A stretch of DNA of 47,545 bases, from contig QCHI01000011.1 in NCBI GenBank assembly GCA_003279655.1, positions 1 through 47,545 on the forward strand, written 5' to 3'. This DNA comes from Prochlorococcus sp. AG-402-A21. GTDB lineage: Bacteria > Cyanobacteriota > Cyanobacteriia > PCC-6307 > Cyanobiaceae. The first letter of the stretch is position 1; every line of letters starts with the position of its first letter. Positions 1-47,545 of the stretch are shown piece after piece. A program made the translations under genes and the position numbers. The notes below the pieces were generated by a model. The model worked only from the letters and a program-made list of their open reading frames with translations, searched no databases and had not been told where the DNA came from.

Positions 1-546
1 TGTTAAATCAAGAGATTGAACATCTACATAATCAAACTTATTAAGTTCATCAGCAACTGTTTCTTCCACTAACTCAGAAATATCACTCCAGGAACTAGCT
101 ATGGTTACCAACTCATATTTTGAAAAAACTGATTTAAGAGCCTTAAGTAATGATGGCTGGATAATCCTGTTATAAATCTCTCTATCGTTGTAAGAGATAG
201 TTTTAAATACTCTACCCGCCTCACTAGGCTTTAGAGCATATTTAACAGTTGCGGTAGCAGAAATCACCTGCAAATCTTTAGTTAATGAATCAAACTTTTC
301 AGGTCTAACTTGAGTCTGAACATTAAAAGGATAAGTATTTTGAACGAAGGGGACTTTAAAATTCAAACCAGGCTTACGTGATCCACCACTTACTTTTCCT
401 AATGTAGTCACCACTGAAACTTGTCCAGCAGGAACAACAAAAAATGCTTGTGTAAGAAGTAAAAAGCCCGTAAAGGAAAGGACAAGTAGAAGAGTCGTTG
501 TTCCACCTGGTCCATTTGGAGTCACATTACGAAATGGAGTTGTCAT
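1..546 (-). CDS. Prohibitin/SPFH (band 7) family membrane protein, C-terminus cut by window edge
   Basis: The frame opens at ATG 546 and runs off the window at base 1, so only the first 182 residues are visible. After a short Pro/Gly-rich cytosolic start there is one hydrophobic segment at about residues 17-37. It is followed by VVPAGQVSVVTTLGKV, the usual opening of an SPFH/band-7 domain, and by segments such as PGLNFKVPFV and FDSLTKDLQVISATATVKY that are typical of prohibitins. SPFH proteins form large membrane-anchored rings that hold proteases or membrane complexes; in cyanobacteria they are associated with thylakoid or plasma membrane quality control. No partner gene is visible here. Family call is firm; the specific role is inference. 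Confidence 0.85.
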   Translation of the reverse strand, partial: MTTPFRNVTPNGPGGTTTLLLVLSFTGFLLLTQAFFVVPAGQVSVVTTLGKVSGGSRKPGLNFKVPFVQNTYPFNVQTQVRPEKFDSLTKDLQVISATATVKYALKPSEAGRVFKTISYNDREIYNRIIQPSLLKALKSVFSKYELVTIASSWSDISELVEETVADELNKFDYVDVQSLDLT

Positions 547-683
547 AAAAAAGATTATCTACAAATATTTTATGTTGATTTAGAGAATATTGCGAAAATT
601 GTTAGATAGAAAAAATAATTACCTTGTAATTAGCTTTGATCAAAATGAGATTTTAGATTAATAAAAATATCCTACTTTTCGTC

Positions 684-878
684 CTAAATGATCTCTTTAG
701 CAGTGCGTAAAACCTCCAAATACAATTCTTCATCAATCTCTCTAATATCATATTCAGTTGGCATAGCACCATGCTTATACTCATGAACAATCATCCAACA
801 TGTTCTTTCTAATTCTTTTTTTGACTTACCAGACAAGTCAATTGCTTGTTTCGAAAGTTTTTTTATTAATTGATCCAT
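684..878 (-). CDS. Small conserved-type hypothetical protein (64 aa)
   Basis: A 64-residue soluble, charged protein with an ATG start at 878. It looks entirely helical: an N-terminal Lys/Leu-rich helix, then a central ERTCWMIVHEYKHGAMP stretch and an acidic end (DEELYLEVLRTAKEII). There is no signal peptide, membrane span or metal motif beyond a single Cys and two His. It sits 42 bp upstream of nothing on its own strand except the prohibitin gene 137 bp further on, and follows yajQ on the same strand. I do not recognise a characterised family. The balanced composition, ATG start and clean spacing argue that it is real. Confidence 0.6.
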   Translation of the reverse strand: MDQLIKKLSKQAIDLSGKSKKELERTCWMIVHEYKHGAMPTEYDIREIDEELYLEVLRTAKEII

Positions 879-920
879 AATAAAGATTCTTAACAGCCAA
901 GGTTTCTATATATTAATTTA

Positions 921-1418
921 CTATCGATAATTTTGAAATTGAAGAGCTATTTCTAGATCATCTTCTTGTTTCTTAATTAAATTAATCGCAGATTGCAAAT
1001 CATCTTTGTTTTTCCCTGTAACTCTCAAGCTATCTCCTTGTATCGAAACAGTTACTTTCTTAATATTATCTCGAACTACCTTACTTAATTTCTTTGAAAT
1101 CTCTTGTGACAAACCTTTCCTTAATTTAATAATTTGCATCACCATATTTCCTCCTATAGTTTCAACTTTTTGAAAATCAAATATCTTTAATGATAAATTT
1201 CTTTTAGTGGCTTTTTGTAATAAGATATCTTTAACAGATTCTATTGTCATATCACTTAGAGAGATAATTGATAATTCATCTTCTTTAATATCTATTTTTG
1301 TTTTTGAGTCTTTTAGATCATACCTTTGATCAACTTCTCTCCTCAATTGATCAATAGCATTTACTAATTCCTGTTGATCAAATTCTGAAACCACATCAAA
1401 AGAATAAGAAGAGGGCAT
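921..1418 (-). CDS. YajQ/UPF0234 family nucleotide-binding protein
   Basis: 165 residues, the usual YajQ length. The opening MPSSYSFDVVSEFDQQELVNA and the internal DLKDSKTKIDI are hallmark UPF0234 segments. The C-terminal half (MQIIKLRKGLSQEISKKLSK, then DSLRVTGKNKDDLQ) completes the two ferredoxin-like subdomains. Members bind nucleotides, and some bind cyclic di-GMP as effectors; others have been linked to ribosome or phage-transcription functions. It is cytosolic. The gene lies between a terminator-like hairpin (1461-1492) and the 64-residue gene, so it is probably transcribed on its own or with that small gene. The physiological role in cyanobacteria is not established. Confidence 0.9.
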   Translation of the reverse strand: MPSSYSFDVVSEFDQQELVNAIDQLRREVDQRYDLKDSKTKIDIKEDELSIISLSDMTIESVKDILLQKATKRNLSLKIFDFQKVETIGGNMVMQIIKLRKGLSQEISKKLSKVVRDNIKKVTVSIQGDSLRVTGKNKDDLQSAINLIKKQEDDLEIALQFQNYR

Positions 1419-1449
1419 AAAAATTTGGGTTTGTTTCCACCATCTTATG

Positions 1450-1492
1450 AAAAAAAAGCCAAATTGCTTATAAAAATACTTATAAGCAATTT
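1450..1492 (-). terminator. Intrinsic terminator-like hairpin downstream of the DprA-like gene
   Basis: A perfect 13-bp inverted repeat (arms 1461-1473 and 1480-1492, 6-nt loop) is followed, in the minus direction, by three bases and then eight U (forward A-run 1450-1457). The stem is A/T-rich. It lies 49 bases beyond the stop of the gene at 1541-2059 and just before yajQ, so it would separate the two transcripts. Confidence 0.65.
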
Positions 1493-1540
1493 TGAAAGTT
1501 TAAAAATATCTAAAAGCAGATGATATCTCTTACTTAAAAA

Positions 1541-2059
1541 TTAATCAAAAAATATCAGGCTCACAACTTTTCCCATATCTTCAGCACTATGGCAACTGCT
1601 CAATAATGTCTCACTATCATGAAATGCGAGACATATCAATTGATCACATCTGTTAATAATTTCTTGATTACAAAGACTACTTGCCATTGGCAAAGGTAAA
1701 TCATTATTGTTTTCATTCTCTATTAGATGTAAAACACTACCAAGAAGATCCTTAACCTCTGCAGTTTGCCTATCAAGAGATTGAGGCAACAAAACAGTTA
1801 ATAGTGAGGGGTTAACTTCTAGAACCGCTCTAATTACGGCAGCATTTACACCTTGAGAACCTGAAGTAATTATCGAATGGCCTTCTTGGGCCAAAGACCT
1901 AGCTATTAATTCAACTATATGGATAGAGACGACAGGGACATGCCTACTTCCTAAAAAAGCAATTCTTCTTTTTCCCTCGTTTTTCAACAAGGCCAATTCC
2001 TGAGCGAGAGTATCAACTCGTCCCAATGCAGGAAGATCGAGTGATCGACTCAAGGACAT
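1541..2059 (-). CDS. DprA-like Rossmann-fold protein ('DNA recombination-mediator protein A' family)
   Basis: 172 residues, ATG 2059. A Rossmann-type core begins at about residue 32 with RIAFLGSRHVPVVS, followed by GHSIITSGSQGVNAAVIRA. This matches the SMF/DprA and LOG-like signature in which a G-S-x-G-x-N/D loop binds a ligand. The protein is about half the length of true DprA and lacks its SAM and winged-helix domains. It is therefore the short cyanobacterial paralogue often annotated as a DNA recombination-mediator protein rather than the transformation factor. The neighbouring phosphotransacetylase-family gene is 40 bp upstream on the same strand, and co-transcription is likely. Biochemical function is not known to me. 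Confidence 0.75.
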   Translation of the reverse strand: MSLSRSLDLPALGRVDTLAQELALLKNEGKRRIAFLGSRHVPVVSIHIVELIARSLAQEGHSIITSGSQGVNAAVIRAVLEVNPSLLTVLLPQSLDRQTAEVKDLLGSVLHLIENENNNDLPLPMASSLCNQEIINRCDQLICLAFHDSETLLSSCHSAEDMGKVVSLIFFD

Positions 2060-2099
2060 ACTAATTCAGATGATTTAAAGTTAGCCACTATTTATGAAC

Positions 2100-3191
2100 T
2101 CAAGAAGAAATTCCTAAAGTTTTAAAGATTCGATCAAGATCACAATGTTCTTGTACTAAACGAAAAGCATAAGTAGCTTTGACTGTCTCATGAAGACGAA
2201 CATGACCAAACGCCTGCTCAATGACCTCAACTGTTGAGAGAGTATCTCTATCTACTTTTAGTAATGGAACATCTAACTCTTCTGATCGATTAATCAATTG
2301 TGGTAGTGGTTCTCCAGCACCTGTAAGTATTAGACATTGAGTAGAAGCTTCCAAAGCCGCCAATTGGATATCTGTTCGGTCAGCCCCTGTGACTACAGCC
2401 ATATTCCGCCTTCTTCGAAAAAATTCCATTGCAGAATTAACACTCATCGCGCCAATACTCAATGTCTCTACCATCAACTCTAGTCTGTCAGAGCAACAAA
2501 TAACCCGAGCATTTAAACGTCTCACCAATTCTTCAACAGTGACACTCCTCAACAAAGGAGACCTAGGCATTACTCCAAAGACATCTAAACCTAGTGACTT
2601 AAGAGATGGAACTACATTTTCTTTAATATCTTTGATTTGATCAGGGTTTACAGCATTTAAGATGACACCACTTAGATGATTTCCTAGTTGATTTTTTGCC
2701 TCCAATAAAGCTTCAACACTTCTACTATCTTGCCAAAAATGAGCAAGTAAAACTTTAGCGTTTAAACCTTTAGCAAGTTGGCTCAAACTTAATCCATACA
2801 AGAGTCCCTCATGCAAACTACCTGCTGCTTCAAGAATATTGATAGTCTCATCAGAAGAATCAAGAGATAACTTGAACTCATCAAATTTAATCCCGGGATC
2901 TAAGATGTTTTCTTTAATTCTCTTGCTAGCAGTTGAAGCGGCCAAAAATTGAATGGAAGGAATTAAATTTTCAGCAGATAATTGCAATGTCTCTCCAACA
3001 AACCTGACATCATCATCAATCATATCTTGAATGTCTCCTCTTTCAGAGACATTTAATTCAAGGCTTGTGGCTAATGGTTTACCAAATCTAACCAAATGAT
3101 TTGAAGCAATTAAATTCCTAGCTATGCCAAGAACTAATGCTGACTTACCACTAAATGGTTCACATGATCCAATTAGAAAGGTCTTGCTCAT
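2100..3191 (-). CDS. Phosphotransacetylase-family protein (BioD-like P-loop plus DRTGG domain)
   Basis: 363 residues. Residues 1-25 carry a P-loop in a BioD/CobQ-like setting (CEPFSGKSALVLGIA). The centre (about 85-215) resembles the AAA_26/dethiobiotin-synthetase-like part of long Pta enzymes. The C-terminal part (about 225-340) looks like a DRTGG ligand-binding domain: ICCSDRLELMVETLSIGAM, then VVTGADRTDIQLAALE. The catalytic phosphotransacetylase domain of full Pta is absent. The protein is thus probably a regulator or nucleotide/acyl-phosphate sensor rather than an acetyltransferase. It is expressed with the DprA-like gene (40-bp gap) and faces the SDR gene across a 150-bp divergent spacer. 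Confidence 0.75.
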   Translation of the reverse strand: MSKTFLIGSCEPFSGKSALVLGIARNLIASNHLVRFGKPLATSLELNVSERGDIQDMIDDDVRFVGETLQLSAENLIPSIQFLAASTASKRIKENILDPGIKFDEFKLSLDSSDETINILEAAGSLHEGLLYGLSLSQLAKGLNAKVLLAHFWQDSRSVEALLEAKNQLGNHLSGVILNAVNPDQIKDIKENVVPSLKSLGLDVFGVMPRSPLLRSVTVEELVRRLNARVICCSDRLELMVETLSIGAMSVNSAMEFFRRRRNMAVVTGADRTDIQLAALEASTQCLILTGAGEPLPQLINRSEELDVPLLKVDRDTLSTVEVIEQAFGHVRLHETVKATYAFRLVQEHCDLDRIFKTLGISS

Positions 3192-3341
3192 TAATTAAAG
3201 ATCTAATGTGAGATTAATATCTTTATAAGTTTAGGCTTTTTAAAAAAGTTCTCAACACTAAATCTGTATAAAATTCTCATTAGAGAAATATTCTACAGTA
3301 ATTCCTAATTTTTTTGTAAGAAATACAATGGATGCATCTCA

Positions 3342-4091
3342 ATGAAAAAAAATTCATCAAAAAATTCAAGGTTTAAAGGTTTAAGAATTGCCATAACTGG
3401 TGCAAATGGAAGCCTTGGAAAGTCACTTATTGACGTACTTAAAAAAAAAGGGGCTTATGTAGTTGGCTTAACTCATGAAAGAAAAAAGAATAGTGACATT
3501 TCTGAAAGCACTCCGGATGAATGGATTATTTGGTCCTGTGGGAAAGAAGGACTTCTTTCAAAAAGCCTTGCTAATGTTGATATTTTAATACTTAATCATG
3601 GATTTAATCCAAAACAAATGATTGATTCAAATGATATAAATAAAGCCATAGAAATAAATTCTCTAAGTCATTGGAGATTAATTGAAATTTTTGAGAATTT
3701 AGCTCTATCTAATAATTCTAACAAGGATAGACCAAAGGAAGTATGGGTTAATACATCTGAAGCAGAGATTCAAATAGCTTTTAGTCCGGTATATGAAATA
3801 ACAAAACGTCTGATAGGTGAACTCGTAAGTTTAAAAAAAAGTAATTTATTGATGAAAAAAGGAAATACTTTTAACATCAAAAAATTAATCTTAGGTCCTT
3901 TTAAGTCGAAACTAAACCCAGCAGGTATAATGAGCACAGAATTTGTATCAAGAAAGATAATACAAAAAGCAGAAAATGATGATTATTTAATCATAGTAAC
4001 TCCTAATCCTATAACTTATTTATTAATGCCAACCGTTGAATCAATTAGAATATTATATTCAAGATTTATAAAAAAAATTTACTCAACTTAA
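3342..4091 (+). CDS. Short-chain dehydrogenase/reductase (SDR) family protein
   Basis: 249 residues. The classic SDR Rossmann glycine motif is present as ITGANGSLGKSL at about residues 17-28. A NHGFNP segment stands where the NAG motif lies, and the active-site Y-x-x-x-K is visible as YEITK with a preceding Ser/Pro pair. Substrate cannot be deduced. Marine picocyanobacterial homologues are usually listed as a plain SDR, or resemble the dehydrogenase half of a bifunctional sterol desaturase/dehydrogenase. The ATG at 3342 is preceded by an out-of-frame ATG (3328) that terminates at once. The gene is very A/T-rich and Lys-rich, is convergent with map, and leaves a 16-bp gap. Confidence 0.75.
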   Translation: MKKNSSKNSRFKGLRIAITGANGSLGKSLIDVLKKKGAYVVGLTHERKKNSDISESTPDEWIIWSCGKEGLLSKSLANVDILILNHGFNPKQMIDSNDINKAIEINSLSHWRLIEIFENLALSNNSNKDRPKEVWVNTSEAEIQIAFSPVYEITKRLIGELVSLKKSNLLMKKGNTFNIKKLILGPFKSKLNPAGIMSTEFVSRKIIQKAENDDYLIIVTPNPITYLLMPTVESIRILYSRFIKKIYST

Positions 4092-4107
4092 ACGAAACAA
4101 AAAGGAA

Positions 4108-4947
4108 TCAATCCCCTCTGTCAGTTAGTATCTCGAACCCATTTTTAGTAACTAAAACAGTGTGCTCCCATTGAGCAGATAGATTTCCATCTTTTGTAAT
4201 TACCGTCCATCCGTCACGAAGTGTCTTGCAATACTTTGACCCAAGATTAATTATAGGTTCCACCGCAATAGTCATTCCCTCTCGCAGAGTAACATTTGGC
4301 AAATCATTAGTTCTAAAATTAAATACCGAAGGCTCCTCATGAAGATTCCTACCTACCCCATGACCAGTATAATCTTCGACAACACTAAAACCGTTATCTT
4401 TGACATAATCTTCTATTGCTCCAGCTATATCAAGAAGTTTATTTTGTGGCTTAATTTGTTTTATTCCAAGCATCAAAGCTTCTTTCGCTACTCTACTTAA
4501 TTCAATTGCCTTATCTGATGTATTACCTACGCATATAGTTATACAACTATCTCCATGATAACCATTGTAAAACGCTCCCGTATCTACTTTAAGCAAATCT
4601 CCATCATTAATAATTTTCTTCTTACTAGGTATTCCATGAACGACCTCATTATTTATGCTTGAACATATACTACCTGGAAAGCCATGATATCCTTTGAAGC
4701 TTGGTTCTGCGTTATGATCTCTTATTCGTTTTTCTGCATATTTATCTAAGTCTAAAGTAGACATTCCAGGTTTAACTATGTCTCTAATTTCACTCAATAC
4801 GGTTGCAACTATCTGACTAGATTTGCGCATAATTTCTATCTCTCGATCAGACTTGATCTCCACTCCTCTCCTTTGTTTAATAACAGGGCCATTATTGATA
4901 GGAATTTTTGAGTTTGCTGAAGAAAGAAGATCAGAAAAAAGTTTCAT
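4108..4947 (-). CDS. map: Methionine aminopeptidase, type I
   Basis: 279 residues. It removes the initiator Met from nascent proteins using two metal ions. All expected ligands are visible: D122 (VDTGAF), D133 (GYHGDS), H196 (TGHGVGR), E230 (IAVEPII) and E261 (WEHTVLVT), plus the substrate-binding H104 in EVVHGIP. Compared with the E. coli enzyme it carries about 30 extra N-terminal residues (basic, low complexity) and no zinc-finger motif. The start at ATG 4947 follows the open frame; an internal Met at residue 40 would remove the conserved start of the catalytic domain. The gene is convergent with the SDR gene. Soluble, cytosolic and normally essential. Confidence 0.96.
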
Positions 4948-5249
4948 TGTTTAGAAAAATGTAAAAAGCATCAAATTTGCGATTTACTATCAAACCAATA
5001 ATAGATGAACTATCAAATGGAGAGGGACAGTTTTATTAAAAAAATTCTTTATATTTAATAAAGTTTTTATATTAAAAAAGAAACGAAAGAAACCTAATTA
5101 TTCTTTTGGATGACCAACCAATGACTGCATAAATCTGATTGAGTAAATTGTCGTCAAACAGGGATGAAAAGACCAGATTTATAAAAAATTTTTAATTTGA
5201 GAAACCAGCGGTTACAATAAAGGCTTGGCCAAATTAAGAGTAATTGGTG
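4948..5249. other. 302-bp intergenic region between map and rplS
   Basis: This is the only stretch longer than 300 bases without a gene. It must hold the divergent promoters of map (minus) and rplS (plus). I see short in-frame ATGs that stop within a few codons, a weak CTTTAT/ATAAAG hairpin with a T-run around 5047-5068, and a good -10-like hexamer at 5213-5218. No convincing small gene, tRNA or structured RNA is visible. Confidence 0.6.
5213..5218 (+). promoter_or_regulatory. Candidate -10 element of the rplS promoter
   Basis: TACAAT lies 31 bases upstream of the rplS ATG, in a position suitable for a short leader. No clear -35 hexamer is present at the expected spacing (only T/A-rich sequence at 5190-5195), which is common for picocyanobacterial promoters. 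Assigned by eye from one hexamer only. Confidence 0.4.
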
Positions 5250-5738
5250 ATGTCCGTTGATTCGAAAGAACCCTCAGCAGAAGAGGTAAAAGTTGAAAAT
5301 GAATCAAATGCTTCAGAGGAGTCTGAAGTAAAAATTGCTTCTGATACAAAATCTAAAGGGAAGAAAATTCCAATTAAAAATCTCTCTCCTGCAGAAATCA
5401 TAAAGACTTTTGAAGACACACAACTAAGCAAAAATCTTCCCGATATCTACGTTGGGGATACTGTTCGTGTTGGTGTCCGAATAAGTGAGGGTAATAAGGA
5501 GAGGGTTCAGCCCTACGAGGGTGTTGTAATAGCAAAGAGACATGGAGGAATTAATCAAACAATCACAGTAAGGAGAATTTTCCAAGGAATTGGAGTTGAA
5601 AGAGTTTTTCTGGTTCACAGTCCACAAGTTGCATCCATTAAGGTTGAACGCCGAGGTAAAGTAAGAAGAGCGAAGCTTTTCTATCTGCGTGAGCGAGTGG
5701 GCAAAGCCACGCGCGTAAAGCAGCGCTTCGACCGCTGA
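5250..5738 (+). CDS. rplS: 50S ribosomal protein L19
   Basis: 163 residues from ATG 5250; TTG and GTG codons immediately upstream give a longer frame but ATG is preferred. The conserved core starts near residue 46 ([12 protein letters not shown]) and contains [30 protein letters not shown] and the terminal [15 protein letters not shown], all diagnostic of L19. L19 sits at the 30S-50S interface. The first 45 residues are an acidic, Glu/Ser-rich extension not found in E. coli L19 (115 aa). The gene heads a translation cluster followed 60 bp later by tRNA-Trp. The 3' end is clearly richer in G+C than the extension. Confidence 0.97.
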
Positions 5739-5759
5739 GGTTTCGGCCTCCTTAATCAA

Positions 5760-5782
5760 AAGTCATTGGTCCACAATGACTT
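5760..5782 (+). other. Hairpin between rplS and tRNA-Trp
   Basis: Perfect 9-bp inverted repeat (5760-5768 and 5774-5782) with a 5-nt loop, 21 bases after the rplS stop and 16 bases before tRNA-Trp. No U-run follows, so it is more likely an RNA-stabilising or processing element of an rplS-tRNA transcript than a terminator. Confidence 0.5.
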
Positions 5783-5798
5783 AAAGGGTATATCAAAT

Positions 5799-5871
5799 GC
5801 GCCGTTAGTTCAGTTGGTAGAACGCAGGTCTCCAAAACCTGATGTCGGGGGTTCAAGTCCTCCACGGCGCG
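5799..5871 (+). tRNA. trnW: tRNA-Trp (anticodon CCA)
   Basis: 73-nt cloverleaf. The 7-bp acceptor stem GCGCCGT pairs with ACGGCGC at 5864-5870, with discriminator G at 5871. The D-arm contains AGTTCAGTTGGTAGAAC. The anticodon arm is CAGGT-CTCCAAA-ACCTG with CCA in the loop, and the T-arm is GGGGG-TTCAAGT-CCTCC. The terminal CCA is not encoded. The G discriminator is normal for Trp. Confidence 0.97.
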
Positions 5872-5906
5872 TTCGAAAACCCTTTCTGCAGTTACTTATT
5901 TAAAGA

Positions 5907-6095
5907 ATGGAGTTGGATCTTCAACCTGGCGATGTCGTAAAAGTTCTCGAGTCAGCCGCATTAGGCTGGGTCAGGGCTCGAGTTATTCGTGTAAAATCAG
6001 GTGGCCGTGTAGTAGTACAAAGCGACCAAGGCCGCGAGTTCACAGCTCGTGGGAATCAAGTTAGGCTTATTGAACCCGCAGGTTTCCGTCCTTAA
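5907..6095 (+). CDS. Picocyanobacterial hyper-conserved protein (PSHCP-type), 62 aa
   Basis: 62 residues, ATG 5907, starting MELDLQPGDVVKVLES and ending RLIEPAGFRP. The alternating short hydrophobic strands (GDVVKVL, WVRARVIRV, GGRVVVQS, EFTARGNQVRLIE) and Gly turns suggest a small SH3-like beta barrel; there are no Cys, signal peptide or membrane span. From memory, marine Synechococcus and Prochlorococcus share a 62-residue protein identical in all genomes, lacking homologues elsewhere, SH3-like, and pulled down with ribosomal protein L2, PsaD and a Ycf48-like factor; length, fold pattern and context fit. By my count 96 of 189 bases are G or C, far above the flanks. The gene lies between tRNA-Trp and tRNA-Asp, pointing to a translation-linked role. 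The identification rests on recall and should be confirmed by alignment. Confidence 0.85.
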   Translation: MELDLQPGDVVKVLESAALGWVRARVIRVKSGGRVVVQSDQGREFTARGNQVRLIEPAGFRP

Positions 6096-6160
6096 AAGTC
6101 ACCTACTTATTTAGTTGTATTTCATGAACATCTCTTTTAATAGAGAATTAGATTGAAAAA

Positions 6161-6215
6161 CCTTCTAAAGATAGTTTTTTAAGTCAACAATATTAATTCT
6201 TAGTTGACTAGAAGG
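6161..6215 (+). other. Composite hairpin in the 3' region of the hyper-conserved gene
   Basis: Two nested inverted repeats: the outer arms are CCTTCT (6161-6166) and AGAAGG (6210-6215), the inner arms AGTCAAC (6182-6188) and GTTGACT (6203-6209). The inner and outer right arms abut, giving a 13-bp interrupted stem with a 15-nt bulge on the left. It lies 66 bases beyond the stop at 6095 and ahead of a terminator. Function unknown; it could be a 3'-UTR structure or small RNA. Confidence 0.45.
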
Positions 6216-6247
6216 CATTTTGAGGATGATACTCATTGGGTCAATAC

Positions 6248-6280
6248 AAAGGATTTCTAATAAAAGATAAAATCCTTTTT
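6248..6280 (+). terminator. Intrinsic terminator upstream of tRNA-Asp
   Basis: Perfect 9-bp stem AAAGGATTT (6248-6256) and AAATCCTTT (6270-6278), 13-nt loop, running into a T-tract (6276-6280). It would end the transcript carrying the hyper-conserved gene 14 bases before tRNA-Asp begins, separating it from tRNA-Asp and gltX. Confidence 0.7.
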
Positions 6281-6294
6281 AAGACCTAAAAACT

Positions 6295-6368
6295 GGGACC
6301 GTAGTTCAACTGGTTAGAGCACCGCCCTGTCACGGCGGAAGTTGCGGGTTCGAATCCCGTCGGTCCCG
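6295..6368 (+). tRNA. trnD: tRNA-Asp (anticodon GTC)
   Basis: 74-nt cloverleaf. Acceptor GGGACCG pairs with CGGTCCC (6361-6367), discriminator G at 6368. The D-arm is AGTTCAACTGGTTAGAGC. The anticodon arm is CCGCC-CTGTCAC-GGCGG with GTC, and the T-arm is GCGGG-TTCGAAT-CCCGT. CCA is not encoded. The gltX start lies only 21 bases downstream, so the two are likely co-transcribed. Confidence 0.97.
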
Positions 6369-6389
6369 TATCTTAATCGAATTAAAGTT

Positions 6390-7820
6390 TTGACAGTTAG
6401 GGTAAGATTGGCACCAAGTCCAACTGGAACACTTCATCTAGGAACAGCGAGAACAGCATTATTTAACTGGCTATTTGCAAAAAAAGAAGGTGGAAGTTTT
6501 CTCTTAAGAATTGAAGATACGGATACTGAAAGATCAAAAGAAGAGTATCTAAAAAACATATATGATGGTCTCCAATGGCTGGGAATTAACTGGGATGAAT
6601 CCCCGATAATTCAAAGTGAAAGAATAAATGAACATAAACAAATTATAAAAACTCTGCTTGATAAAGGATTGGCATACAAGTGTTATGCATCAGAAGCTGA
6701 GCTAGATGAAATGAGAGAAACGCAAAAGAGAAATGGTTTAGCACCAAAATATGACAATAGGCACAGAAACTTAACTCCAGAGCAAGAATCAGAATTTATA
6801 AAGATTGGAAGAGAACCTGTTATCAGATTCAAAATCAGTGATGAGAGATTGATTTCATGGACTGACTTGATTCGAGGAAAAATGACTTGGAGTGGAAAAG
6901 ATTTAGGAGGTGATATGGTCATTGCAAGAAGAGCATCAGCAAATTCAATTGGTGACCCCTTATACAATTTAGTTGTTGTAGCAGATGATTCAGCGATGAA
7001 AATTTCCCATGTAATAAGGGGAGAAGATCATATTGCAAATACAGCAAAGCAAATTCTTCTTTACGAAGCTCTTGATCTAAATATTCCCGTTTTCGCTCAT
7101 ACTCCTTTAATTCTTAATTCTGAAGGTAAAAAACTCTCAAAAAGGGATGGGGTGACTTCAATTTCTGAATTCAAAAAAATGGGATACACCTCTGAGGCGA
7201 TGGCAAATTACATGACTCTTCTTGGCTGGTCTGTTCCAGAAGGAATTAATGAAAGATTCAAAATTTCAGAAATTTCAACAATCTTCAGTTTTAAAAAGGT
7301 GAATAAAGCTTCAGCAAAATTTGACTGGGACAAATTGAACTGGCTCAATTCACAAATAATTCATGAAATGCCAGCTGAAACTCTATTAGAAAATTTAGAT
7401 CCTTTATTTAAAGAAAATGGATGGCATCTTCCAAGTCAAGAATGGGGAATCCATCTAGTAGGTTTAATTGGACCATCCATGATTCTTATTAATGATGGAG
7501 TTGATCAAGCTAAACCTTTTTTTGAAGAACCAGAATTAAGTAATGATGGCAAAAAGCAATTAAAAATTAAAGAAGCAGCAGTAATTTTGAAGTTTATTCT
7601 TGAAAAATTGGAAAACTCAGATTCTGCATTCATTTCTAAAGAGGCAGCGCTTGATTTGATTAATCAAGCTACAAAAAACTGCGAAGTAAAAAAAGGTCTT
7701 GTTATGAAAAGTCTTAGAGCTGCCCTCTTTGGAACTCTTAATGGGCCTGATTTAATTCAAAGTTGGGTTTTACTCTCAAGATTCAGGAAAGATAGAGACC
7801 GAATTAGACGGTTTATCTAG
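6390..7820 (+). CDS. gltX: Glutamate--tRNA ligase
   Basis: 476 residues from a TTG start at 6390 ([17 protein letters not shown]). Upstream in-frame codons lie inside tRNA-Asp and cannot be coding, so TTG is the only sensible start. It has the class I signatures: [10 protein letters not shown] (HIGH-type) at the N-terminus and KKLSKRDG (KMSKS-type) near residue 250, with the all-helical anticodon-binding domain after it. Length fits bacterial GluRS. In cyanobacteria one GluRS usually charges both tRNA-Glu and tRNA-Gln (followed by GatCAB amidation) and also supplies Glu-tRNA for chlorophyll and heme synthesis. The last 45 bases overlap the convergent antiporter gene. Confidence 0.96.
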
Positions 7821-9020
7821 ATCTTTATCTTCATCCAATAAACCCAACATCTTTGCTAATGGTTGAGCTGTTAAACCTTGTATCCCTACTGTCATTAATA
7901 TTGTCAAAAAAACTAATCCTTGAAGTTTTCCAGCACCTAAAACACCTGCCTGTTCTAATCTAATGGAAAATAAAGAGGCCACGGCTGCAGTTACTATTCC
8001 ACGCGGAGCTAACCAGCCAAGAAACAATCTTTGTTTGTTTTCAAGAGGTAATCCATAAGTTGCTATCGATACAGCTATTGGCCTCACGACTATCATCAAA
8101 AAAAGTACGCAAGTTATACCTCCCCACCCCAAAGGACTTAATTCCCCCCATGAAACATCTGCCGCCAATAAAGGGAAAAGCATTGTTATTGCTAACTGAG
8201 CTAATTCTCTTATTAATTTATCAAGCTCATTAGCCTGAGTAGAGGGCCTCTGTCCGACAACAAACCCTGCGGCAACAGATGCAGGTAATCCTGATTCGGG
8301 TAATAACCATTCGCATACTCCATAAAGTAAAAAAACCACCCCAAGAGTTAATTGCAATCTGATCCCAATATATGGTTCGGATCGTAAACGCTTCAAACCT
8401 TCTGATAGCAGTAGGCCTGCAATTGAACCAATTAAAACTCCCCCTCCAAGCCTTGAAAGTAAACCAAGAAGGAGTTCTCTCCAACCATGAAGATCTCCTA
8501 CAACAAGCTCTAACAATAAAAGTGCTAGCACTGCCCCAATAGGTTCCAGAATTAAACCTTCAGCTTCGAGCACATCACTCAATGGTGATGCAAGTCGAAT
8601 TTGTCGAACCAAAGGAGTTACAACAGTTGGTCCAGTAGCAAGAACAATTGCGCTGTAAACACCTGCTACGGACCAACCAAGCCCTGCAAACCAATGAGCA
8701 GCGAAAAAACCAGCCGCAAGTGAAATAATTAATCTAATTGAAGAAATTCTTAGAACTATTGACTTAATTGTGCCTCCAGGGAAGCGAAGATTTAAACCAC
8801 CATCAAATAAAACAAGGCTTACCAATAAACCAACTATTGTCTCCAACCCCTTACCTAGGTCTAAAGGTTCCACCAATCCAAGACCTGATCTCCCAATCAA
8901 CAATCCAGAGAGCAACAATAAAACCACTCCAGGAAGTCCTGTTAGCACTGATAGTAATCTTGCTCCAGCTCCAGAAAAAACCGTGATACCCCAAAGCAAG
9001 CCCAGCCTCTCAGGAGTCAT
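7776..9020 (-). CDS. Cation:proton antiporter, CPA1/NhaP-like
   Basis: 414 residues with about 11-12 hydrophobic segments and short loops, plus a hydrophilic C-terminal tail. Family features include [34 protein letters not shown] and [20 protein letters not shown], and a late [18 protein letters not shown]. These match the CPA1 Na+(K+)/H+ exchangers. In many relatives the ion-site segment reads D-P; here it is E-P (residue pair in LILEPIG), a conservative change worth noting. It probably exports Na+ across the plasma or thylakoid membrane. Its 3' end overlaps gltX by 45 bp on the opposite strand. Ion specificity cannot be read from sequence. Confidence 0.88.
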
Positions 9021-9190
9021 AAATAACTAGCAATGAAGACATAAGTGAGTATCCATTAAATCTAGCTAAGAAAATAAATAATTTAATGAGATGATTTTAC
9101 TTACATATTCTTATAGAGTAGCAACCCTTTCAATCCAAATATTATTTATATATTCTAATTTAGAAAATAACTGACAAAACCAATTAAAAA

Positions 9191-9715
9191 TTACAGATCA
9201 AATTTTCTTAAGAAAGATTTATTAGGCATATAGAGAGGATGTCGAGGATTCCCTTTTTTACTAAGCCCAAGACTTAAAACACGTTTAGAATAATTATTTT
9301 CTTTTGACTTGAAATTTGAAAAATTTTTAATTAATTTTAGAACTTTACAATTACGTCCATTTAATTGACCTTTATCACCCCATCCTAACCACAAGTCACA
9401 ATTATTATTTTCCCGCCAAAATTCTAATGATTTCAACATAATCAAATCATTATTTTTCCCTATTGGATCATTGCTTTTTGATAGTTGAATAGGAGACTTG
9501 GAAATCAGGCCAAATAGATTGATCATATAAATATTTTTGTAATTCCATCTTGAACAAAAATTAATTATCCTTGTAAGAGTCCTATCGTTATTATATGAAT
9601 TAGCTTTTGAAGGATTCAGACCAATAAAAACTACCGTTTTTTCACCACTTAATAATTCTCTTTTTAAAATCCATCGATAAGATCCACATTCACTAAATAA
9701 GCAAAATGACAACAA
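9191..9715 (-). CDS. DUF1643 domain-containing protein
   Basis: 174 residues, TTG start at 9715 (a second TTG follows immediately; no ATG is available before the conserved region). The whole protein matches DUF1643: FSECGSYRWIL, VVFIGLNPSKANSYNNDRTL, MINLFGLISKSP, DPIGKNNDLIM, LWLGWGDKG and a closing GNPRHPLYMP. The conserved Asn, Asp, His and Trp suggest a ligand-binding or enzymatic pocket, but the family has no established activity that I know of. Soluble. It lies 42 bp downstream of the hli gene on the same strand. A patchy distribution of DUF1643 genes in bacteria makes lateral transfer possible, but base composition matches the surroundings. Confidence 0.85.
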   Translation of the reverse strand: MLSFCLFSECGSYRWILKRELLSGEKTVVFIGLNPSKANSYNNDRTLTRIINFCSRWNYKNIYMINLFGLISKSPIQLSKSNDPIGKNNDLIMLKSLEFWRENNNCDLWLGWGDKGQLNGRNCKVLKLIKNFSNFKSKENNYSKRVLSLGLSKKGNPRHPLYMPNKSFLRKFDL

Positions 9716-9757
9716 AATAATTAATACTAGATTTTATTGTAAAACTAATAGTTTTTT

Positions 9758-9940
9758 CTAGCCAGAAAAAATTAAATTTGATACCAAAAGGATAGTTAAT
9801 ACGACAATCAAACCTAGTATTGCCATTCTGCCGTTCCATATCTCAGCTTGAGGGGTAAATCCTCTTTTCCATGAATTAAGTTCAGTTGAACTTGCAATCC
9901 TAGTTGATTTATTCGCTTCATCACTTTGCTTTACAGACAT
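9758..9940 (-). CDS. hli: High-light-inducible protein (Hlip/Scp family)
   Basis: 60 residues: a hydrophilic N-terminus of about 30 residues, then one chlorophyll-binding transmembrane helix with AEIWNGRMAILGLIVVL. This carries the E-x-x-N-x-R-x-A-x-x-G motif of the LHC/Hlip superfamily (E, N and R as pigment ligands and salt-bridge residues). Hlips dimerise in thylakoids, bind chlorophyll and carotenoid, and quench energy during photosystem II assembly and light stress. Picocyanobacteria carry many copies, some phage-derived; this one has the longer core-type N-terminus. It lies 30 bp downstream of tsaD. Confidence 0.92.
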   Translation of the reverse strand: MSVKQSDEANKSTRIASSTELNSWKRGFTPQAEIWNGRMAILGLIVVLTILLVSNLIFSG

Positions 9941-9970
9941 AATAAAAAATTAAAAGCTTAAAAATATAGA

Positions 9971-11041
9971 TTAAAAAGGAGGATTTGAGTCATAAAGTAA
10001 ATCAGATTTTTCTAAAGGCCAACGAGCAGAAACACCAAGTTCCATTGAGCTTTGTATATCATTTGATGATAACCTTAACAAAGCTGCCGCCCCAATCATT
10101 GCTGCATTATCAGTACAAAATTCCATTGGTGCAAGAGCAATATTAATTGAATTTTCAGATGCTTTTGCAAGCATCATTTCCCTTAAACGTAGATTTGCAG
10201 CAACTCCACCCACTAAAACAAGAGAATTTAAACCTTGATCGAGGGCACATCGACAACTCCTCTCTACTAAGACCTCAGCAACTACATATTCAAAACTTGC
10301 AGCAATATCCTCGATTGGTAATTTTTTACTTTCCGACCTGATTTTTTCTATCTGGCGAAATACAGCCGTTTTTAAACCACTAAAAGAAAAGTCATATGGA
10401 TAAAAACCACCTTCAGGTCTGGAAACTCTCCCTTTTGGGAATAAAAATTTTTTTGGATCTCCAAATTTAGCTATTTTTTGAATTGCTGGACCCCCTGGAT
10501 ATGGCAGGCCCAAAAGTCTTGCGACCTTATCAAAAGCTTCTCCAGCTGCATCATCATGACTTCTACCTAAACGTTGATAATTATGATTAACATCTACTTT
10601 TATCAATTCAGTATGACCTCCACTAACCAATAAGACTAAAAAAGGAGGTTTAGGATGTTTTTCTGACAAATATATTGATGAAAGATGTCCCTCCAAATGA
10701 TGAATTCCTAAAAATGGAATTTGATGCAAATTAGCTAAAGTTCTTGCCGTGATTGACCCGACCAAAAGGGAACCAGCCAAACCTGGAGTAACAGTTGCGG
10801 CTACTGCATCTATATCTTTTATCTGCAAGTTCGATTTTGCAAAAACCTCTTCAATTAAAAATGGAAGATTTTCCAAATGTCTTCTTGAAGCAATTTCCGG
10901 AACAACACCACCCCAACTAGCATGTTCTTCAATTTGTGAAGCTATTTCATTGGCTAACAAATCAATTTTTCCTTTTTCATCAGAGACTAAAGCCGCTGCA
11001 GACTCGTCACAACTTGTTTCGAGGGATAAAATTATTGACAT
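9971..11041 (-). CDS. tsaD: tRNA N6-threonylcarbamoyladenosine transferase
   Basis: 356 residues, ATG 11041. It transfers threonylcarbamoyl to A37 of ANN-decoding tRNAs with TsaB, TsaE and TsaC. ASKHA-fold signatures are clear: [14 protein letters not shown] at the N-terminus, the metal site HHLEGHLSS at about residue 110, [37 protein letters not shown], and [14 protein letters not shown] near the C-terminus. Length is normal. The gene is divergent from psaF across 73 bp and is followed on its strand by hli and the DUF1643 gene. Confidence 0.97.
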
Positions 11042-11114
11042 TTACAGCTAGTAATCAACTAAGTTTAATATTGAAATCCTATTAAAACAGGGCAACAGAT
11101 AAAAATCAGAACCC

Positions 11115-11672
11115 ATGAGTCGTCTTTTATCAATTCTATTATCAGCATTTCTTTTTTTAGGAATAGCTCCAATAGCTAATGCAAGACCAGGACCAGCACT
11201 AAACGCTGATAGAGCTTCTACAGATTTCACTGCTTCCGCTTTGGTATCTTGCGCTGATAATCCTCGTTTCCAAGAGAGAGCAAGCACCGCCTCCACAGAT
11301 CAGGCAATAAAAAGATTTGAAAGATACAGCAAAGCCTTATGCGGAGATGATGGTCTTCCTCATTTAATAATTGGTCCGCCTATTGAGCCTTGGGGTGCAT
11401 GGATCAACCGAGGTCATGAAGGAGATCTACTTATCCCTGGAGTAATGTTTATCTATATTGCCGGTATTATTGGTTGGTCAGGCAGAGAGTATGTAAGAGC
11501 TGTTAGAGGCAAAAAGAACGCTGCAGAATACGAAATTATTATCGATACCTCTTTAGCTTGGCAATGTTTAAAAAGAGGAGCTGCCTGGCCACTTCAAGCT
11601 AATAGAGAAGGTAAAAATGGAGGGCTTAGAGAAAAAGACAATAATGTTTCTCTCAATGGTCCAAGAGGCTAA
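11115..11672 (+). CDS. psaF: Photosystem I subunit III (plastocyanin/cytochrome c6 docking protein)
   Basis: 185 residues. An N-terminal signal peptide (hydrophobic residues about 4-18, cleavage expected after ANA at residue 23) sends the N-domain to the lumen. The lumenal part carries the two Cys expected for the PsaF disulfide (SCADNPRF and ALCGDDGLPH). GDLLIPGVMFIYIAGIIGWSGREY forms the membrane segment, and the C-terminal stretch continues beyond the usual SLAWQCLKRGAAWPLQA with a polar tail. PsaF helps dock the soluble electron donor to P700. It is followed 43 bp later by psaJ, the usual psaFJ operon. Confidence 0.97.
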   Translation: MSRLLSILLSAFLFLGIAPIANARPGPALNADRASTDFTASALVSCADNPRFQERASTASTDQAIKRFERYSKALCGDDGLPHLIIGPPIEPWGAWINRGHEGDLLIPGVMFIYIAGIIGWSGREYVRAVRGKKNAAEYEIIIDTSLAWQCLKRGAAWPLQANREGKNGGLREKDNNVSLNGPRG

Positions 11673-11715
11673 ATAAAGTTTTATCAATTCCTAAAACACC
11701 TTTTTTACTTTAATC

Positions 11716-11853
11716 ATGTTTCAATTATTTCGCACTAAATGGTTTAGATCAGCCCCAGTGGTTGCAACAATTTGGATCGCACTAACAGCAGGTATTATTG
11801 TTGAATTTAATAGATTCGTACCAGACTTACTTTTTCACCCAATGTCTTTTTAA
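11716..11853 (+). CDS. psaJ: Photosystem I subunit IX
   Basis: 45 residues starting [20 protein letters not shown] and ending LLFHPMSF. It has one transmembrane helix with the acidic residue and E-F-N-R-F motif characteristic of PsaJ, whose helix coordinates chlorophyll and packs against PsaF. The position directly behind psaF (43-bp gap, same strand) confirms it. A strong terminator for the pair begins 41 bases after the stop, inside the gmk gene on the other strand. Confidence 0.96.
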
Positions 11854-11866
11854 AATAGAAATTTAA

Positions 11867-12436
11867 TTAACTAGATTTAAGTTTTAATCCCATCAAGCCT
11901 TCAATTTCTTTGAAGGCTTTTTCTATATTTTCATTAATAACTACAGCGTCAAACTCTTTTTTCGCAATAAGCTCTTTATTAGCTATTGCCAAACGATCCC
12001 TAATAGATTCTTCGGACTCAGTACCTCTTCCTCTAATTCTTTTTTCAAGTTCAGATATACTTGGTGGTGCTAAAAATATTTGCAATGCTTCAGGAAAAGA
12101 CTTTCGAATTTGTCGAGCACCCTCTAATTCAATTTCAAGAAGAACATTCGTTCCTTTTTCTATTTTGTCTTTAACTATTTTTTTTGGAGTTCCATAAAAA
12201 TTATTAGAAAATGAAGCCCACTCAAGAAAGCCTTCACTATCAATTATTTCTTGAAAATTTCTCTTGTCTAAGAAAAAATAATGCTCCCCATCAATTTCTC
12301 CCAATCTTGGTTTACGAGTGGTGGCAGAAATAGAAAGCCATACATCACTATAACTATCCAGGATTTTCCTAACAATTGTTCCTTTACCCACCCCACTTGG
12401 GCCAGTAAGAACAGTAAGATTTCCTAAAGATGACAT
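11867..12436 (-). CDS. gmk: Guanylate kinase
   Basis: 189 residues; GMP + ATP to GDP + ADP. The P-loop is TGPSGVGKGTI at about residues 11-21, followed by the GMP-binding segment SISATTRKPRLGEIDGEHYFF. LEIELEGARQIRKSFP and the lid-region RIRGRGTESEESIRDRL complete the family pattern. It has the typical bacterial length. The 3' end contains, on the opposite strand, the psaFJ terminator hairpin (11895-11923), so the final residues before the terminal LKLKSS are encoded by a dual-use sequence. The gene is divergent from the NFACT gene with 68 bp between. Confidence 0.96.
   Translation of the reverse strand: MSSLGNLTVLTGPSGVGKGTIVRKILDSYSDVWLSISATTRKPRLGEIDGEHYFFLDKRNFQEIIDSEGFLEWASFSNNFYGTPKKIVKDKIEKGTNVLLEIELEGARQIRKSFPEALQIFLAPPSISELEKRIRGRGTESEESIRDRLAIANKELIAKKEFDAVVINENIEKAFKEIEGLMGLKLKSS
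11895..11923 (+). terminator. psaFJ intrinsic terminator embedded in gmk coding sequence
   Basis: Perfect 10-bp stem, AAGCCTTCAA (11895-11904) and TTGAAGGCTT (11910-11919), 5-nt loop, followed by T residues to 11922. It lies 41 bases past the psaJ stop and within the antisense 3' part of gmk. In the minus direction no U-run follows, so it acts for the plus-strand transcript. Confidence 0.75.
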
Positions 12437-12504
12437 AATTAAATCCTATCTAATTTACCAACTAAAGGTTGATTACATTATTAAAAAAGTTAAAAGGATG
12501 ATAA

Positions 12505-14208
12505 ATGAACAAAGTTCCAATTCAAATAATGGACTTAACAACCCTTAAAGCGGTTGTATTTGAACTTAGCCAAGACATAGTTCCAAGTAGATTTGAGAAT
12601 GCACAACAAATTGATTCACATACTATTCAATTAGGATTTAGAACACTAGAAAAACTTTCATGGATTGAAATTAGTTGGTTTGCTGAGTCCCCAAGAATTG
12701 TCCAAATACTACCTCCAAAAAAATATGGTGAAAAAAGTACTTTAGCGAAACAACTTAAACATTTATTAGTCAATTTGGCTTTGGTAGATATACAACAAAC
12801 TGGGTTTGAAAGAATAGTAAGGTTTAAATTCTCTGGCAGACCTGGTCAAGAAATTGAGAAAGAAGTGATAGTCGAATTAATGGGTAGGCACAGTAATATA
12901 TTACTTTTAGATAGATCAAGAAAAGTAATTACTCTTGGGAAACAAATAAAAGAAAATCACTCAAGGTTAAGACCTATAGGAACTGGAGATCTTTATAAAT
13001 CTCCTCCTCCTCTGAAAGGATTAACTCCTAAACTCTCTGAATCATTTCATACATGGAAAGATAATATATGCTTAGTTCCATCAACATTCAAAAACAGCCT
13101 TAAAGATACCTATCAAGGAATAAGTCCTGCTTTAACACTACAAATTGCGAGCAATAATCATAATGAAGCAATTAACGTAATAAATCAATCAGTAACAAGT
13201 ATTGATTCAAAAACATGGGAAGCAATATATAAAAGATGGAAAGCGTGGTTATTAGATATTGAAAGCAATAATTACACTATAAATTTCAATTCATCAACTG
13301 ATTTTATAGTCTGGGGAGAAATAAAATCAAAGTCTAAAGATACAAAAATTGGTCTTAGCCTTGGCATATACTATTCAAATAAGATTATAGAAAGGAAAAT
13401 AAATTCTATTATAGAAAAGTTAAAGCATGATCTCGAAAAGTCAAAAGATGATCAACTCAGAAAGCTTGAATCACAGGGATTACTAATTAAAAATATTTCC
13501 GAATATATAACCATGCAAAACAAAGCTAATAATATTTTAGCCTCAAAATCTCTAACTAAGAAGCAAATAATTGAGGCTCAAAGTCTATTTAAAGAAGCTA
13601 AAAGAAAAAAAAGATCTAGAGAAGCAATCCTCAATAGAATCGAATTTCACAAGAAAAAAATTTCAGAGATTGAAAACTGTGAGTTATTTCTTGAATCATT
13701 AATATATGAGGATAATGAGGCTAATAAAAATAAACTAAATTCAATTATTGAACTTAAAGAAGAAGTAGACGAATATATTTGCATTAAAAAAAATTCATCT
13801 CAGTTTAAATCAAATAAAAAGAAGGAACAGGCTTCAACTATAAAAGAGATTCAAAGTCCTAGCGGTCTAAAGATTCAAATAGGCTCTAACAACAGGCAAA
13901 ATGAATTAATTAGCCTAAGAAAAGGCAAAAGAGGAGATCTTTGGTTTCATGCTCAAGAAACCCCTGGGAGCCATATTGTACTTAAATCTTCTAATGGACT
14001 TTTTGATGACAAAGATATTCAATTAGCTGCTGATCTTGCTTCATTCTTTAGCCGTGCACGAGGTAACAAGCTTGCACCAATAATTATGGTTCCAATTGAA
14101 AATCTGCAAAGGATATCAGGATCCCTACCTGGAACTGTTAGTCATAGGGGCGGCAAGGTCATTTGGGGAAAAGCAGAGAGAGCTGAGAAATATTTCCCCC
14201 AGAAGTGA
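12505..14208 (+). CDS. NFACT family protein (RqcH/Rqc2-like; formerly fibronectin-binding)
   Basis: 567 residues, the usual length for bacterial RqcH. The N-terminal NFACT-N region (about 1-250) includes VELMGRHSNILLLD. A long charged coiled-coil follows (about 290-430), and the C-terminal NFACT-R/DUF814 domain (about 445-560) contains GLKIQIGSNNRQNELIS, KRGDLWFHAQETPGSHIVL and the final SHRGGKVIWGKAE. In other bacteria RqcH binds stalled 50S-peptidyl-tRNA and adds alanine tails for degradation; that role is inferred here. ATG 12505 is chosen because AAAGG stands about 8 bases upstream; ATG 12532 is an alternative that starts at MDLTTLKAVVF. Confidence 0.92.
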   Translation: MNKVPIQIMDLTTLKAVVFELSQDIVPSRFENAQQIDSHTIQLGFRTLEKLSWIEISWFAESPRIVQILPPKKYGEKSTLAKQLKHLLVNLALVDIQQTGFERIVRFKFSGRPGQEIEKEVIVELMGRHSNILLLDRSRKVITLGKQIKENHSRLRPIGTGDLYKSPPPLKGLTPKLSESFHTWKDNICLVPSTFKNSLKDTYQGISPALTLQIASNNHNEAINVINQSVTSIDSKTWEAIYKRWKAWLLDIESNNYTINFNSSTDFIVWGEIKSKSKDTKIGLSLGIYYSNKIIERKINSIIEKLKHDLEKSKDDQLRKLESQGLLIKNISEYITMQNKANNILASKSLTKKQIIEAQSLFKEAKRKKRSREAILNRIEFHKKKISEIENCELFLESLIYEDNEANKNKLNSIIELKEEVDEYICIKKNSSQFKSNKKKEQASTIKEIQSPSGLKIQIGSNNRQNELISLRKGKRGDLWFHAQETPGSHIVLKSSNGLFDDKDIQLAADLASFFSRARGNKLAPIIMVPIENLQRISGSLPGTVSHRGGKVIWGKAERAEKYFPQK

Positions 14209-14249
14209 ACTTCAATGACTTACTATCAGCTTCATTAAACCAATTTAAA

Positions 14250-14501
14250 ATGATTGACTTTTTGCTAGGCACTCATGAGTTTCTTGGAAATCACACTTTC
14301 CCTGAGTTTTTAATTGGATATTTATTCGGTGCAGCTTTAATAATTGGTGCTCCCACAGTCTTTCTTTTATTAGCATTTACAAGCGCTTTAATGAAAACCA
14401 ATGGAAAAATGGGAGGTTACAAAGAATATGCCAATTATGGTGAATCTTCACTAAATGATTGTCCTCCTTTCATTTTACCTGACCCAACAAAAAATAATTA
14501 A
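14250..14501 (+). CDS. Small conserved-type membrane protein of unknown function (83 aa)
   Basis: From ATG 14250 the product has 83 residues; an in-frame GTG at 14205, overlapping the NFACT stop, would add 15. One hydrophobic segment spans about residues 18-44 (LIGYLFGAALIIGAPTVFLL). The C-terminal half is polar and contains NGKMGGYKEYANYG and a terminal PPFILPDP, and presumably faces one side of the membrane. I do not recognise the family. The position between the NFACT gene and tatC-petCA suggests a thylakoid or plasma membrane protein. A 10-bp A/T-only inverted repeat overlaps the stop codon. Confidence 0.65.
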   Translation: MIDFLLGTHEFLGNHTFPEFLIGYLFGAALIIGAPTVFLLLAFTSALMKTNGKMGGYKEYANYGESSLNDCPPFILPDPTKNN

Positions 14502-14514
14502 AAATTTAATTATT
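14493..14514 (+). other. A/T-only inverted repeat at the end of the small membrane protein gene
   Basis: Perfect 10-bp arms (14493-14502 and 14505-14514) with a 2-nt centre, spanning the stop codon at 14499-14501. No T-run follows. Being pure A/T in an A/T-rich region, it may be chance. Confidence 0.3.
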
Positions 14515-14730
14515 CAATATTGAGCAAAACAAAGAATTTATATTTATCTCTACATACTCTTTTTAAATAAGATAGAACCACACTTAAACATTCAATTATC
14601 TATTAAAATAAAATTATTAATTTAAACTAAGCTGGCCAGCCCAAATCCAAAAGAAAAATCTTTTAAAGCTCCTCCTCCAATCAGGATAAGTGAAAGAGAT
14701 CACTCAGAAGAGGTATCCCAATCCCTTGAG

Positions 14731-15450
14731 ATGCCTTTTGTAGATCATCTTGAGGAACTCAGACAAAGAGTACTAAAGAGTCTTATTTCAATTTTAATCT
14801 CATCCAGCTTCTGCTTACTCTTTGTTAGGAAGCTTGTACAAGTATTAGAGTTGCCAGCAGGAAAAATACAATTTTTACAAGTAGCTCCTGGTGAATTTTT
14901 ATTTACTTCAATCAAAGTTGCAGGTTATGGGGGGCTTACCATTTCACTCCCATTCATACTTTATCAATTTTTAAAGTTCATCCTTCCAGGTCTAACTAAA
15001 AAAGAGAAGCTCTTGATAGCCCCCTCAGTTGCAGGTTCAGCAATTTTATTTTTCTTAGGAATTTTCTTTGCATGGAAAGCTTTGATACCTGCGGCATTGG
15101 GCTTTTTAATTAGTTACGGAGCTGATGTAGTTGAACCACTTTGGTCGATCGAAAAGTATTTAGATTTCGTCCTTCTACTTTTGCTCTCTACTGGCTTAGC
15201 TTTTCAATTACCAATCCTTCAATTAATTCTAGGTTTTTTTGAACTTATATCATGGCAGAAGATGCTTTCTGCATGGAGATTTGTAGTAATGGCTTCCGCA
15301 ATTGCGGGAGCCATTTTAACTCCATCTACTGATCCCATAACTATGCTTCTTCTCTCGACATCCATAACTTTTTTATTTCTTGTTGGAGTTGGATTAGTTG
15401 CCCTAACAACAAATTTTAAAGAACAAATTCTGACATCCTTTGATCTATAG
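14731..15450 (+). CDS. tatC: Sec-independent protein translocase TatC
   Basis: 239 residues from ATG 14731 (MPFVDHLEELRQRVLKSL, the canonical TatC opening with the conserved Glu that reads the twin-arginine signal). Six hydrophobic segments follow. Conserved features include APGEFLFTSIKVAGYGGL, the FILPGLTKKEKL loop and AIAGAILTPSTDP. TatC is the receptor for folded Tat substrates. An uninterrupted in-frame stretch extends upstream to 14626 without ATG, GTG or TTG, so an extension could only use a rare start. The gene is upstream of petC, whose product is a Tat substrate. The last 35 bases overlap the convergent DUF3067 gene. Confidence 0.95.
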   Translation: MPFVDHLEELRQRVLKSLISILISSSFCLLFVRKLVQVLELPAGKIQFLQVAPGEFLFTSIKVAGYGGLTISLPFILYQFLKFILPGLTKKEKLLIAPSVAGSAILFFLGIFFAWKALIPAALGFLISYGADVVEPLWSIEKYLDFVLLLLLSTGLAFQLPILQLILGFFELISWQKMLSAWRFVVMASAIAGAILTPSTDPITMLLLSTSITFLFLVGVGLVALTTNFKEQILTSFDL

Positions 15451-15778
15451 GCAAAGGTAAAGTTATTGCTCTGCCAAGCCTTGGTTTTGCCTGAACATTT
15501 TCCAACCATTTTCTTACAAAATCCGATTGGCCTGCCCGGTTAATAATTTCTAATGTTCGATTCAAATTTTCCCTATAGGTCTCTTCATCCAACGGGAAAG
15601 ATTGTTGTTCTAAAAAACCCCACATCATTTGTAAATAAATTCTGTCTCTTTTGATTAACAATTTCAAATCATATGTGACACCCCATCGTCTTCTTAAGCA
15701 TCTCAGTACTTCGTCTACTTCCAATGGAATTGAGGAAGAAAATCTACCAAAATTTGACTCATTAGATTTAAAACTCAT
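15416..15778 (-). CDS. DUF3067 family protein
   Basis: 120 residues, ATG 15778. It matches the cyanobacteria/chloroplast DUF3067 family: a Leu/Arg-rich start (VLRCLRRRWGVTYDLKLLIK), the core RIYLQMMWGFLEQQSFPLDE, and a helical end (LNRTLEIINRAGQSDFVRKW) with AKPRLGRAITLPLP. Soluble, no cofactor motif, no established function. It lies between tatC and petC but on the opposite strand, overlapping tatC by 35 bp and divergent from petC across 82 bp. Its stable presence in this location suggests, without proving, a link to photosynthetic membrane biogenesis. Confidence 0.88.
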   Translation of the reverse strand: MSFKSNESNFGRFSSSIPLEVDEVLRCLRRRWGVTYDLKLLIKRDRIYLQMMWGFLEQQSFPLDEETYRENLNRTLEIINRAGQSDFVRKWLENVQAKPRLGRAITLPLPIDQRMSEFVL

Positions 15779-15860
15779 GTCAAAAGCCAGTCTTGGCAGA
15801 GATTAATAACCTTTCGGTGTCCATTCTGGTCTAGAATCAGAATTCAGGTGAACATCTGTA

Positions 15861-16397
15861 ATGACACAAATGAATGCTGCAGATGTGCCCTCAATGGGCA
15901 GAAGGCAGTTCATGAACTTACTAACCTTTGGAACCGTTACGGGAGTTGCCTTAGGTGCGTTATATCCAGTGGCTCAATACTTCACTCCCTATAGAGCTGG
16001 AGGAGGTGGAGGTGGAACAAATGCTAAAGATGAGCTAGGTAATCCAGTAAAGGCAAGTTCCTGGCTAGCCACTCATCCAGTTGGTGACAGAAGTTTAGTT
16101 CAAGGACTTAAAGGAGATCCTACCTATCTGATAGTTGAAGGCGAGGATGCAATTACTAGCTATGGAATTAACGCCATTTGTACTCACCTTGGTTGTGTAG
16201 TTCCATGGAACAGTGGAGCTAACAAGTACATGTGTCCATGCCATGGAAGCCAATACGACTCAACAGGGAAGGTGGTACGTGGTCCTGCTCCCTTATCACT
16301 AGCAATCGCGCATGTATCAGTAGAAGACGATCAGGTTCTGGTGAGTCAGTGGACAGAAACTGATTTCAGAACTGGCAGCGCTCCTTGGTGGGGATGA
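15861..16397 (+). CDS. petC: Cytochrome b6f complex Rieske iron-sulfur protein
   Basis: 178 residues. A twin-arginine signal-anchor ([14 protein letters not shown]14-R15) precedes the single membrane helix (about 18-40) and a Gly-rich hinge. The lumenal domain carries box 1 CTHLGC (C107, H109, C112) and box 2 CPCHGS (C125, C127, H128). C107, H109, C125 and H128 bind the 2Fe-2S cluster and C112-C127 form the disulfide. It oxidises plastoquinol and passes electrons to cytochrome f. petA follows after 7 bp, and tatC, needed for its export, is 410 bp upstream on the same strand. Confidence 0.97.
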
Positions 16398-16404
16398 TTG
16401 AAAA

Positions 16405-17373
16405 ATGAACAAAAAAAACTTCCACACCCAAAAAAAAATTATGAGTAGATCATTAAAACTTTTCCTTTGTTCATTTTTTCTTGGATTTTCAATATTGCTA
16501 ATCCCTCAACCAACTTGGGCATACCCTTTTTGGGCTCAACAGAAATTCGAAAATCCTAGGGAAGCAACAGGAAAAATTGTTTGCGCTAATTGCCACGTTG
16601 CAAGTATGCCAACAAGAGCTGAAGTCCCCCAGTCAGTCGCAGCTGATAGTGTTTTCAAAACAGTAGTAGAAATTCCTTATAGAAAGGATCTTCAAGAAAT
16701 TGGTGCAGATGGAAGCAAAGTTCCTCTCCAAGTTGGAGCAGTTGTAATGCTTCCAGATGGGTTTAAGCTTGCTCCTCAAGAAAGATGGACTGATGAAATA
16801 AAAGAGGAGACACAAGGTGTGTACTTCACCCAATACAGTGAGGAACAAGAAAATATTATTTTAGTAGGTCCTTTACCAGGGGATCAAAATAGAGAGATTG
16901 TGTTCCCAGTACTCTCACCTGATCCTACAAAAGACAAAAATATTAACTTTGGAAAGTATTCAATTCATATTGGAGGAAATAGAGGCAGAGGTCAGGTTTA
17001 TCCAACTGGTGAAAAAAGCAATAACAATTTATTCACAGCAACAAATTCTGGAACAATAACCTCTATCGAAACAAACGAAGATGGAACTCAAGTAATTAAT
17101 CTAAACAATGAAGCAGGAGAAAATTTCGCTGAAAATATTCCTGCCGGTACCACTTTATTAGTAAAAGAAGGTGACACTATTGATTCAGGAACAAAGTTAA
17201 CTGAAGACCCAAATGTTGGAGGTTTTGGTCAACTTGACAAAGAAATAGTTTTACAAAGCAAGGCAAGAGTTATTGGATTGATAGTTTTCTTTATTGGAGT
17301 TGGCTTATCACAAATAATGCTAGTTCTTAAAAAGAAACAAGTAGAAAAAGTTCAAGCTGCTGAAGGAATATAA
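16405..17373 (+). CDS. petA: Apocytochrome f
   Basis: 322 residues. The signal peptide ends at PTWA, so the mature protein begins at Tyr40 (YPFWAQQ); the Tyr amino group is the axial heme ligand. CANCH at 60-64 is the covalent c-heme site. The large and small lumenal domains follow, then the C-terminal transmembrane anchor (about 290-309, [20 protein letters not shown]) and a short stromal tail. ATG 16405 is used; ATG 16441 (MSRSLKLFL) is a plausible alternative that still leaves a full signal. It forms the petCA operon. A strong terminator begins 46 bases after the stop, inside lgt. Confidence 0.97.
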
Positions 17374-17386
17374 ATTCCAATATTTG

Positions 17387-18298
17387 ATGGGAAATATTAT
17401 TTTAGTGCTTAGATCACCCGGGCCCGAGTTACTTCAACTGGGCCCTTTTTCATTAAGGTGGTATGGATTTTTAATAGCTATTTCAGTTTTAGTAGGTTTA
17501 AATTTATCAAGTAAGTTGGCCTCAGAAAAAGGATTAAAAAAAAGCCTAATTAACGATTTACTTCCTGTTTTAGTTTTGGCATCTGTTTTCGGTGCAAGAA
17601 CTTATTATGTTGCATTTGAATGGAGAAACTACACTGGCAAAAACTTTTGGAGTTCTATTAATTTCCTGAACTTAAATTTTCGTATTCCCAGCGCTATAGA
17701 AATTTGGGGAGGAGGAATTGCAATTCATGGGGCACTGATTATGGGTACATTATCCATTATATTTTTTTGCCGCTGGAAAAAAGAACCTTTTTGGGATGTT
17801 TTAGATGTTTTGGTCCCCTCCATTGCATTAGGCCAAGCGATAGGTAGATGGGGAAATTTTTTTAATAATGAAGCTTTTGGGATACCTACCAATTTACCCT
17901 GGAAATTATTTATACCTTATAGATTTAGGCCAGAAATATTCTCAACACAAGATTATTTTCACCCGACCTTTCTTTATGAATCAGTATGGAATATTTTTGT
18001 TTTTGGCATACTGATTTTTCTTTTTAGAAAAGCAAATAGAAGAGAACTCAAGCTAGCATCTGGCAGCTTAAGTTGCTTTTATTTAATTACTTATAGCTTT
18101 GGCAGGCTTTGGATAGAAGCCTTAAGAACTGATCCTCTGTGCTTGGGTGGTGTTCCACCTTTTTGTGAAGGTGGACTACGAATAGCACAATTGATTAGCT
18201 TATTTTTAATTAGTGCAGGTTTACTAGGAATATGGAGAATTTATATTTCTAAAAAAGCACTCCCTGATCCTTCCCGAATTAATGGGAGGACTCAATGA
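17387..18298 (+). CDS. lgt: Prolipoprotein diacylglyceryl transferase
   Basis: 303 residues from ATG 17387 (a TTG immediately before is less likely). It transfers diacylglycerol from phosphatidylglycerol to the lipobox Cys. Signatures: [19 protein letters not shown] at the N-terminus, IHGALI with the catalytic-region His, the Lgt signature [13 protein letters not shown] at about residues 150-162, and a late [13 protein letters not shown]. Seven membrane helices are expected. The gene starts 13 bp after petA. A terminator-like hairpin lies at codons 12-20, so expression may be attenuated relative to petCA. The end overlaps cobM by ATGA. Two lipoproteins at 35700-36701 and 38602-39084 are possible substrates. 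Confidence 0.96.
17420..17450 (+). terminator. petCA intrinsic terminator/attenuator inside the lgt coding sequence
   Basis: Left arm GGGCCC-g-AGTT (17420-17430), 5-nt loop, right arm AACT-GGGCCC (17436-17445), giving 10 base pairs with one bulged G, followed directly by five T (17446-17450). It is the most G+C-rich hairpin I saw in the window. It lies 46 bases past the petA stop and 31 bases inside lgt, encoding part of the conserved SPGP...LGPF segment. Confidence 0.75.
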
Positions 18299-19047
18299 AT
18301 CCAATTTCAATTGTAGGAGCAGGTCCTGGTGCTTTAGACTTAATGACAATAAGAGCTCAACAAAGGCTAAAATCTGCGGATGTACTTGTTTGGACAGACT
18401 CTCTGATCCCTATACAAATAACAAAACTTGTTAAAGATGATTGTGAAAAAATAAAGACAAGTTCATTAACTCTTGAAGAGATAATTTTAATCTTAATTAA
18501 AAAGCATAAGGAAGGTAAGAAAATTGTGCGTCTGCATGATGGTGATCCTTGCTTATATGGAGCAATATCAGAACAAATATGTAGATTAAATGAAGAAGGA
18601 ATTGAAGTAGAAGTAGTTCCTGGAGTAAGTGCATATCAAGCAACAGCAGCGACTTTAGGATTCGAACTAACAATTCCGGGGTTAACCCAAACAATAATAC
18701 TTAGCAGAGCTGATGGAAGGACAGGCAAACCAGAGAAGGAAAGTCTTCAAAAGCTAGCGTCTATTCAATCTTCTTTATGTCTTTACCTAAGTGCAAGACA
18801 TGTGGAAGAAGTGCAATCCATACTTATAAAGTATTATCCTGCAAATACCCCTATAGCAATTGCATATAGAGTAACTTGGCCAGACGAATGGATAAAAGTT
18901 ATACCTTTAAGTGATATGGCAAAAACATCAAAAGAAAAAAATTTAATTAGAACAACATTATATATAATCAGTCCAACATTAAAGATCGGGAATCATAGAT
19001 CAAAGCTTTATGATCCGACTCATTCTCATTTATTTAGGTCGATTTAA
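18295..19047 (+). CDS. cobM: Precorrin-4 C11-methyltransferase
   Basis: 250 residues; an S-adenosylmethionine-dependent methylation step of corrin-ring synthesis (CobM in the aerobic naming, CbiF in the anaerobic). The class III methyltransferase fold is evident: [20 protein letters not shown] (product-release P-loop), [10 protein letters not shown], the SAM-site motif [17 protein letters not shown], and [17 protein letters not shown]. Length is typical. It overlaps lgt by ATGA, with a GGGAGG ribosome site in the lgt end, so it is translationally coupled to a gene of unrelated function. Cyanobacteria use the product for (pseudo)cobalamin; cobT lies elsewhere in this window. Confidence 0.95.
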
Positions 19048-19165
19048 AGAAAGGTAGCTAAGGAATATATTTTAAAAATAAAAACAACCATAGATAAATT
19101 ATCTTTTAGAGACAAACGACTTTACAGAGCCTTTAGAATGAATTAAATACCCAAAAGGTTTTTAA

Positions 19166-19663
19166 TTGGAAAAAAGTGAAGGAAGAAAAAGCGATAGTAC
19201 TCATGTCGCAAATAAAAAACCTGCCTTACAAACTGTTGGTGAGTTTCTCAGAGAAGCCAGGCAAGGCAGAAATCTTTCAGTAGAGGATCTGTCTTCCTCT
19301 CTTAGAATTGGGAAAGAACAATTGATTGCTCTTGAGTCAGGAGATGAAAGCGCACTTCCTGAAAAAGTTTTTATTAGAGCAATGGTTCGAAGAATAGCCG
19401 AGAAATTAAACCTAGATACAAGTTTTATTTTTGAAGAACTTAATGAAAAGAAAAACAATGAGCCTAAACCTAATCTCGTAATTAAGAAGAAAAATACTAG
19501 AAAAAATAGAAACTTCAATCCATTGATTATGGTAATTTTATCGGGTTCTTTAGGATTATTTACCTCAATTATGCTATTAAAATATATTCAAGGTGAGCAA
19601 AATAATTCGATCAATCCCAAGCTTAGTGATATCTTTTTATTAGACAAAAAGATATCTTCTTAA
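19166..19663 (+). CDS. RodZ-like helix-turn-helix membrane protein
   Basis: 165 residues from a TTG start at 19166, supported by AAAAGG about 8 bases upstream. An HTH_25/RodZ-type domain occupies about residues 25-95 (VGEFLREARQGRNLSVEDLS, IGKEQLIALESGDESALP, VFIRAMVRRIAEKLNLD). A basic linker follows, then one transmembrane helix (about 119-139) and a short tail. RodZ proteins tether MreB to the cell envelope; this one lacks the large periplasmic domain, as is common in picocyanobacteria. Membrane-anchored regulator is the alternative. The stop codon overlaps that of the convergent ppx gene. Confidence 0.85.
   Translation: MEKSEGRKSDSTHVANKKPALQTVGEFLREARQGRNLSVEDLSSSLRIGKEQLIALESGDESALPEKVFIRAMVRRIAEKLNLDTSFIFEELNEKKNNEPKPNLVIKKKNTRKNRNFNPLIMVILSGSLGLFTSIMLLKYIQGEQNNSINPKLSDIFLLDKKISS
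19628..19656 (+). other. Perfect 11-bp hairpin at the end of the RodZ-like gene
   Basis: Arms GATATCTTTTT (19628-19638) and AAAAAGATATC (19646-19656) with a 7-nt loop lie in the last codons. No strong T-run follows directly. It may stabilise the mRNA 3' end or cooperate with the terminator-like element at 19663-19695. Confidence 0.4.
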
Positions 19664-21294
19664 AGGATATTTATATCAACATCCTTAATTTTTTTAGTTA
19701 GTAAAATTGCCTTAGTTAAGCTCCATTTCTCAAGATCTAGATTTTGACCTAAGTCATTAGGAATTAGTTCTATATTAACTTTTTTATTATTAGCTTCAAT
19801 AACTATTTTTGATATCAAAGGTTCTGGTCTTCTATCTAAAGAACATGCGAGGCGAAGAAGTAAAGACATGTCGACAACCAAGTCTCTATGACTTTCATCA
19901 ACCAATAATTGCCAAGATTCATGTCTTTTTTTTGGAAAACTTTTCCTGTGATACCTTGCAATAGCTGCGACCATTAAATGCTCACTTTGGGAATAACCCA
20001 AGAGCTCACCATGTCTAATTAAATACCACGAATGCTTATGATAGGCACTTATATTGATATGTTTTCCACAAGCGTGAAGCTTAGCCGCTGCCCACAAAAG
20101 ATCTCTACCTTCACCATTATCATCATGCAAAACCCCTCTAGTCTGATCATAAAAAGTAAGAGCAAATTCTGATACCGTTTTTGATCGTTTTGAATTAACA
20201 CCAAACCTTTTTGATTGATGAATAACTGTTCTTTCTCTTATTGACCCTTGAAAGCTCAACTGATCTTTTAAATAATTATTTCGACACATCCAATCAACAA
20301 CTAATCCTTCTCGAAGAGCTCTTTCACTTAAAATCATTTCATTAACATTAACCATAGTCATTATGGTTTGTAAAATCAAAGCCCCGGGGACAATAATTTC
20401 AGATCTTCTTTCACTTAATGAGGATAATTCACTCCGTTCTGAAGGTGTCATTTTTATTAAATGACTAATAATTATATCCAAATCACTTTTCGTGATTTTA
20501 TATCCTTGTAACTTTGATTGAATATGATTTTCTTTGTTAGATATTAATGCACCAATAGCCATAGCAGTTCCACTAGTTGCAACTAAAACTGGTGTTTCAC
20601 CTACTTCAATCCTCTTGGATACTTTATCAATGGCAGACTCCATAGAGCCTCTAATAAATGATCTTAAAAACGACTCAGTCTGAGAGGATATTGGATCTTT
20701 TTTAATAAATTCTCTTTGTAATCTTACTGCTCCAATCTTTGTACTTGTTAATGCTCGTGCCTCAGAACTATCAGCAAGGATTAATTCTGTCGAACCTCCT
20801 CCAATATCAAGAACAAGATGAGGTTTATTTCCAAATTGCATCCCTGATAGCACACCCAGATAAATCAATCTTGCTTCCTCTGCTCCGCTTATCAATTCAA
20901 CATCTAAGCCTATCTTCTTTTTTATTTCAGAAATAAAGATTTTCCCATTTGGTGCTTCTCTAACCGCACTTGTAGCGGCAACAATAAGACTCTCAACTTT
21001 ATAACTTTCAGATAAATCCTTAAATCTCTTTAATGTTGAAAAAGCCCTATTCATAGCCAGAGACGTAAGTTCTCCCGTCTGAGGATCTCTTTCTCCTAGT
21101 CTTGTTGTTGATTTCTCTGCAAGTTCAATACTAAAAGTATTTAATTTTCGCTCAAGCTTTGCAATTAACAAATGAGTTGAGTTGGTGCCAATATCAATTG
21201 TTGCCACACGGCATAATTCAGAATCTTGATTTTCTCCAAGATCCAATTCAATATAATTCCTTTCAGAAGAATTATATATTGAGTCACCTAACAT
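19660..21294 (-). CDS. Ppx/GppA exopolyphosphatase-family phosphatase
   Basis: 544 residues from ATG 21294; an upstream in-frame TTG at 21315 would add seven. The N-terminal ASKHA domain shows VATIDIGTNSTHLLIA (phosphate 1), SLIVAATSAVREA and LDIGGGSTELILA (phosphate 2), then VATSGTAMAIGAL. The C-terminal part (about 330-540) is HD-like, with AKLHACGKHI and HGELLGYSQSEH. The enzyme hydrolyses long-chain polyphosphate and/or pppGpp; the sequence alone does not decide between Ppx and GppA. This matters in a phosphate-poor ocean setting. It is convergent with the RodZ-like gene, the stop codons sharing TTAA. Confidence 0.93.
   Translation of the reverse strand: MLGDSIYNSSERNYIELDLGENQDSELCRVATIDIGTNSTHLLIAKLERKLNTFSIELAEKSTTRLGERDPQTGELTSLAMNRAFSTLKRFKDLSESYKVESLIVAATSAVREAPNGKIFISEIKKKIGLDVELISGAEEARLIYLGVLSGMQFGNKPHLVLDIGGGSTELILADSSEARALTSTKIGAVRLQREFIKKDPISSQTESFLRSFIRGSMESAIDKVSKRIEVGETPVLVATSGTAMAIGALISNKENHIQSKLQGYKITKSDLDIIISHLIKMTPSERSELSSLSERRSEIIVPGALILQTIMTMVNVNEMILSERALREGLVVDWMCRNNYLKDQLSFQGSIRERTVIHQSKRFGVNSKRSKTVSEFALTFYDQTRGVLHDDNGEGRDLLWAAAKLHACGKHINISAYHKHSWYLIRHGELLGYSQSEHLMVAAIARYHRKSFPKKRHESWQLLVDESHRDLVVDMSLLLRLACSLDRRPEPLISKIVIEANNKKVNIELIPNDLGQNLDLEKWSLTKAILLTKKIKDVDINIL
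19663..19695 (+). terminator. Terminator-like element for the RodZ-like gene inside ppx
   Basis: AAGGAT (19663-19668) and ATCCTT (19681-19686) form a 6-bp stem with a 12-nt loop, followed two bases later by seven T (19689-19695). The stem is weak. It lies directly after the RodZ-like stop, within the antisense 3' end of the ppx gene. Confidence 0.4.
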
Positions 21295-21402
21295 AATTAG
21301 TAGGTTTAGCCTCAATACTCTGACACCCTCAGCCCCCCATTGAGAAGGCCTTATAAATCATTATCAATTTGAATTTTCTTGAATAATCTTCTTACCCAAA
21401 AA

Positions 21403-22269
21403 ATGGGATATTATTTTCAACTTCTTAGATGGAATAAACCCACCGGCAGATTGATACTTCTCATCCCTGCTGGCTGGTCTCTTTGGTTAACTCCTACAGC
21501 CCCTCCTTCTTTATTCGTTTTGGGAATAATAATTTTAGGTGGATTATTTGTCAGCGGTGCCGGATGTATCGCCAATGATATTTGGGACAGAAAGTTTGAC
21601 AGAGAGGTAATAAGAACAAAAGAGAGGCCATTGGCCAATGGCAAAGTGTCTCTAAAAGCTGCATGGGTACTACTAATTTTAATGTTATTTTTTAGTTTTT
21701 TTATAGTTCTATCAATCCCACAAGAAAATAGAAATTTATGCCTTCTACTTGCATCGTTATCATTACCTTTTATTCTTTTATATCCATCAGCGAAAAGATG
21801 GTTTAAATATCCCCAACTTATTCTTTCTATTTGCTGGGGGTTTTCAGTTCTAATCCCTTGGGCAGCGAGTGAATCTTCTTTATCAGGAGAAGTAACACTA
21901 TTATTTTGTTGGCTTGCAACTGTTTTTTGGACTTTCGGCTTTGATACTGTTTATGCAATGGCAGATGAAATTGAAGACAAAGTAATTGGCCTAAACAGCA
22001 GTGCAATCAGTCTCGGGGGAAAGTCAATAAAAACAGTTTCTTTTTGCTACGTTTTAACCTCCTTCTTTCTAGCTCTTGCTGCTTTCCAAGCAAATTTAGG
22101 ATTAATCTATTGGCCTTTTTGGTTAATAACTACATTAGGAATGCAAAGAGAGGTTTTTTTATTAAGTTCAAGATCAAAAGGTATTAAGACTTCGGGTATG
22201 CATTTCAGCAATCAAGTCCGACTTGGGAGTTTATTACTTCTTGGCATGATCTTAAGCAAGCTTATTTAA
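21403..22269 (+). CDS. 4-hydroxybenzoate polyprenyltransferase, UbiA family
   Basis: 288 residues from ATG 21403; an in-frame TTG at 21379 would add eight. About eight to nine membrane helices. The first Asp-rich motif is NDIWDRKFDREV and the second is MADEIEDKVIGLNS; the Asp residues bind the Mg-diphosphate of the prenyl donor. The opening LLRWNKPTGRLILLIPAGWS is typical of the cyanobacterial enzymes that solanesylate 4-hydroxybenzoate for plastoquinone. Its product would serve the b6f and NDH complexes encoded nearby. It is divergent from ppx across about 108 bp, with the LD-carboxypeptidase 25 bp downstream. Confidence 0.92.
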   Translation: MGYYFQLLRWNKPTGRLILLIPAGWSLWLTPTAPPSLFVLGIIILGGLFVSGAGCIANDIWDRKFDREVIRTKERPLANGKVSLKAAWVLLILMLFFSFFIVLSIPQENRNLCLLLASLSLPFILLYPSAKRWFKYPQLILSICWGFSVLIPWAASESSLSGEVTLLFCWLATVFWTFGFDTVYAMADEIEDKVIGLNSSAISLGGKSIKTVSFCYVLTSFFLALAAFQANLGLIYWPFWLITTLGMQREVFLLSSRSKGIKTSGMHFSNQVRLGSLLLLGMILSKLI

Positions 22270-22294
22270 GCAATGTCTTTAACAAGATTCATAA

Positions 22295-23170
22295 ATGACT
22301 AAGCCTCTAAAAAAAGGCGATCTTTTCCACATAGTTGCCGCAAGTTCTCCAATAACTAAAAAAGAAGACCTTCACTCTGGAATCAAAGTCCTTCAGGAGT
22401 GGGGATTAAGATGCAATCATATCGAGGCAATAGACAGGTCATGGGGTTACTTGGCAGGTAATGATGAAGTTAGATTTAACGAATTACACCCAAACAATCA
22501 TTACCGTCTTTTGGCTTTTGCTAGAGGTGGGTGGGGATCCGCAAGATTGCTAGAGAAAAGGCAACCATGGAAAGAAGGTTGGATGATTGGCTTTTCTGAT
22601 TTAACTTCCATACTTCTTGCAAGGCTAGCAGGTGGTTTTCAGGGAGGAGTTCATGGTCCATTAATTACTACCTTGGGTTCCGAACCAGATTGGAGCAAAG
22701 AAAGGCTCAAATCAATTTTGTTTGGTAATTGTGTCCCAGATATTTATGGAGACCCATGGGGAGGCGGAGTCTCAAAGGGTCATCTCATAGTTGGCAACCT
22801 CACTGTTCTAACTCACTTGATTGGGACTAAGCATCTACCAAATTTCAAGAAAGCAATTTTAATCATCGAGGATATTGGAGAAGCTCCCTACAGAATTGAC
22901 AGAATGCTAACTCACTTAAGATTGGCTGGAGTTCTACAACAACTATCTGGACTAGGTTTTGGCTCATTTACATTTTGTGATAACGAAAAAGACGTCGACA
23001 AAACAATGACGTTTGAGCTTCTTGAGATTTTCAAAGATCGAACACAAGGTCTTAAAATCCCGATTGTTTCAAATCTACCAATTGGACACTGTTGTGGGAA
23101 TGCATCACTTCCACTCGGTAGTCAAGCTATCTTGAATGGCGACAAAGGGAGTCTTAGCCTTTTAAAGTAG
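22295..23170 (+). CDS. LD-carboxypeptidase, S66 family
   Basis: 291 residues. The family pattern is clear: HIVAASSPI at the start, [12 protein letters not shown], then the nucleophile elbow [15 protein letters not shown] (Ser of GFSD), the Glu region [20 protein letters not shown] and the catalytic-His region [15 protein letters not shown]. The relatives trim L,D-linked ends of murein peptides in recycling, or self-detoxify microcin C-type compounds (MccF). The housekeeping murein role is more likely here. It is cytosolic with no signal. The 3' end overlaps ispD by 17 bp on the other strand. Confidence 0.92.
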
Positions 23171-23831
23171 ACAATAAAGACTCTGCTATTACAAGATCAA
23201 ATGGAGTTGTCACTTTAATATTTGAGGGTCCTGCATCATATATTTTCACTGGTAAACCCAAACGTTCGAATAAGGATGCATCATCGGTAACATTCCATCC
23301 CTCAGCGATTGCTTCACTATGAGCATACTTCAGTTTATTTACTGGAAAGCCTTGAGGTGTCTGTGCCGCCCATAAATCTGAGCGAGGAGGGCTCTCAATA
23401 ATCTCGCCATCTTTATCAACCTTTTTTATAGTGTCAGTAACTTGTGAAGCAGCAATAACAGATTGTCCCTCGGAAACAATCTTTGAGATTTCATCAAAAA
23501 CGAATGATCTCACTAAGCATCTTGCTCCATCATGAATCAGCACAGACTTAGCATCATATGGAAGAGCAGCCAACCCAAGTTGAACTGACTGCTGTCTTGT
23601 AGATCCTCCATTGATCCATTGAACTGACTTTTCTGAGTTATCAAGAATTGAACAAATGGCTTTTTTATCTTTGGGTTGTCCAATAATTCCAATCCAAGAA
23701 ATTGTTTTAGCGTCAAAAGCTGCTTTCAAAGTCCACTCTAAAACTGTTTTACCTGCAACCTTCAAAAGGAGCTTATTTTTATCAGCACCCATTCGACTTC
23801 CACTTCCTGCAGCCGCAATTAACAAATGCAC
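23154..23831 (-). CDS. ispD: 2-C-methyl-D-erythritol 4-phosphate cytidylyltransferase
   Basis: 225 residues with a GTG start at 23831 ([20 protein letters not shown]). It makes CDP-methylerythritol in the MEP isoprenoid pathway, needed for carotenoids, phytol and plastoquinone tails. The CTP-binding loop is [10 protein letters not shown] with the following Lys of [19 protein letters not shown] and AAQTPQGFP are further signature pieces, and the C-terminal [12 protein letters not shown] completes the family. Length is normal. It is convergent with the LD-carboxypeptidase (17-bp overlap) and divergent from fabG. Confidence 0.96.
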
Positions 23832-23876
23832 AACAAATCCCTCTCCATTGATTATTCTTTTAATATATTCGACCAG

Positions 23877-23894
23877 TAAAAATAACTATTTTTA
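23877..23894. repeat. Short perfect inverted repeat between ispD and fabG
   Basis: TAAAAATA and TATTTTTA (8-bp arms, 2-nt centre) in the 159-bp divergent spacer. It could be an operator-like dyad, but A/T content makes chance occurrence plausible. Confidence 0.25.
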
Positions 23895-23990
23895 GTGTCT
23901 GAGCTTAAAGTCTTTTCAAAAAGCAATTGGCTCAATAGTAAGTTAAATAAATAAATATTAGATTTCAACGATTTTAAAAATCATAAGATC

Positions 23991-24743
23991 ATGACATTAT
24001 CAAAACTGCTTGAAGGTCAGACTGCAATCGTAACTGGAGCCAGTAGGGGGATTGGTAAGGCCATTGCAATTTTTTTAGCAAAGGAAGGAGCAGAAGTAAT
24101 CATAAATTATTCTTCATCTTTGGAGATTGCAAATAAAGTCGTATCAGAAATAAATTCCTTTGGAGGTAAAGCATATCCTCTTCAAGCTGATATTTCTAAT
24201 GAAAACTCGGTAAATGAATTAATAAAAACAGTATTAGAGAAAAATAATAAAATTGATGTTCTGGTAAATAACGCAGGTATCACTAAAGACGGTCTTTTAA
24301 TGAGAATGAGAACGGAAGATTGGCAAAAAGTTTTAGACCTTAACTTGAGTGGTGTTTTTTATTGCACAAGAGCGGTTTCTAGGCAGATGTTGAAGCAAAA
24401 AAAAGGAAGAATTATCAATATAACTTCTGTGGTTGGGTTGATGGGCAACCCAGGGCAAGCAAATTACTCTGCAGCGAAGGCAGGAGTAGTAGGTCTTACA
24501 CAAAGTGCTGCAAAGGAATTTGCAAGCAGGGGGATTACGGTAAACGCGGTTGCTCCAGGTTTTATTTCAACAGATATGACCAAAGATCTAAACAGTGAAT
24601 CAATCCTTTCTGCTATCCCGCTTGGACGATTCGGGAATCCTGAAGATGTTGCAGGAGTAGTGAGGTTTTTAGCCGCAGACCCTTCGGCTGCTTACATAAC
24701 CGGTCAGACAATTCAAGTTGATGGTGGGATGGTTATGAGTTGA
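23991..24743 (+). CDS. fabG: 3-oxoacyl-[acyl-carrier-protein] reductase
   Basis: 250 residues. It reduces 3-oxoacyl-ACP with NADPH in type II fatty-acid synthesis. SDR motifs are complete: VTGASRGIGKAIA at about residues 12-24, LVNNAGITKDGLL, catalytic Ser in INITSVVGLMGNPGQ and Y-x-x-x-K in NYSAAKAG, then TVNAVAPGFISTDMT and the terminal TGQTIQVDGGMVMS. These, and the length, are characteristic of FabG rather than a generic SDR. It has its own divergent promoter region opposite ispD and is followed, convergently, by a 58-residue gene. Confidence 0.96.
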   Translation: MTLSKLLEGQTAIVTGASRGIGKAIAIFLAKEGAEVIINYSSSLEIANKVVSEINSFGGKAYPLQADISNENSVNELIKTVLEKNNKIDVLVNNAGITKDGLLMRMRTEDWQKVLDLNLSGVFYCTRAVSRQMLKQKKGRIINITSVVGLMGNPGQANYSAAKAGVVGLTQSAAKEFASRGITVNAVAPGFISTDMTKDLNSESILSAIPLGRFGNPEDVAGVVRFLAADPSAAYITGQTIQVDGGMVMS

Positions 24744-24750
24744 GCAGATA

Positions 24751-24927
24751 TCAATTTTGAATAGGCTGACCTAATTCATCTCTCAATCTTCTAATTCGCT
24801 GCAATAGTTTCAATCTTCTGCTTCTCGCTGTAGCCGTAAGAAATATCCGCAAAGGGAAATAAATCAAAGTCATACTCCCAGCCAACCCTGCCATGAGAAT
24901 AAAAAATAGTGCCCCAGGATCGTTCAT
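24751..24927 (-). CDS. Small membrane protein, unknown (58 aa)
   Basis: ATG 24927 to stop at 24751 gives 58 residues: MNDPGALFFILMAGLAGSMT, then a hydrophobic helix through about residue 33. It is followed by a strongly basic tail (RSRRLKLLQRIRRLRDELGQ) that is probably cytosolic and helical. The base-third-position pattern and the sensible membrane-plus-basic-tail architecture argue for a real gene. I do not recognise a family. It fills the space between fabG (7 bp away, convergent) and groEL2 (divergent, 128 bp), so it explains most of an otherwise empty gap. Confidence 0.7.
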   Translation of the reverse strand: MNDPGALFFILMAGLAGSMTLIYFPLRIFLTATARSRRLKLLQRIRRLRDELGQPIQN

Positions 24928-24967
24928 ACGTTGACACTAACTACCTTCTGCAAAAATTGGGAATAAT

Positions 24968-24980
24968 TTGTAAATTACAA
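24968..24980. repeat. Perfect palindrome TTGTAA-A-TTACAA upstream of groEL2
   Basis: A 13-bp perfect dyad centred 82 bases before the groEL2 ATG. It could be a protein-binding site in the divergent spacer. The internal GTA-N3-TAC does not have the N8 spacing of an NtcA site. Confidence 0.35.
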
Positions 24981-24999
24981 TTCGGCTTTCCCCACTTAT

Positions 25000-25037
25000 T
25001 TAGCCTCCCCTAATGTGTGATTCCTGTGGGAGATTAA
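25000..25037 (+). promoter_or_regulatory. Imperfect dyad/hairpin in the groEL2 leader
   Basis: TTAGCCTCCC (25000-25009) and GGGAGATTAA (25028-25037) match at 8 of 10 positions as DNA, and 9 of 10 as RNA counting one G-U pair, with 18 bases between. It ends 18 bases before the groEL2 ATG. It superficially resembles a CIRCE operator (TTAGCACTC-N9-GAGTGCTAA) but has the wrong spacing. Confidence 0.35.
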
Positions 25038-25055
25038 GTTTAATTCAACTCAAAT

Positions 25056-26738
25056 ATGGCAAAGCTTCTAAGTTTTTCAGACGAATCTCGTGGTGCTCTC
25101 GAAAAAGGAGTAAACAATTTAGCAAATGCGCTAAAAGTCACAATTGGACCTAAAGGTAGAAATGTTGTTATAGAAAAAAAATTTGGAGCCCCAGATATCG
25201 TTAATGATGGAGTAACAATTGCTAAGGAGATAGATCTAGAAGATCCATTTGAAAACATAGGAGCAAAGCTCATTGAACAAGTTGCATCTAAAACGAAGGA
25301 AAAGGCTGGGGATGGAACAACTACTGCAACAGTTTTAGCTCAATTCATGGTTCAAGAAGGGTTGAGAAATACAGCAGCGGGAGCAAGCCCGATCGAATTA
25401 AGAAGGGGAATGGAAAAGGCTGTAGCTCAAATAGTTGATGATCTCAAGAAAAAAAGCAAATCAGTCAGTGGTGATGCTATTAAACAAGTTGCGACAGTAA
25501 GTGCTGGTGGAGACGAAGAGATAGGTTCAATGATTGCAGATGCAATAGACAAGGTCAGTTTTGATGGAGTGATAACAGTCGAGGAATCCAAATCTCTGGC
25601 TACTGAGCTAGATATCACTGAAGGGATGGCATTTGACAGAGGTTATAGCTCACCATATTTTGTTACTGATGAAGATCGATTGATTTGTGAATTTGAAAAT
25701 CCATCAATATTAATTACTGATAAAAAGATTTCATCCATTGCCGATCTAATTCCAGTTCTGGAAACTGTTCAAAAGAATGGAACACCATTAATAATTCTTG
25801 CTGAAGAAGTAGAGGGTGAAGCATTAGCAACATTAGTAGTAAATAAAAATCGTGGTGTTTTACAGGTAGCAGCAGTTAGAGCACCCTCTTTTGGGGAGAG
25901 AAGAAAAGCTGCTCTTGGAGATATTGCTGTACTAACTGGCGGCACATTAATAAGCGAAGACAAAGCCATGAGTCTAGAGAAAGTTCAAATTTCTGATCTA
26001 GGTCAAGCTAGAAGAGTGACAATTACAAAAGACACCACAACTATTGTCGCGAATGAGAATCAAAATACCGAACTATCTAATCGAATTGCCTCAATTAAGA
26101 GAGAACTTGACGAAACAGATTCTGAATATGACCAAGAAAAGTTAAACGAGAGAATTGCTAAACTCGCAGGCGGTGTAGCTGTAATTAAAGTTGGTGCTCC
26201 TACAGAAACTGAGTTAAAAAACAGGAAGCTCAGAATTGAGGATGCTCTTAATGCTACCCGTGCAGCTATTGAAGAAGGTATTGTTGCTGGTGGAGGAACT
26301 ACACTTCTAGAGCTAAGTGATGGGCTTGAAGATTTGTCTAAAAAGCTAGAAGGTGATCAAAGAACTGGCGTTGACATCATCAAAAGAGCATTGACTGCAC
26401 CAACAAAACAGATTGCTATAAACGCAGGATTTAATGGAGATGTTGTTGTTTCAGACATTAAGAGACTAGGCAAAGGCTTCAATGCACAAACTGGAGAGTA
26501 TGTGGATTTACTTGAAGCTGGAATTCTAGATGCTTCAAAAGTAATTAGGCTTGCTCTTCAAGATGCTGTTTCAATAGCCTCACTTCTAATAACAACTGAA
26601 GTTGTTATTGCTGACAAGCCTGAACCACCATCAGCACCAGGAGGCGAAGGTGGCGACCCAATGGGCGGAATGGGCGGAATGGGCGGAATGGGCGGAATGG
26701 GCGGAATGGGCGGAATGGGTATGCCTGGAATGATGTAA
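25056..26738 (+). CDS. groL2: 60 kDa chaperonin GroEL2
   Basis: 560 residues. ATP-dependent folding chamber subunit: [26 protein letters not shown], the nucleotide-site [13 protein letters not shown], and [21 protein letters not shown] are all diagnostic. The start [20 protein letters not shown] is that of the cyanobacterial second chaperonin; the first normally lies behind groES, and no groES is present here. The flexible C-terminal tail is a run of Met-Gly-Gly units encoded by six identical 9-bp repeats. A dyad in the leader may regulate it. GroEL2 paralogues in cyanobacteria are often stress-induced and less dependent on GroES; that is family knowledge, not seen here. Confidence 0.96.
26661..26714 (+). 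repeat. Six perfect tandem copies of a 9-bp unit in groEL2
   Basis: ATGGGCGGA repeated six times without a mismatch, encoding (Met-Gly-Gly)6 in the C-terminal tail. The unit is two-thirds G+C in an A/T-rich genome. The lack of synonymous drift suggests recent slippage or gene conversion; the array is followed by a variant ATGGGTATG. Confidence 0.95.
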
Positions 26739-26804
26739 AACAGTAAAAAGATTTATATTATTAAGCTTAGGAAATAATAAATATAAATAACACCAATTTA
26801 GAGA

Positions 26805-27278
26805 TTACCTTTTTAACAACCACTTCTTTAAATAACTGTATTTCGGCTTAGGAGGTAAAGGAATTAGAGGTTCAACTTCAGGCCGAATTTTAATATCTTT
26901 AACTGTAGTTATAGTTTCTTTTTTATAATTTTCTTTTTCAACTATTTTATATGATTTATTTCCAAATGTTTCATCATTATGATCTTTAATTGAATCAGTC
27001 AAACTAGCTTTGATTTCTTTTTCTTGATTATCATGATCTTTTATAGAAATTGGTTTTTCACTCAGGATTAATTTTTCTTGTGAATTATCAATCTCTTTAT
27101 CATCTTTATTTGTGGTGTTTTGATTTAACTGTTGTAAATCTAAATTGTTCAATTCTTCCAAACTTTCTACTCCAAAACGATGTGCCCATTGAGATTTGAG
27201 GAGAGTGTATAAATCATTGTCATTAGCCTTTAGAGCTTCTATAATTTGTTTTTGAAGCTGATACTTTCGAGACTCCAA
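26805..27278 (-). CDS. Hypothetical protein with charged linker and basic C-terminal motif (157 aa)
   Basis: 157 residues, apparent TTG start at 27278. The N-terminal 45 residues look like a small helical domain (YQLQKQIIEALKANDNDLY, LLKSQWAHRFGVESLEEL). About 90 residues of Lys/Glu/Asp/Asn-rich low-complexity linker follow, then a Pro-rich, basic end (EPLIPLPPKPKYSYLKKWLL). Both ends look more constrained than the middle, as in an adaptor protein. No membrane span or signal is seen. I do not recognise it. It is downstream of, and on the same strand as, the ABC-2 exporter pair (29-bp gap), so co-transcription is likely. Confidence 0.6.
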   Translation of the reverse strand: MESRKYQLQKQIIEALKANDNDLYTLLKSQWAHRFGVESLEELNNLDLQQLNQNTTNKDDKEIDNSQEKLILSEKPISIKDHDNQEKEIKASLTDSIKDHNDETFGNKSYKIVEKENYKKETITTVKDIKIRPEVEPLIPLPPKPKYSYLKKWLLKR

Positions 27279-27307
27279 GATTCTTTAAAATCGCTAAATT
27301 AAGATTA

Positions 27308-28162
27308 TCAAGCAAGTTTGCGATTTAAAAGAGGTCTAATAAGAAAAAATAATGCAACTGTAAGAATAAGTAAGACTGCTAGACAAGAAAATCCATTTAC
27401 TTCTCCATAAGGAGCATTAATTAAAACTGCATTCAGATCGACAGAATTGCTATAAGCCATTCGTATAGGCTCAATCGCAAATGTTAATGGATTAATTGAT
27501 GCTATCCATCCAAGCCATTCAGGCATAAAAGATATTGGAGCCAGAGCTGTACTAGAAAAAAGGACCGGTAAATTAGCTATAAAGATAATTGCAATTAGTT
27601 CTATATGTCCTGGTAAAACAAATGCCAATCCAAGACTAAGACCTGTTATTGCGAAAACTAACAATAAGAGAGTTATTGCTATGAGAAAAAAACCTCCAAG
27701 ACTTGGCCAGCCATAACCCAAGAGAGCAGAAGTTGTCATTATTGCAAAACTCTGCAAAAGGCTAATAGAAGTTATATAGATTACTGAAGAAATTACGATT
27801 GAACTTCTACTACTCAATGGTGCAACTAATAGTCGATTAAGAAAACCAAATTCTCTATCAAACATCAAAGGGAGTCCAGCATTAAGAGCACCACTAAAAG
27901 CAGTAAAGACTATTAATCCTGCACCAAGAAATTCTCCATAACTACTGCCGCCAGGCAAAAAATCAATCGGCGCATTAGAGAATAACGCTGCAAAAAGGAA
28001 AAGCCATATCAAAGGTTGAAGAATTCCTGCAAATAGCGTTGAAGGTCGTCGAATTAATTGAATGAAAAGCCTCCAGGTTAAAGCAGAAGTTTCTTGAAAC
28101 ATTTCATTCAAATCATTTCTATGTTGCTTTTCCTTATGAAGTGATGGGTTAGTAGTAATCAT
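27308..28162 (-). CDS. ABC-2 type transporter permease
   Basis: 284 residues from ATG 28162; more upstream codons exist in frame but would run into the ATPase gene. Six hydrophobic segments in the ABC-2 pattern: an N-terminal amphipathic part (FQETSALTWRLFIQLIRRPS), LQPLIWLFLFAALF, the VFTAFSGALNAGLPLMFDRE segment before MFDREFGFLNRLLVAPLS, and the late LPVLFSSTALAPISFMPEWL. This is the membrane partner of the ATPase gene immediately upstream (31-bp gap). The substrate is unknown; DrrB-like proteins export lipids, drugs or polysaccharides. The pair sits behind ctaB, a common cyanobacterial arrangement. Confidence 0.9.
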   Translation of the reverse strand: MITTNPSLHKEKQHRNDLNEMFQETSALTWRLFIQLIRRPSTLFAGILQPLIWLFLFAALFSNAPIDFLPGGSSYGEFLGAGLIVFTAFSGALNAGLPLMFDREFGFLNRLLVAPLSSRSSIVISSVIYITSISLLQSFAIMTTSALLGYGWPSLGGFFLIAITLLLLVFAITGLSLGLAFVLPGHIELIAIIFIANLPVLFSSTALAPISFMPEWLGWIASINPLTFAIEPIRMAYSNSVDLNAVLINAPYGEVNGFSCLAVLLILTVALFFLIRPLLNRKLA

Positions 28163-28193
28163 GAGTTTAATAATTAAAAAGAAATAGAAGCAA

Positions 28194-29207
28194 TTAACGC
28201 ATTGATTTCTTATTCTCAAGCTTAAGATCCCTTTTACCGGCAAGTTCTAATTCAGCATCCATAAGAGTTTTGCCAGTCGCCTGCAAATAAACATCATCTA
28301 AACTTGGCCGACTATGAGAAAGTGAAAAGACTTCAAAATTTTCTTTTGAAAGATGACCGGACAAGTTTGATATAACATCATTACTTTGAACTAAAAAGTT
28401 TAGAGAGTAACCTTGCTTTTGATTCACCATTACGTTTGAAACACCATTAATATTTTTAATTAATTTCCTTACAGATTCAGCTTCTACTTCATCACTGAAC
28501 TCTCGAACTCTCAGTGTCACCCTGTCTCCACCAAGTTCTTTTTTTAAATCATCTGGTTTTCCACTAGCAATGACTTTCCCTTTATCAATAATAGCCATCT
28601 CATCTGCCAATTCATCTACTTCCTCGAGATAATGACTACTTAAAAGAATTGTAGTTTCATTGTTTCTAAGTTCCTTCAATAAACCCCAAATAACTGATCG
28701 GCTTTCTATATCCAACCCAACAGTAGGTTCATCAAGAATCAGCAATTCTGGTTCGTGTAACAATCCTGTAGCGATGTCGAGTCTTCTTTTCATACCTCCG
28801 GAAAAGGAACCACATCTTCTATCAATCCATTCATGCATATCAAGTCTCTGAATCATTTCTTCAATTCTCTTTTTCTTATGTTTTTTATCTAAATGATAAA
28901 GATCTCCTTGAAGCTGTAGCAACTCTCTACCTGTAAGTATTTTATCGATTGCGACGTCTTGGGCTACATAACCCAATCTTCGTCTAGTTTCTTTTTCCTC
29001 AAGCAAAACATTAAGTCCCCCGACTTCAACATGACCAGAATCAGGCGCAAGGAGAGTACAGATAATTCTAAGCGCAGTGCTTTTACCTGCCCCATTTGGG
29101 CCCAAGAACCCATACAAAGATCCTTTGGGTACTTTAAGATTAAGTCCATTTAGAGCCATAACTGGGCCATAAGACTTAAATAAATCTCTTAGTTGGATGA
29201 AAAACAT
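28194..29207 (-). CDS. ABC-2 exporter ATP-binding protein (DrrA/CcmA-like)
   Basis: 337 residues, ATG 29207. Walker A FLGPNGAGKSTALRI (about 33-47), Q-loop LGYVAQDVAI, signature FSGGMKRRLDIATGLL, Walker B LLILDEPTVGLD, and the switch His in LLSSHYLEEVDELAD are all intact. After the nucleotide-binding domain (about 1-215) there is the roughly 100-residue C-terminal extension typical of the daunorubicin-resistance type. It works with the permease encoded 31 bp downstream. ctaB ends about 100 bp upstream on the same strand. Substrate cannot be inferred. Confidence 0.93.
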   Translation of the reverse strand: MFFIQLRDLFKSYGPVMALNGLNLKVPKGSLYGFLGPNGAGKSTALRIICTLLAPDSGHVEVGGLNVLLEEKETRRRLGYVAQDVAIDKILTGRELLQLQGDLYHLDKKHKKKRIEEMIQRLDMHEWIDRRCGSFSGGMKRRLDIATGLLHEPELLILDEPTVGLDIESRSVIWGLLKELRNNETTILLSSHYLEEVDELADEMAIIDKGKVIASGKPDDLKKELGGDRVTLRVREFSDEVEAESVRKLIKNINGVSNVMVNQKQGYSLNFLVQSNDVISNLSGHLSKENFEVFSLSHSRPSLDDVYLQATGKTLMDAELELAGKRDLKLENKKSMR

Positions 29208-29308
29208 CTAGGAATAGATTGCCTAAAAAAATAAGCTGATATCTTCTAACAAATTCTAATTAATATTGGAGAGCAAGTTCATAAAGTTTTTATTTTTATT
29301 TTTTAGAT

Positions 29309-30304
29309 TTACGAAAATCCTATTGAGAAGTCTTTAATTAAAGCTATCAACTGATCATTAAAAACAATTGACACTTGTAATCTACTAATTACAAGCAAAA
29401 AACAAACTCCAAACATATAAAGAATAGACCAACGAAACAAACCCTTTGCATGATTTAAATCTTCTGGATTATCTCTTAACCTAGAAACCAATTGAAGAAG
29501 TCTTGAATTATAAGGTAGTAATAAAATTCCATATAAAAAACCTCCTTCAGGTAAAACAAAGCACCCTAAAAAACTTAAAAATACAGTTAGATATCCATAA
29601 ACAGATATAGCTTTAGCTGTAACAAAAGGTCCACTTACTGTTGGAAGCATAGGAATGCCAACCGATCGATAGTCCTCTTTCAACAAGATGGCCAAAGCCC
29701 AAAAATGTGCTGGGGTCCAAACCATAACCAAAGAAAATAACCACCAACCACCTAAGCCAATATGTCCTGCCGCTGCTGAAGCTCCTACAAGAGGTGGAAT
29801 TGCTCCAGCGACTCCTCCAAAAACTATATTTTGAGATGTTCTAGGTTTTAAGAAAGCTGTATAGAGGAGTACGTAACTACAAAGTCCTAAAAGAGTAAGC
29901 CCTGCAGCTAAACAATTAACTCCACTTACTAAAAGGGCTGAAGCAGCAAGTGTACAAGCAATTGCTCCAATAAAAACAGAAGATGGAGAAAGGCGACCAG
30001 AGGGCAATGCTCTATTACTGGTGCGTTTCATTCGCTTATCAAGATCTTGCTCCCACAAGCAATTAAGAGCTCCCGCCGCCGCCGCCGCAAGAGCTCCTCC
30101 ACCTAACGTACATGCCAATCTTGGAGAGGGTAATGGCCATTCCTCCGAAAGAGCCATTCCGCCAACAGTTGTAGCAAGTAAAAGAGGAATTAATCTTGGT
30201 TTGGCGACTTCTAACCAAGCTGGAAGTTTAATACGCTTTCTAGAAGGAACTATTTCCTCGCGATTAACAGGCTGTGTAATTAAATCTGATGTAGAGCTAA
30301 CCAT
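29309..30304 (-). CDS. ctaB: Protoheme IX farnesyltransferase (heme O synthase)
   Basis: 331 residues. A UbiA-fold membrane enzyme that attaches farnesyl to heme b to make heme O for the aa3 oxidase. [20 protein letters not shown] is the Asp-rich prenyl-diphosphate site (N-x3-E-x2-D-x3-R) with the Arg-rich continuation typical of Cta[21 protein letters not shown] with the following MLPTVSG is the second family signature. Nine helices expected. The start overlaps the ctaA stop by 8 bp, so the two are translationally coupled. A short GCC-repeat (five Ala) lies inside (30065-30097). Confidence 0.95.
30065..30097. repeat. Trinucleotide run flanked by direct repeats in ctaB
   Basis: AAGAGCTCC occurs at 30065-30073 and 30089-30097, enclosing about five CCG/GCC units. 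On the coding strand this gives Gly-Ala-Leu, five Ala, Gly-Ala-Leu. It could be a slippage site, but it remains in frame and sits within a membrane helix. Confidence 0.6.
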
Positions 30305-31223
30305 GACATGTCTCCAAGGTTGATTGAGTTATAAAAAGTGATTGGGAAGAGTCATCAACTCCTCTACCTTTAAAATTCAATGCTGATATTACGGCCACTA
30401 ATAAGCAGGCAATTAGTTGATGAGCAATAATAAGGCTAGGCTCACTCATTCTTAAATGAATAGAAAAAGCTCCTAATACGATTTGTGAGATGATCAAAAA
30501 AATAATCGTCAAAAGATAGGGCCATTGATTAACCAAAACATCTCTCTGTAAAGATGAAACAATTACAAATAAAATCACCAAAAAGCTCACTGGAATGGCA
30601 CTTGCACGATGAAGGCCTAAAAGATTGCAAGACTCTCCAAAATCTAAGCATCTTTGAGCTGCCCACGAGGTTGCTACCCGACTACCTAATAAAGACTGAG
30701 CTATTACTGTAAAAAGGGATAAAAGGCCAAAAGGTCTAAGCCAAGTTGGAAAAATTGATTTACCAGGATTAAGTAATTGTTGAGTCACACCACTCATAAT
30801 GGCAACAAGAGTTAATGCAACTACAAGGTGAGCCATTACGACTAAAGATGGCAATAATTGCAGTACTGTCAAAGCACCTAAAAATCCCTGAAAAGAAACC
30901 AAAAGAGTTAAGAATCCATAGATCCAAGGAAGCCATTTAGGTAAACTTTTTGCCCAGTACAAAGAAAAAGCAAATTGTGTAATTAAAACAATCCCTACGA
31001 AGAAAGCATCTAAGCGATGGAACCATTCCAAGAAGACTTGTAAATTCATTTGGCTACCAGGCAAAAAAGATCCGTAACAAAGGGGCCAGTCTGGGCAAGC
31101 AAGACCAGCTTCCATTACTCTGGTTGCCCCTCCGATCACAACAAGAGTGATAAGTGCAACTACTACGTGAGCAGCAAGCTGCCCCAATCTAAGGCGTGGC
31201 TTTGGTGGAGAAATAACTGGCAC
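30297..31223 (-). CDS. ctaA: Heme A synthase
   Basis: 308 residues from a GTG at 31223. It oxidises the methyl of heme O to the formyl of heme A. Expected features: [19 protein letters not shown] with the Cys pair, [12 protein letters not shown] (His ligand region), a mid-protein [13 protein letters not shown], a second Cys pair ([20 protein letters not shown]) and [14 protein letters not shown] near the end. The His residues in helices bind two hemes. Eight membrane helices. It overlaps ctaB by 8 bp, and is divergent from ctaCDE across 182 bp containing a long-range inverted repeat. Confidence 0.95.
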
Positions 31224-31246
31224 GTATGCAAAAATCCATCAAGATC

Positions 31247-31349
31247 ATTGTTAATTCAACGTAGCGATTACTTCGTATACGTCACCTGAATAAACGGACT
31301 GGAACATAAAGATTCTCTTTAAAAAAATTATTCATCTTGAATTAACAAT
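31247..31349. repeat. 13-bp perfect inverted repeat in the ctaA-ctaC divergent spacer
   Basis: ATTGTTAATTCAA (31247-31259) is the exact reverse complement of TTGAATTAACAAT (31337-31349), with 77 bases between. Each arm sits towards one of the two divergent operons, as expected for paired operator sites of a common regulator or for DNA looping. Confidence 0.5.
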
Positions 31350-31394
31350 TCATCGATACATTAATTACTTTTGCCCATAACCTGTAAATAGAAC

Positions 31395-31400
31395 AGGAGA
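31395..31400 (+). promoter_or_regulatory. Ribosome binding site deciding the ctaC TTG start
   Basis: AGGAGA, one of the best Shine-Dalgarno matches in the window, stands 5-6 bases before TTG 31406. No ATG or GTG is nearby in frame until well into the membrane helix, so it fixes the start. Confidence 0.75.
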
Positions 31401-31405
31401 TCTTC

Positions 31406-32218
31406 TTGCCGAAACTGTCGGCCATCTTAACTCTCACATCAAGTTTAATTCTTGGAGTAGCAGGAGTTTGGGTTGCATACAACGTCGATATGCTTCCCGT
31501 GAGTGCAAGCATGAATGCTCCTGTTTATGATGAGCTCTATCGAGTCCTATTCATTATTGGAATCATACTTTTCATAGGTATGACTGCTTTAGTAATTTAT
31601 AGTCTTTTTCAATTCCGTCGTAGGCCTGGAGAAACTGGTGATGGGATTGACTTGGAAGGTAATATATCTCTAGAAATTTTTTGGACAGCAGTACCTGCAA
31701 TCGTTGTTTTGTTTGTAGGTTTATATAGCTACGATATTTATGATCGAATGGGTGGAATGCAACCTTTAATGCATGATCATAGTGGGCAAATGGATAATCA
31801 AGCTGAGAGAGTTTGGGGGGGTATTGGTTCCGGGCCAATTGAGTCTTCATCTACAAACAATTCATCCTCATTACCAATTGAGTTAACTGCAATGCAATTT
31901 GCTTTTATTTTTCATTATCCAAAAGGAGATATTATTTCTGGTGAACTTCATGTTCCAGTTGGAAGGGAAGTTAGTTTAAAAATGGAATCTAAAGATGTAA
32001 TACATGCTTTTTGGGTGCCTCAATTCAGACTTAAACAAGATGTCATTCCAGGCCAACCAACCATTTTAAATTTCACTCCTACAAAAGCAGGTAATTTCCC
32101 AATTGTTTGCGCAGAATTGTGTGGTCCTTATCATGGCGGGATGAGATCAAACGTAATAGTTGATGAGCAAGAAGACTTTGATACTTGGTTAAAAGCAAAC
32201 TCTAAAGAATCAATATAA
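31406..32218 (+). CDS. ctaC: Cytochrome c oxidase subunit II
   Basis: 270 residues from TTG 31406. Three hydrophobic stretches (about 6-24, 46-68, 92-108) provide a signal-anchor and the two-helix hairpin. A lumen/periplasm-facing cupredoxin domain follows. The CuA site is intact: H200 (DVIHAFWVPQF), C235, E237, C239, H243 and M246 in CAELCGPYHGGM. An insertion rich in His, Met and Ser (about 119-156) precedes the CuA domain. It receives electrons from cytochrome c or plastocyanin in the terminal aa3-type oxidase. First gene of ctaCDE, with ctaD 4 bp downstream. Confidence 0.96.
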   Translation: MPKLSAILTLTSSLILGVAGVWVAYNVDMLPVSASMNAPVYDELYRVLFIIGIILFIGMTALVIYSLFQFRRRPGETGDGIDLEGNISLEIFWTAVPAIVVLFVGLYSYDIYDRMGGMQPLMHDHSGQMDNQAERVWGGIGSGPIESSSTNNSSSLPIELTAMQFAFIFHYPKGDIISGELHVPVGREVSLKMESKDVIHAFWVPQFRLKQDVIPGQPTILNFTPTKAGNFPIVCAELCGPYHGGMRSNVIVDEQEDFDTWLKANSKESI

Positions 32219-32222
32219 ATTC

Positions 32223-33863
32223 ATGACTATTTCACTCAAACCAAATAATTCTCCTTCAAAAAAGCTTCAACCAACTGGATGGCTCAAATATCTAAGTTTT
32301 AGTCTCGATCACAAAGTCATAGGTCTTCAATATTTAGTTTGTGGTTTCTTGTTTTATTTAATTGGAGGATCTTTAGCCGGAGCCATAAGAGTCGAGCTCT
32401 TCAGTCCCCTCTCAGATTTCATGCCTAGAGAGGTTTACAACCAAGTTTTAACTCTCCACGGCACAATCATGATTTTCTTATGGATCGTGCCTGTAGTAAA
32501 TGGTGCCTTTGGTAATTATTTAATACCTTTTTATGTTGGGGCTAGAGACATGGCCTTCCCAAGACTGAATGCAGTGGCTTTTTGGCTAATACCTCCATCC
32601 GGATTGATGTTAATAACAAGCTATTTCATAAACGGAGCCGCTCAATCTGGGTGGACAGCATACCCACCTTTAAGTATTACGACTCCAGCCGCCGGTCAAA
32701 TTATTTGGATATTAAGTGTCTTGCTTTTGGGTGGCAGCTCGATCTTTGGTGGCATTAATTTCATCGCTACCATCCTCAAGCTAAGAAGACCAGGCCTTAA
32801 ATTAATGCAATTACCTATGTATTGCTGGGCAATGCTTGGTACAAGTATTCTTGTAGTTCTATCAACTCCTGTTCTCGCTGGTACTCTAATACTTTTGAGT
32901 TTTGACATAGTTGCCCATACTGGTTTCTTCAACCCAAGTCTTGGAGGGAATGTAATCGTTTATCAACATCTTTTTTGGTTTTATTCGCATCCTGCTGTTT
33001 ATATCATGGTCTTACCTGCCTTTGGTTTAGTCAGTGAAATACTTCCCATTCATAGTAGAAAGCCACTTTTTGGCTATACAACAATGGTCTTCTCAATCAT
33101 GGGAATAGTTGTGTTAGGTCTAGTCGTTTGGGCTCATCATATGTTTACAAGCGGAACTCCTCCTTGGATGCGCCTATTTTTTACAATCGCTACAGCATTT
33201 ATAGCTGTTCCCACAGGTATAAAATTTTTTAATTGGGTTGCAACCTTATGGGGAGGCAAGATATCACTTAATGGTGCAATGCTATTTTCCTGCGGATTTA
33301 TTATTAACTTTGTTTTAGGAGGGATAACGGGAGTTGCCTTAGCTCAAGTACCTTTTGATGTCCATGTACACGACACTTATTTTGTTGTTGCCCATTTTCA
33401 TTACATAGTCTATGGCGGTTCTGTCTTTGTTATCTTCTCCTCGATTTATCACTGGTTCCCAAAATTTACAGGCAAAATGCTCAATGAAAATCTTGGAAGA
33501 TTCCACTTTATAATTACTTTTATAGGCTTTAATCTTTGTTTTGCTCCTCAACATTGGCTAGGTTTAAACGGAATGCCTCGACGAGTTGCCGAATACGATC
33601 CACAATTTCAATTAATCAATCAAATAAGTAGCTTAGGTGCATTATTAATGGCTATAAGTACTTTACCTTTTCTATGGAATATTCTTCAAAGCATCCTCTT
33701 CGGGGATGAAGCTGGTGACAACCCTTGGAATGCACTAACTCCTGAGTGGTTAACCAGTTCTCCTCCTCCTGTCGAGAATTGGGAGGGAGATGCTCCACTC
33801 GTTCTTGAACCTTATGGTTATGGAAAAAAAGATTCAAATGTTACTCAGGAGGAAATAAAATGA
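32223..33863 (+). CDS. ctaD: Cytochrome c oxidase subunit I
   Basis: 546 residues, about 12 helices. Heme and copper ligands: H79 (LHGTIM) and H393 for heme a, H391 for heme a3, H256, H305 and H306 for CuB, and Tyr260 for the His-Tyr cross-link in YSHPAVY (254-260). The usual HPEV glutamate is Ala here, preceded by Tyr-Ser: the YSHP pattern of A2-type oxidases, in which Tyr/Ser replace the Glu of the D-channel. HDTYFVVAHFHY is the classic signature. It reduces O2 to water with proton pumping. It overlaps ctaE by ATGA, and AGGAGG at 33847-33852 serves ctaE. Confidence 0.97.
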   Translation: MTISLKPNNSPSKKLQPTGWLKYLSFSLDHKVIGLQYLVCGFLFYLIGGSLAGAIRVELFSPLSDFMPREVYNQVLTLHGTIMIFLWIVPVVNGAFGNYLIPFYVGARDMAFPRLNAVAFWLIPPSGLMLITSYFINGAAQSGWTAYPPLSITTPAAGQIIWILSVLLLGGSSIFGGINFIATILKLRRPGLKLMQLPMYCWAMLGTSILVVLSTPVLAGTLILLSFDIVAHTGFFNPSLGGNVIVYQHLFWFYSHPAVYIMVLPAFGLVSEILPIHSRKPLFGYTTMVFSIMGIVVLGLVVWAHHMFTSGTPPWMRLFFTIATAFIAVPTGIKFFNWVATLWGGKISLNGAMLFSCGFIINFVLGGITGVALAQVPFDVHVHDTYFVVAHFHYIVYGGSVFVIFSSIYHWFPKFTGKMLNENLGRFHFIITFIGFNLCFAPQHWLGLNGMPRRVAEYDPQFQLINQISSLGALLMAISTLPFLWNILQSILFGDEAGDNPWNALTPEWLTSSPPPVENWEGDAPLVLEPYGYGKKDSNVTQEEIK

Positions 33864-34465
33864 CATCAATAGTTCCAAAAGAGCAATCCTCAGAAAGCAA
33901 TAATGAGCTCTTGACGGAAGAACATGAAGATTTTCGTTTGTTTGGCTTAATAGCTTTTTTAATCGCAGACGGAATGACCTTTGCAGGTTTTTTTGCGGCA
34001 TATTTAACTTTCAAAGCAGTCAATCCCATTGGTCCTGATGCTATTTACGAATTAGAACTACCTTTACCAACTTTAAATACAGTTTTGCTCCTAGTTAGTA
34101 GCTTTACTTTTCATCGAGCTGGAAAATTCCTAGAAAAGAATGAATCAAAACAATGCCAAAAATGGATTCTCATAACTGGTGTCTTGGGAGTGGCATTTTT
34201 AATCAGTCAAATGTTTGAGTACTTTACTTTGCCTTTTGGATTAACTGACAACCTTTTTGCAAGTACTTTTTATGCATTAACTGGTTTTCATGGGCTTCAC
34301 GTAACACTTGGATCAATAATGATAATGATTATTTGGTGGCAAACACGTGTCCCATCTGGTCGAGTGAATAATGCAAACAAGTTTCCATTTGAAGCCGTAG
34401 AGCTCTATTGGCACTTCGTAGATGGGATTTGGGTCGTTTTATTCATCATCCTTTACCTGCTTTGA
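33860..34465 (+). CDS. ctaE: Cytochrome c oxidase subunit III
   Basis: 201 residues, the five-helix short form usual in cyanobacteria. FRLFGLIAFLIADGMTFAGF is the first helix. LPTLNTVLLLVSSFTFHRA, SQMFEYFTLPFGLTDNLFAS and FHGLHVTLGS follow, and VELYWHFVDGIWVVLF at the end is the family signature. It stabilises the subunit I proton path. It starts within the ctaD stop (ATGA), after a near-perfect AGGAGG. No terminator is obvious downstream. Confidence 0.96.
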   Translation: MTSIVPKEQSSESNNELLTEEHEDFRLFGLIAFLIADGMTFAGFFAAYLTFKAVNPIGPDAIYELELPLPTLNTVLLLVSSFTFHRAGKFLEKNESKQCQKWILITGVLGVAFLISQMFEYFTLPFGLTDNLFASTFYALTGFHGLHVTLGSIMIMIIWWQTRVPSGRVNNANKFPFEAVELYWHFVDGIWVVLFIILYLL

Positions 34466-34495
34466 GGATTAAATATTGATACTAAGCAAGAAACT

Positions 34496-34547
34496 TTCAG
34501 TTAATTTGTTGCCACAATTCCACTTATTGGTCAGAATTCAGTTAATT
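34496..34547. repeat. Direct repeat upstream of the cyAbrB gene
   Basis: TTCAGTTAATT occurs at 34496-34506 and 34537-34547, start to start 41 bases (close to four helical turns). The second copy ends 13 bases before the cyAbrB ATG. Possible autoregulatory operator pair. Confidence 0.45.
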
Positions 34548-34560
34548 AAAACAGTCTGAA

Positions 34561-34917
34561 ATGCTTGTTGGAAAAGAACTCCTAGACAAAGCAAGATCTT
34601 TGAGCAACCGTCCAGAAGACGAAATAGCTAAAGGTTGTGGTTACGTTGGACCAAGTGGAAGAGTTTTACGTAAGAGCTTTTACCGTGCTCTAGTTGAGGC
34701 AAAGGGTTATAAACTTCGCTCAAATGGTCCTGGAAGAGCAGGAAATAGATCTTCAAGAGGAAGGCAAGCTGAATTCCGTACAAAAGTTCATGGAAATGGC
34801 AATCTTCTTATTGGACATGCCTATACAAAAAAATTAGGTCTTGAACCTGGACAGGAATTTCGTATTGATGTAAGAAAAGAGTCAGGTGCGATCAGTTTGC
34901 TACCTCTCAAGAAATAA
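34561..34917 (+). CDS. cyAbrB-type transcriptional regulator (AbrB family)
   Basis: 118 residues. The N-terminal part (LVGKELLDKARSL...IAKGCGYVGPSGRVL, FYRALVEAKGYKL) is the cyanobacteria-specific half. A basic linker (GPGRAGNRSSRGRQ) leads to the C-terminal AbrB-like swapped-hairpin DNA-binding domain (AEFRTKVHGNGNLLIGHAYT...LEPGQEFRIDV). cyAbrB proteins act as broad regulators of carbon/nitrogen balance. The domain order (DNA-binding at the C-terminus) distinguishes them from Bacillus AbrB. A pair of direct repeats lies just upstream. It follows ctaE by 95 bp but probably has its own promoter. Confidence 0.92.
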   Translation: MLVGKELLDKARSLSNRPEDEIAKGCGYVGPSGRVLRKSFYRALVEAKGYKLRSNGPGRAGNRSSRGRQAEFRTKVHGNGNLLIGHAYTKKLGLEPGQEFRIDVRKESGAISLLPLKK

Positions 34918-34938
34918 TAAATTTCTCAAAGAAATTTA
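34918..34938. other. Short hairpin between convergent cyAbrB and ribE
   Basis: TAAATTTCT and AGAAATTTA form a 9-bp stem with a 3-nt loop, immediately after the cyAbrB stop. There is no good T-run on either strand; it may be a weak bidirectional terminator. Confidence 0.35.
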
Positions 34939-34959
34939 TATCAATTAAACATAAAACTA

Positions 34960-35616
34960 CTAATTCCAACCTTGCTCATTTAGCCACTGAGAGTTAATTA
35001 CTGGGGTTTGTCTCGAAATGGAATCATTATTATTTACTTTTAGAAGTTTTTCTGCGTACTTAGCCATCAAGTCAACTTCCAAATTAACCTTTTCGCCAAT
35101 TGTCAAAAACTTCAAGCATGTATTTGACCACGTGTGAGGTATTACGGCTAATGAAAACTCACATCCATCAACATAGATTTCAGCAATAGTAAGACTTATT
35201 CCATTTAGGCTAATACTCGCCTTGTCGCACATATATCTGCAGAAATTTAAATCATCCCAGGATACTCTCAAAGTCCAAGAATTTTTCAAATTTTCGATTG
35301 AAACAACTTCACCCAACCCGTCTATGTGTCCACTAACAATATGTCCACCTAATCGGTCAGATAGACGTAATGCTGGTTCAAGATTTACAAAACCATTTTT
35401 CTGAGCTTTTTCTGCAAGATTTGTTCTCTTAAGAGTCTCTTCACTTATATTTGCGAAAAAAGAATCCTTCATTAATTCAGAAACTGTTAGACAAACACCA
35501 TCAACAGAAATGCTATCTCCAAGTTTTAATGGAGAAAAAGGCTTACATCCATTAACAACTACCCCGAAATTATTTTTCTTGATCGTGCCAATAGCCTGAA
35601 TTAAGCCAGTAAACAT
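34960..35616 (-). CDS. ribE: Riboflavin synthase, alpha chain
   Basis: 218 residues made of two lumazine-binding repeats. Repeat one begins MFTGLIQAIGTIKK and contains GDSISVDGVCLTVSEL. Repeat two begins GGHIVSGHIDGLGEV and contains DKASISLNGISLTIAEI. Each repeat binds one 6,7-dimethyl-8-ribityllumazine, and two molecules dismutate to riboflavin. Length is normal, with a slightly longer polar C-terminal tail. It is convergent with the cyAbrB gene, 42 bp apart. Confidence 0.96.
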   Translation of the reverse strand: MFTGLIQAIGTIKKNNFGVVVNGCKPFSPLKLGDSISVDGVCLTVSELMKDSFFANISEETLKRTNLAEKAQKNGFVNLEPALRLSDRLGGHIVSGHIDGLGEVVSIENLKNSWTLRVSWDDLNFCRYMCDKASISLNGISLTIAEIYVDGCEFSLAVIPHTWSNTCLKFLTIGEKVNLEVDLMAKYAEKLLKVNNNDSISRQTPVINSQWLNEQGWN

Positions 35617-35699
35617 TATTTAGCTACAACTTTTAGAATGCTAGTTATAGTATTTAGAAATGTCTTTGAAAATTTTTTTGAATTTCAAATTTAGTTTGG

Positions 35700-36701
35700 T
35701 TATGAATTATTCCAATTTAAAGCCAAGTCATTTTTTTCCTGAAAACTTAGTATTGGTAATGACCAACATTTATTCCAAACAGTTTCTTCAGGAATAAGAA
35801 TAGATTGATAGCTTTGTGGGACATTGATATTTTTTCTCCTTAAATCTGAGAGATTTGTTGGGGGCAAAAAACCTTTACTTACTACACGTCTCATATAAGT
35901 AGCGCCCCAGAAAGAATCAAACCAATCAGTAGGGAAAGACTCTGAGAACAGCGAAGGAGAAGCAAGAACTATCCAATTCAGTGGACTGCCCTCCTGGGGC
36001 AAAAGAACAGACAAACGAGGGTCTTTAATAAGGCTATCAACACAGCTATATAAAGGTAAAACTGCCGCCTTAGCTCTACCTGAAACAACCCAGTTCAAAG
36101 CATTCCTATCATCAAATGTTTTTGCTTGGCTTTTAATTTTTGAGAAATCATTAACTAAATCTATTTTTTGTGCAATAGATATCAGAAGATATGGACTATT
36201 AGGAAAAACTATTTGATTTGCGAGTGAACTCGAAAAAACGACTTCCCAAGAATGCTTATTTTGTAGAGCCAGAGAATCTTCATTCCTGAAAAGTATCACC
36301 CACGGACTAACTGCTAAAGGTAAAATCTTTTTTTTATAATCCTCGCTTAACCCATCGAGAAAAGAACTAGTCTGCTTACTAAAATTTTTTCTAATTTTAT
36401 CAGCTTTAATTTCTCGAAGTGAATTAATAGGTAAATCAGAAATCCAGCCATCGTTTAAAACTAATAAGTCTGTTTTTTCTTTAAGAGTAGAGTTATAAGA
36501 AAAATTTCTTAATTCGATATTTTTTATTGGTGAAAATTCCCAACCTGTAGATAAGCTATTAACAAATTCACTTGGGAAGCTATTAGGAATGCCTCTCAAA
36601 ACTAATTTCTTTTGAGATTTTGAGCATCCAGATAAAAAAAACAAAGAAGAAATCAATCCATATTTTATGAACTCTCTCCTTCCATATGTAGCAGTATTCA
36701 T
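35700..36701 (-). CDS. Tat-type lipoprotein, periplasmic substrate-binding-like
   Basis: 333 residues. The N-terminus YGRREFIKYGL (R8-R9) is a twin-arginine signal, and FFLSGC places a lipobox Cys at residue 26, so the product should be Tat-exported and lipid-anchored. The body, with an ABC-type substrate-binding-like pattern (a LVLRGIPNSFPSEF start, GWISDLPINSLREI, AAVLPLYSCVDSLI and a long C-terminal PTDWFDSFWGATYM), resembles polyamine or iron-binding proteins, but I cannot assign a ligand. No permease or ATPase is adjacent. It is the last gene of a minus-strand operon, 5 bp after cobT. Confidence 0.75.
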   Translation of the reverse strand: MNTATYGRREFIKYGLISSLFFLSGCSKSQKKLVLRGIPNSFPSEFVNSLSTGWEFSPIKNIELRNFSYNSTLKEKTDLLVLNDGWISDLPINSLREIKADKIRKNFSKQTSSFLDGLSEDYKKKILPLAVSPWVILFRNEDSLALQNKHSWEVVFSSSLANQIVFPNSPYLLISIAQKIDLVNDFSKIKSQAKTFDDRNALNWVVSGRAKAAVLPLYSCVDSLIKDPRLSVLLPQEGSPLNWIVLASPSLFSESFPTDWFDSFWGATYMRRVVSKGFLPPTNLSDLRRKNINVPQSYQSILIPEETVWNKCWSLPILSFQEKNDLALNWNNS

Positions 36702-36706
36702 ATTAT

Positions 36707-37903
36707 TTAGATCTCTTGATAAGTTTTTTCATTATCTGACTTAAATAGATTAACAACCTCAATATCACATCTTTCAATCATTTCTTTCTGAGTCAATCCC
36801 TTAATTTGAGCAAGTAACGACAATGCACCAACCCCAACGCCCTCCTTGATATAACCAATCTCATAATCTCGAAGAACCTTTTGATTACTATCATTAAATC
36901 TATAACCACTAGCAAGACCAAGGATCTTTACTTTGAAATGATTAGCGACATGATTCATCAAATGAATAAAAGAACTTTTATTCTCCGCAGAAGAAAGTGA
37001 TTCATCAACTAACCATGATGTAGTTCCTATTAAAATTTTACCAACAAATTCAGATCTTGATTCAGGTTCAATTTCATTTAATGCCAAAGACAATACTGCC
37101 AACATTTGACAGCCTCCTCCTAATAAAATCTCTTGGCCAGATTCTCTAGCTCCCATTACAAGACCAACTGCAATTGGCTGAAATGGATCACCAACAGCAG
37201 CCATTAGTTCAACAGAAGATGGGTTCTTCTTTAATTTCGCTGCTTGAAGTCCTTGTTTAACTAATTTTGTTTTTAATTCTGAAGGTGGATTTCTATGACT
37301 TCCACTTATCAAACCATTAACATTTATTCCTAAGCCAGAGAGAACTGCAAAAGCTGTAGATGTACCTCCAGGTACACACTCAGTGATCAAAAGAGATTTT
37401 TTTAACTTCTTACCTATCTTAAAACCACCATCGAGTAAAAGTTTAACCCTGGTTCTTTCCATTGCATTGCCTGAACTCAAGCATCTAGATGGACCTACCT
37501 CGGGTGACTCTAAGGAAATATGAGTAAAGGGTGGGGTTTGTAGCAGTCCTGCTGAAATAATTGTTGGTTTGATTTTTAAGAACCTTGATGCAACATAACT
37601 AATCAATGCGGGAGAGACACCCGCGGGTAAAGGAGGTAAAGGCCATCTTTTTGGAAGATTAGGTCCTCTCAATAAAAGCTCAGCATCTGCAACAGCGGTA
37701 TAACGTCTAGAAACAGCAGTTGAACCAGCAGCAGAAATCCCCTCAATCTCTGCAGTTTGAGATCCAGCAAGAATTAAAAAGAAAGCCATATTCTTAATAT
37801 TTTCTTGCCACCTTTGAACTCTTTCGTCAACATTTTGCTCTTGGAGTCCTGCCCCAAAAGCTAATACTCCTGACGGCAACAAAATATAGTTGTCTCTAAT
37901 CAT
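36707..37903 (-). CDS. cobT: Nicotinate-nucleotide-dependent phosphoribosyltransferase (TIGR00303/CobT family)
   Basis: 398 residues. It belongs to the cyanobacterial/archaeal CobT-like group rather than the E. coli form. Recognisable pieces include FLILAGSQTAEIEGISAAGS, the Pro/Gly-rich PLPPLPAGVSPALISY, LITECVPGGTSTAFAVLSGL and a central AAVGDPFQPIAVGLVMGA. CobT activates the lower-ligand base for cobamide. Marine picocyanobacteria are known to make pseudocobalamin with adenine, so adenine is the likely base (family knowledge, not visible here). It sits in a tight operon: DUF2232 ends 6 bp upstream and the Tat lipoprotein starts 5 bp downstream. Confidence 0.9.
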   Translation of the reverse strand: MIRDNYILLPSGVLAFGAGLQEQNVDERVQRWQENIKNMAFFLILAGSQTAEIEGISAAGSTAVSRRYTAVADAELLLRGPNLPKRWPLPPLPAGVSPALISYVASRFLKIKPTIISAGLLQTPPFTHISLESPEVGPSRCLSSGNAMERTRVKLLLDGGFKIGKKLKKSLLITECVPGGTSTAFAVLSGLGINVNGLISGSHRNPPSELKTKLVKQGLQAAKLKKNPSSVELMAAVGDPFQPIAVGLVMGARESGQEILLGGGCQMLAVLSLALNEIEPESRSEFVGKILIGTTSWLVDESLSSAENKSSFIHLMNHVANHFKVKILGLASGYRFNDSNQKVLRDYEIGYIKEGVGVGALSLLAQIKGLTQKEMIERCDIEVVNLFKSDNEKTYQEI

Positions 37904-37909
37904 TTTTAA

Positions 37910-38596
37910 TCAACTAGATTCTAGAGAAATTAAATTTTCTAGCAAAGCGGGTGGTTCAGGTATTGACGATTTGAGCCTAGGGAAAATCCAATAGGCTAAA
38001 GCATGTAAACAAAGAACGTAAACAATTTCTTGGGTTATAATTAGACATAATGCAACTATTTGAACTTGTCTCATATCAGGAGTAAAAGAAAGATTGAAAA
38101 TGTCTATTCCTTTTTCAATCAATCCTGCTCCAGCACGAGTAAGAATAACCCACAAATTCTCACCAACCAAGACAGATAACGCTAAGACCCTAACTAGAAA
38201 ACCAAACGTTCCGATTGAGACCCCAACACTCCAACTTAACCACCAAGTCCATCCCTTTTGCCAACTATATCCTAACCATAAGGAAAGTAATCCATACGGG
38301 AACAGCACTAAAGGTCCTCTTAGCGGACCCATCAGAGCAGTTAGCAACATTACGCATATTGTCACTCCCTCAATACCTGTTTTAACACCTCTCCGAATTT
38401 GAAGAAGAGCCAGCGGCAATGGCAAAGCAAGACGGAAAACAGCTCCACCAATCGGCAAATAATAAAGTGCTATCCAAATCAAAGCTGTTGCAGCAGCAAG
38501 ATAAGAGGACTCAACTATTTTCAAGGCTTTTCTCTTACTAAGAGGAGCTTTATAAGTAGATCGACTTTTAAAAAAGTTTTTTTTATCTAAGTCCAA
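37910..38596 (-). CDS. DUF2232 family integral membrane protein
   Basis: 228 residues from TTG 38596. A basic N-terminus (about 25 residues) is followed by six to seven helices: ESSYLAAATALIWIALYYLP, LALPLPLALLQIRRGVKTG, GVTICVMLLTALMGPLRGP and GWTWWLSWSVGVSIGTF. These are hallmarks of DUF2232 (YybS-like). From memory the family is grouped with S-component-like vitamin transporters, which would be interesting beside cobT, but no energising ECF subunits are here. It lies 5 bp after the small lipoprotein gene and 6 bp before cobT. Confidence 0.82.
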   Translation of the reverse strand: MDLDKKNFFKSRSTYKAPLSKRKALKIVESSYLAAATALIWIALYYLPIGGAVFRLALPLPLALLQIRRGVKTGIEGVTICVMLLTALMGPLRGPLVLFPYGLLSLWLGYSWQKGWTWWLSWSVGVSIGTFGFLVRVLALSVLVGENLWVILTRAGAGLIEKGIDIFNLSFTPDMRQVQIVALCLIITQEIVYVLCLHALAYWIFPRLKSSIPEPPALLENLISLESS

Positions 38597-38601
38597 AATT
38601 T

Positions 38602-39084
38602 TTATCTTTTCATAGATGTATTTCTTGAAAAACTCTCTTTATCAAAACGTTCGATCTTTTCCACTTCAAACTGGACACCTGCTTTTCTTAGAGCCTCAGT
38701 AACAGTCTCAGCTGGAGCTGAGGGATTTGCACCTGATAATCTTAAAATAATTCTGTATGGCTGTGGATTAAAAATTGTTTTCTTTATTGATTTGGTTGCT
38801 TTTTGACTAAGTCTATCTTTATTTGGTATCGAATTTTCTTTGATAATGTTACCAAAATCATTTTCATTTTTTTTCTCATCGTCTTTTATTATTGATTTGA
38901 TTTTTTCATTAAGTTTTTGTGGCTTATTTTTAGTTTTCTCTGCGATTTTTGGGTTCTCATTAAGAGAGAAACTATTTTCCAACTTTTCGCCAATCAAAGT
39001 ATTTGAACATGATTGAAGTGGAAAAAGGGTAACTATGAGAAATGATCTAACAAATATTTTCTCAACTAATCTTGAAATAATCAA
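38602..39084 (-). CDS. Small lipoprotein, unknown function (160 aa)
   Basis: 160 residues from TTG 39084. A hydrophobic signal with FPLQSC predicts lipid attachment at Cys26. Residues 30-105 are Lys/Asn/Glu-rich and probably disordered. A compact conserved-looking C-terminal domain follows (PYRIILRLSGANPSAPAETV, TEALRKAGVQFEVEKIERF), of alpha/beta type. I do not recognise the family. It begins 4 bp after the topA stop and ends 5 bp before the DUF2232 gene, so it is surely co-transcribed. Confidence 0.7.
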   Translation of the reverse strand: MIISRLVEKIFVRSFLIVTLFPLQSCSNTLIGEKLENSFSLNENPKIAEKTKNKPQKLNEKIKSIIKDDEKKNENDFGNIIKENSIPNKDRLSQKATKSIKKTIFNPQPYRIILRLSGANPSAPAETVTEALRKAGVQFEVEKIERFDKESFSRNTSMKR

Positions 39085-39088
39085 AATT

Positions 39089-41995
39089 CTATTTTGTTTT
39101 AATTACCCTTACTTTACTTGCTCTTAGACGTCCTGTTTTAGTTGTAGAAGGCGTTTTTCGAGTGCTACTTTTTTTTGTTGATGATGAATCTAAATCTTTC
39201 TTTGTTGACTTTGTTGTCTTTTTCGTAGAACTTTTTTTCTTAGCTGTTGTCTTTTTGCTTGATTTCTTAGCTGCCAATAATTCAATAGCCTCCTCAATAG
39301 TAATATCTTCAGCGCTTTTGCCCTCTGGTAGAGAAGCATTGACTTTGCCCTGTTTAACATATAAACCATAAGGACCATTAAATAATTGAATAGTTTCTTT
39401 TTCTCCATCTGGGACACCAAGTTCCTTCAAAGCGGTTCTTCCTCCTCTCCCTCTTTTAGGAATAGATAAAAGCTCAAGAGCTCTTTCTAGGCTCACTTGA
39501 AGAACGTCATCTTCGCCCTTGATTGAGCGATAATCTTTCTCACCGTCATTTTTGCTCCAAACCACATAAGGACCAAATCGACCCAAACTTGATTGAACTT
39601 TTCCACCCTCTGGATGCTCACCAAGAAGTCGTGGTAATTGAATTAATCCAAGAGCCTCTTCAAAAGTCAAGTTCTCTGGTTTTAAATTCTTAGGTAATGA
39701 AGTCCTCTTAGGATTTGGAGCTTTTTTTAAAGATTTATCATCCAGGCATTCAAGTGCTTTTTCAACATCTATCTCTTCCTCTTTTAAATTCTCTGGCAAC
39801 AAAACCTGAACCTTGGATGAATCCTGCTTCAAATAGAGTCCATATTGACTACTTTTATACAAGCGAAGATTTCCCAGCTTTTTCTTACCTTTTGGTATCC
39901 CAAGATCTTTCAATTCGACTACTAAGCCTCTTTGAACAAAATGACCATATCTACCATTCAAAAGATATAAATTCTGTCCACTATCAGGATCAACTCCAAG
40001 TGATTCAGGTCCCTCAGCTTTTTGTTTTAAGATCATCTCTGCAATATCCTCGTCCAAATCCGCAGGAGTAATTTCCTGTGGAAGAGTAGCTGTTATAGGT
40101 TTTCCATTTTCACCAAGTTGCTTTGATTCCAGGTATGTGCCAAATTTGCCCAACCTAACAAGAGATGAAAGTCCCTCTAATGAAACAGCTCGGAATTCTC
40201 CTCCATCTATATCTCCCTCTCTTTGTTGAACTTGATTCTCTAGACCAGTATCACCTTTATAAAAGCCCTTAAGATATGGAAGCCAATTCACTTTCCCTGT
40301 TGAGATCTCATCAAGTGTAGATTCCATTCGAGCAGTAAAACTGGTATCTACAAGATCAGGGAAATGTTCTTCAAGAAGTGCGGTAACAGCAAATGCTGTA
40401 AAACTTGGAGTCAAAGAATTGTTGTTTAGAACTGAATAGCCTCGGTCTACGATTGTTCCAATAATACTTGCATATGTTGACGGACGACCTATACCCTCTT
40501 TCTCAAGTGTTTTAACTAATGATGCTTCGCTATATCTAGCAGGAGGCTGAGTTTGATGCCCTAACGCCTCTACATTCTTAGCGGTAGGAGAATCTCCTAT
40601 CGCTAAGCTAGGCAAAAGTACTTCTTGCCCTTCAAGTGCACTATCAGGATCATCAGTACCTTCAACATAAGCTCTAAAGAAACCAGGAAAATCTATACGT
40701 TTACCACTAGCACGAAAGAATACATCCGATGCTTGTAATTCCACTCCAAGCATTGTCAATCTTGCATCGGCCATTTGACTAGCAACTGTTCGTTTCCAAA
40801 TAAGTTCGTATAAAGAAAGGTCCCTTCCTTGCAAGTTGGACTCTTTGGGTGTTTTAAAACTCTCACCAGAAGGACGAATTGCTTCATGGGCTTCTTGAGC
40901 ATTTCTTGTCTTGTTGGAAAATTGGCGCGGCTTTTCACTTAAGTATTCGACACCATATTTTGATTCAACACAATTTCGTGAAGCATTAATTGCCTGATCG
41001 GAAAGATGAACAGAATCTGTTCTCATATATGTAATAAAACCTCTCTCATACAAACCCTGGGCACATCTCATAGTCTCCCTAGCTGATAATCGAAGTTTTC
41101 TATTAGCTTCTTGTTGTAATGTGCTTGTTGTAAAAGGAGGAACTGGTTTACGAATTGATGGCTTTTCCTCGACATTAATAACTTTCCAAGTATCAGTAGT
41201 TAATTTTTCAGCAAGTTTCCTTGATTCTTCTTCCTTGAGTAATTTGACATTTCGTCCAGATTTCAATAATCCAGTTGACTCATCAAAATCACTACCACTA
41301 GCAATCCTTTGATCCCCAATTGAGGTCATTTTCACCTCAAATTCACTACCTTCTTTTTCTAATTTTGCTTTTAAGTCCCAATAACTTCCACTTTTGAAAG
41401 ATCTTCTTGCTCTCTCTCTTAAAACCAGCAATCTTACGGCAACTGATTGGACTCTTCCAGCAGATAAACCCCAAGAAACTTTCTTCCATAAAAGAGGAGA
41501 CAAAGTATACCCAACTAATCTGTCTAAGATCCTCCTTGTTTCTTGAGCATGAACTAATTCCATATCGATTTCTCTTGTTTTTGATAGTGCTTTGGAAATA
41601 GCTTCTTTAGTTATCTCATGAAAGACCATCCTCTTTACTGGAATTTTAGGGTCTAGAACATTCATTAAATGCCAACTTATACTTTCTCCTTCTCTATCTT
41701 CATCAGTCGCAAGAAGCAATTCACTAGCACCTTTCAAAGATTGTTTTAATTCCTTGACAACTTTTTTCTTGTCCTTGGGTACCACATATAAAGGATCAAA
41801 ATCAGCAGTTGTATTAACTCCAATCGTTGCCCACTTTTCTCCTTTATGCTTTGCAGGGATCTCAGACGCATTGTTAGGCAAGTCTCTTATATGCCCCATT
41901 GACGCAATAACTTGGAAATCCTTCGGCAAAAAACCTTTAATGGTCTTTGCCTTTGTGGGACTTTCAACAATTACCAAAGTATGGTCAGTGGGCAT
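39089..41995 (-). CDS. topA: DNA topoisomerase I
   Basis: 968 residues. Type IA enzyme relaxing negative supercoils. The toprim domain begins LVIVESPTKAKTIKGFLP, with acidic residues in LLATDEDREGESISWHL (about 95-110). The active-site Tyr lies in GFITYMRTDSVHLSD (about 320). After the core (about 1-590) come several C-terminal topA repeats (RLGKFGTYLE, LNGRYGHFVQRG, SLGRFGPYVVWS, FNGPYGLYVKQG) instead of CxxC zinc fingers. A Lys/Ser/Thr-rich tail of about 60 residues follows, as in other cyanobacteria. It heads a five-gene operon with gaps of 4-6 bp and is divergent from ndhB. Confidence 0.96.
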   Translation of the reverse strand: MPTDHTLVIVESPTKAKTIKGFLPKDFQVIASMGHIRDLPNNASEIPAKHKGEKWATIGVNTTADFDPLYVVPKDKKKVVKELKQSLKGASELLLATDEDREGESISWHLMNVLDPKIPVKRMVFHEITKEAISKALSKTREIDMELVHAQETRRILDRLVGYTLSPLLWKKVSWGLSAGRVQSVAVRLLVLRERARRSFKSGSYWDLKAKLEKEGSEFEVKMTSIGDQRIASGSDFDESTGLLKSGRNVKLLKEEESRKLAEKLTTDTWKVINVEEKPSIRKPVPPFTTSTLQQEANRKLRLSARETMRCAQGLYERGFITYMRTDSVHLSDQAINASRNCVESKYGVEYLSEKPRQFSNKTRNAQEAHEAIRPSGESFKTPKESNLQGRDLSLYELIWKRTVASQMADARLTMLGVELQASDVFFRASGKRIDFPGFFRAYVEGTDDPDSALEGQEVLLPSLAIGDSPTAKNVEALGHQTQPPARYSEASLVKTLEKEGIGRPSTYASIIGTIVDRGYSVLNNNSLTPSFTAFAVTALLEEHFPDLVDTSFTARMESTLDEISTGKVNWLPYLKGFYKGDTGLENQVQQREGDIDGGEFRAVSLEGLSSLVRLGKFGTYLESKQLGENGKPITATLPQEITPADLDEDIAEMILKQKAEGPESLGVDPDSGQNLYLLNGRYGHFVQRGLVVELKDLGIPKGKKKLGNLRLYKSSQYGLYLKQDSSKVQVLLPENLKEEEIDVEKALECLDDKSLKKAPNPKRTSLPKNLKPENLTFEEALGLIQLPRLLGEHPEGGKVQSSLGRFGPYVVWSKNDGEKDYRSIKGEDDVLQVSLERALELLSIPKRGRGGRTALKELGVPDGEKETIQLFNGPYGLYVKQGKVNASLPEGKSAEDITIEEAIELLAAKKSSKKTTAKKKSSTKKTTKSTKKDLDSSSTKKSSTRKTPSTTKTGRLRASKVRVIKTK

Positions 41996-42074
41996 CAGCT
42001 CAGTTTCCCTCCTACTTATCTAACGTACTTGATAGTAAAATGCATAGCCCAAAATGATAAAAAAGGCATATTTC

Positions 42075-42093
42075 ATAACTTCGCTAGAGTTAT
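42075..42093. promoter_or_regulatory. Small dyad overlapping a candidate ndhB -10 element
   Basis: ATAACT (42075-42080) and AGTTAT (42088-42093), 7-base spacer; the right arm overlaps TATAAA (42091-42096), a plausible -10 located 30 bases before ndhB. Possible operator; no partner -35 is clear. Confidence 0.3.
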
Positions 42094-42125
42094 AAAATCA
42101 GATACAGCTTAAAAACGATACATAA

Positions 42126-43688
42126 ATGGGAGAACTTTTGTCTTTTCAAATATTCATAAACGAGCCTGTAGAGCTTTTAAATCTCTCTTTAAATGCCAAA
42201 GCTGTGCTTCCAGAGGCTGCAGTCTTAATGGCAATGCTAGGTACTCTTTTGGTTGATTTGGCTGGAGAAAAGATATCAGCCCGATGGTCCCCTCCGATCT
42301 GTTATGCAGGTCTGGGTACTGCCTTGATTTTGCTAATAATGCAATGGAATGGAGCAATACAAGAATCTTTCTTAGGTGCATTTGTCGCAGACAATCTTGC
42401 TATTGCTTTTAGAGGGGTCATAGCTCTATCAACTCTTATTTCTCTGCTCATCAGCTGGAGATATGCTGAACAAAATGGAAGTCCTATTGGTGAATTTGCC
42501 GCAATATTATTAGCTGCCACTCTTGGAGCAATGCTTCTATGCGGTTCAACTGATCTAATAAGTGTTTTTGTTTCACTAGAAACACTATCAGTTGCAAGCT
42601 ACCTACTTTCTGGATATCTCAAAAGAGACTCAAGAAGTTCAGAGGCAGCTTTAAAATATTTGTTAGTTGGTTCGGCTGCAGCCGCTGTATTTCTTTATGG
42701 GGCATCACTACTTTATGGCATAAGTGGTTCTACAAATTTAAAAGAAATAGGAATAACCTTATTAAATGCTCCAACTCCTTTATCTGCATTAGCGCTGGTT
42801 TTCGTATTATCCACGGTGGCTTTCAAAATTGCAGCCGTTCCATTTCACCAGTGGACTCCAGATGTTTATGAAGGTTCCCCTACACCAGTAGTTGCCTTTT
42901 TGTCAGTAGGGTCTAAGGCCGCAGGTTTTGCACTTGCAGTAAGAATACTAGTGGGATGTTTTAGCGCTTTTGACACACAATGGAAATTGCTATTTACTGT
43001 TTTAGCTGTTCTAAGTATGTCGCTGGGAAATGTTGTAGCGCTAGCTCAAAAATCAATGAAAAGAATGCTGGCTTATAGCTCAATTGGACAAGCTGGATTT
43101 GTAATGATCGGATTGGTTTGCGGAACTGAAGATGGTTTTGCAGCGATGGTTTTATATATGGCAGCTTATTTATTTATGAATCTTGGTGCTTTTGCATGCA
43201 TAATCCTCTTCTCAATCAGAACAGGGAGTGATCAAATCTCTGATTATGCAGGCCTTTACCAAAAAGATCCCTTAATAACTTTGGGGTTAAGTTTATGTCT
43301 TCTTTCTTTGGGAGGAATTCCTCCAATGTTGGGGTTCTTCGGGAAGATTTATTTATTTTTCGCTGGATGGGCAGATGAACAATACTTACTAGTAAGCGTT
43401 GGTCTAGTTACTTCTGTTATCTCGATTTACTATTACATATCAGTTATAAAAATGATGGTCGTCACAGAACCAAAAGAAGCTTCAGATGTAGTAAAAACGT
43501 ATCCATCCATAGAATGGTCAATTCCAGGTATGTCATCTCTTAGAGTGGCTTTGATTTTTTGTGTTCTCATAACTGCTATTGGAGGAATCATTTCAAACCC
43601 TCTCTTTGACTTTGCAGATAGTGCGGTAAACGGAACTCCATTACTTCGTGAAGCTATTACTCTGGCAAGTAAAAGTTCAATTGCCTAA
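42126..43688 (+). CDS. ndhB: NAD(P)H-quinone oxidoreductase subunit 2 (NdhB)
   Basis: 520 residues, about 14 helices. An antiporter-like subunit of the NDH-1 complex used in respiration and cyclic electron flow. Diagnostic stretches are [20 protein letters not shown] (with the proton-path Glu), [40 protein letters not shown] and [20 protein letters not shown]. Then come [19 protein letters not shown] and a C-terminal [14 protein letters not shown]. Length is normal. It stands alone from other ndh genes and is divergent from topA. The LolD-like ATPase gene begins at or just after its stop, so the two are probably co-transcribed. Confidence 0.96.
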
Positions 43689-43701
43689 CCACTTCAAACC
43701 A

Positions 43702-44388
43702 TTGAAAAAATCTGTAGCGCGTCTAACGAATGTAAATAAATTTTATGGGGAAGGCTCAGTCAAAGTGAAAGCGCTTGATGAGCTAAATCTTGAGGTTCAC
43801 CAAGGGGATTACCTTGCAGTGATGGGTGCAAGTGGATCTGGTAAAAGTACAGCAATGAATATACTTGGATGCCTCGATCGTCCTACTAATGGGACTTATG
43901 AATTAAATGGAACTGCAGTGGAAAAACTTGATGATGACTTATTAGCAGATATTAGGAACAAAGAACTTGGTTTTGTTTTTCAGCAATTTCATCTACTTCA
44001 AGAAGTTTCAGCACTTGAGAATGTAATGCTTCCAATGATTTATGCATGCGTACCTTCTTCAGAAAGGAAAAAACGCGCTGAAGAGGCTCTTAGTCGGGTA
44101 GGACTTGAGAACAGGATGACCAATCTACCTAATCAATTGTCTGGAGGACAACAACAACGAGTTGCCATAGCAAGAGCAATAATCAATCAACCATCTTTGT
44201 TATTAGCAGACGAACCAACTGGGGCTCTTGATTCCAAAACTACTGAAGATGTTTTAAATCTTTTTGATCAACTTCATAGTCAAGGAATAACAATTGTCTT
44301 AGTTACTCATGAAGACAATGTTGCTCAAAGAGCAAAAAAAATAGCAAAGTTTAGAGATGGCAAAGTAATAGAGATTACTCAAAATTAA
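43702..44388 (+). CDS. ABC transporter ATP-binding protein, LolD/MacB/DevA-like
   Basis: 228 residues from TTG 43702 (KKSVARLTNVNKFYG). Alternatives are TTG 43681, which overlaps the ndhB stop, and GTG 43648; none has a good ribosome site. Walker A GASGSGKSTAMNI, Q-loop FVFQQFHLLQEVSA, signature LSGGQQQRVAIARAI, Walker B LLLADEPTGALDSKTT and switch His in LVTHEDN are complete. The pattern is that of type VII (LolCDE/MacB/DevBCA) systems. No membrane partner is encoded nearby, so it is an orphan here. Substrate unknown. Confidence 0.9.
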   Translation: MKKSVARLTNVNKFYGEGSVKVKALDELNLEVHQGDYLAVMGASGSGKSTAMNILGCLDRPTNGTYELNGTAVEKLDDDLLADIRNKELGFVFQQFHLLQEVSALENVMLPMIYACVPSSERKKRAEEALSRVGLENRMTNLPNQLSGGQQQRVAIARAIINQPSLLLADEPTGALDSKTTEDVLNLFDQLHSQGITIVLVTHEDNVAQRAKKIAKFRDGKVIEITQN

Positions 44389-44403
44389 TTCAGACAATCA
44401 TAT

Positions 44404-45162
44404 CTAAGCAGACAAGACTTTCACTTTATTTTCTTTAAGAAGAATCAATCTTCCACTTGAATCTATACCTTTGATATCCCATTTGAATCCAGTTTCTTTA
44501 TCAACGTATTTTCTTGACCACAATCTTTTTTCAACCTGACTACAAAGAAAATTTTTATTATCTAAAAGATCTAAAGATCTTTCTATTGCGAGTAGAACTT
44601 CTGAAGACCAAAAATTTATATTCATAGTTTTATCTCCAATGATTTGTTTTAATGAAATCCCCTCTTTAGGAACATTATTAAAAACGTTTAAACCTACTCC
44701 AACTCTTAATAATCTAAGTTTTCCTCCTCTAAAAAATAATCTAGGTAAGATTCCAGCTAATTTTTGACCATCAAAGAATAGATCATTTGGCCATTTAATA
44801 TTGACATTAACTCCTATCCGTTCAATTCTTTCAACCAAAGCTAATGCCACCGCCAATCCATAAAGTTGAGAATTATTTTCACACGAACCTTCCCTCTTAA
44901 TAGCCGCACTAACCCAAACCCCTCCTTTTGGTGCATGCCAAATTCGACCAGCTTGACCTTGGCCATATTTTTGACAAGAAGAAAATATTGCTATTGGCTG
45001 ATTTTTTTTTACTGGTTTCTCTGCAATCCAATTTGATAGCTCTATTTCTGTACTAGCACAAATAGTTTTCAGCATTAATCTCCAAGACTTGGAAGAGGAA
45101 TGATTGAATTTGTGATATCTATAGATCAACCCAACTCCTCTAGAGAATTTTTGATTATTCAT
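44404..45162 (-). CDS. birA: Biotin--[acetyl-CoA-carboxylase] ligase
   Basis: 252 residues, catalytic form without an N-terminal HTH, so not a repressor. Biotin/ATP-site pieces are present: QKYGQGQAGRIWHAPKGGVW (the G-x-G-x-x-G-R-x-W loop), SAAIKREG, KWPNDLFFDGQKLAGILPR and VGVGLNVFNN. The small C-terminal SH3-like domain is at the end (GIDSSGRLILLKENKVKVL). It biotinylates AccB for fatty-acid synthesis. The first 30 residues are poorly conserved-looking and the true start might be the Met near residue 30. vipp1 lies 27 bp upstream on the same strand; the gene is convergent with the LolD-like gene. Confidence 0.93.
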   Translation of the reverse strand: MNNQKFSRGVGLIYRYHKFNHSSSKSWRLMLKTICASTEIELSNWIAEKPVKKNQPIAIFSSCQKYGQGQAGRIWHAPKGGVWVSAAIKREGSCENNSQLYGLAVALALVERIERIGVNVNIKWPNDLFFDGQKLAGILPRLFFRGGKLRLLRVGVGLNVFNNVPKEGISLKQIIGDKTMNINFWSSEVLLAIERSLDLLDNKNFLCSQVEKRLWSRKYVDKETGFKWDIKGIDSSGRLILLKENKVKVLSA

Positions 45163-45189
45163 ATTTCAAAAGTAATGTGTTCTTAAAAA

Positions 45190-45966
45190 TCAAGAATTAT
45201 CCATTGACTTTTTCATCTCCTCTAATTCAACTTCAACTTCTTGGATTTCTACTGTCTCTACTTCATTGACATCTAAATCAGAAGGAGGCAAAGCTATTGC
45301 CTCAACTCCCGATTTCAATTTGGTCCTCAATGTCTCTAATTCTTTCTCTATATCATCGCCTCCTTCTAATGCTTCGAACTTACTTTCTAGATCTTCTCCA
45401 GCCAACTCTAATGCTGCTTGTCCAGAAGCCTCCAATGCCTCTACTTTATCTTCCATTCTTTCAAAAGCAGCCATTGCGGACTTGCTCCCTAAGTCACCAA
45501 CTGCACTTTGAATTTGTTGCTGAGCCTTGGCTGCCTGAGCTCTTGCTTTGAGCATATCTTTTTTAGTTCGAGCCTCTGCAATCTTTCGCTCTAATAACAA
45601 AAGGCTTTTCTTTAGTTTTTCAACTTGACCATTTTGAGTTTGAAATTGAGTCGATATAGATTTATAAGTTTCTTGAAAAGTTTTTTTTCTACTTAAAGCT
45701 TCTCTAGCCAGATCGTCCTCTCCCTTTTTTAAGGCTAATTCAGCTCTGGTGAACCAATTTTTTATCTGCTCTTGTGCTTGATTTGATTGATTCTCTAATC
45801 TTTTTTGACTTGCAATAGCCATAGCGACAGCTTGACGAAGCTTTACCAAGTCTTCTTGCATATCAGCAACAGACTGATCAAGAATTTTTATTGGATCTTC
45901 TGCATCACTGACAAAAGCATTTAGATTTGCCCTTATCAAGCGACTTAACCTATCTAATAATCCCAT
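45190..45966 (-). CDS. vipp1: PspA/IM30 family protein (Vipp1)
   Basis: 258 residues. The N-terminal amphipathic helix MGLLDRLSRLIRANLNAFV, the EDPIKILDQSVADMQEDL segment, and a long coiled coil (about 25-220) define the PspA/Vipp1 family. The C-terminal extension (about 220-258, SDLDVNEVETVEIQEVEVEL) is the Vipp1-type tail absent from PspA, though acidic and short here. ESCRT-III-like, it assembles rings and rods on membranes and is needed for thylakoid maintenance. It lies 27 bp before birA and is divergent from the DUF721 gene. Confidence 0.92.
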   Translation of the reverse strand: MGLLDRLSRLIRANLNAFVSDAEDPIKILDQSVADMQEDLVKLRQAVAMAIASQKRLENQSNQAQEQIKNWFTRAELALKKGEDDLAREALSRKKTFQETYKSISTQFQTQNGQVEKLKKSLLLLERKIAEARTKKDMLKARAQAAKAQQQIQSAVGDLGSKSAMAAFERMEDKVEALEASGQAALELAGEDLESKFEALEGGDDIEKELETLRTKLKSGVEAIALPPSDLDVNEVETVEIQEVEVELEEMKKSMDNS

Positions 45967-46039
45967 TAGGATCTTTTATGCAATCTAAAAAATATTAGCT
46001 AGATTTAAGCATTAACTCACCAATAGTGTCTAATTAAAA

Positions 46040-46522
46040 TTGATTGTAGAAGATCTAAAGCAAAAAACAAAAGCAAAAAGAGAGCAGTCAATTTACACAT
46101 GCTTGGAAAAAATCAAGTCTTCATGGAAAGGGAATGTCGGGGGCCTTATTCAAGATTGGTCAAAAATAGCTGGGGAGCAACTCGCATTGAATTGCACACC
46201 ACTAAATATTAATAATAAAATCCTAACGATTGGAGCAAGTCATCCACAGTGGAGACAGGCTGTTCAATATAACCGTTTGGAGTTAATTGAATCTTTAAAA
46301 ACATATGGATATCAAATAAGAGAGATACGAATTAGACAACATTATCCAATTGATTTAATTAATAAAGAAAGTGAAAAAGAAATCTGGGAAAGACACCCAA
46401 GTAGAACTGATAAAAATGGAATCACCAATTGTCCTTTTTGCAAAGTACCTTCACCTAAAGGAGAAGTTAAATTATGGGGTAAATGTAGTTTTTGTCGAAG
46501 AAAAGAATTGAAAATAGATTAA
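46040..46522 (+). CDS. DUF721 (DciA-like) protein with C-terminal zinc-ribbon-like motif
   Basis: 160 residues from TTG 46040; no ATG lies before the conserved domain. The DUF721 core covers about residues 20-105: WSKIAGEQLALNCTPLNI, ILTIGASHPQWRQAVQY and LIESLKTYGYQIREIRIR, with the KH-like fold and the Trp-x-Gln motif of DciA. DciA recruits the replicative helicase in bacteria lacking DnaC/DnaI, a role inferred here. Beyond the core, C131-x2-C134 and C149-x2-C152 frame 14 residues with a GE...WGKC pattern, which looks like a zinc ribbon. It is divergent from vipp1 and convergent with menG. Confidence 0.88.
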   Translation: MIVEDLKQKTKAKREQSIYTCLEKIKSSWKGNVGGLIQDWSKIAGEQLALNCTPLNINNKILTIGASHPQWRQAVQYNRLELIESLKTYGYQIREIRIRQHYPIDLINKESEKEIWERHPSRTDKNGITNCPFCKVPSPKGEVKLWGKCSFCRRKELKID

Positions 46523-46533
46523 ACAATTTTCCT

Positions 46534-47232
46534 TTAGGCTTCAAGCAGTAAAATCCCCATTTGCCCCTGAGCTAATGTTCGATATTGTGCTTTTTTAAAA
46601 CCAGCGGCAAGTGCCAGATCAATTTGTTTTGCACCTGTGGGGAAGTTAACTAAACTTTTCATTATGTATGAATATTCTTTTCCTAAACCGAAAAGTGATG
46701 CAATTGGAACCACAAAAAAACTTAAATAGATTTTTTGGAATAACCCTTGTATGGAACGTCCTTCAAAAGATCTAAAATCTAATATTCCAGCTCTACCGCC
46801 TGGTTTCAAAATTCTAAAAGCCTCTCTAAGCCCTGCATAAGAACTAGAAAGATTCCTTAAGCCATAGGCCATTAAAAGACCATCAAACTGATCTGATGGC
46901 AAATTCGTTTGAAGAGCGTCTCCATTTATCCATTTAATGAAAGAATAGTTTTTTTTAGATCTTTCTCTTGCTACTAATAGTGCTTGAGAAGCTGAATCTA
47001 TCCCGGTAATATTTTCAGAACTTTTCATATATCTAGCCAAAAGTATTGACATATCTCCAGTTCCACAACAAAGGTCTATCCATATTTCTCCATAAGTCGG
47101 ATTAAGCATATTCAACAATTCTCCTTTCCAAAACCTATGTAATCCAAAACTAAATATATCATTTAGAAAATCATACTTTGAAGAAATTGAATTAAACATT
47201 TCCTCTATAGCTTTAGTATTACCAGGCCTCAT
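46534..47232 (-). CDS. menG: UbiE/COQ5 family quinone methyltransferase (MenG)
   Basis: 232 residues. SAM-dependent C-methyltransferase: FNSISSKYDFLNDIFSFGLH is the family opening, IWIDLCCGTGDMSILLARY motif I (about 50-68), INGDALQTNLPSDQFDGLLM motif II and RILKPGGRAGILDFRSF motif III; the C-terminal GAKQIDLALAAGFKKAQYRT closes the domain. In cyanobacteria this enzyme performs the last methylation of phylloquinone, and it may serve plastoquinone precursors; the exact substrate is inference. hisF lies 79 bp upstream on the same strand. Confidence 0.94.
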   Translation of the reverse strand: MRPGNTKAIEEMFNSISSKYDFLNDIFSFGLHRFWKGELLNMLNPTYGEIWIDLCCGTGDMSILLARYMKSSENITGIDSASQALLVARERSKKNYSFIKWINGDALQTNLPSDQFDGLLMAYGLRNLSSSYAGLREAFRILKPGGRAGILDFRSFEGRSIQGLFQKIYLSFFVVPIASLFGLGKEYSYIMKSLVNFPTGAKQIDLALAAGFKKAQYRTLAQGQMGILLLEA

Positions 47233-47311
47233 ATGAATCTAAGAAATTCATTACTCTCACAAAAACTTAATGTGGAAAAATTTATTTTACATCTTTTAGT
47301 GCAAATATTAA

Positions 47312-47545
47312 TCATTCAATTGGTCTGATAATTAAATTTTCATTAATTAGATATTCTTTGATTTCGCTGATAGTTAATTGTCCATCATGCAATAGGGATG
47401 CTAAGAGAGCAGCTGAAGATTTCCCAAGAGTAAAAGCCTCTTTAATGTGTCTCAAGCAACCAGCTCCTCCAGAGGCTATTACAGGAATTGGAACCTTTTC
47501 AGAAATAGATTTAGTCAATTCTATGTCATACCCATTTTGAGTTCC
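47312..47545 (-). CDS. hisF: Imidazole glycerol phosphate synthase subunit HisF, N-terminal part beyond window
   Basis: The last 78 codons are visible; the frame is open to the window end and the start lies outside. [20 protein letters not shown] and [18 protein letters not shown] are the D-G-T-x-x-G-Y-D and phosphate-binding G-G-x-G segments of the C-terminal half of the HisF beta/alpha barrel. [20 protein letters not shown] is the normal C-terminus. With HisH it makes IGP and AICAR in histidine synthesis. It is followed by menG on the same strand. Confidence 0.95.

What the first reader, a model, noticed from the sequence alone, without database searches (positions are those of the whole stretch)
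5907..6095. Hyper-conserved 62-residue protein set between two tRNA genes
Sequence: a 62-residue, beta-rich, Cys-free protein, with about half G+C (96 of 189 bases by my count) amid A/T-rich flanks, placed rplS - tRNA-Trp - this gene - tRNA-Asp - gltX. Knowledge (from memory): a 62-residue protein identical across Prochlorococcus and marine Synechococcus, absent elsewhere, SH3-like, associated with ribosomal protein L2, PsaD and a Ycf48-like factor. Inference: a ribosome-linked factor, perhaps coupling translation to photosystem assembly. Total amino-acid identity over such divergence is extraordinary for an unassigned function.
Basis: partly seen in the sequence, partly recalled or inferred. 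Interest (0 to 1): 0.75.

Follow-up and report, generated by a model that had tools for sequence, protein, structure and literature searches.

The report
Known hyper-conserved picocyanobacterial tRNA-binding protein
This is the gene for PSHCP, a 62-residue protein already described and structurally solved, which nearly all picocyanobacteria keep letter for letter; it probably helps translation by binding tRNA, but its exact job is still open.

Summary
Window 5907-6095 (+) encodes a 62-residue Cys-free protein in the order rplS - tRNA-Trp - ORF - tRNA-Asp - gltX. It is the published PSHCP: residues 1-56 equal PDB 6nnb. So it is already known. In Cyanobiaceae 363 of 400 genomes match, 247 of 251 good ones; of 19 misses re-searched, the four good ones included, 14 also lack rplS and 5 have it cut at a contig end. 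Outside the family no relative stood up among about 300 genomes of the class. Selection is on the protein: 81 genes for the same 62 residues are 81 different sequences. It is more fixed than PsaC in 25 genomes. 'Identical' is slightly too strong: 26 of 29 deviants re-examined have real changes, 14 only at the ends. Best reading: a lineage-specific Tudor-fold, tRNA-binding translation accessory factor; tRNA binding is recalled from a 2019 paper not held. New here: the gene sits at a break of an rplS-trnW-nusG cluster, and a GGAG overlapping its AUG gives way to an upstream Shine-Dalgarno in one clade.

The parts
5907..6095 (+). pshcp: 62-residue PSHCP, single Tudor/SH3-like barrel (strands 10-15, 20-29, 34-39, 44-48, 52-56 in the model)
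   Evidence: (56/56 to 6nnb)
5907..5924 (+). codons 1-6: start region under nucleotide-level constraint; codon 2 GAG and codon 4 GAT in 79 of 81 loci, so that GGAG overlaps the AUG; no Shine-Dalgarno-like word at -20 to -4 in 79 of 81
5798..5872 (+). tRNA-Trp (CCA), 34 bases before the ATG; spacing 32-46 bases in the 79 of 81 loci where it is seen, the other two begin within 86 bases upstream
6294..6369 (+). tRNA-Asp (GTC); distance to pshcp 111-1178 bases in the 78 of 81 loci where it is seen, the other three end within 681 bases
5250..5738 (+). rplS (ribosomal protein bL19), 162 residues
6390..7820 (+). gltX (glutamyl-tRNA synthetase); start at the in-frame TTG 6390 is inferred, the mechanical ORF begins at 6342 inside tRNA-Asp
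   Evidence: name from the sequence and PMC4215834

Best explanation
The ORF is PSHCP, a basic one-domain Tudor-fold protein that binds structured RNA, mainly tRNA, through an Arg/Lys patch, and works as a lineage-specific accessory factor of translation, most likely where tRNA meets the ribosome. Shown here: identity to PSHCP, fold match, near-fixed protein sequence with free synonymous change, presence throughout Cyanobiaceae, fixed place among translation genes. Published: the solved structure, expression, the L2 pull-down; tRNA binding as recalled from the 2019 paper. Inferred: action at the ribosome, and that near-total fixation comes from a small domain whose whole surface touches conserved RNA or ribosomal partners.
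For: Identity to 6nnb (titled 'Tudor domain of PSHCP'). Fold model mean pLDDT 85.7; Tudor chains head the second look at Z about 9. 8 Arg, 2 Lys, computed pI 10.7. 81 distinct genes, one protein; gene G+C follows locus G+C, r 0.96. Present in 247 of 251 good family genomes, misses tied to the assembly. More fixed than PsaC or bL11. In the 2014 text: L2 in pull-downs from three strains; transcription changing in parallel with translation genes under nitrogen and phosphorus limitation. The 2019 title states an RNA-binding function.
Against: No experiment here shows tRNA or ribosome binding. The same pull-down also gave PsaD and a Ycf48-like protein, which a pure translation role does not explain. 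The bait was a basic His-tagged protein and no nuclease step is described in the part read, so RNA bridging is possible (inference). Long transcripts holding both rplS and pshcp are under 2% of the pool, so the operon argument is weak. Of the five fold models only the best three exceed 75 pLDDT, and 6nnb itself ranks only 45th, Z 8.1, in the second look. Pfam lists SH3_1 just below its cut-off and no Tudor family.
Confidence: 0.6

Rival explanations
1. PSHCP links the ribosome to photosystem assembly, holding translating ribosomes near PsaD and the Ycf48-like factor (the 2014 proposal).
For: PsaD and Ycf48-like peptides in pull-downs from three strains, few or none in controls; repeated in a passage of a 2016 review (PMC4823308). 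psaF- and psaJ-like ORFs lie 3.3 kb after gltX in this window; whether that is conserved was not tested.
Against: One to four unique peptides each; the conserved neighbours rplS, two tRNA genes and gltX are translation genes; no reciprocal test seen in the parts read.
Confidence: 0.15
2. PSHCP is a tRNA maturation or storage chaperone, made from the same transcripts as its flanking tRNAs.
For: tRNA-Trp lies 32-46 bases upstream in 79 of 81 loci; transcripts that run through tRNA-Trp or start inside it are published; tRNA binding recalled.
Against: Distance to tRNA-Asp varies tenfold; 8-26 fmol per microgram protein is probably far below the tRNA pool (inference).
Confidence: 0.15
3. PSHCP is a relic of the KOW domain of NusG, left when secE-nusG moved away from rplS-trnW.
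For: nusG follows rplS and tRNA-Trp in 14 of 18 outgroup loci; both folds are SH3-like; archaeal Spt5 is the second Foldseek row.
Against: Profile comparison gives probability 0.14%, 19 of 200 shuffled sequences reach the score and the reversed sequence scores higher; no KOW family in the Pfam list.
Confidence: 0.03

Closest known systems
PSHCP of Prochlorococcus/marine Synechococcus (PDB 6nnb; Whidden et al. 2014; Bauer et al. 2019)
   Same: Residues 1-56 identical to the solved chain, same length and gene order as in the 2014 text
   Different: Nothing found that differs; it is the same protein
Eukaryotic Tudor domains such as TDRD3, PHF1, SMN
   Same: Barrel fold, Z 7.9-9.5 over 50-59 residues for the rows of these three
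   Different: Sequence identity 12-26% in those rows; one Trp and two Phe in all, no Tyr, so no canonical aromatic cage (cage recalled)
KOW domains (NusG/Spt5, MutS2)
   Same: Similar small barrel, Z 8.1-8.4
   Different: No sequence support against cyanobacterial NusG KOW

Membership tests
PSHCP | 62 residues, near-identical sequence | tested here: met
   56 of 56 aligned residues to 6nnb, E 2.4e-31; 62 residues
PSHCP | gene order rplS - tRNA-Trp - pshcp - tRNA-Asp - gltX | tested here: met
   window. Flanking tRNAs elsewhere: Trp in 79 and Asp in 78 of 81 loci
PSHCP | restricted to picocyanobacteria | tested here: met
   97 of 388 class genomes match at E <= 0.1: 88 in the family (E below 5e-35), 9 outside (E 0.007-0.1 per genome, no more than chance gives); two of the 9 checked lie antisense to another ORF, 5 run through stops
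Tudor domain | five-stranded SH3-like barrel of the Tudor type | tested here: met
   five strands; 6nnb titled Tudor domain of PSHCP; Tudor chains on top
Tudor domain | Tudor sequence profile | tested here: inconclusive
   Pfam scan lists SH3_1 (22.0 bits, cut-off 22.9), Myosin_N and Agenet below cut-off, no Tudor family; HMMER filters drop weak matches
Tudor methyl-ligand readers | aromatic cage of three to four aromatic side chains | tested here: not met
   only W21, F45 and F60 in 62 residues, no Tyr; F60 lies outside the strands of the model; cage definition recalled
NusG/Spt5 KOW domain | KOW sequence profile | tested here: not met
   hhalign probability 0.14% against 38 cyanobacterial NusG C-terminal ends; 19 of 200 shuffles reach the score
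Ribosomal protein | stoichiometric place in the assembled ribosome | not testable with these tools
   needs gradients or cryo-EM
tRNA-binding protein | binds tRNA | not testable with these tools
   recalled from Bauer et al. 2019, not held

The most novel reading that the evidence does not exclude
In the ancestor of Cyanobiaceae an orphan Tudor-fold gene was set into the break of an old translation cluster (rplS-trnW | secE-nusG) and became an obligatory, practically unchangeable part of that lineage's translation apparatus. Its mRNA start is itself unusual: GGAG overlaps the AUG and is kept against A/T pressure in the loci seen without an upstream Shine-Dalgarno, save five, and it is lost where one has appeared; it may be an initiation signal inside the gene, or a site by which the RNA-binding product controls its own synthesis.
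Probability: 0.2. Interest if true: 0.65.

Novelty: already known. Interest (0 to 1): 0.35.

Why it matters
A protein more fixed than PsaC across a family that dominates ocean photosynthesis should touch something that cannot change. If it is a lineage-specific part of the translation machine, it would show how a core machine takes in a new obligatory part. The list of tolerated changes and the start-region swap given here make direct tests possible. As a discovery, though, the gene, its conservation, its partners and its structure are in print.

Tried and rejected
Homologues outside the family: of the nine weak class hits two (L082, L083, one genus) were followed and are antisense to a hydrolase-like ORF; five of the nine run through stops. 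L084 and L085 were fetched but not analysed. Viral contigs: 34 pattern stretches, none a relative. Phage records: three places at E 7-8, none over 80% of the query. NCBIfam: one chance row, E 0.2.

NusG KOW origin: not supported. Conserved RNA structure in the 34-base spacer plus first 20 codons: none in 74 sequences; 70 of 100 column shuffles fold at least as well. Rfam in the window: the two tRNAs only, at gathering thresholds. Overlapping gene as cause of the conservation: no other ORF of 45 or more residues overlaps 5907-6095, and synonymous sites vary.

Literature: 'PSHCP' as a whole word is in 2 papers of the library. Bauer et al. 2019 is not held (one search finds only a paper that cites it), so all beyond its title is recalled. 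No claim is made that the start-region swap or the gene-order break is absent from print; no search was made for them.

Script errors: misread loci on the minus strand and was replaced; mis-set one locus (L128) and missed an N in L126, mended. A NusG pattern found outgroup proteins only; one search replaced it.

Full report
1. Observation. The ORF at 5907-6095 (+) is as described: 62 residues, no Cys, 96 G+C of 189. ARAGORN and Rfam both find tRNA-Trp at about 5798-5872 and tRNA-Asp at about 6294-6369. rplS ends at 5738 and gltX at 7820. The flank claim is half right: the 200 bases downstream are 27% G+C, the 200 upstream, with the tRNA, 49%.

2. Identity. A sequence search of the PDB gives 6nnb, 'Prochlorococcus/Synechococcus Hyper Conserved Protein', 56 of 56 aligned residues, E 2.4e-31. 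Whidden et al. 2014 (PMC4215834; text parts 1-4 of 6 read) give the same length, gene order and composition, expression in three strains, 8-26 fmol per microgram protein, and L2, PsaD and Ycf48-like protein in pull-downs. Bauer et al. 2019 I know from its reference entry and from recall: NMR Tudor domain, tRNA bound far better than DNA, patch around Lys30.

3. Distribution. In the family 363 of 400 genomes match at E <= 0.001, 247 of 251 with at least 90% completeness and at most 5% contamination, 53 of 59 genera. Of the 37 misses I re-searched 19 with rplS, the four good ones among them: 14 of 19 lack rplS too; in the other 5 rplS or a piece of it ends within 192 bases of a contig end, too little room for pshcp. 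That the 14 are assembly gaps is an inference. The other 18 misses were not re-searched; each is listed at under 90% completeness. In the class 388 genomes were searched: 97 match at E <= 0.1, 88 in the family at E below 5e-35 and 9 outside at 0.007 or more. No 'same order' genome appears among the 116.

4. How conserved. I re-examined 29 of the 34 (which also held G002 for its two copies); the 5 left are all of genus g9. One of the 29 has only an N, two are cut by a contig end, 26 have real changes: 14 only at residues 1-3 or 61-62, 12 inside (V10L with L19M in 5 genomes of genus g9 that start at codon 3; V13A in two; K12R, R25S, R43S, L54M, I55N once each). Some single cases come from fragmentary assemblies and may be errors. 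Control in the same 25 genomes: PSHCP is identical in 21, has an N in one and differs in three; PsaC is 94-100% identical to the query genome's, at 100% in 2 of 25, the query genome being one of them. bL11 in 23 other genomes is 79-94% identical to the window genome's, 93 of 141 columns invariant over 24.

5. Cause. The 81 loci with the exact protein (80 and the window's own) hold 81 distinct genes, differing at a median 40 of 186 bases; gene and locus G+C correlate at 0.96. These loci were picked for protein identity, so they show synonymous freedom, not the rate of amino-acid change. No formal dN/dS was computed. This is purifying selection on the protein, as the 2014 paper says.

6. Start region. 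Codon 2 is GAG in 79 of 81 against 27, 22 and 30 of 81 at the three other Glu codons; in the 32 A/T-rich genes 32 against 6, 4 and 7. Codon 4 is GAT in 79 of 81 against 52 and 35 at the other two Asp codons. Mean codon diversity is 0.28 for codons 2-6 and 0.61 for 7-62 without Trp. Over 109 loci (the 81 and 28) the start reads ATGGAG in 95, and none of these 95 has GGAG, GAGG, AGGA or AAGG at -20 to -4; it reads ATGGAA in 7, and all 7 have such a word, 4-8 bases from the ATG; it reads ATGGAT in 7, of which 2 have one. So the in-gene GGAG and an upstream Shine-Dalgarno exclude each other, but the 5 with neither (genus g9 and G054) are exceptions, and the loci are not independent: in a bL19 tree of 103 of the 109 the ATGGAA rows present form one supported clade, with one further Shine-Dalgarno row elsewhere on a long branch, so one or two events; the Fisher value printed is not to be used. 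Controls: bL11 also has lower diversity at its invariant early codons (0.31 over three codons against 0.52, 24 genomes), so part may be ordinary, while gltX near its start in 55 loci does not. No conserved fold was found.

7. Locus history. In 18 outgroup loci tRNA-Trp follows rplS on the same strand in 17 and nusG follows in 14 (the best-scoring loci, not a random set). A SecE-like ORF between was read in one (L109; name recalled). In the 12 Cyanobiaceae loci tRNA-Trp and tRNA-Asp follow rplS and nusG is not found; in the window's genome NusG is on contig C2. So pshcp sits where the cluster is broken in this family. That the outgroup order is ancestral is inferred. The origin of the gene stays open; NusG KOW is not supported.

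8. Mechanism. The model agrees with 6nnb (TM 0.74-0.78, rmsd 2.4). Tudor chains lead the second look, but 6nnb itself ranks 45th there and middling Z values are common; a fold shows no function. Too few aromatics for a cage argue against a methyl-reader role; the basic composition and the 2019 title argue for RNA. Translation neighbours, the L2 pull-down and expression trends point to translation. I put 0.6 on a tRNA-binding translation accessory factor, 0.15 on the photosystem link, 0.15 on tRNA maturation or storage.

9. Verdict. Interest 0.35, for an open function with sharper tests rather than for discovery.

Noticed in passing
window 5887-5918: GGAG overlapping the ATG (codon 2 GAG) occurs in 95 of 109 loci, all without a Shine-Dalgarno-like word upstream; the 7 loci with GAA at codon 2 all have one.
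   Followed up: partly
L078 (CALPNT020000095.1): A record titled Bifidobacterium breve MAG carries the identical PSHCP gene between tRNA-Trp and tRNA-Asp, and its bL19 groups with Synechococcus sp. UW140: a mislabelled or contaminated bin.
   Followed up: yes
L140-L144, L136: In genus g9 (5 of 5 examined) and in G049 the protein starts at codon 3 (ATG), two residues shorter.
   Followed up: partly
19 of the 81 loci; also L118, L125: A two-residue C-terminal extension QK.
   Followed up: no
L105, L108, L114, L115: Outgroup loci in which nusG was not found in the 1.5 kb held after rplS: other breaks of the cluster, or too little sequence.
   Followed up: no
window 11115-11853: psaF-like and psaJ-like ORFs lie 3.3 kb after the end of gltX (names recalled from the sequence).
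   Followed up: no
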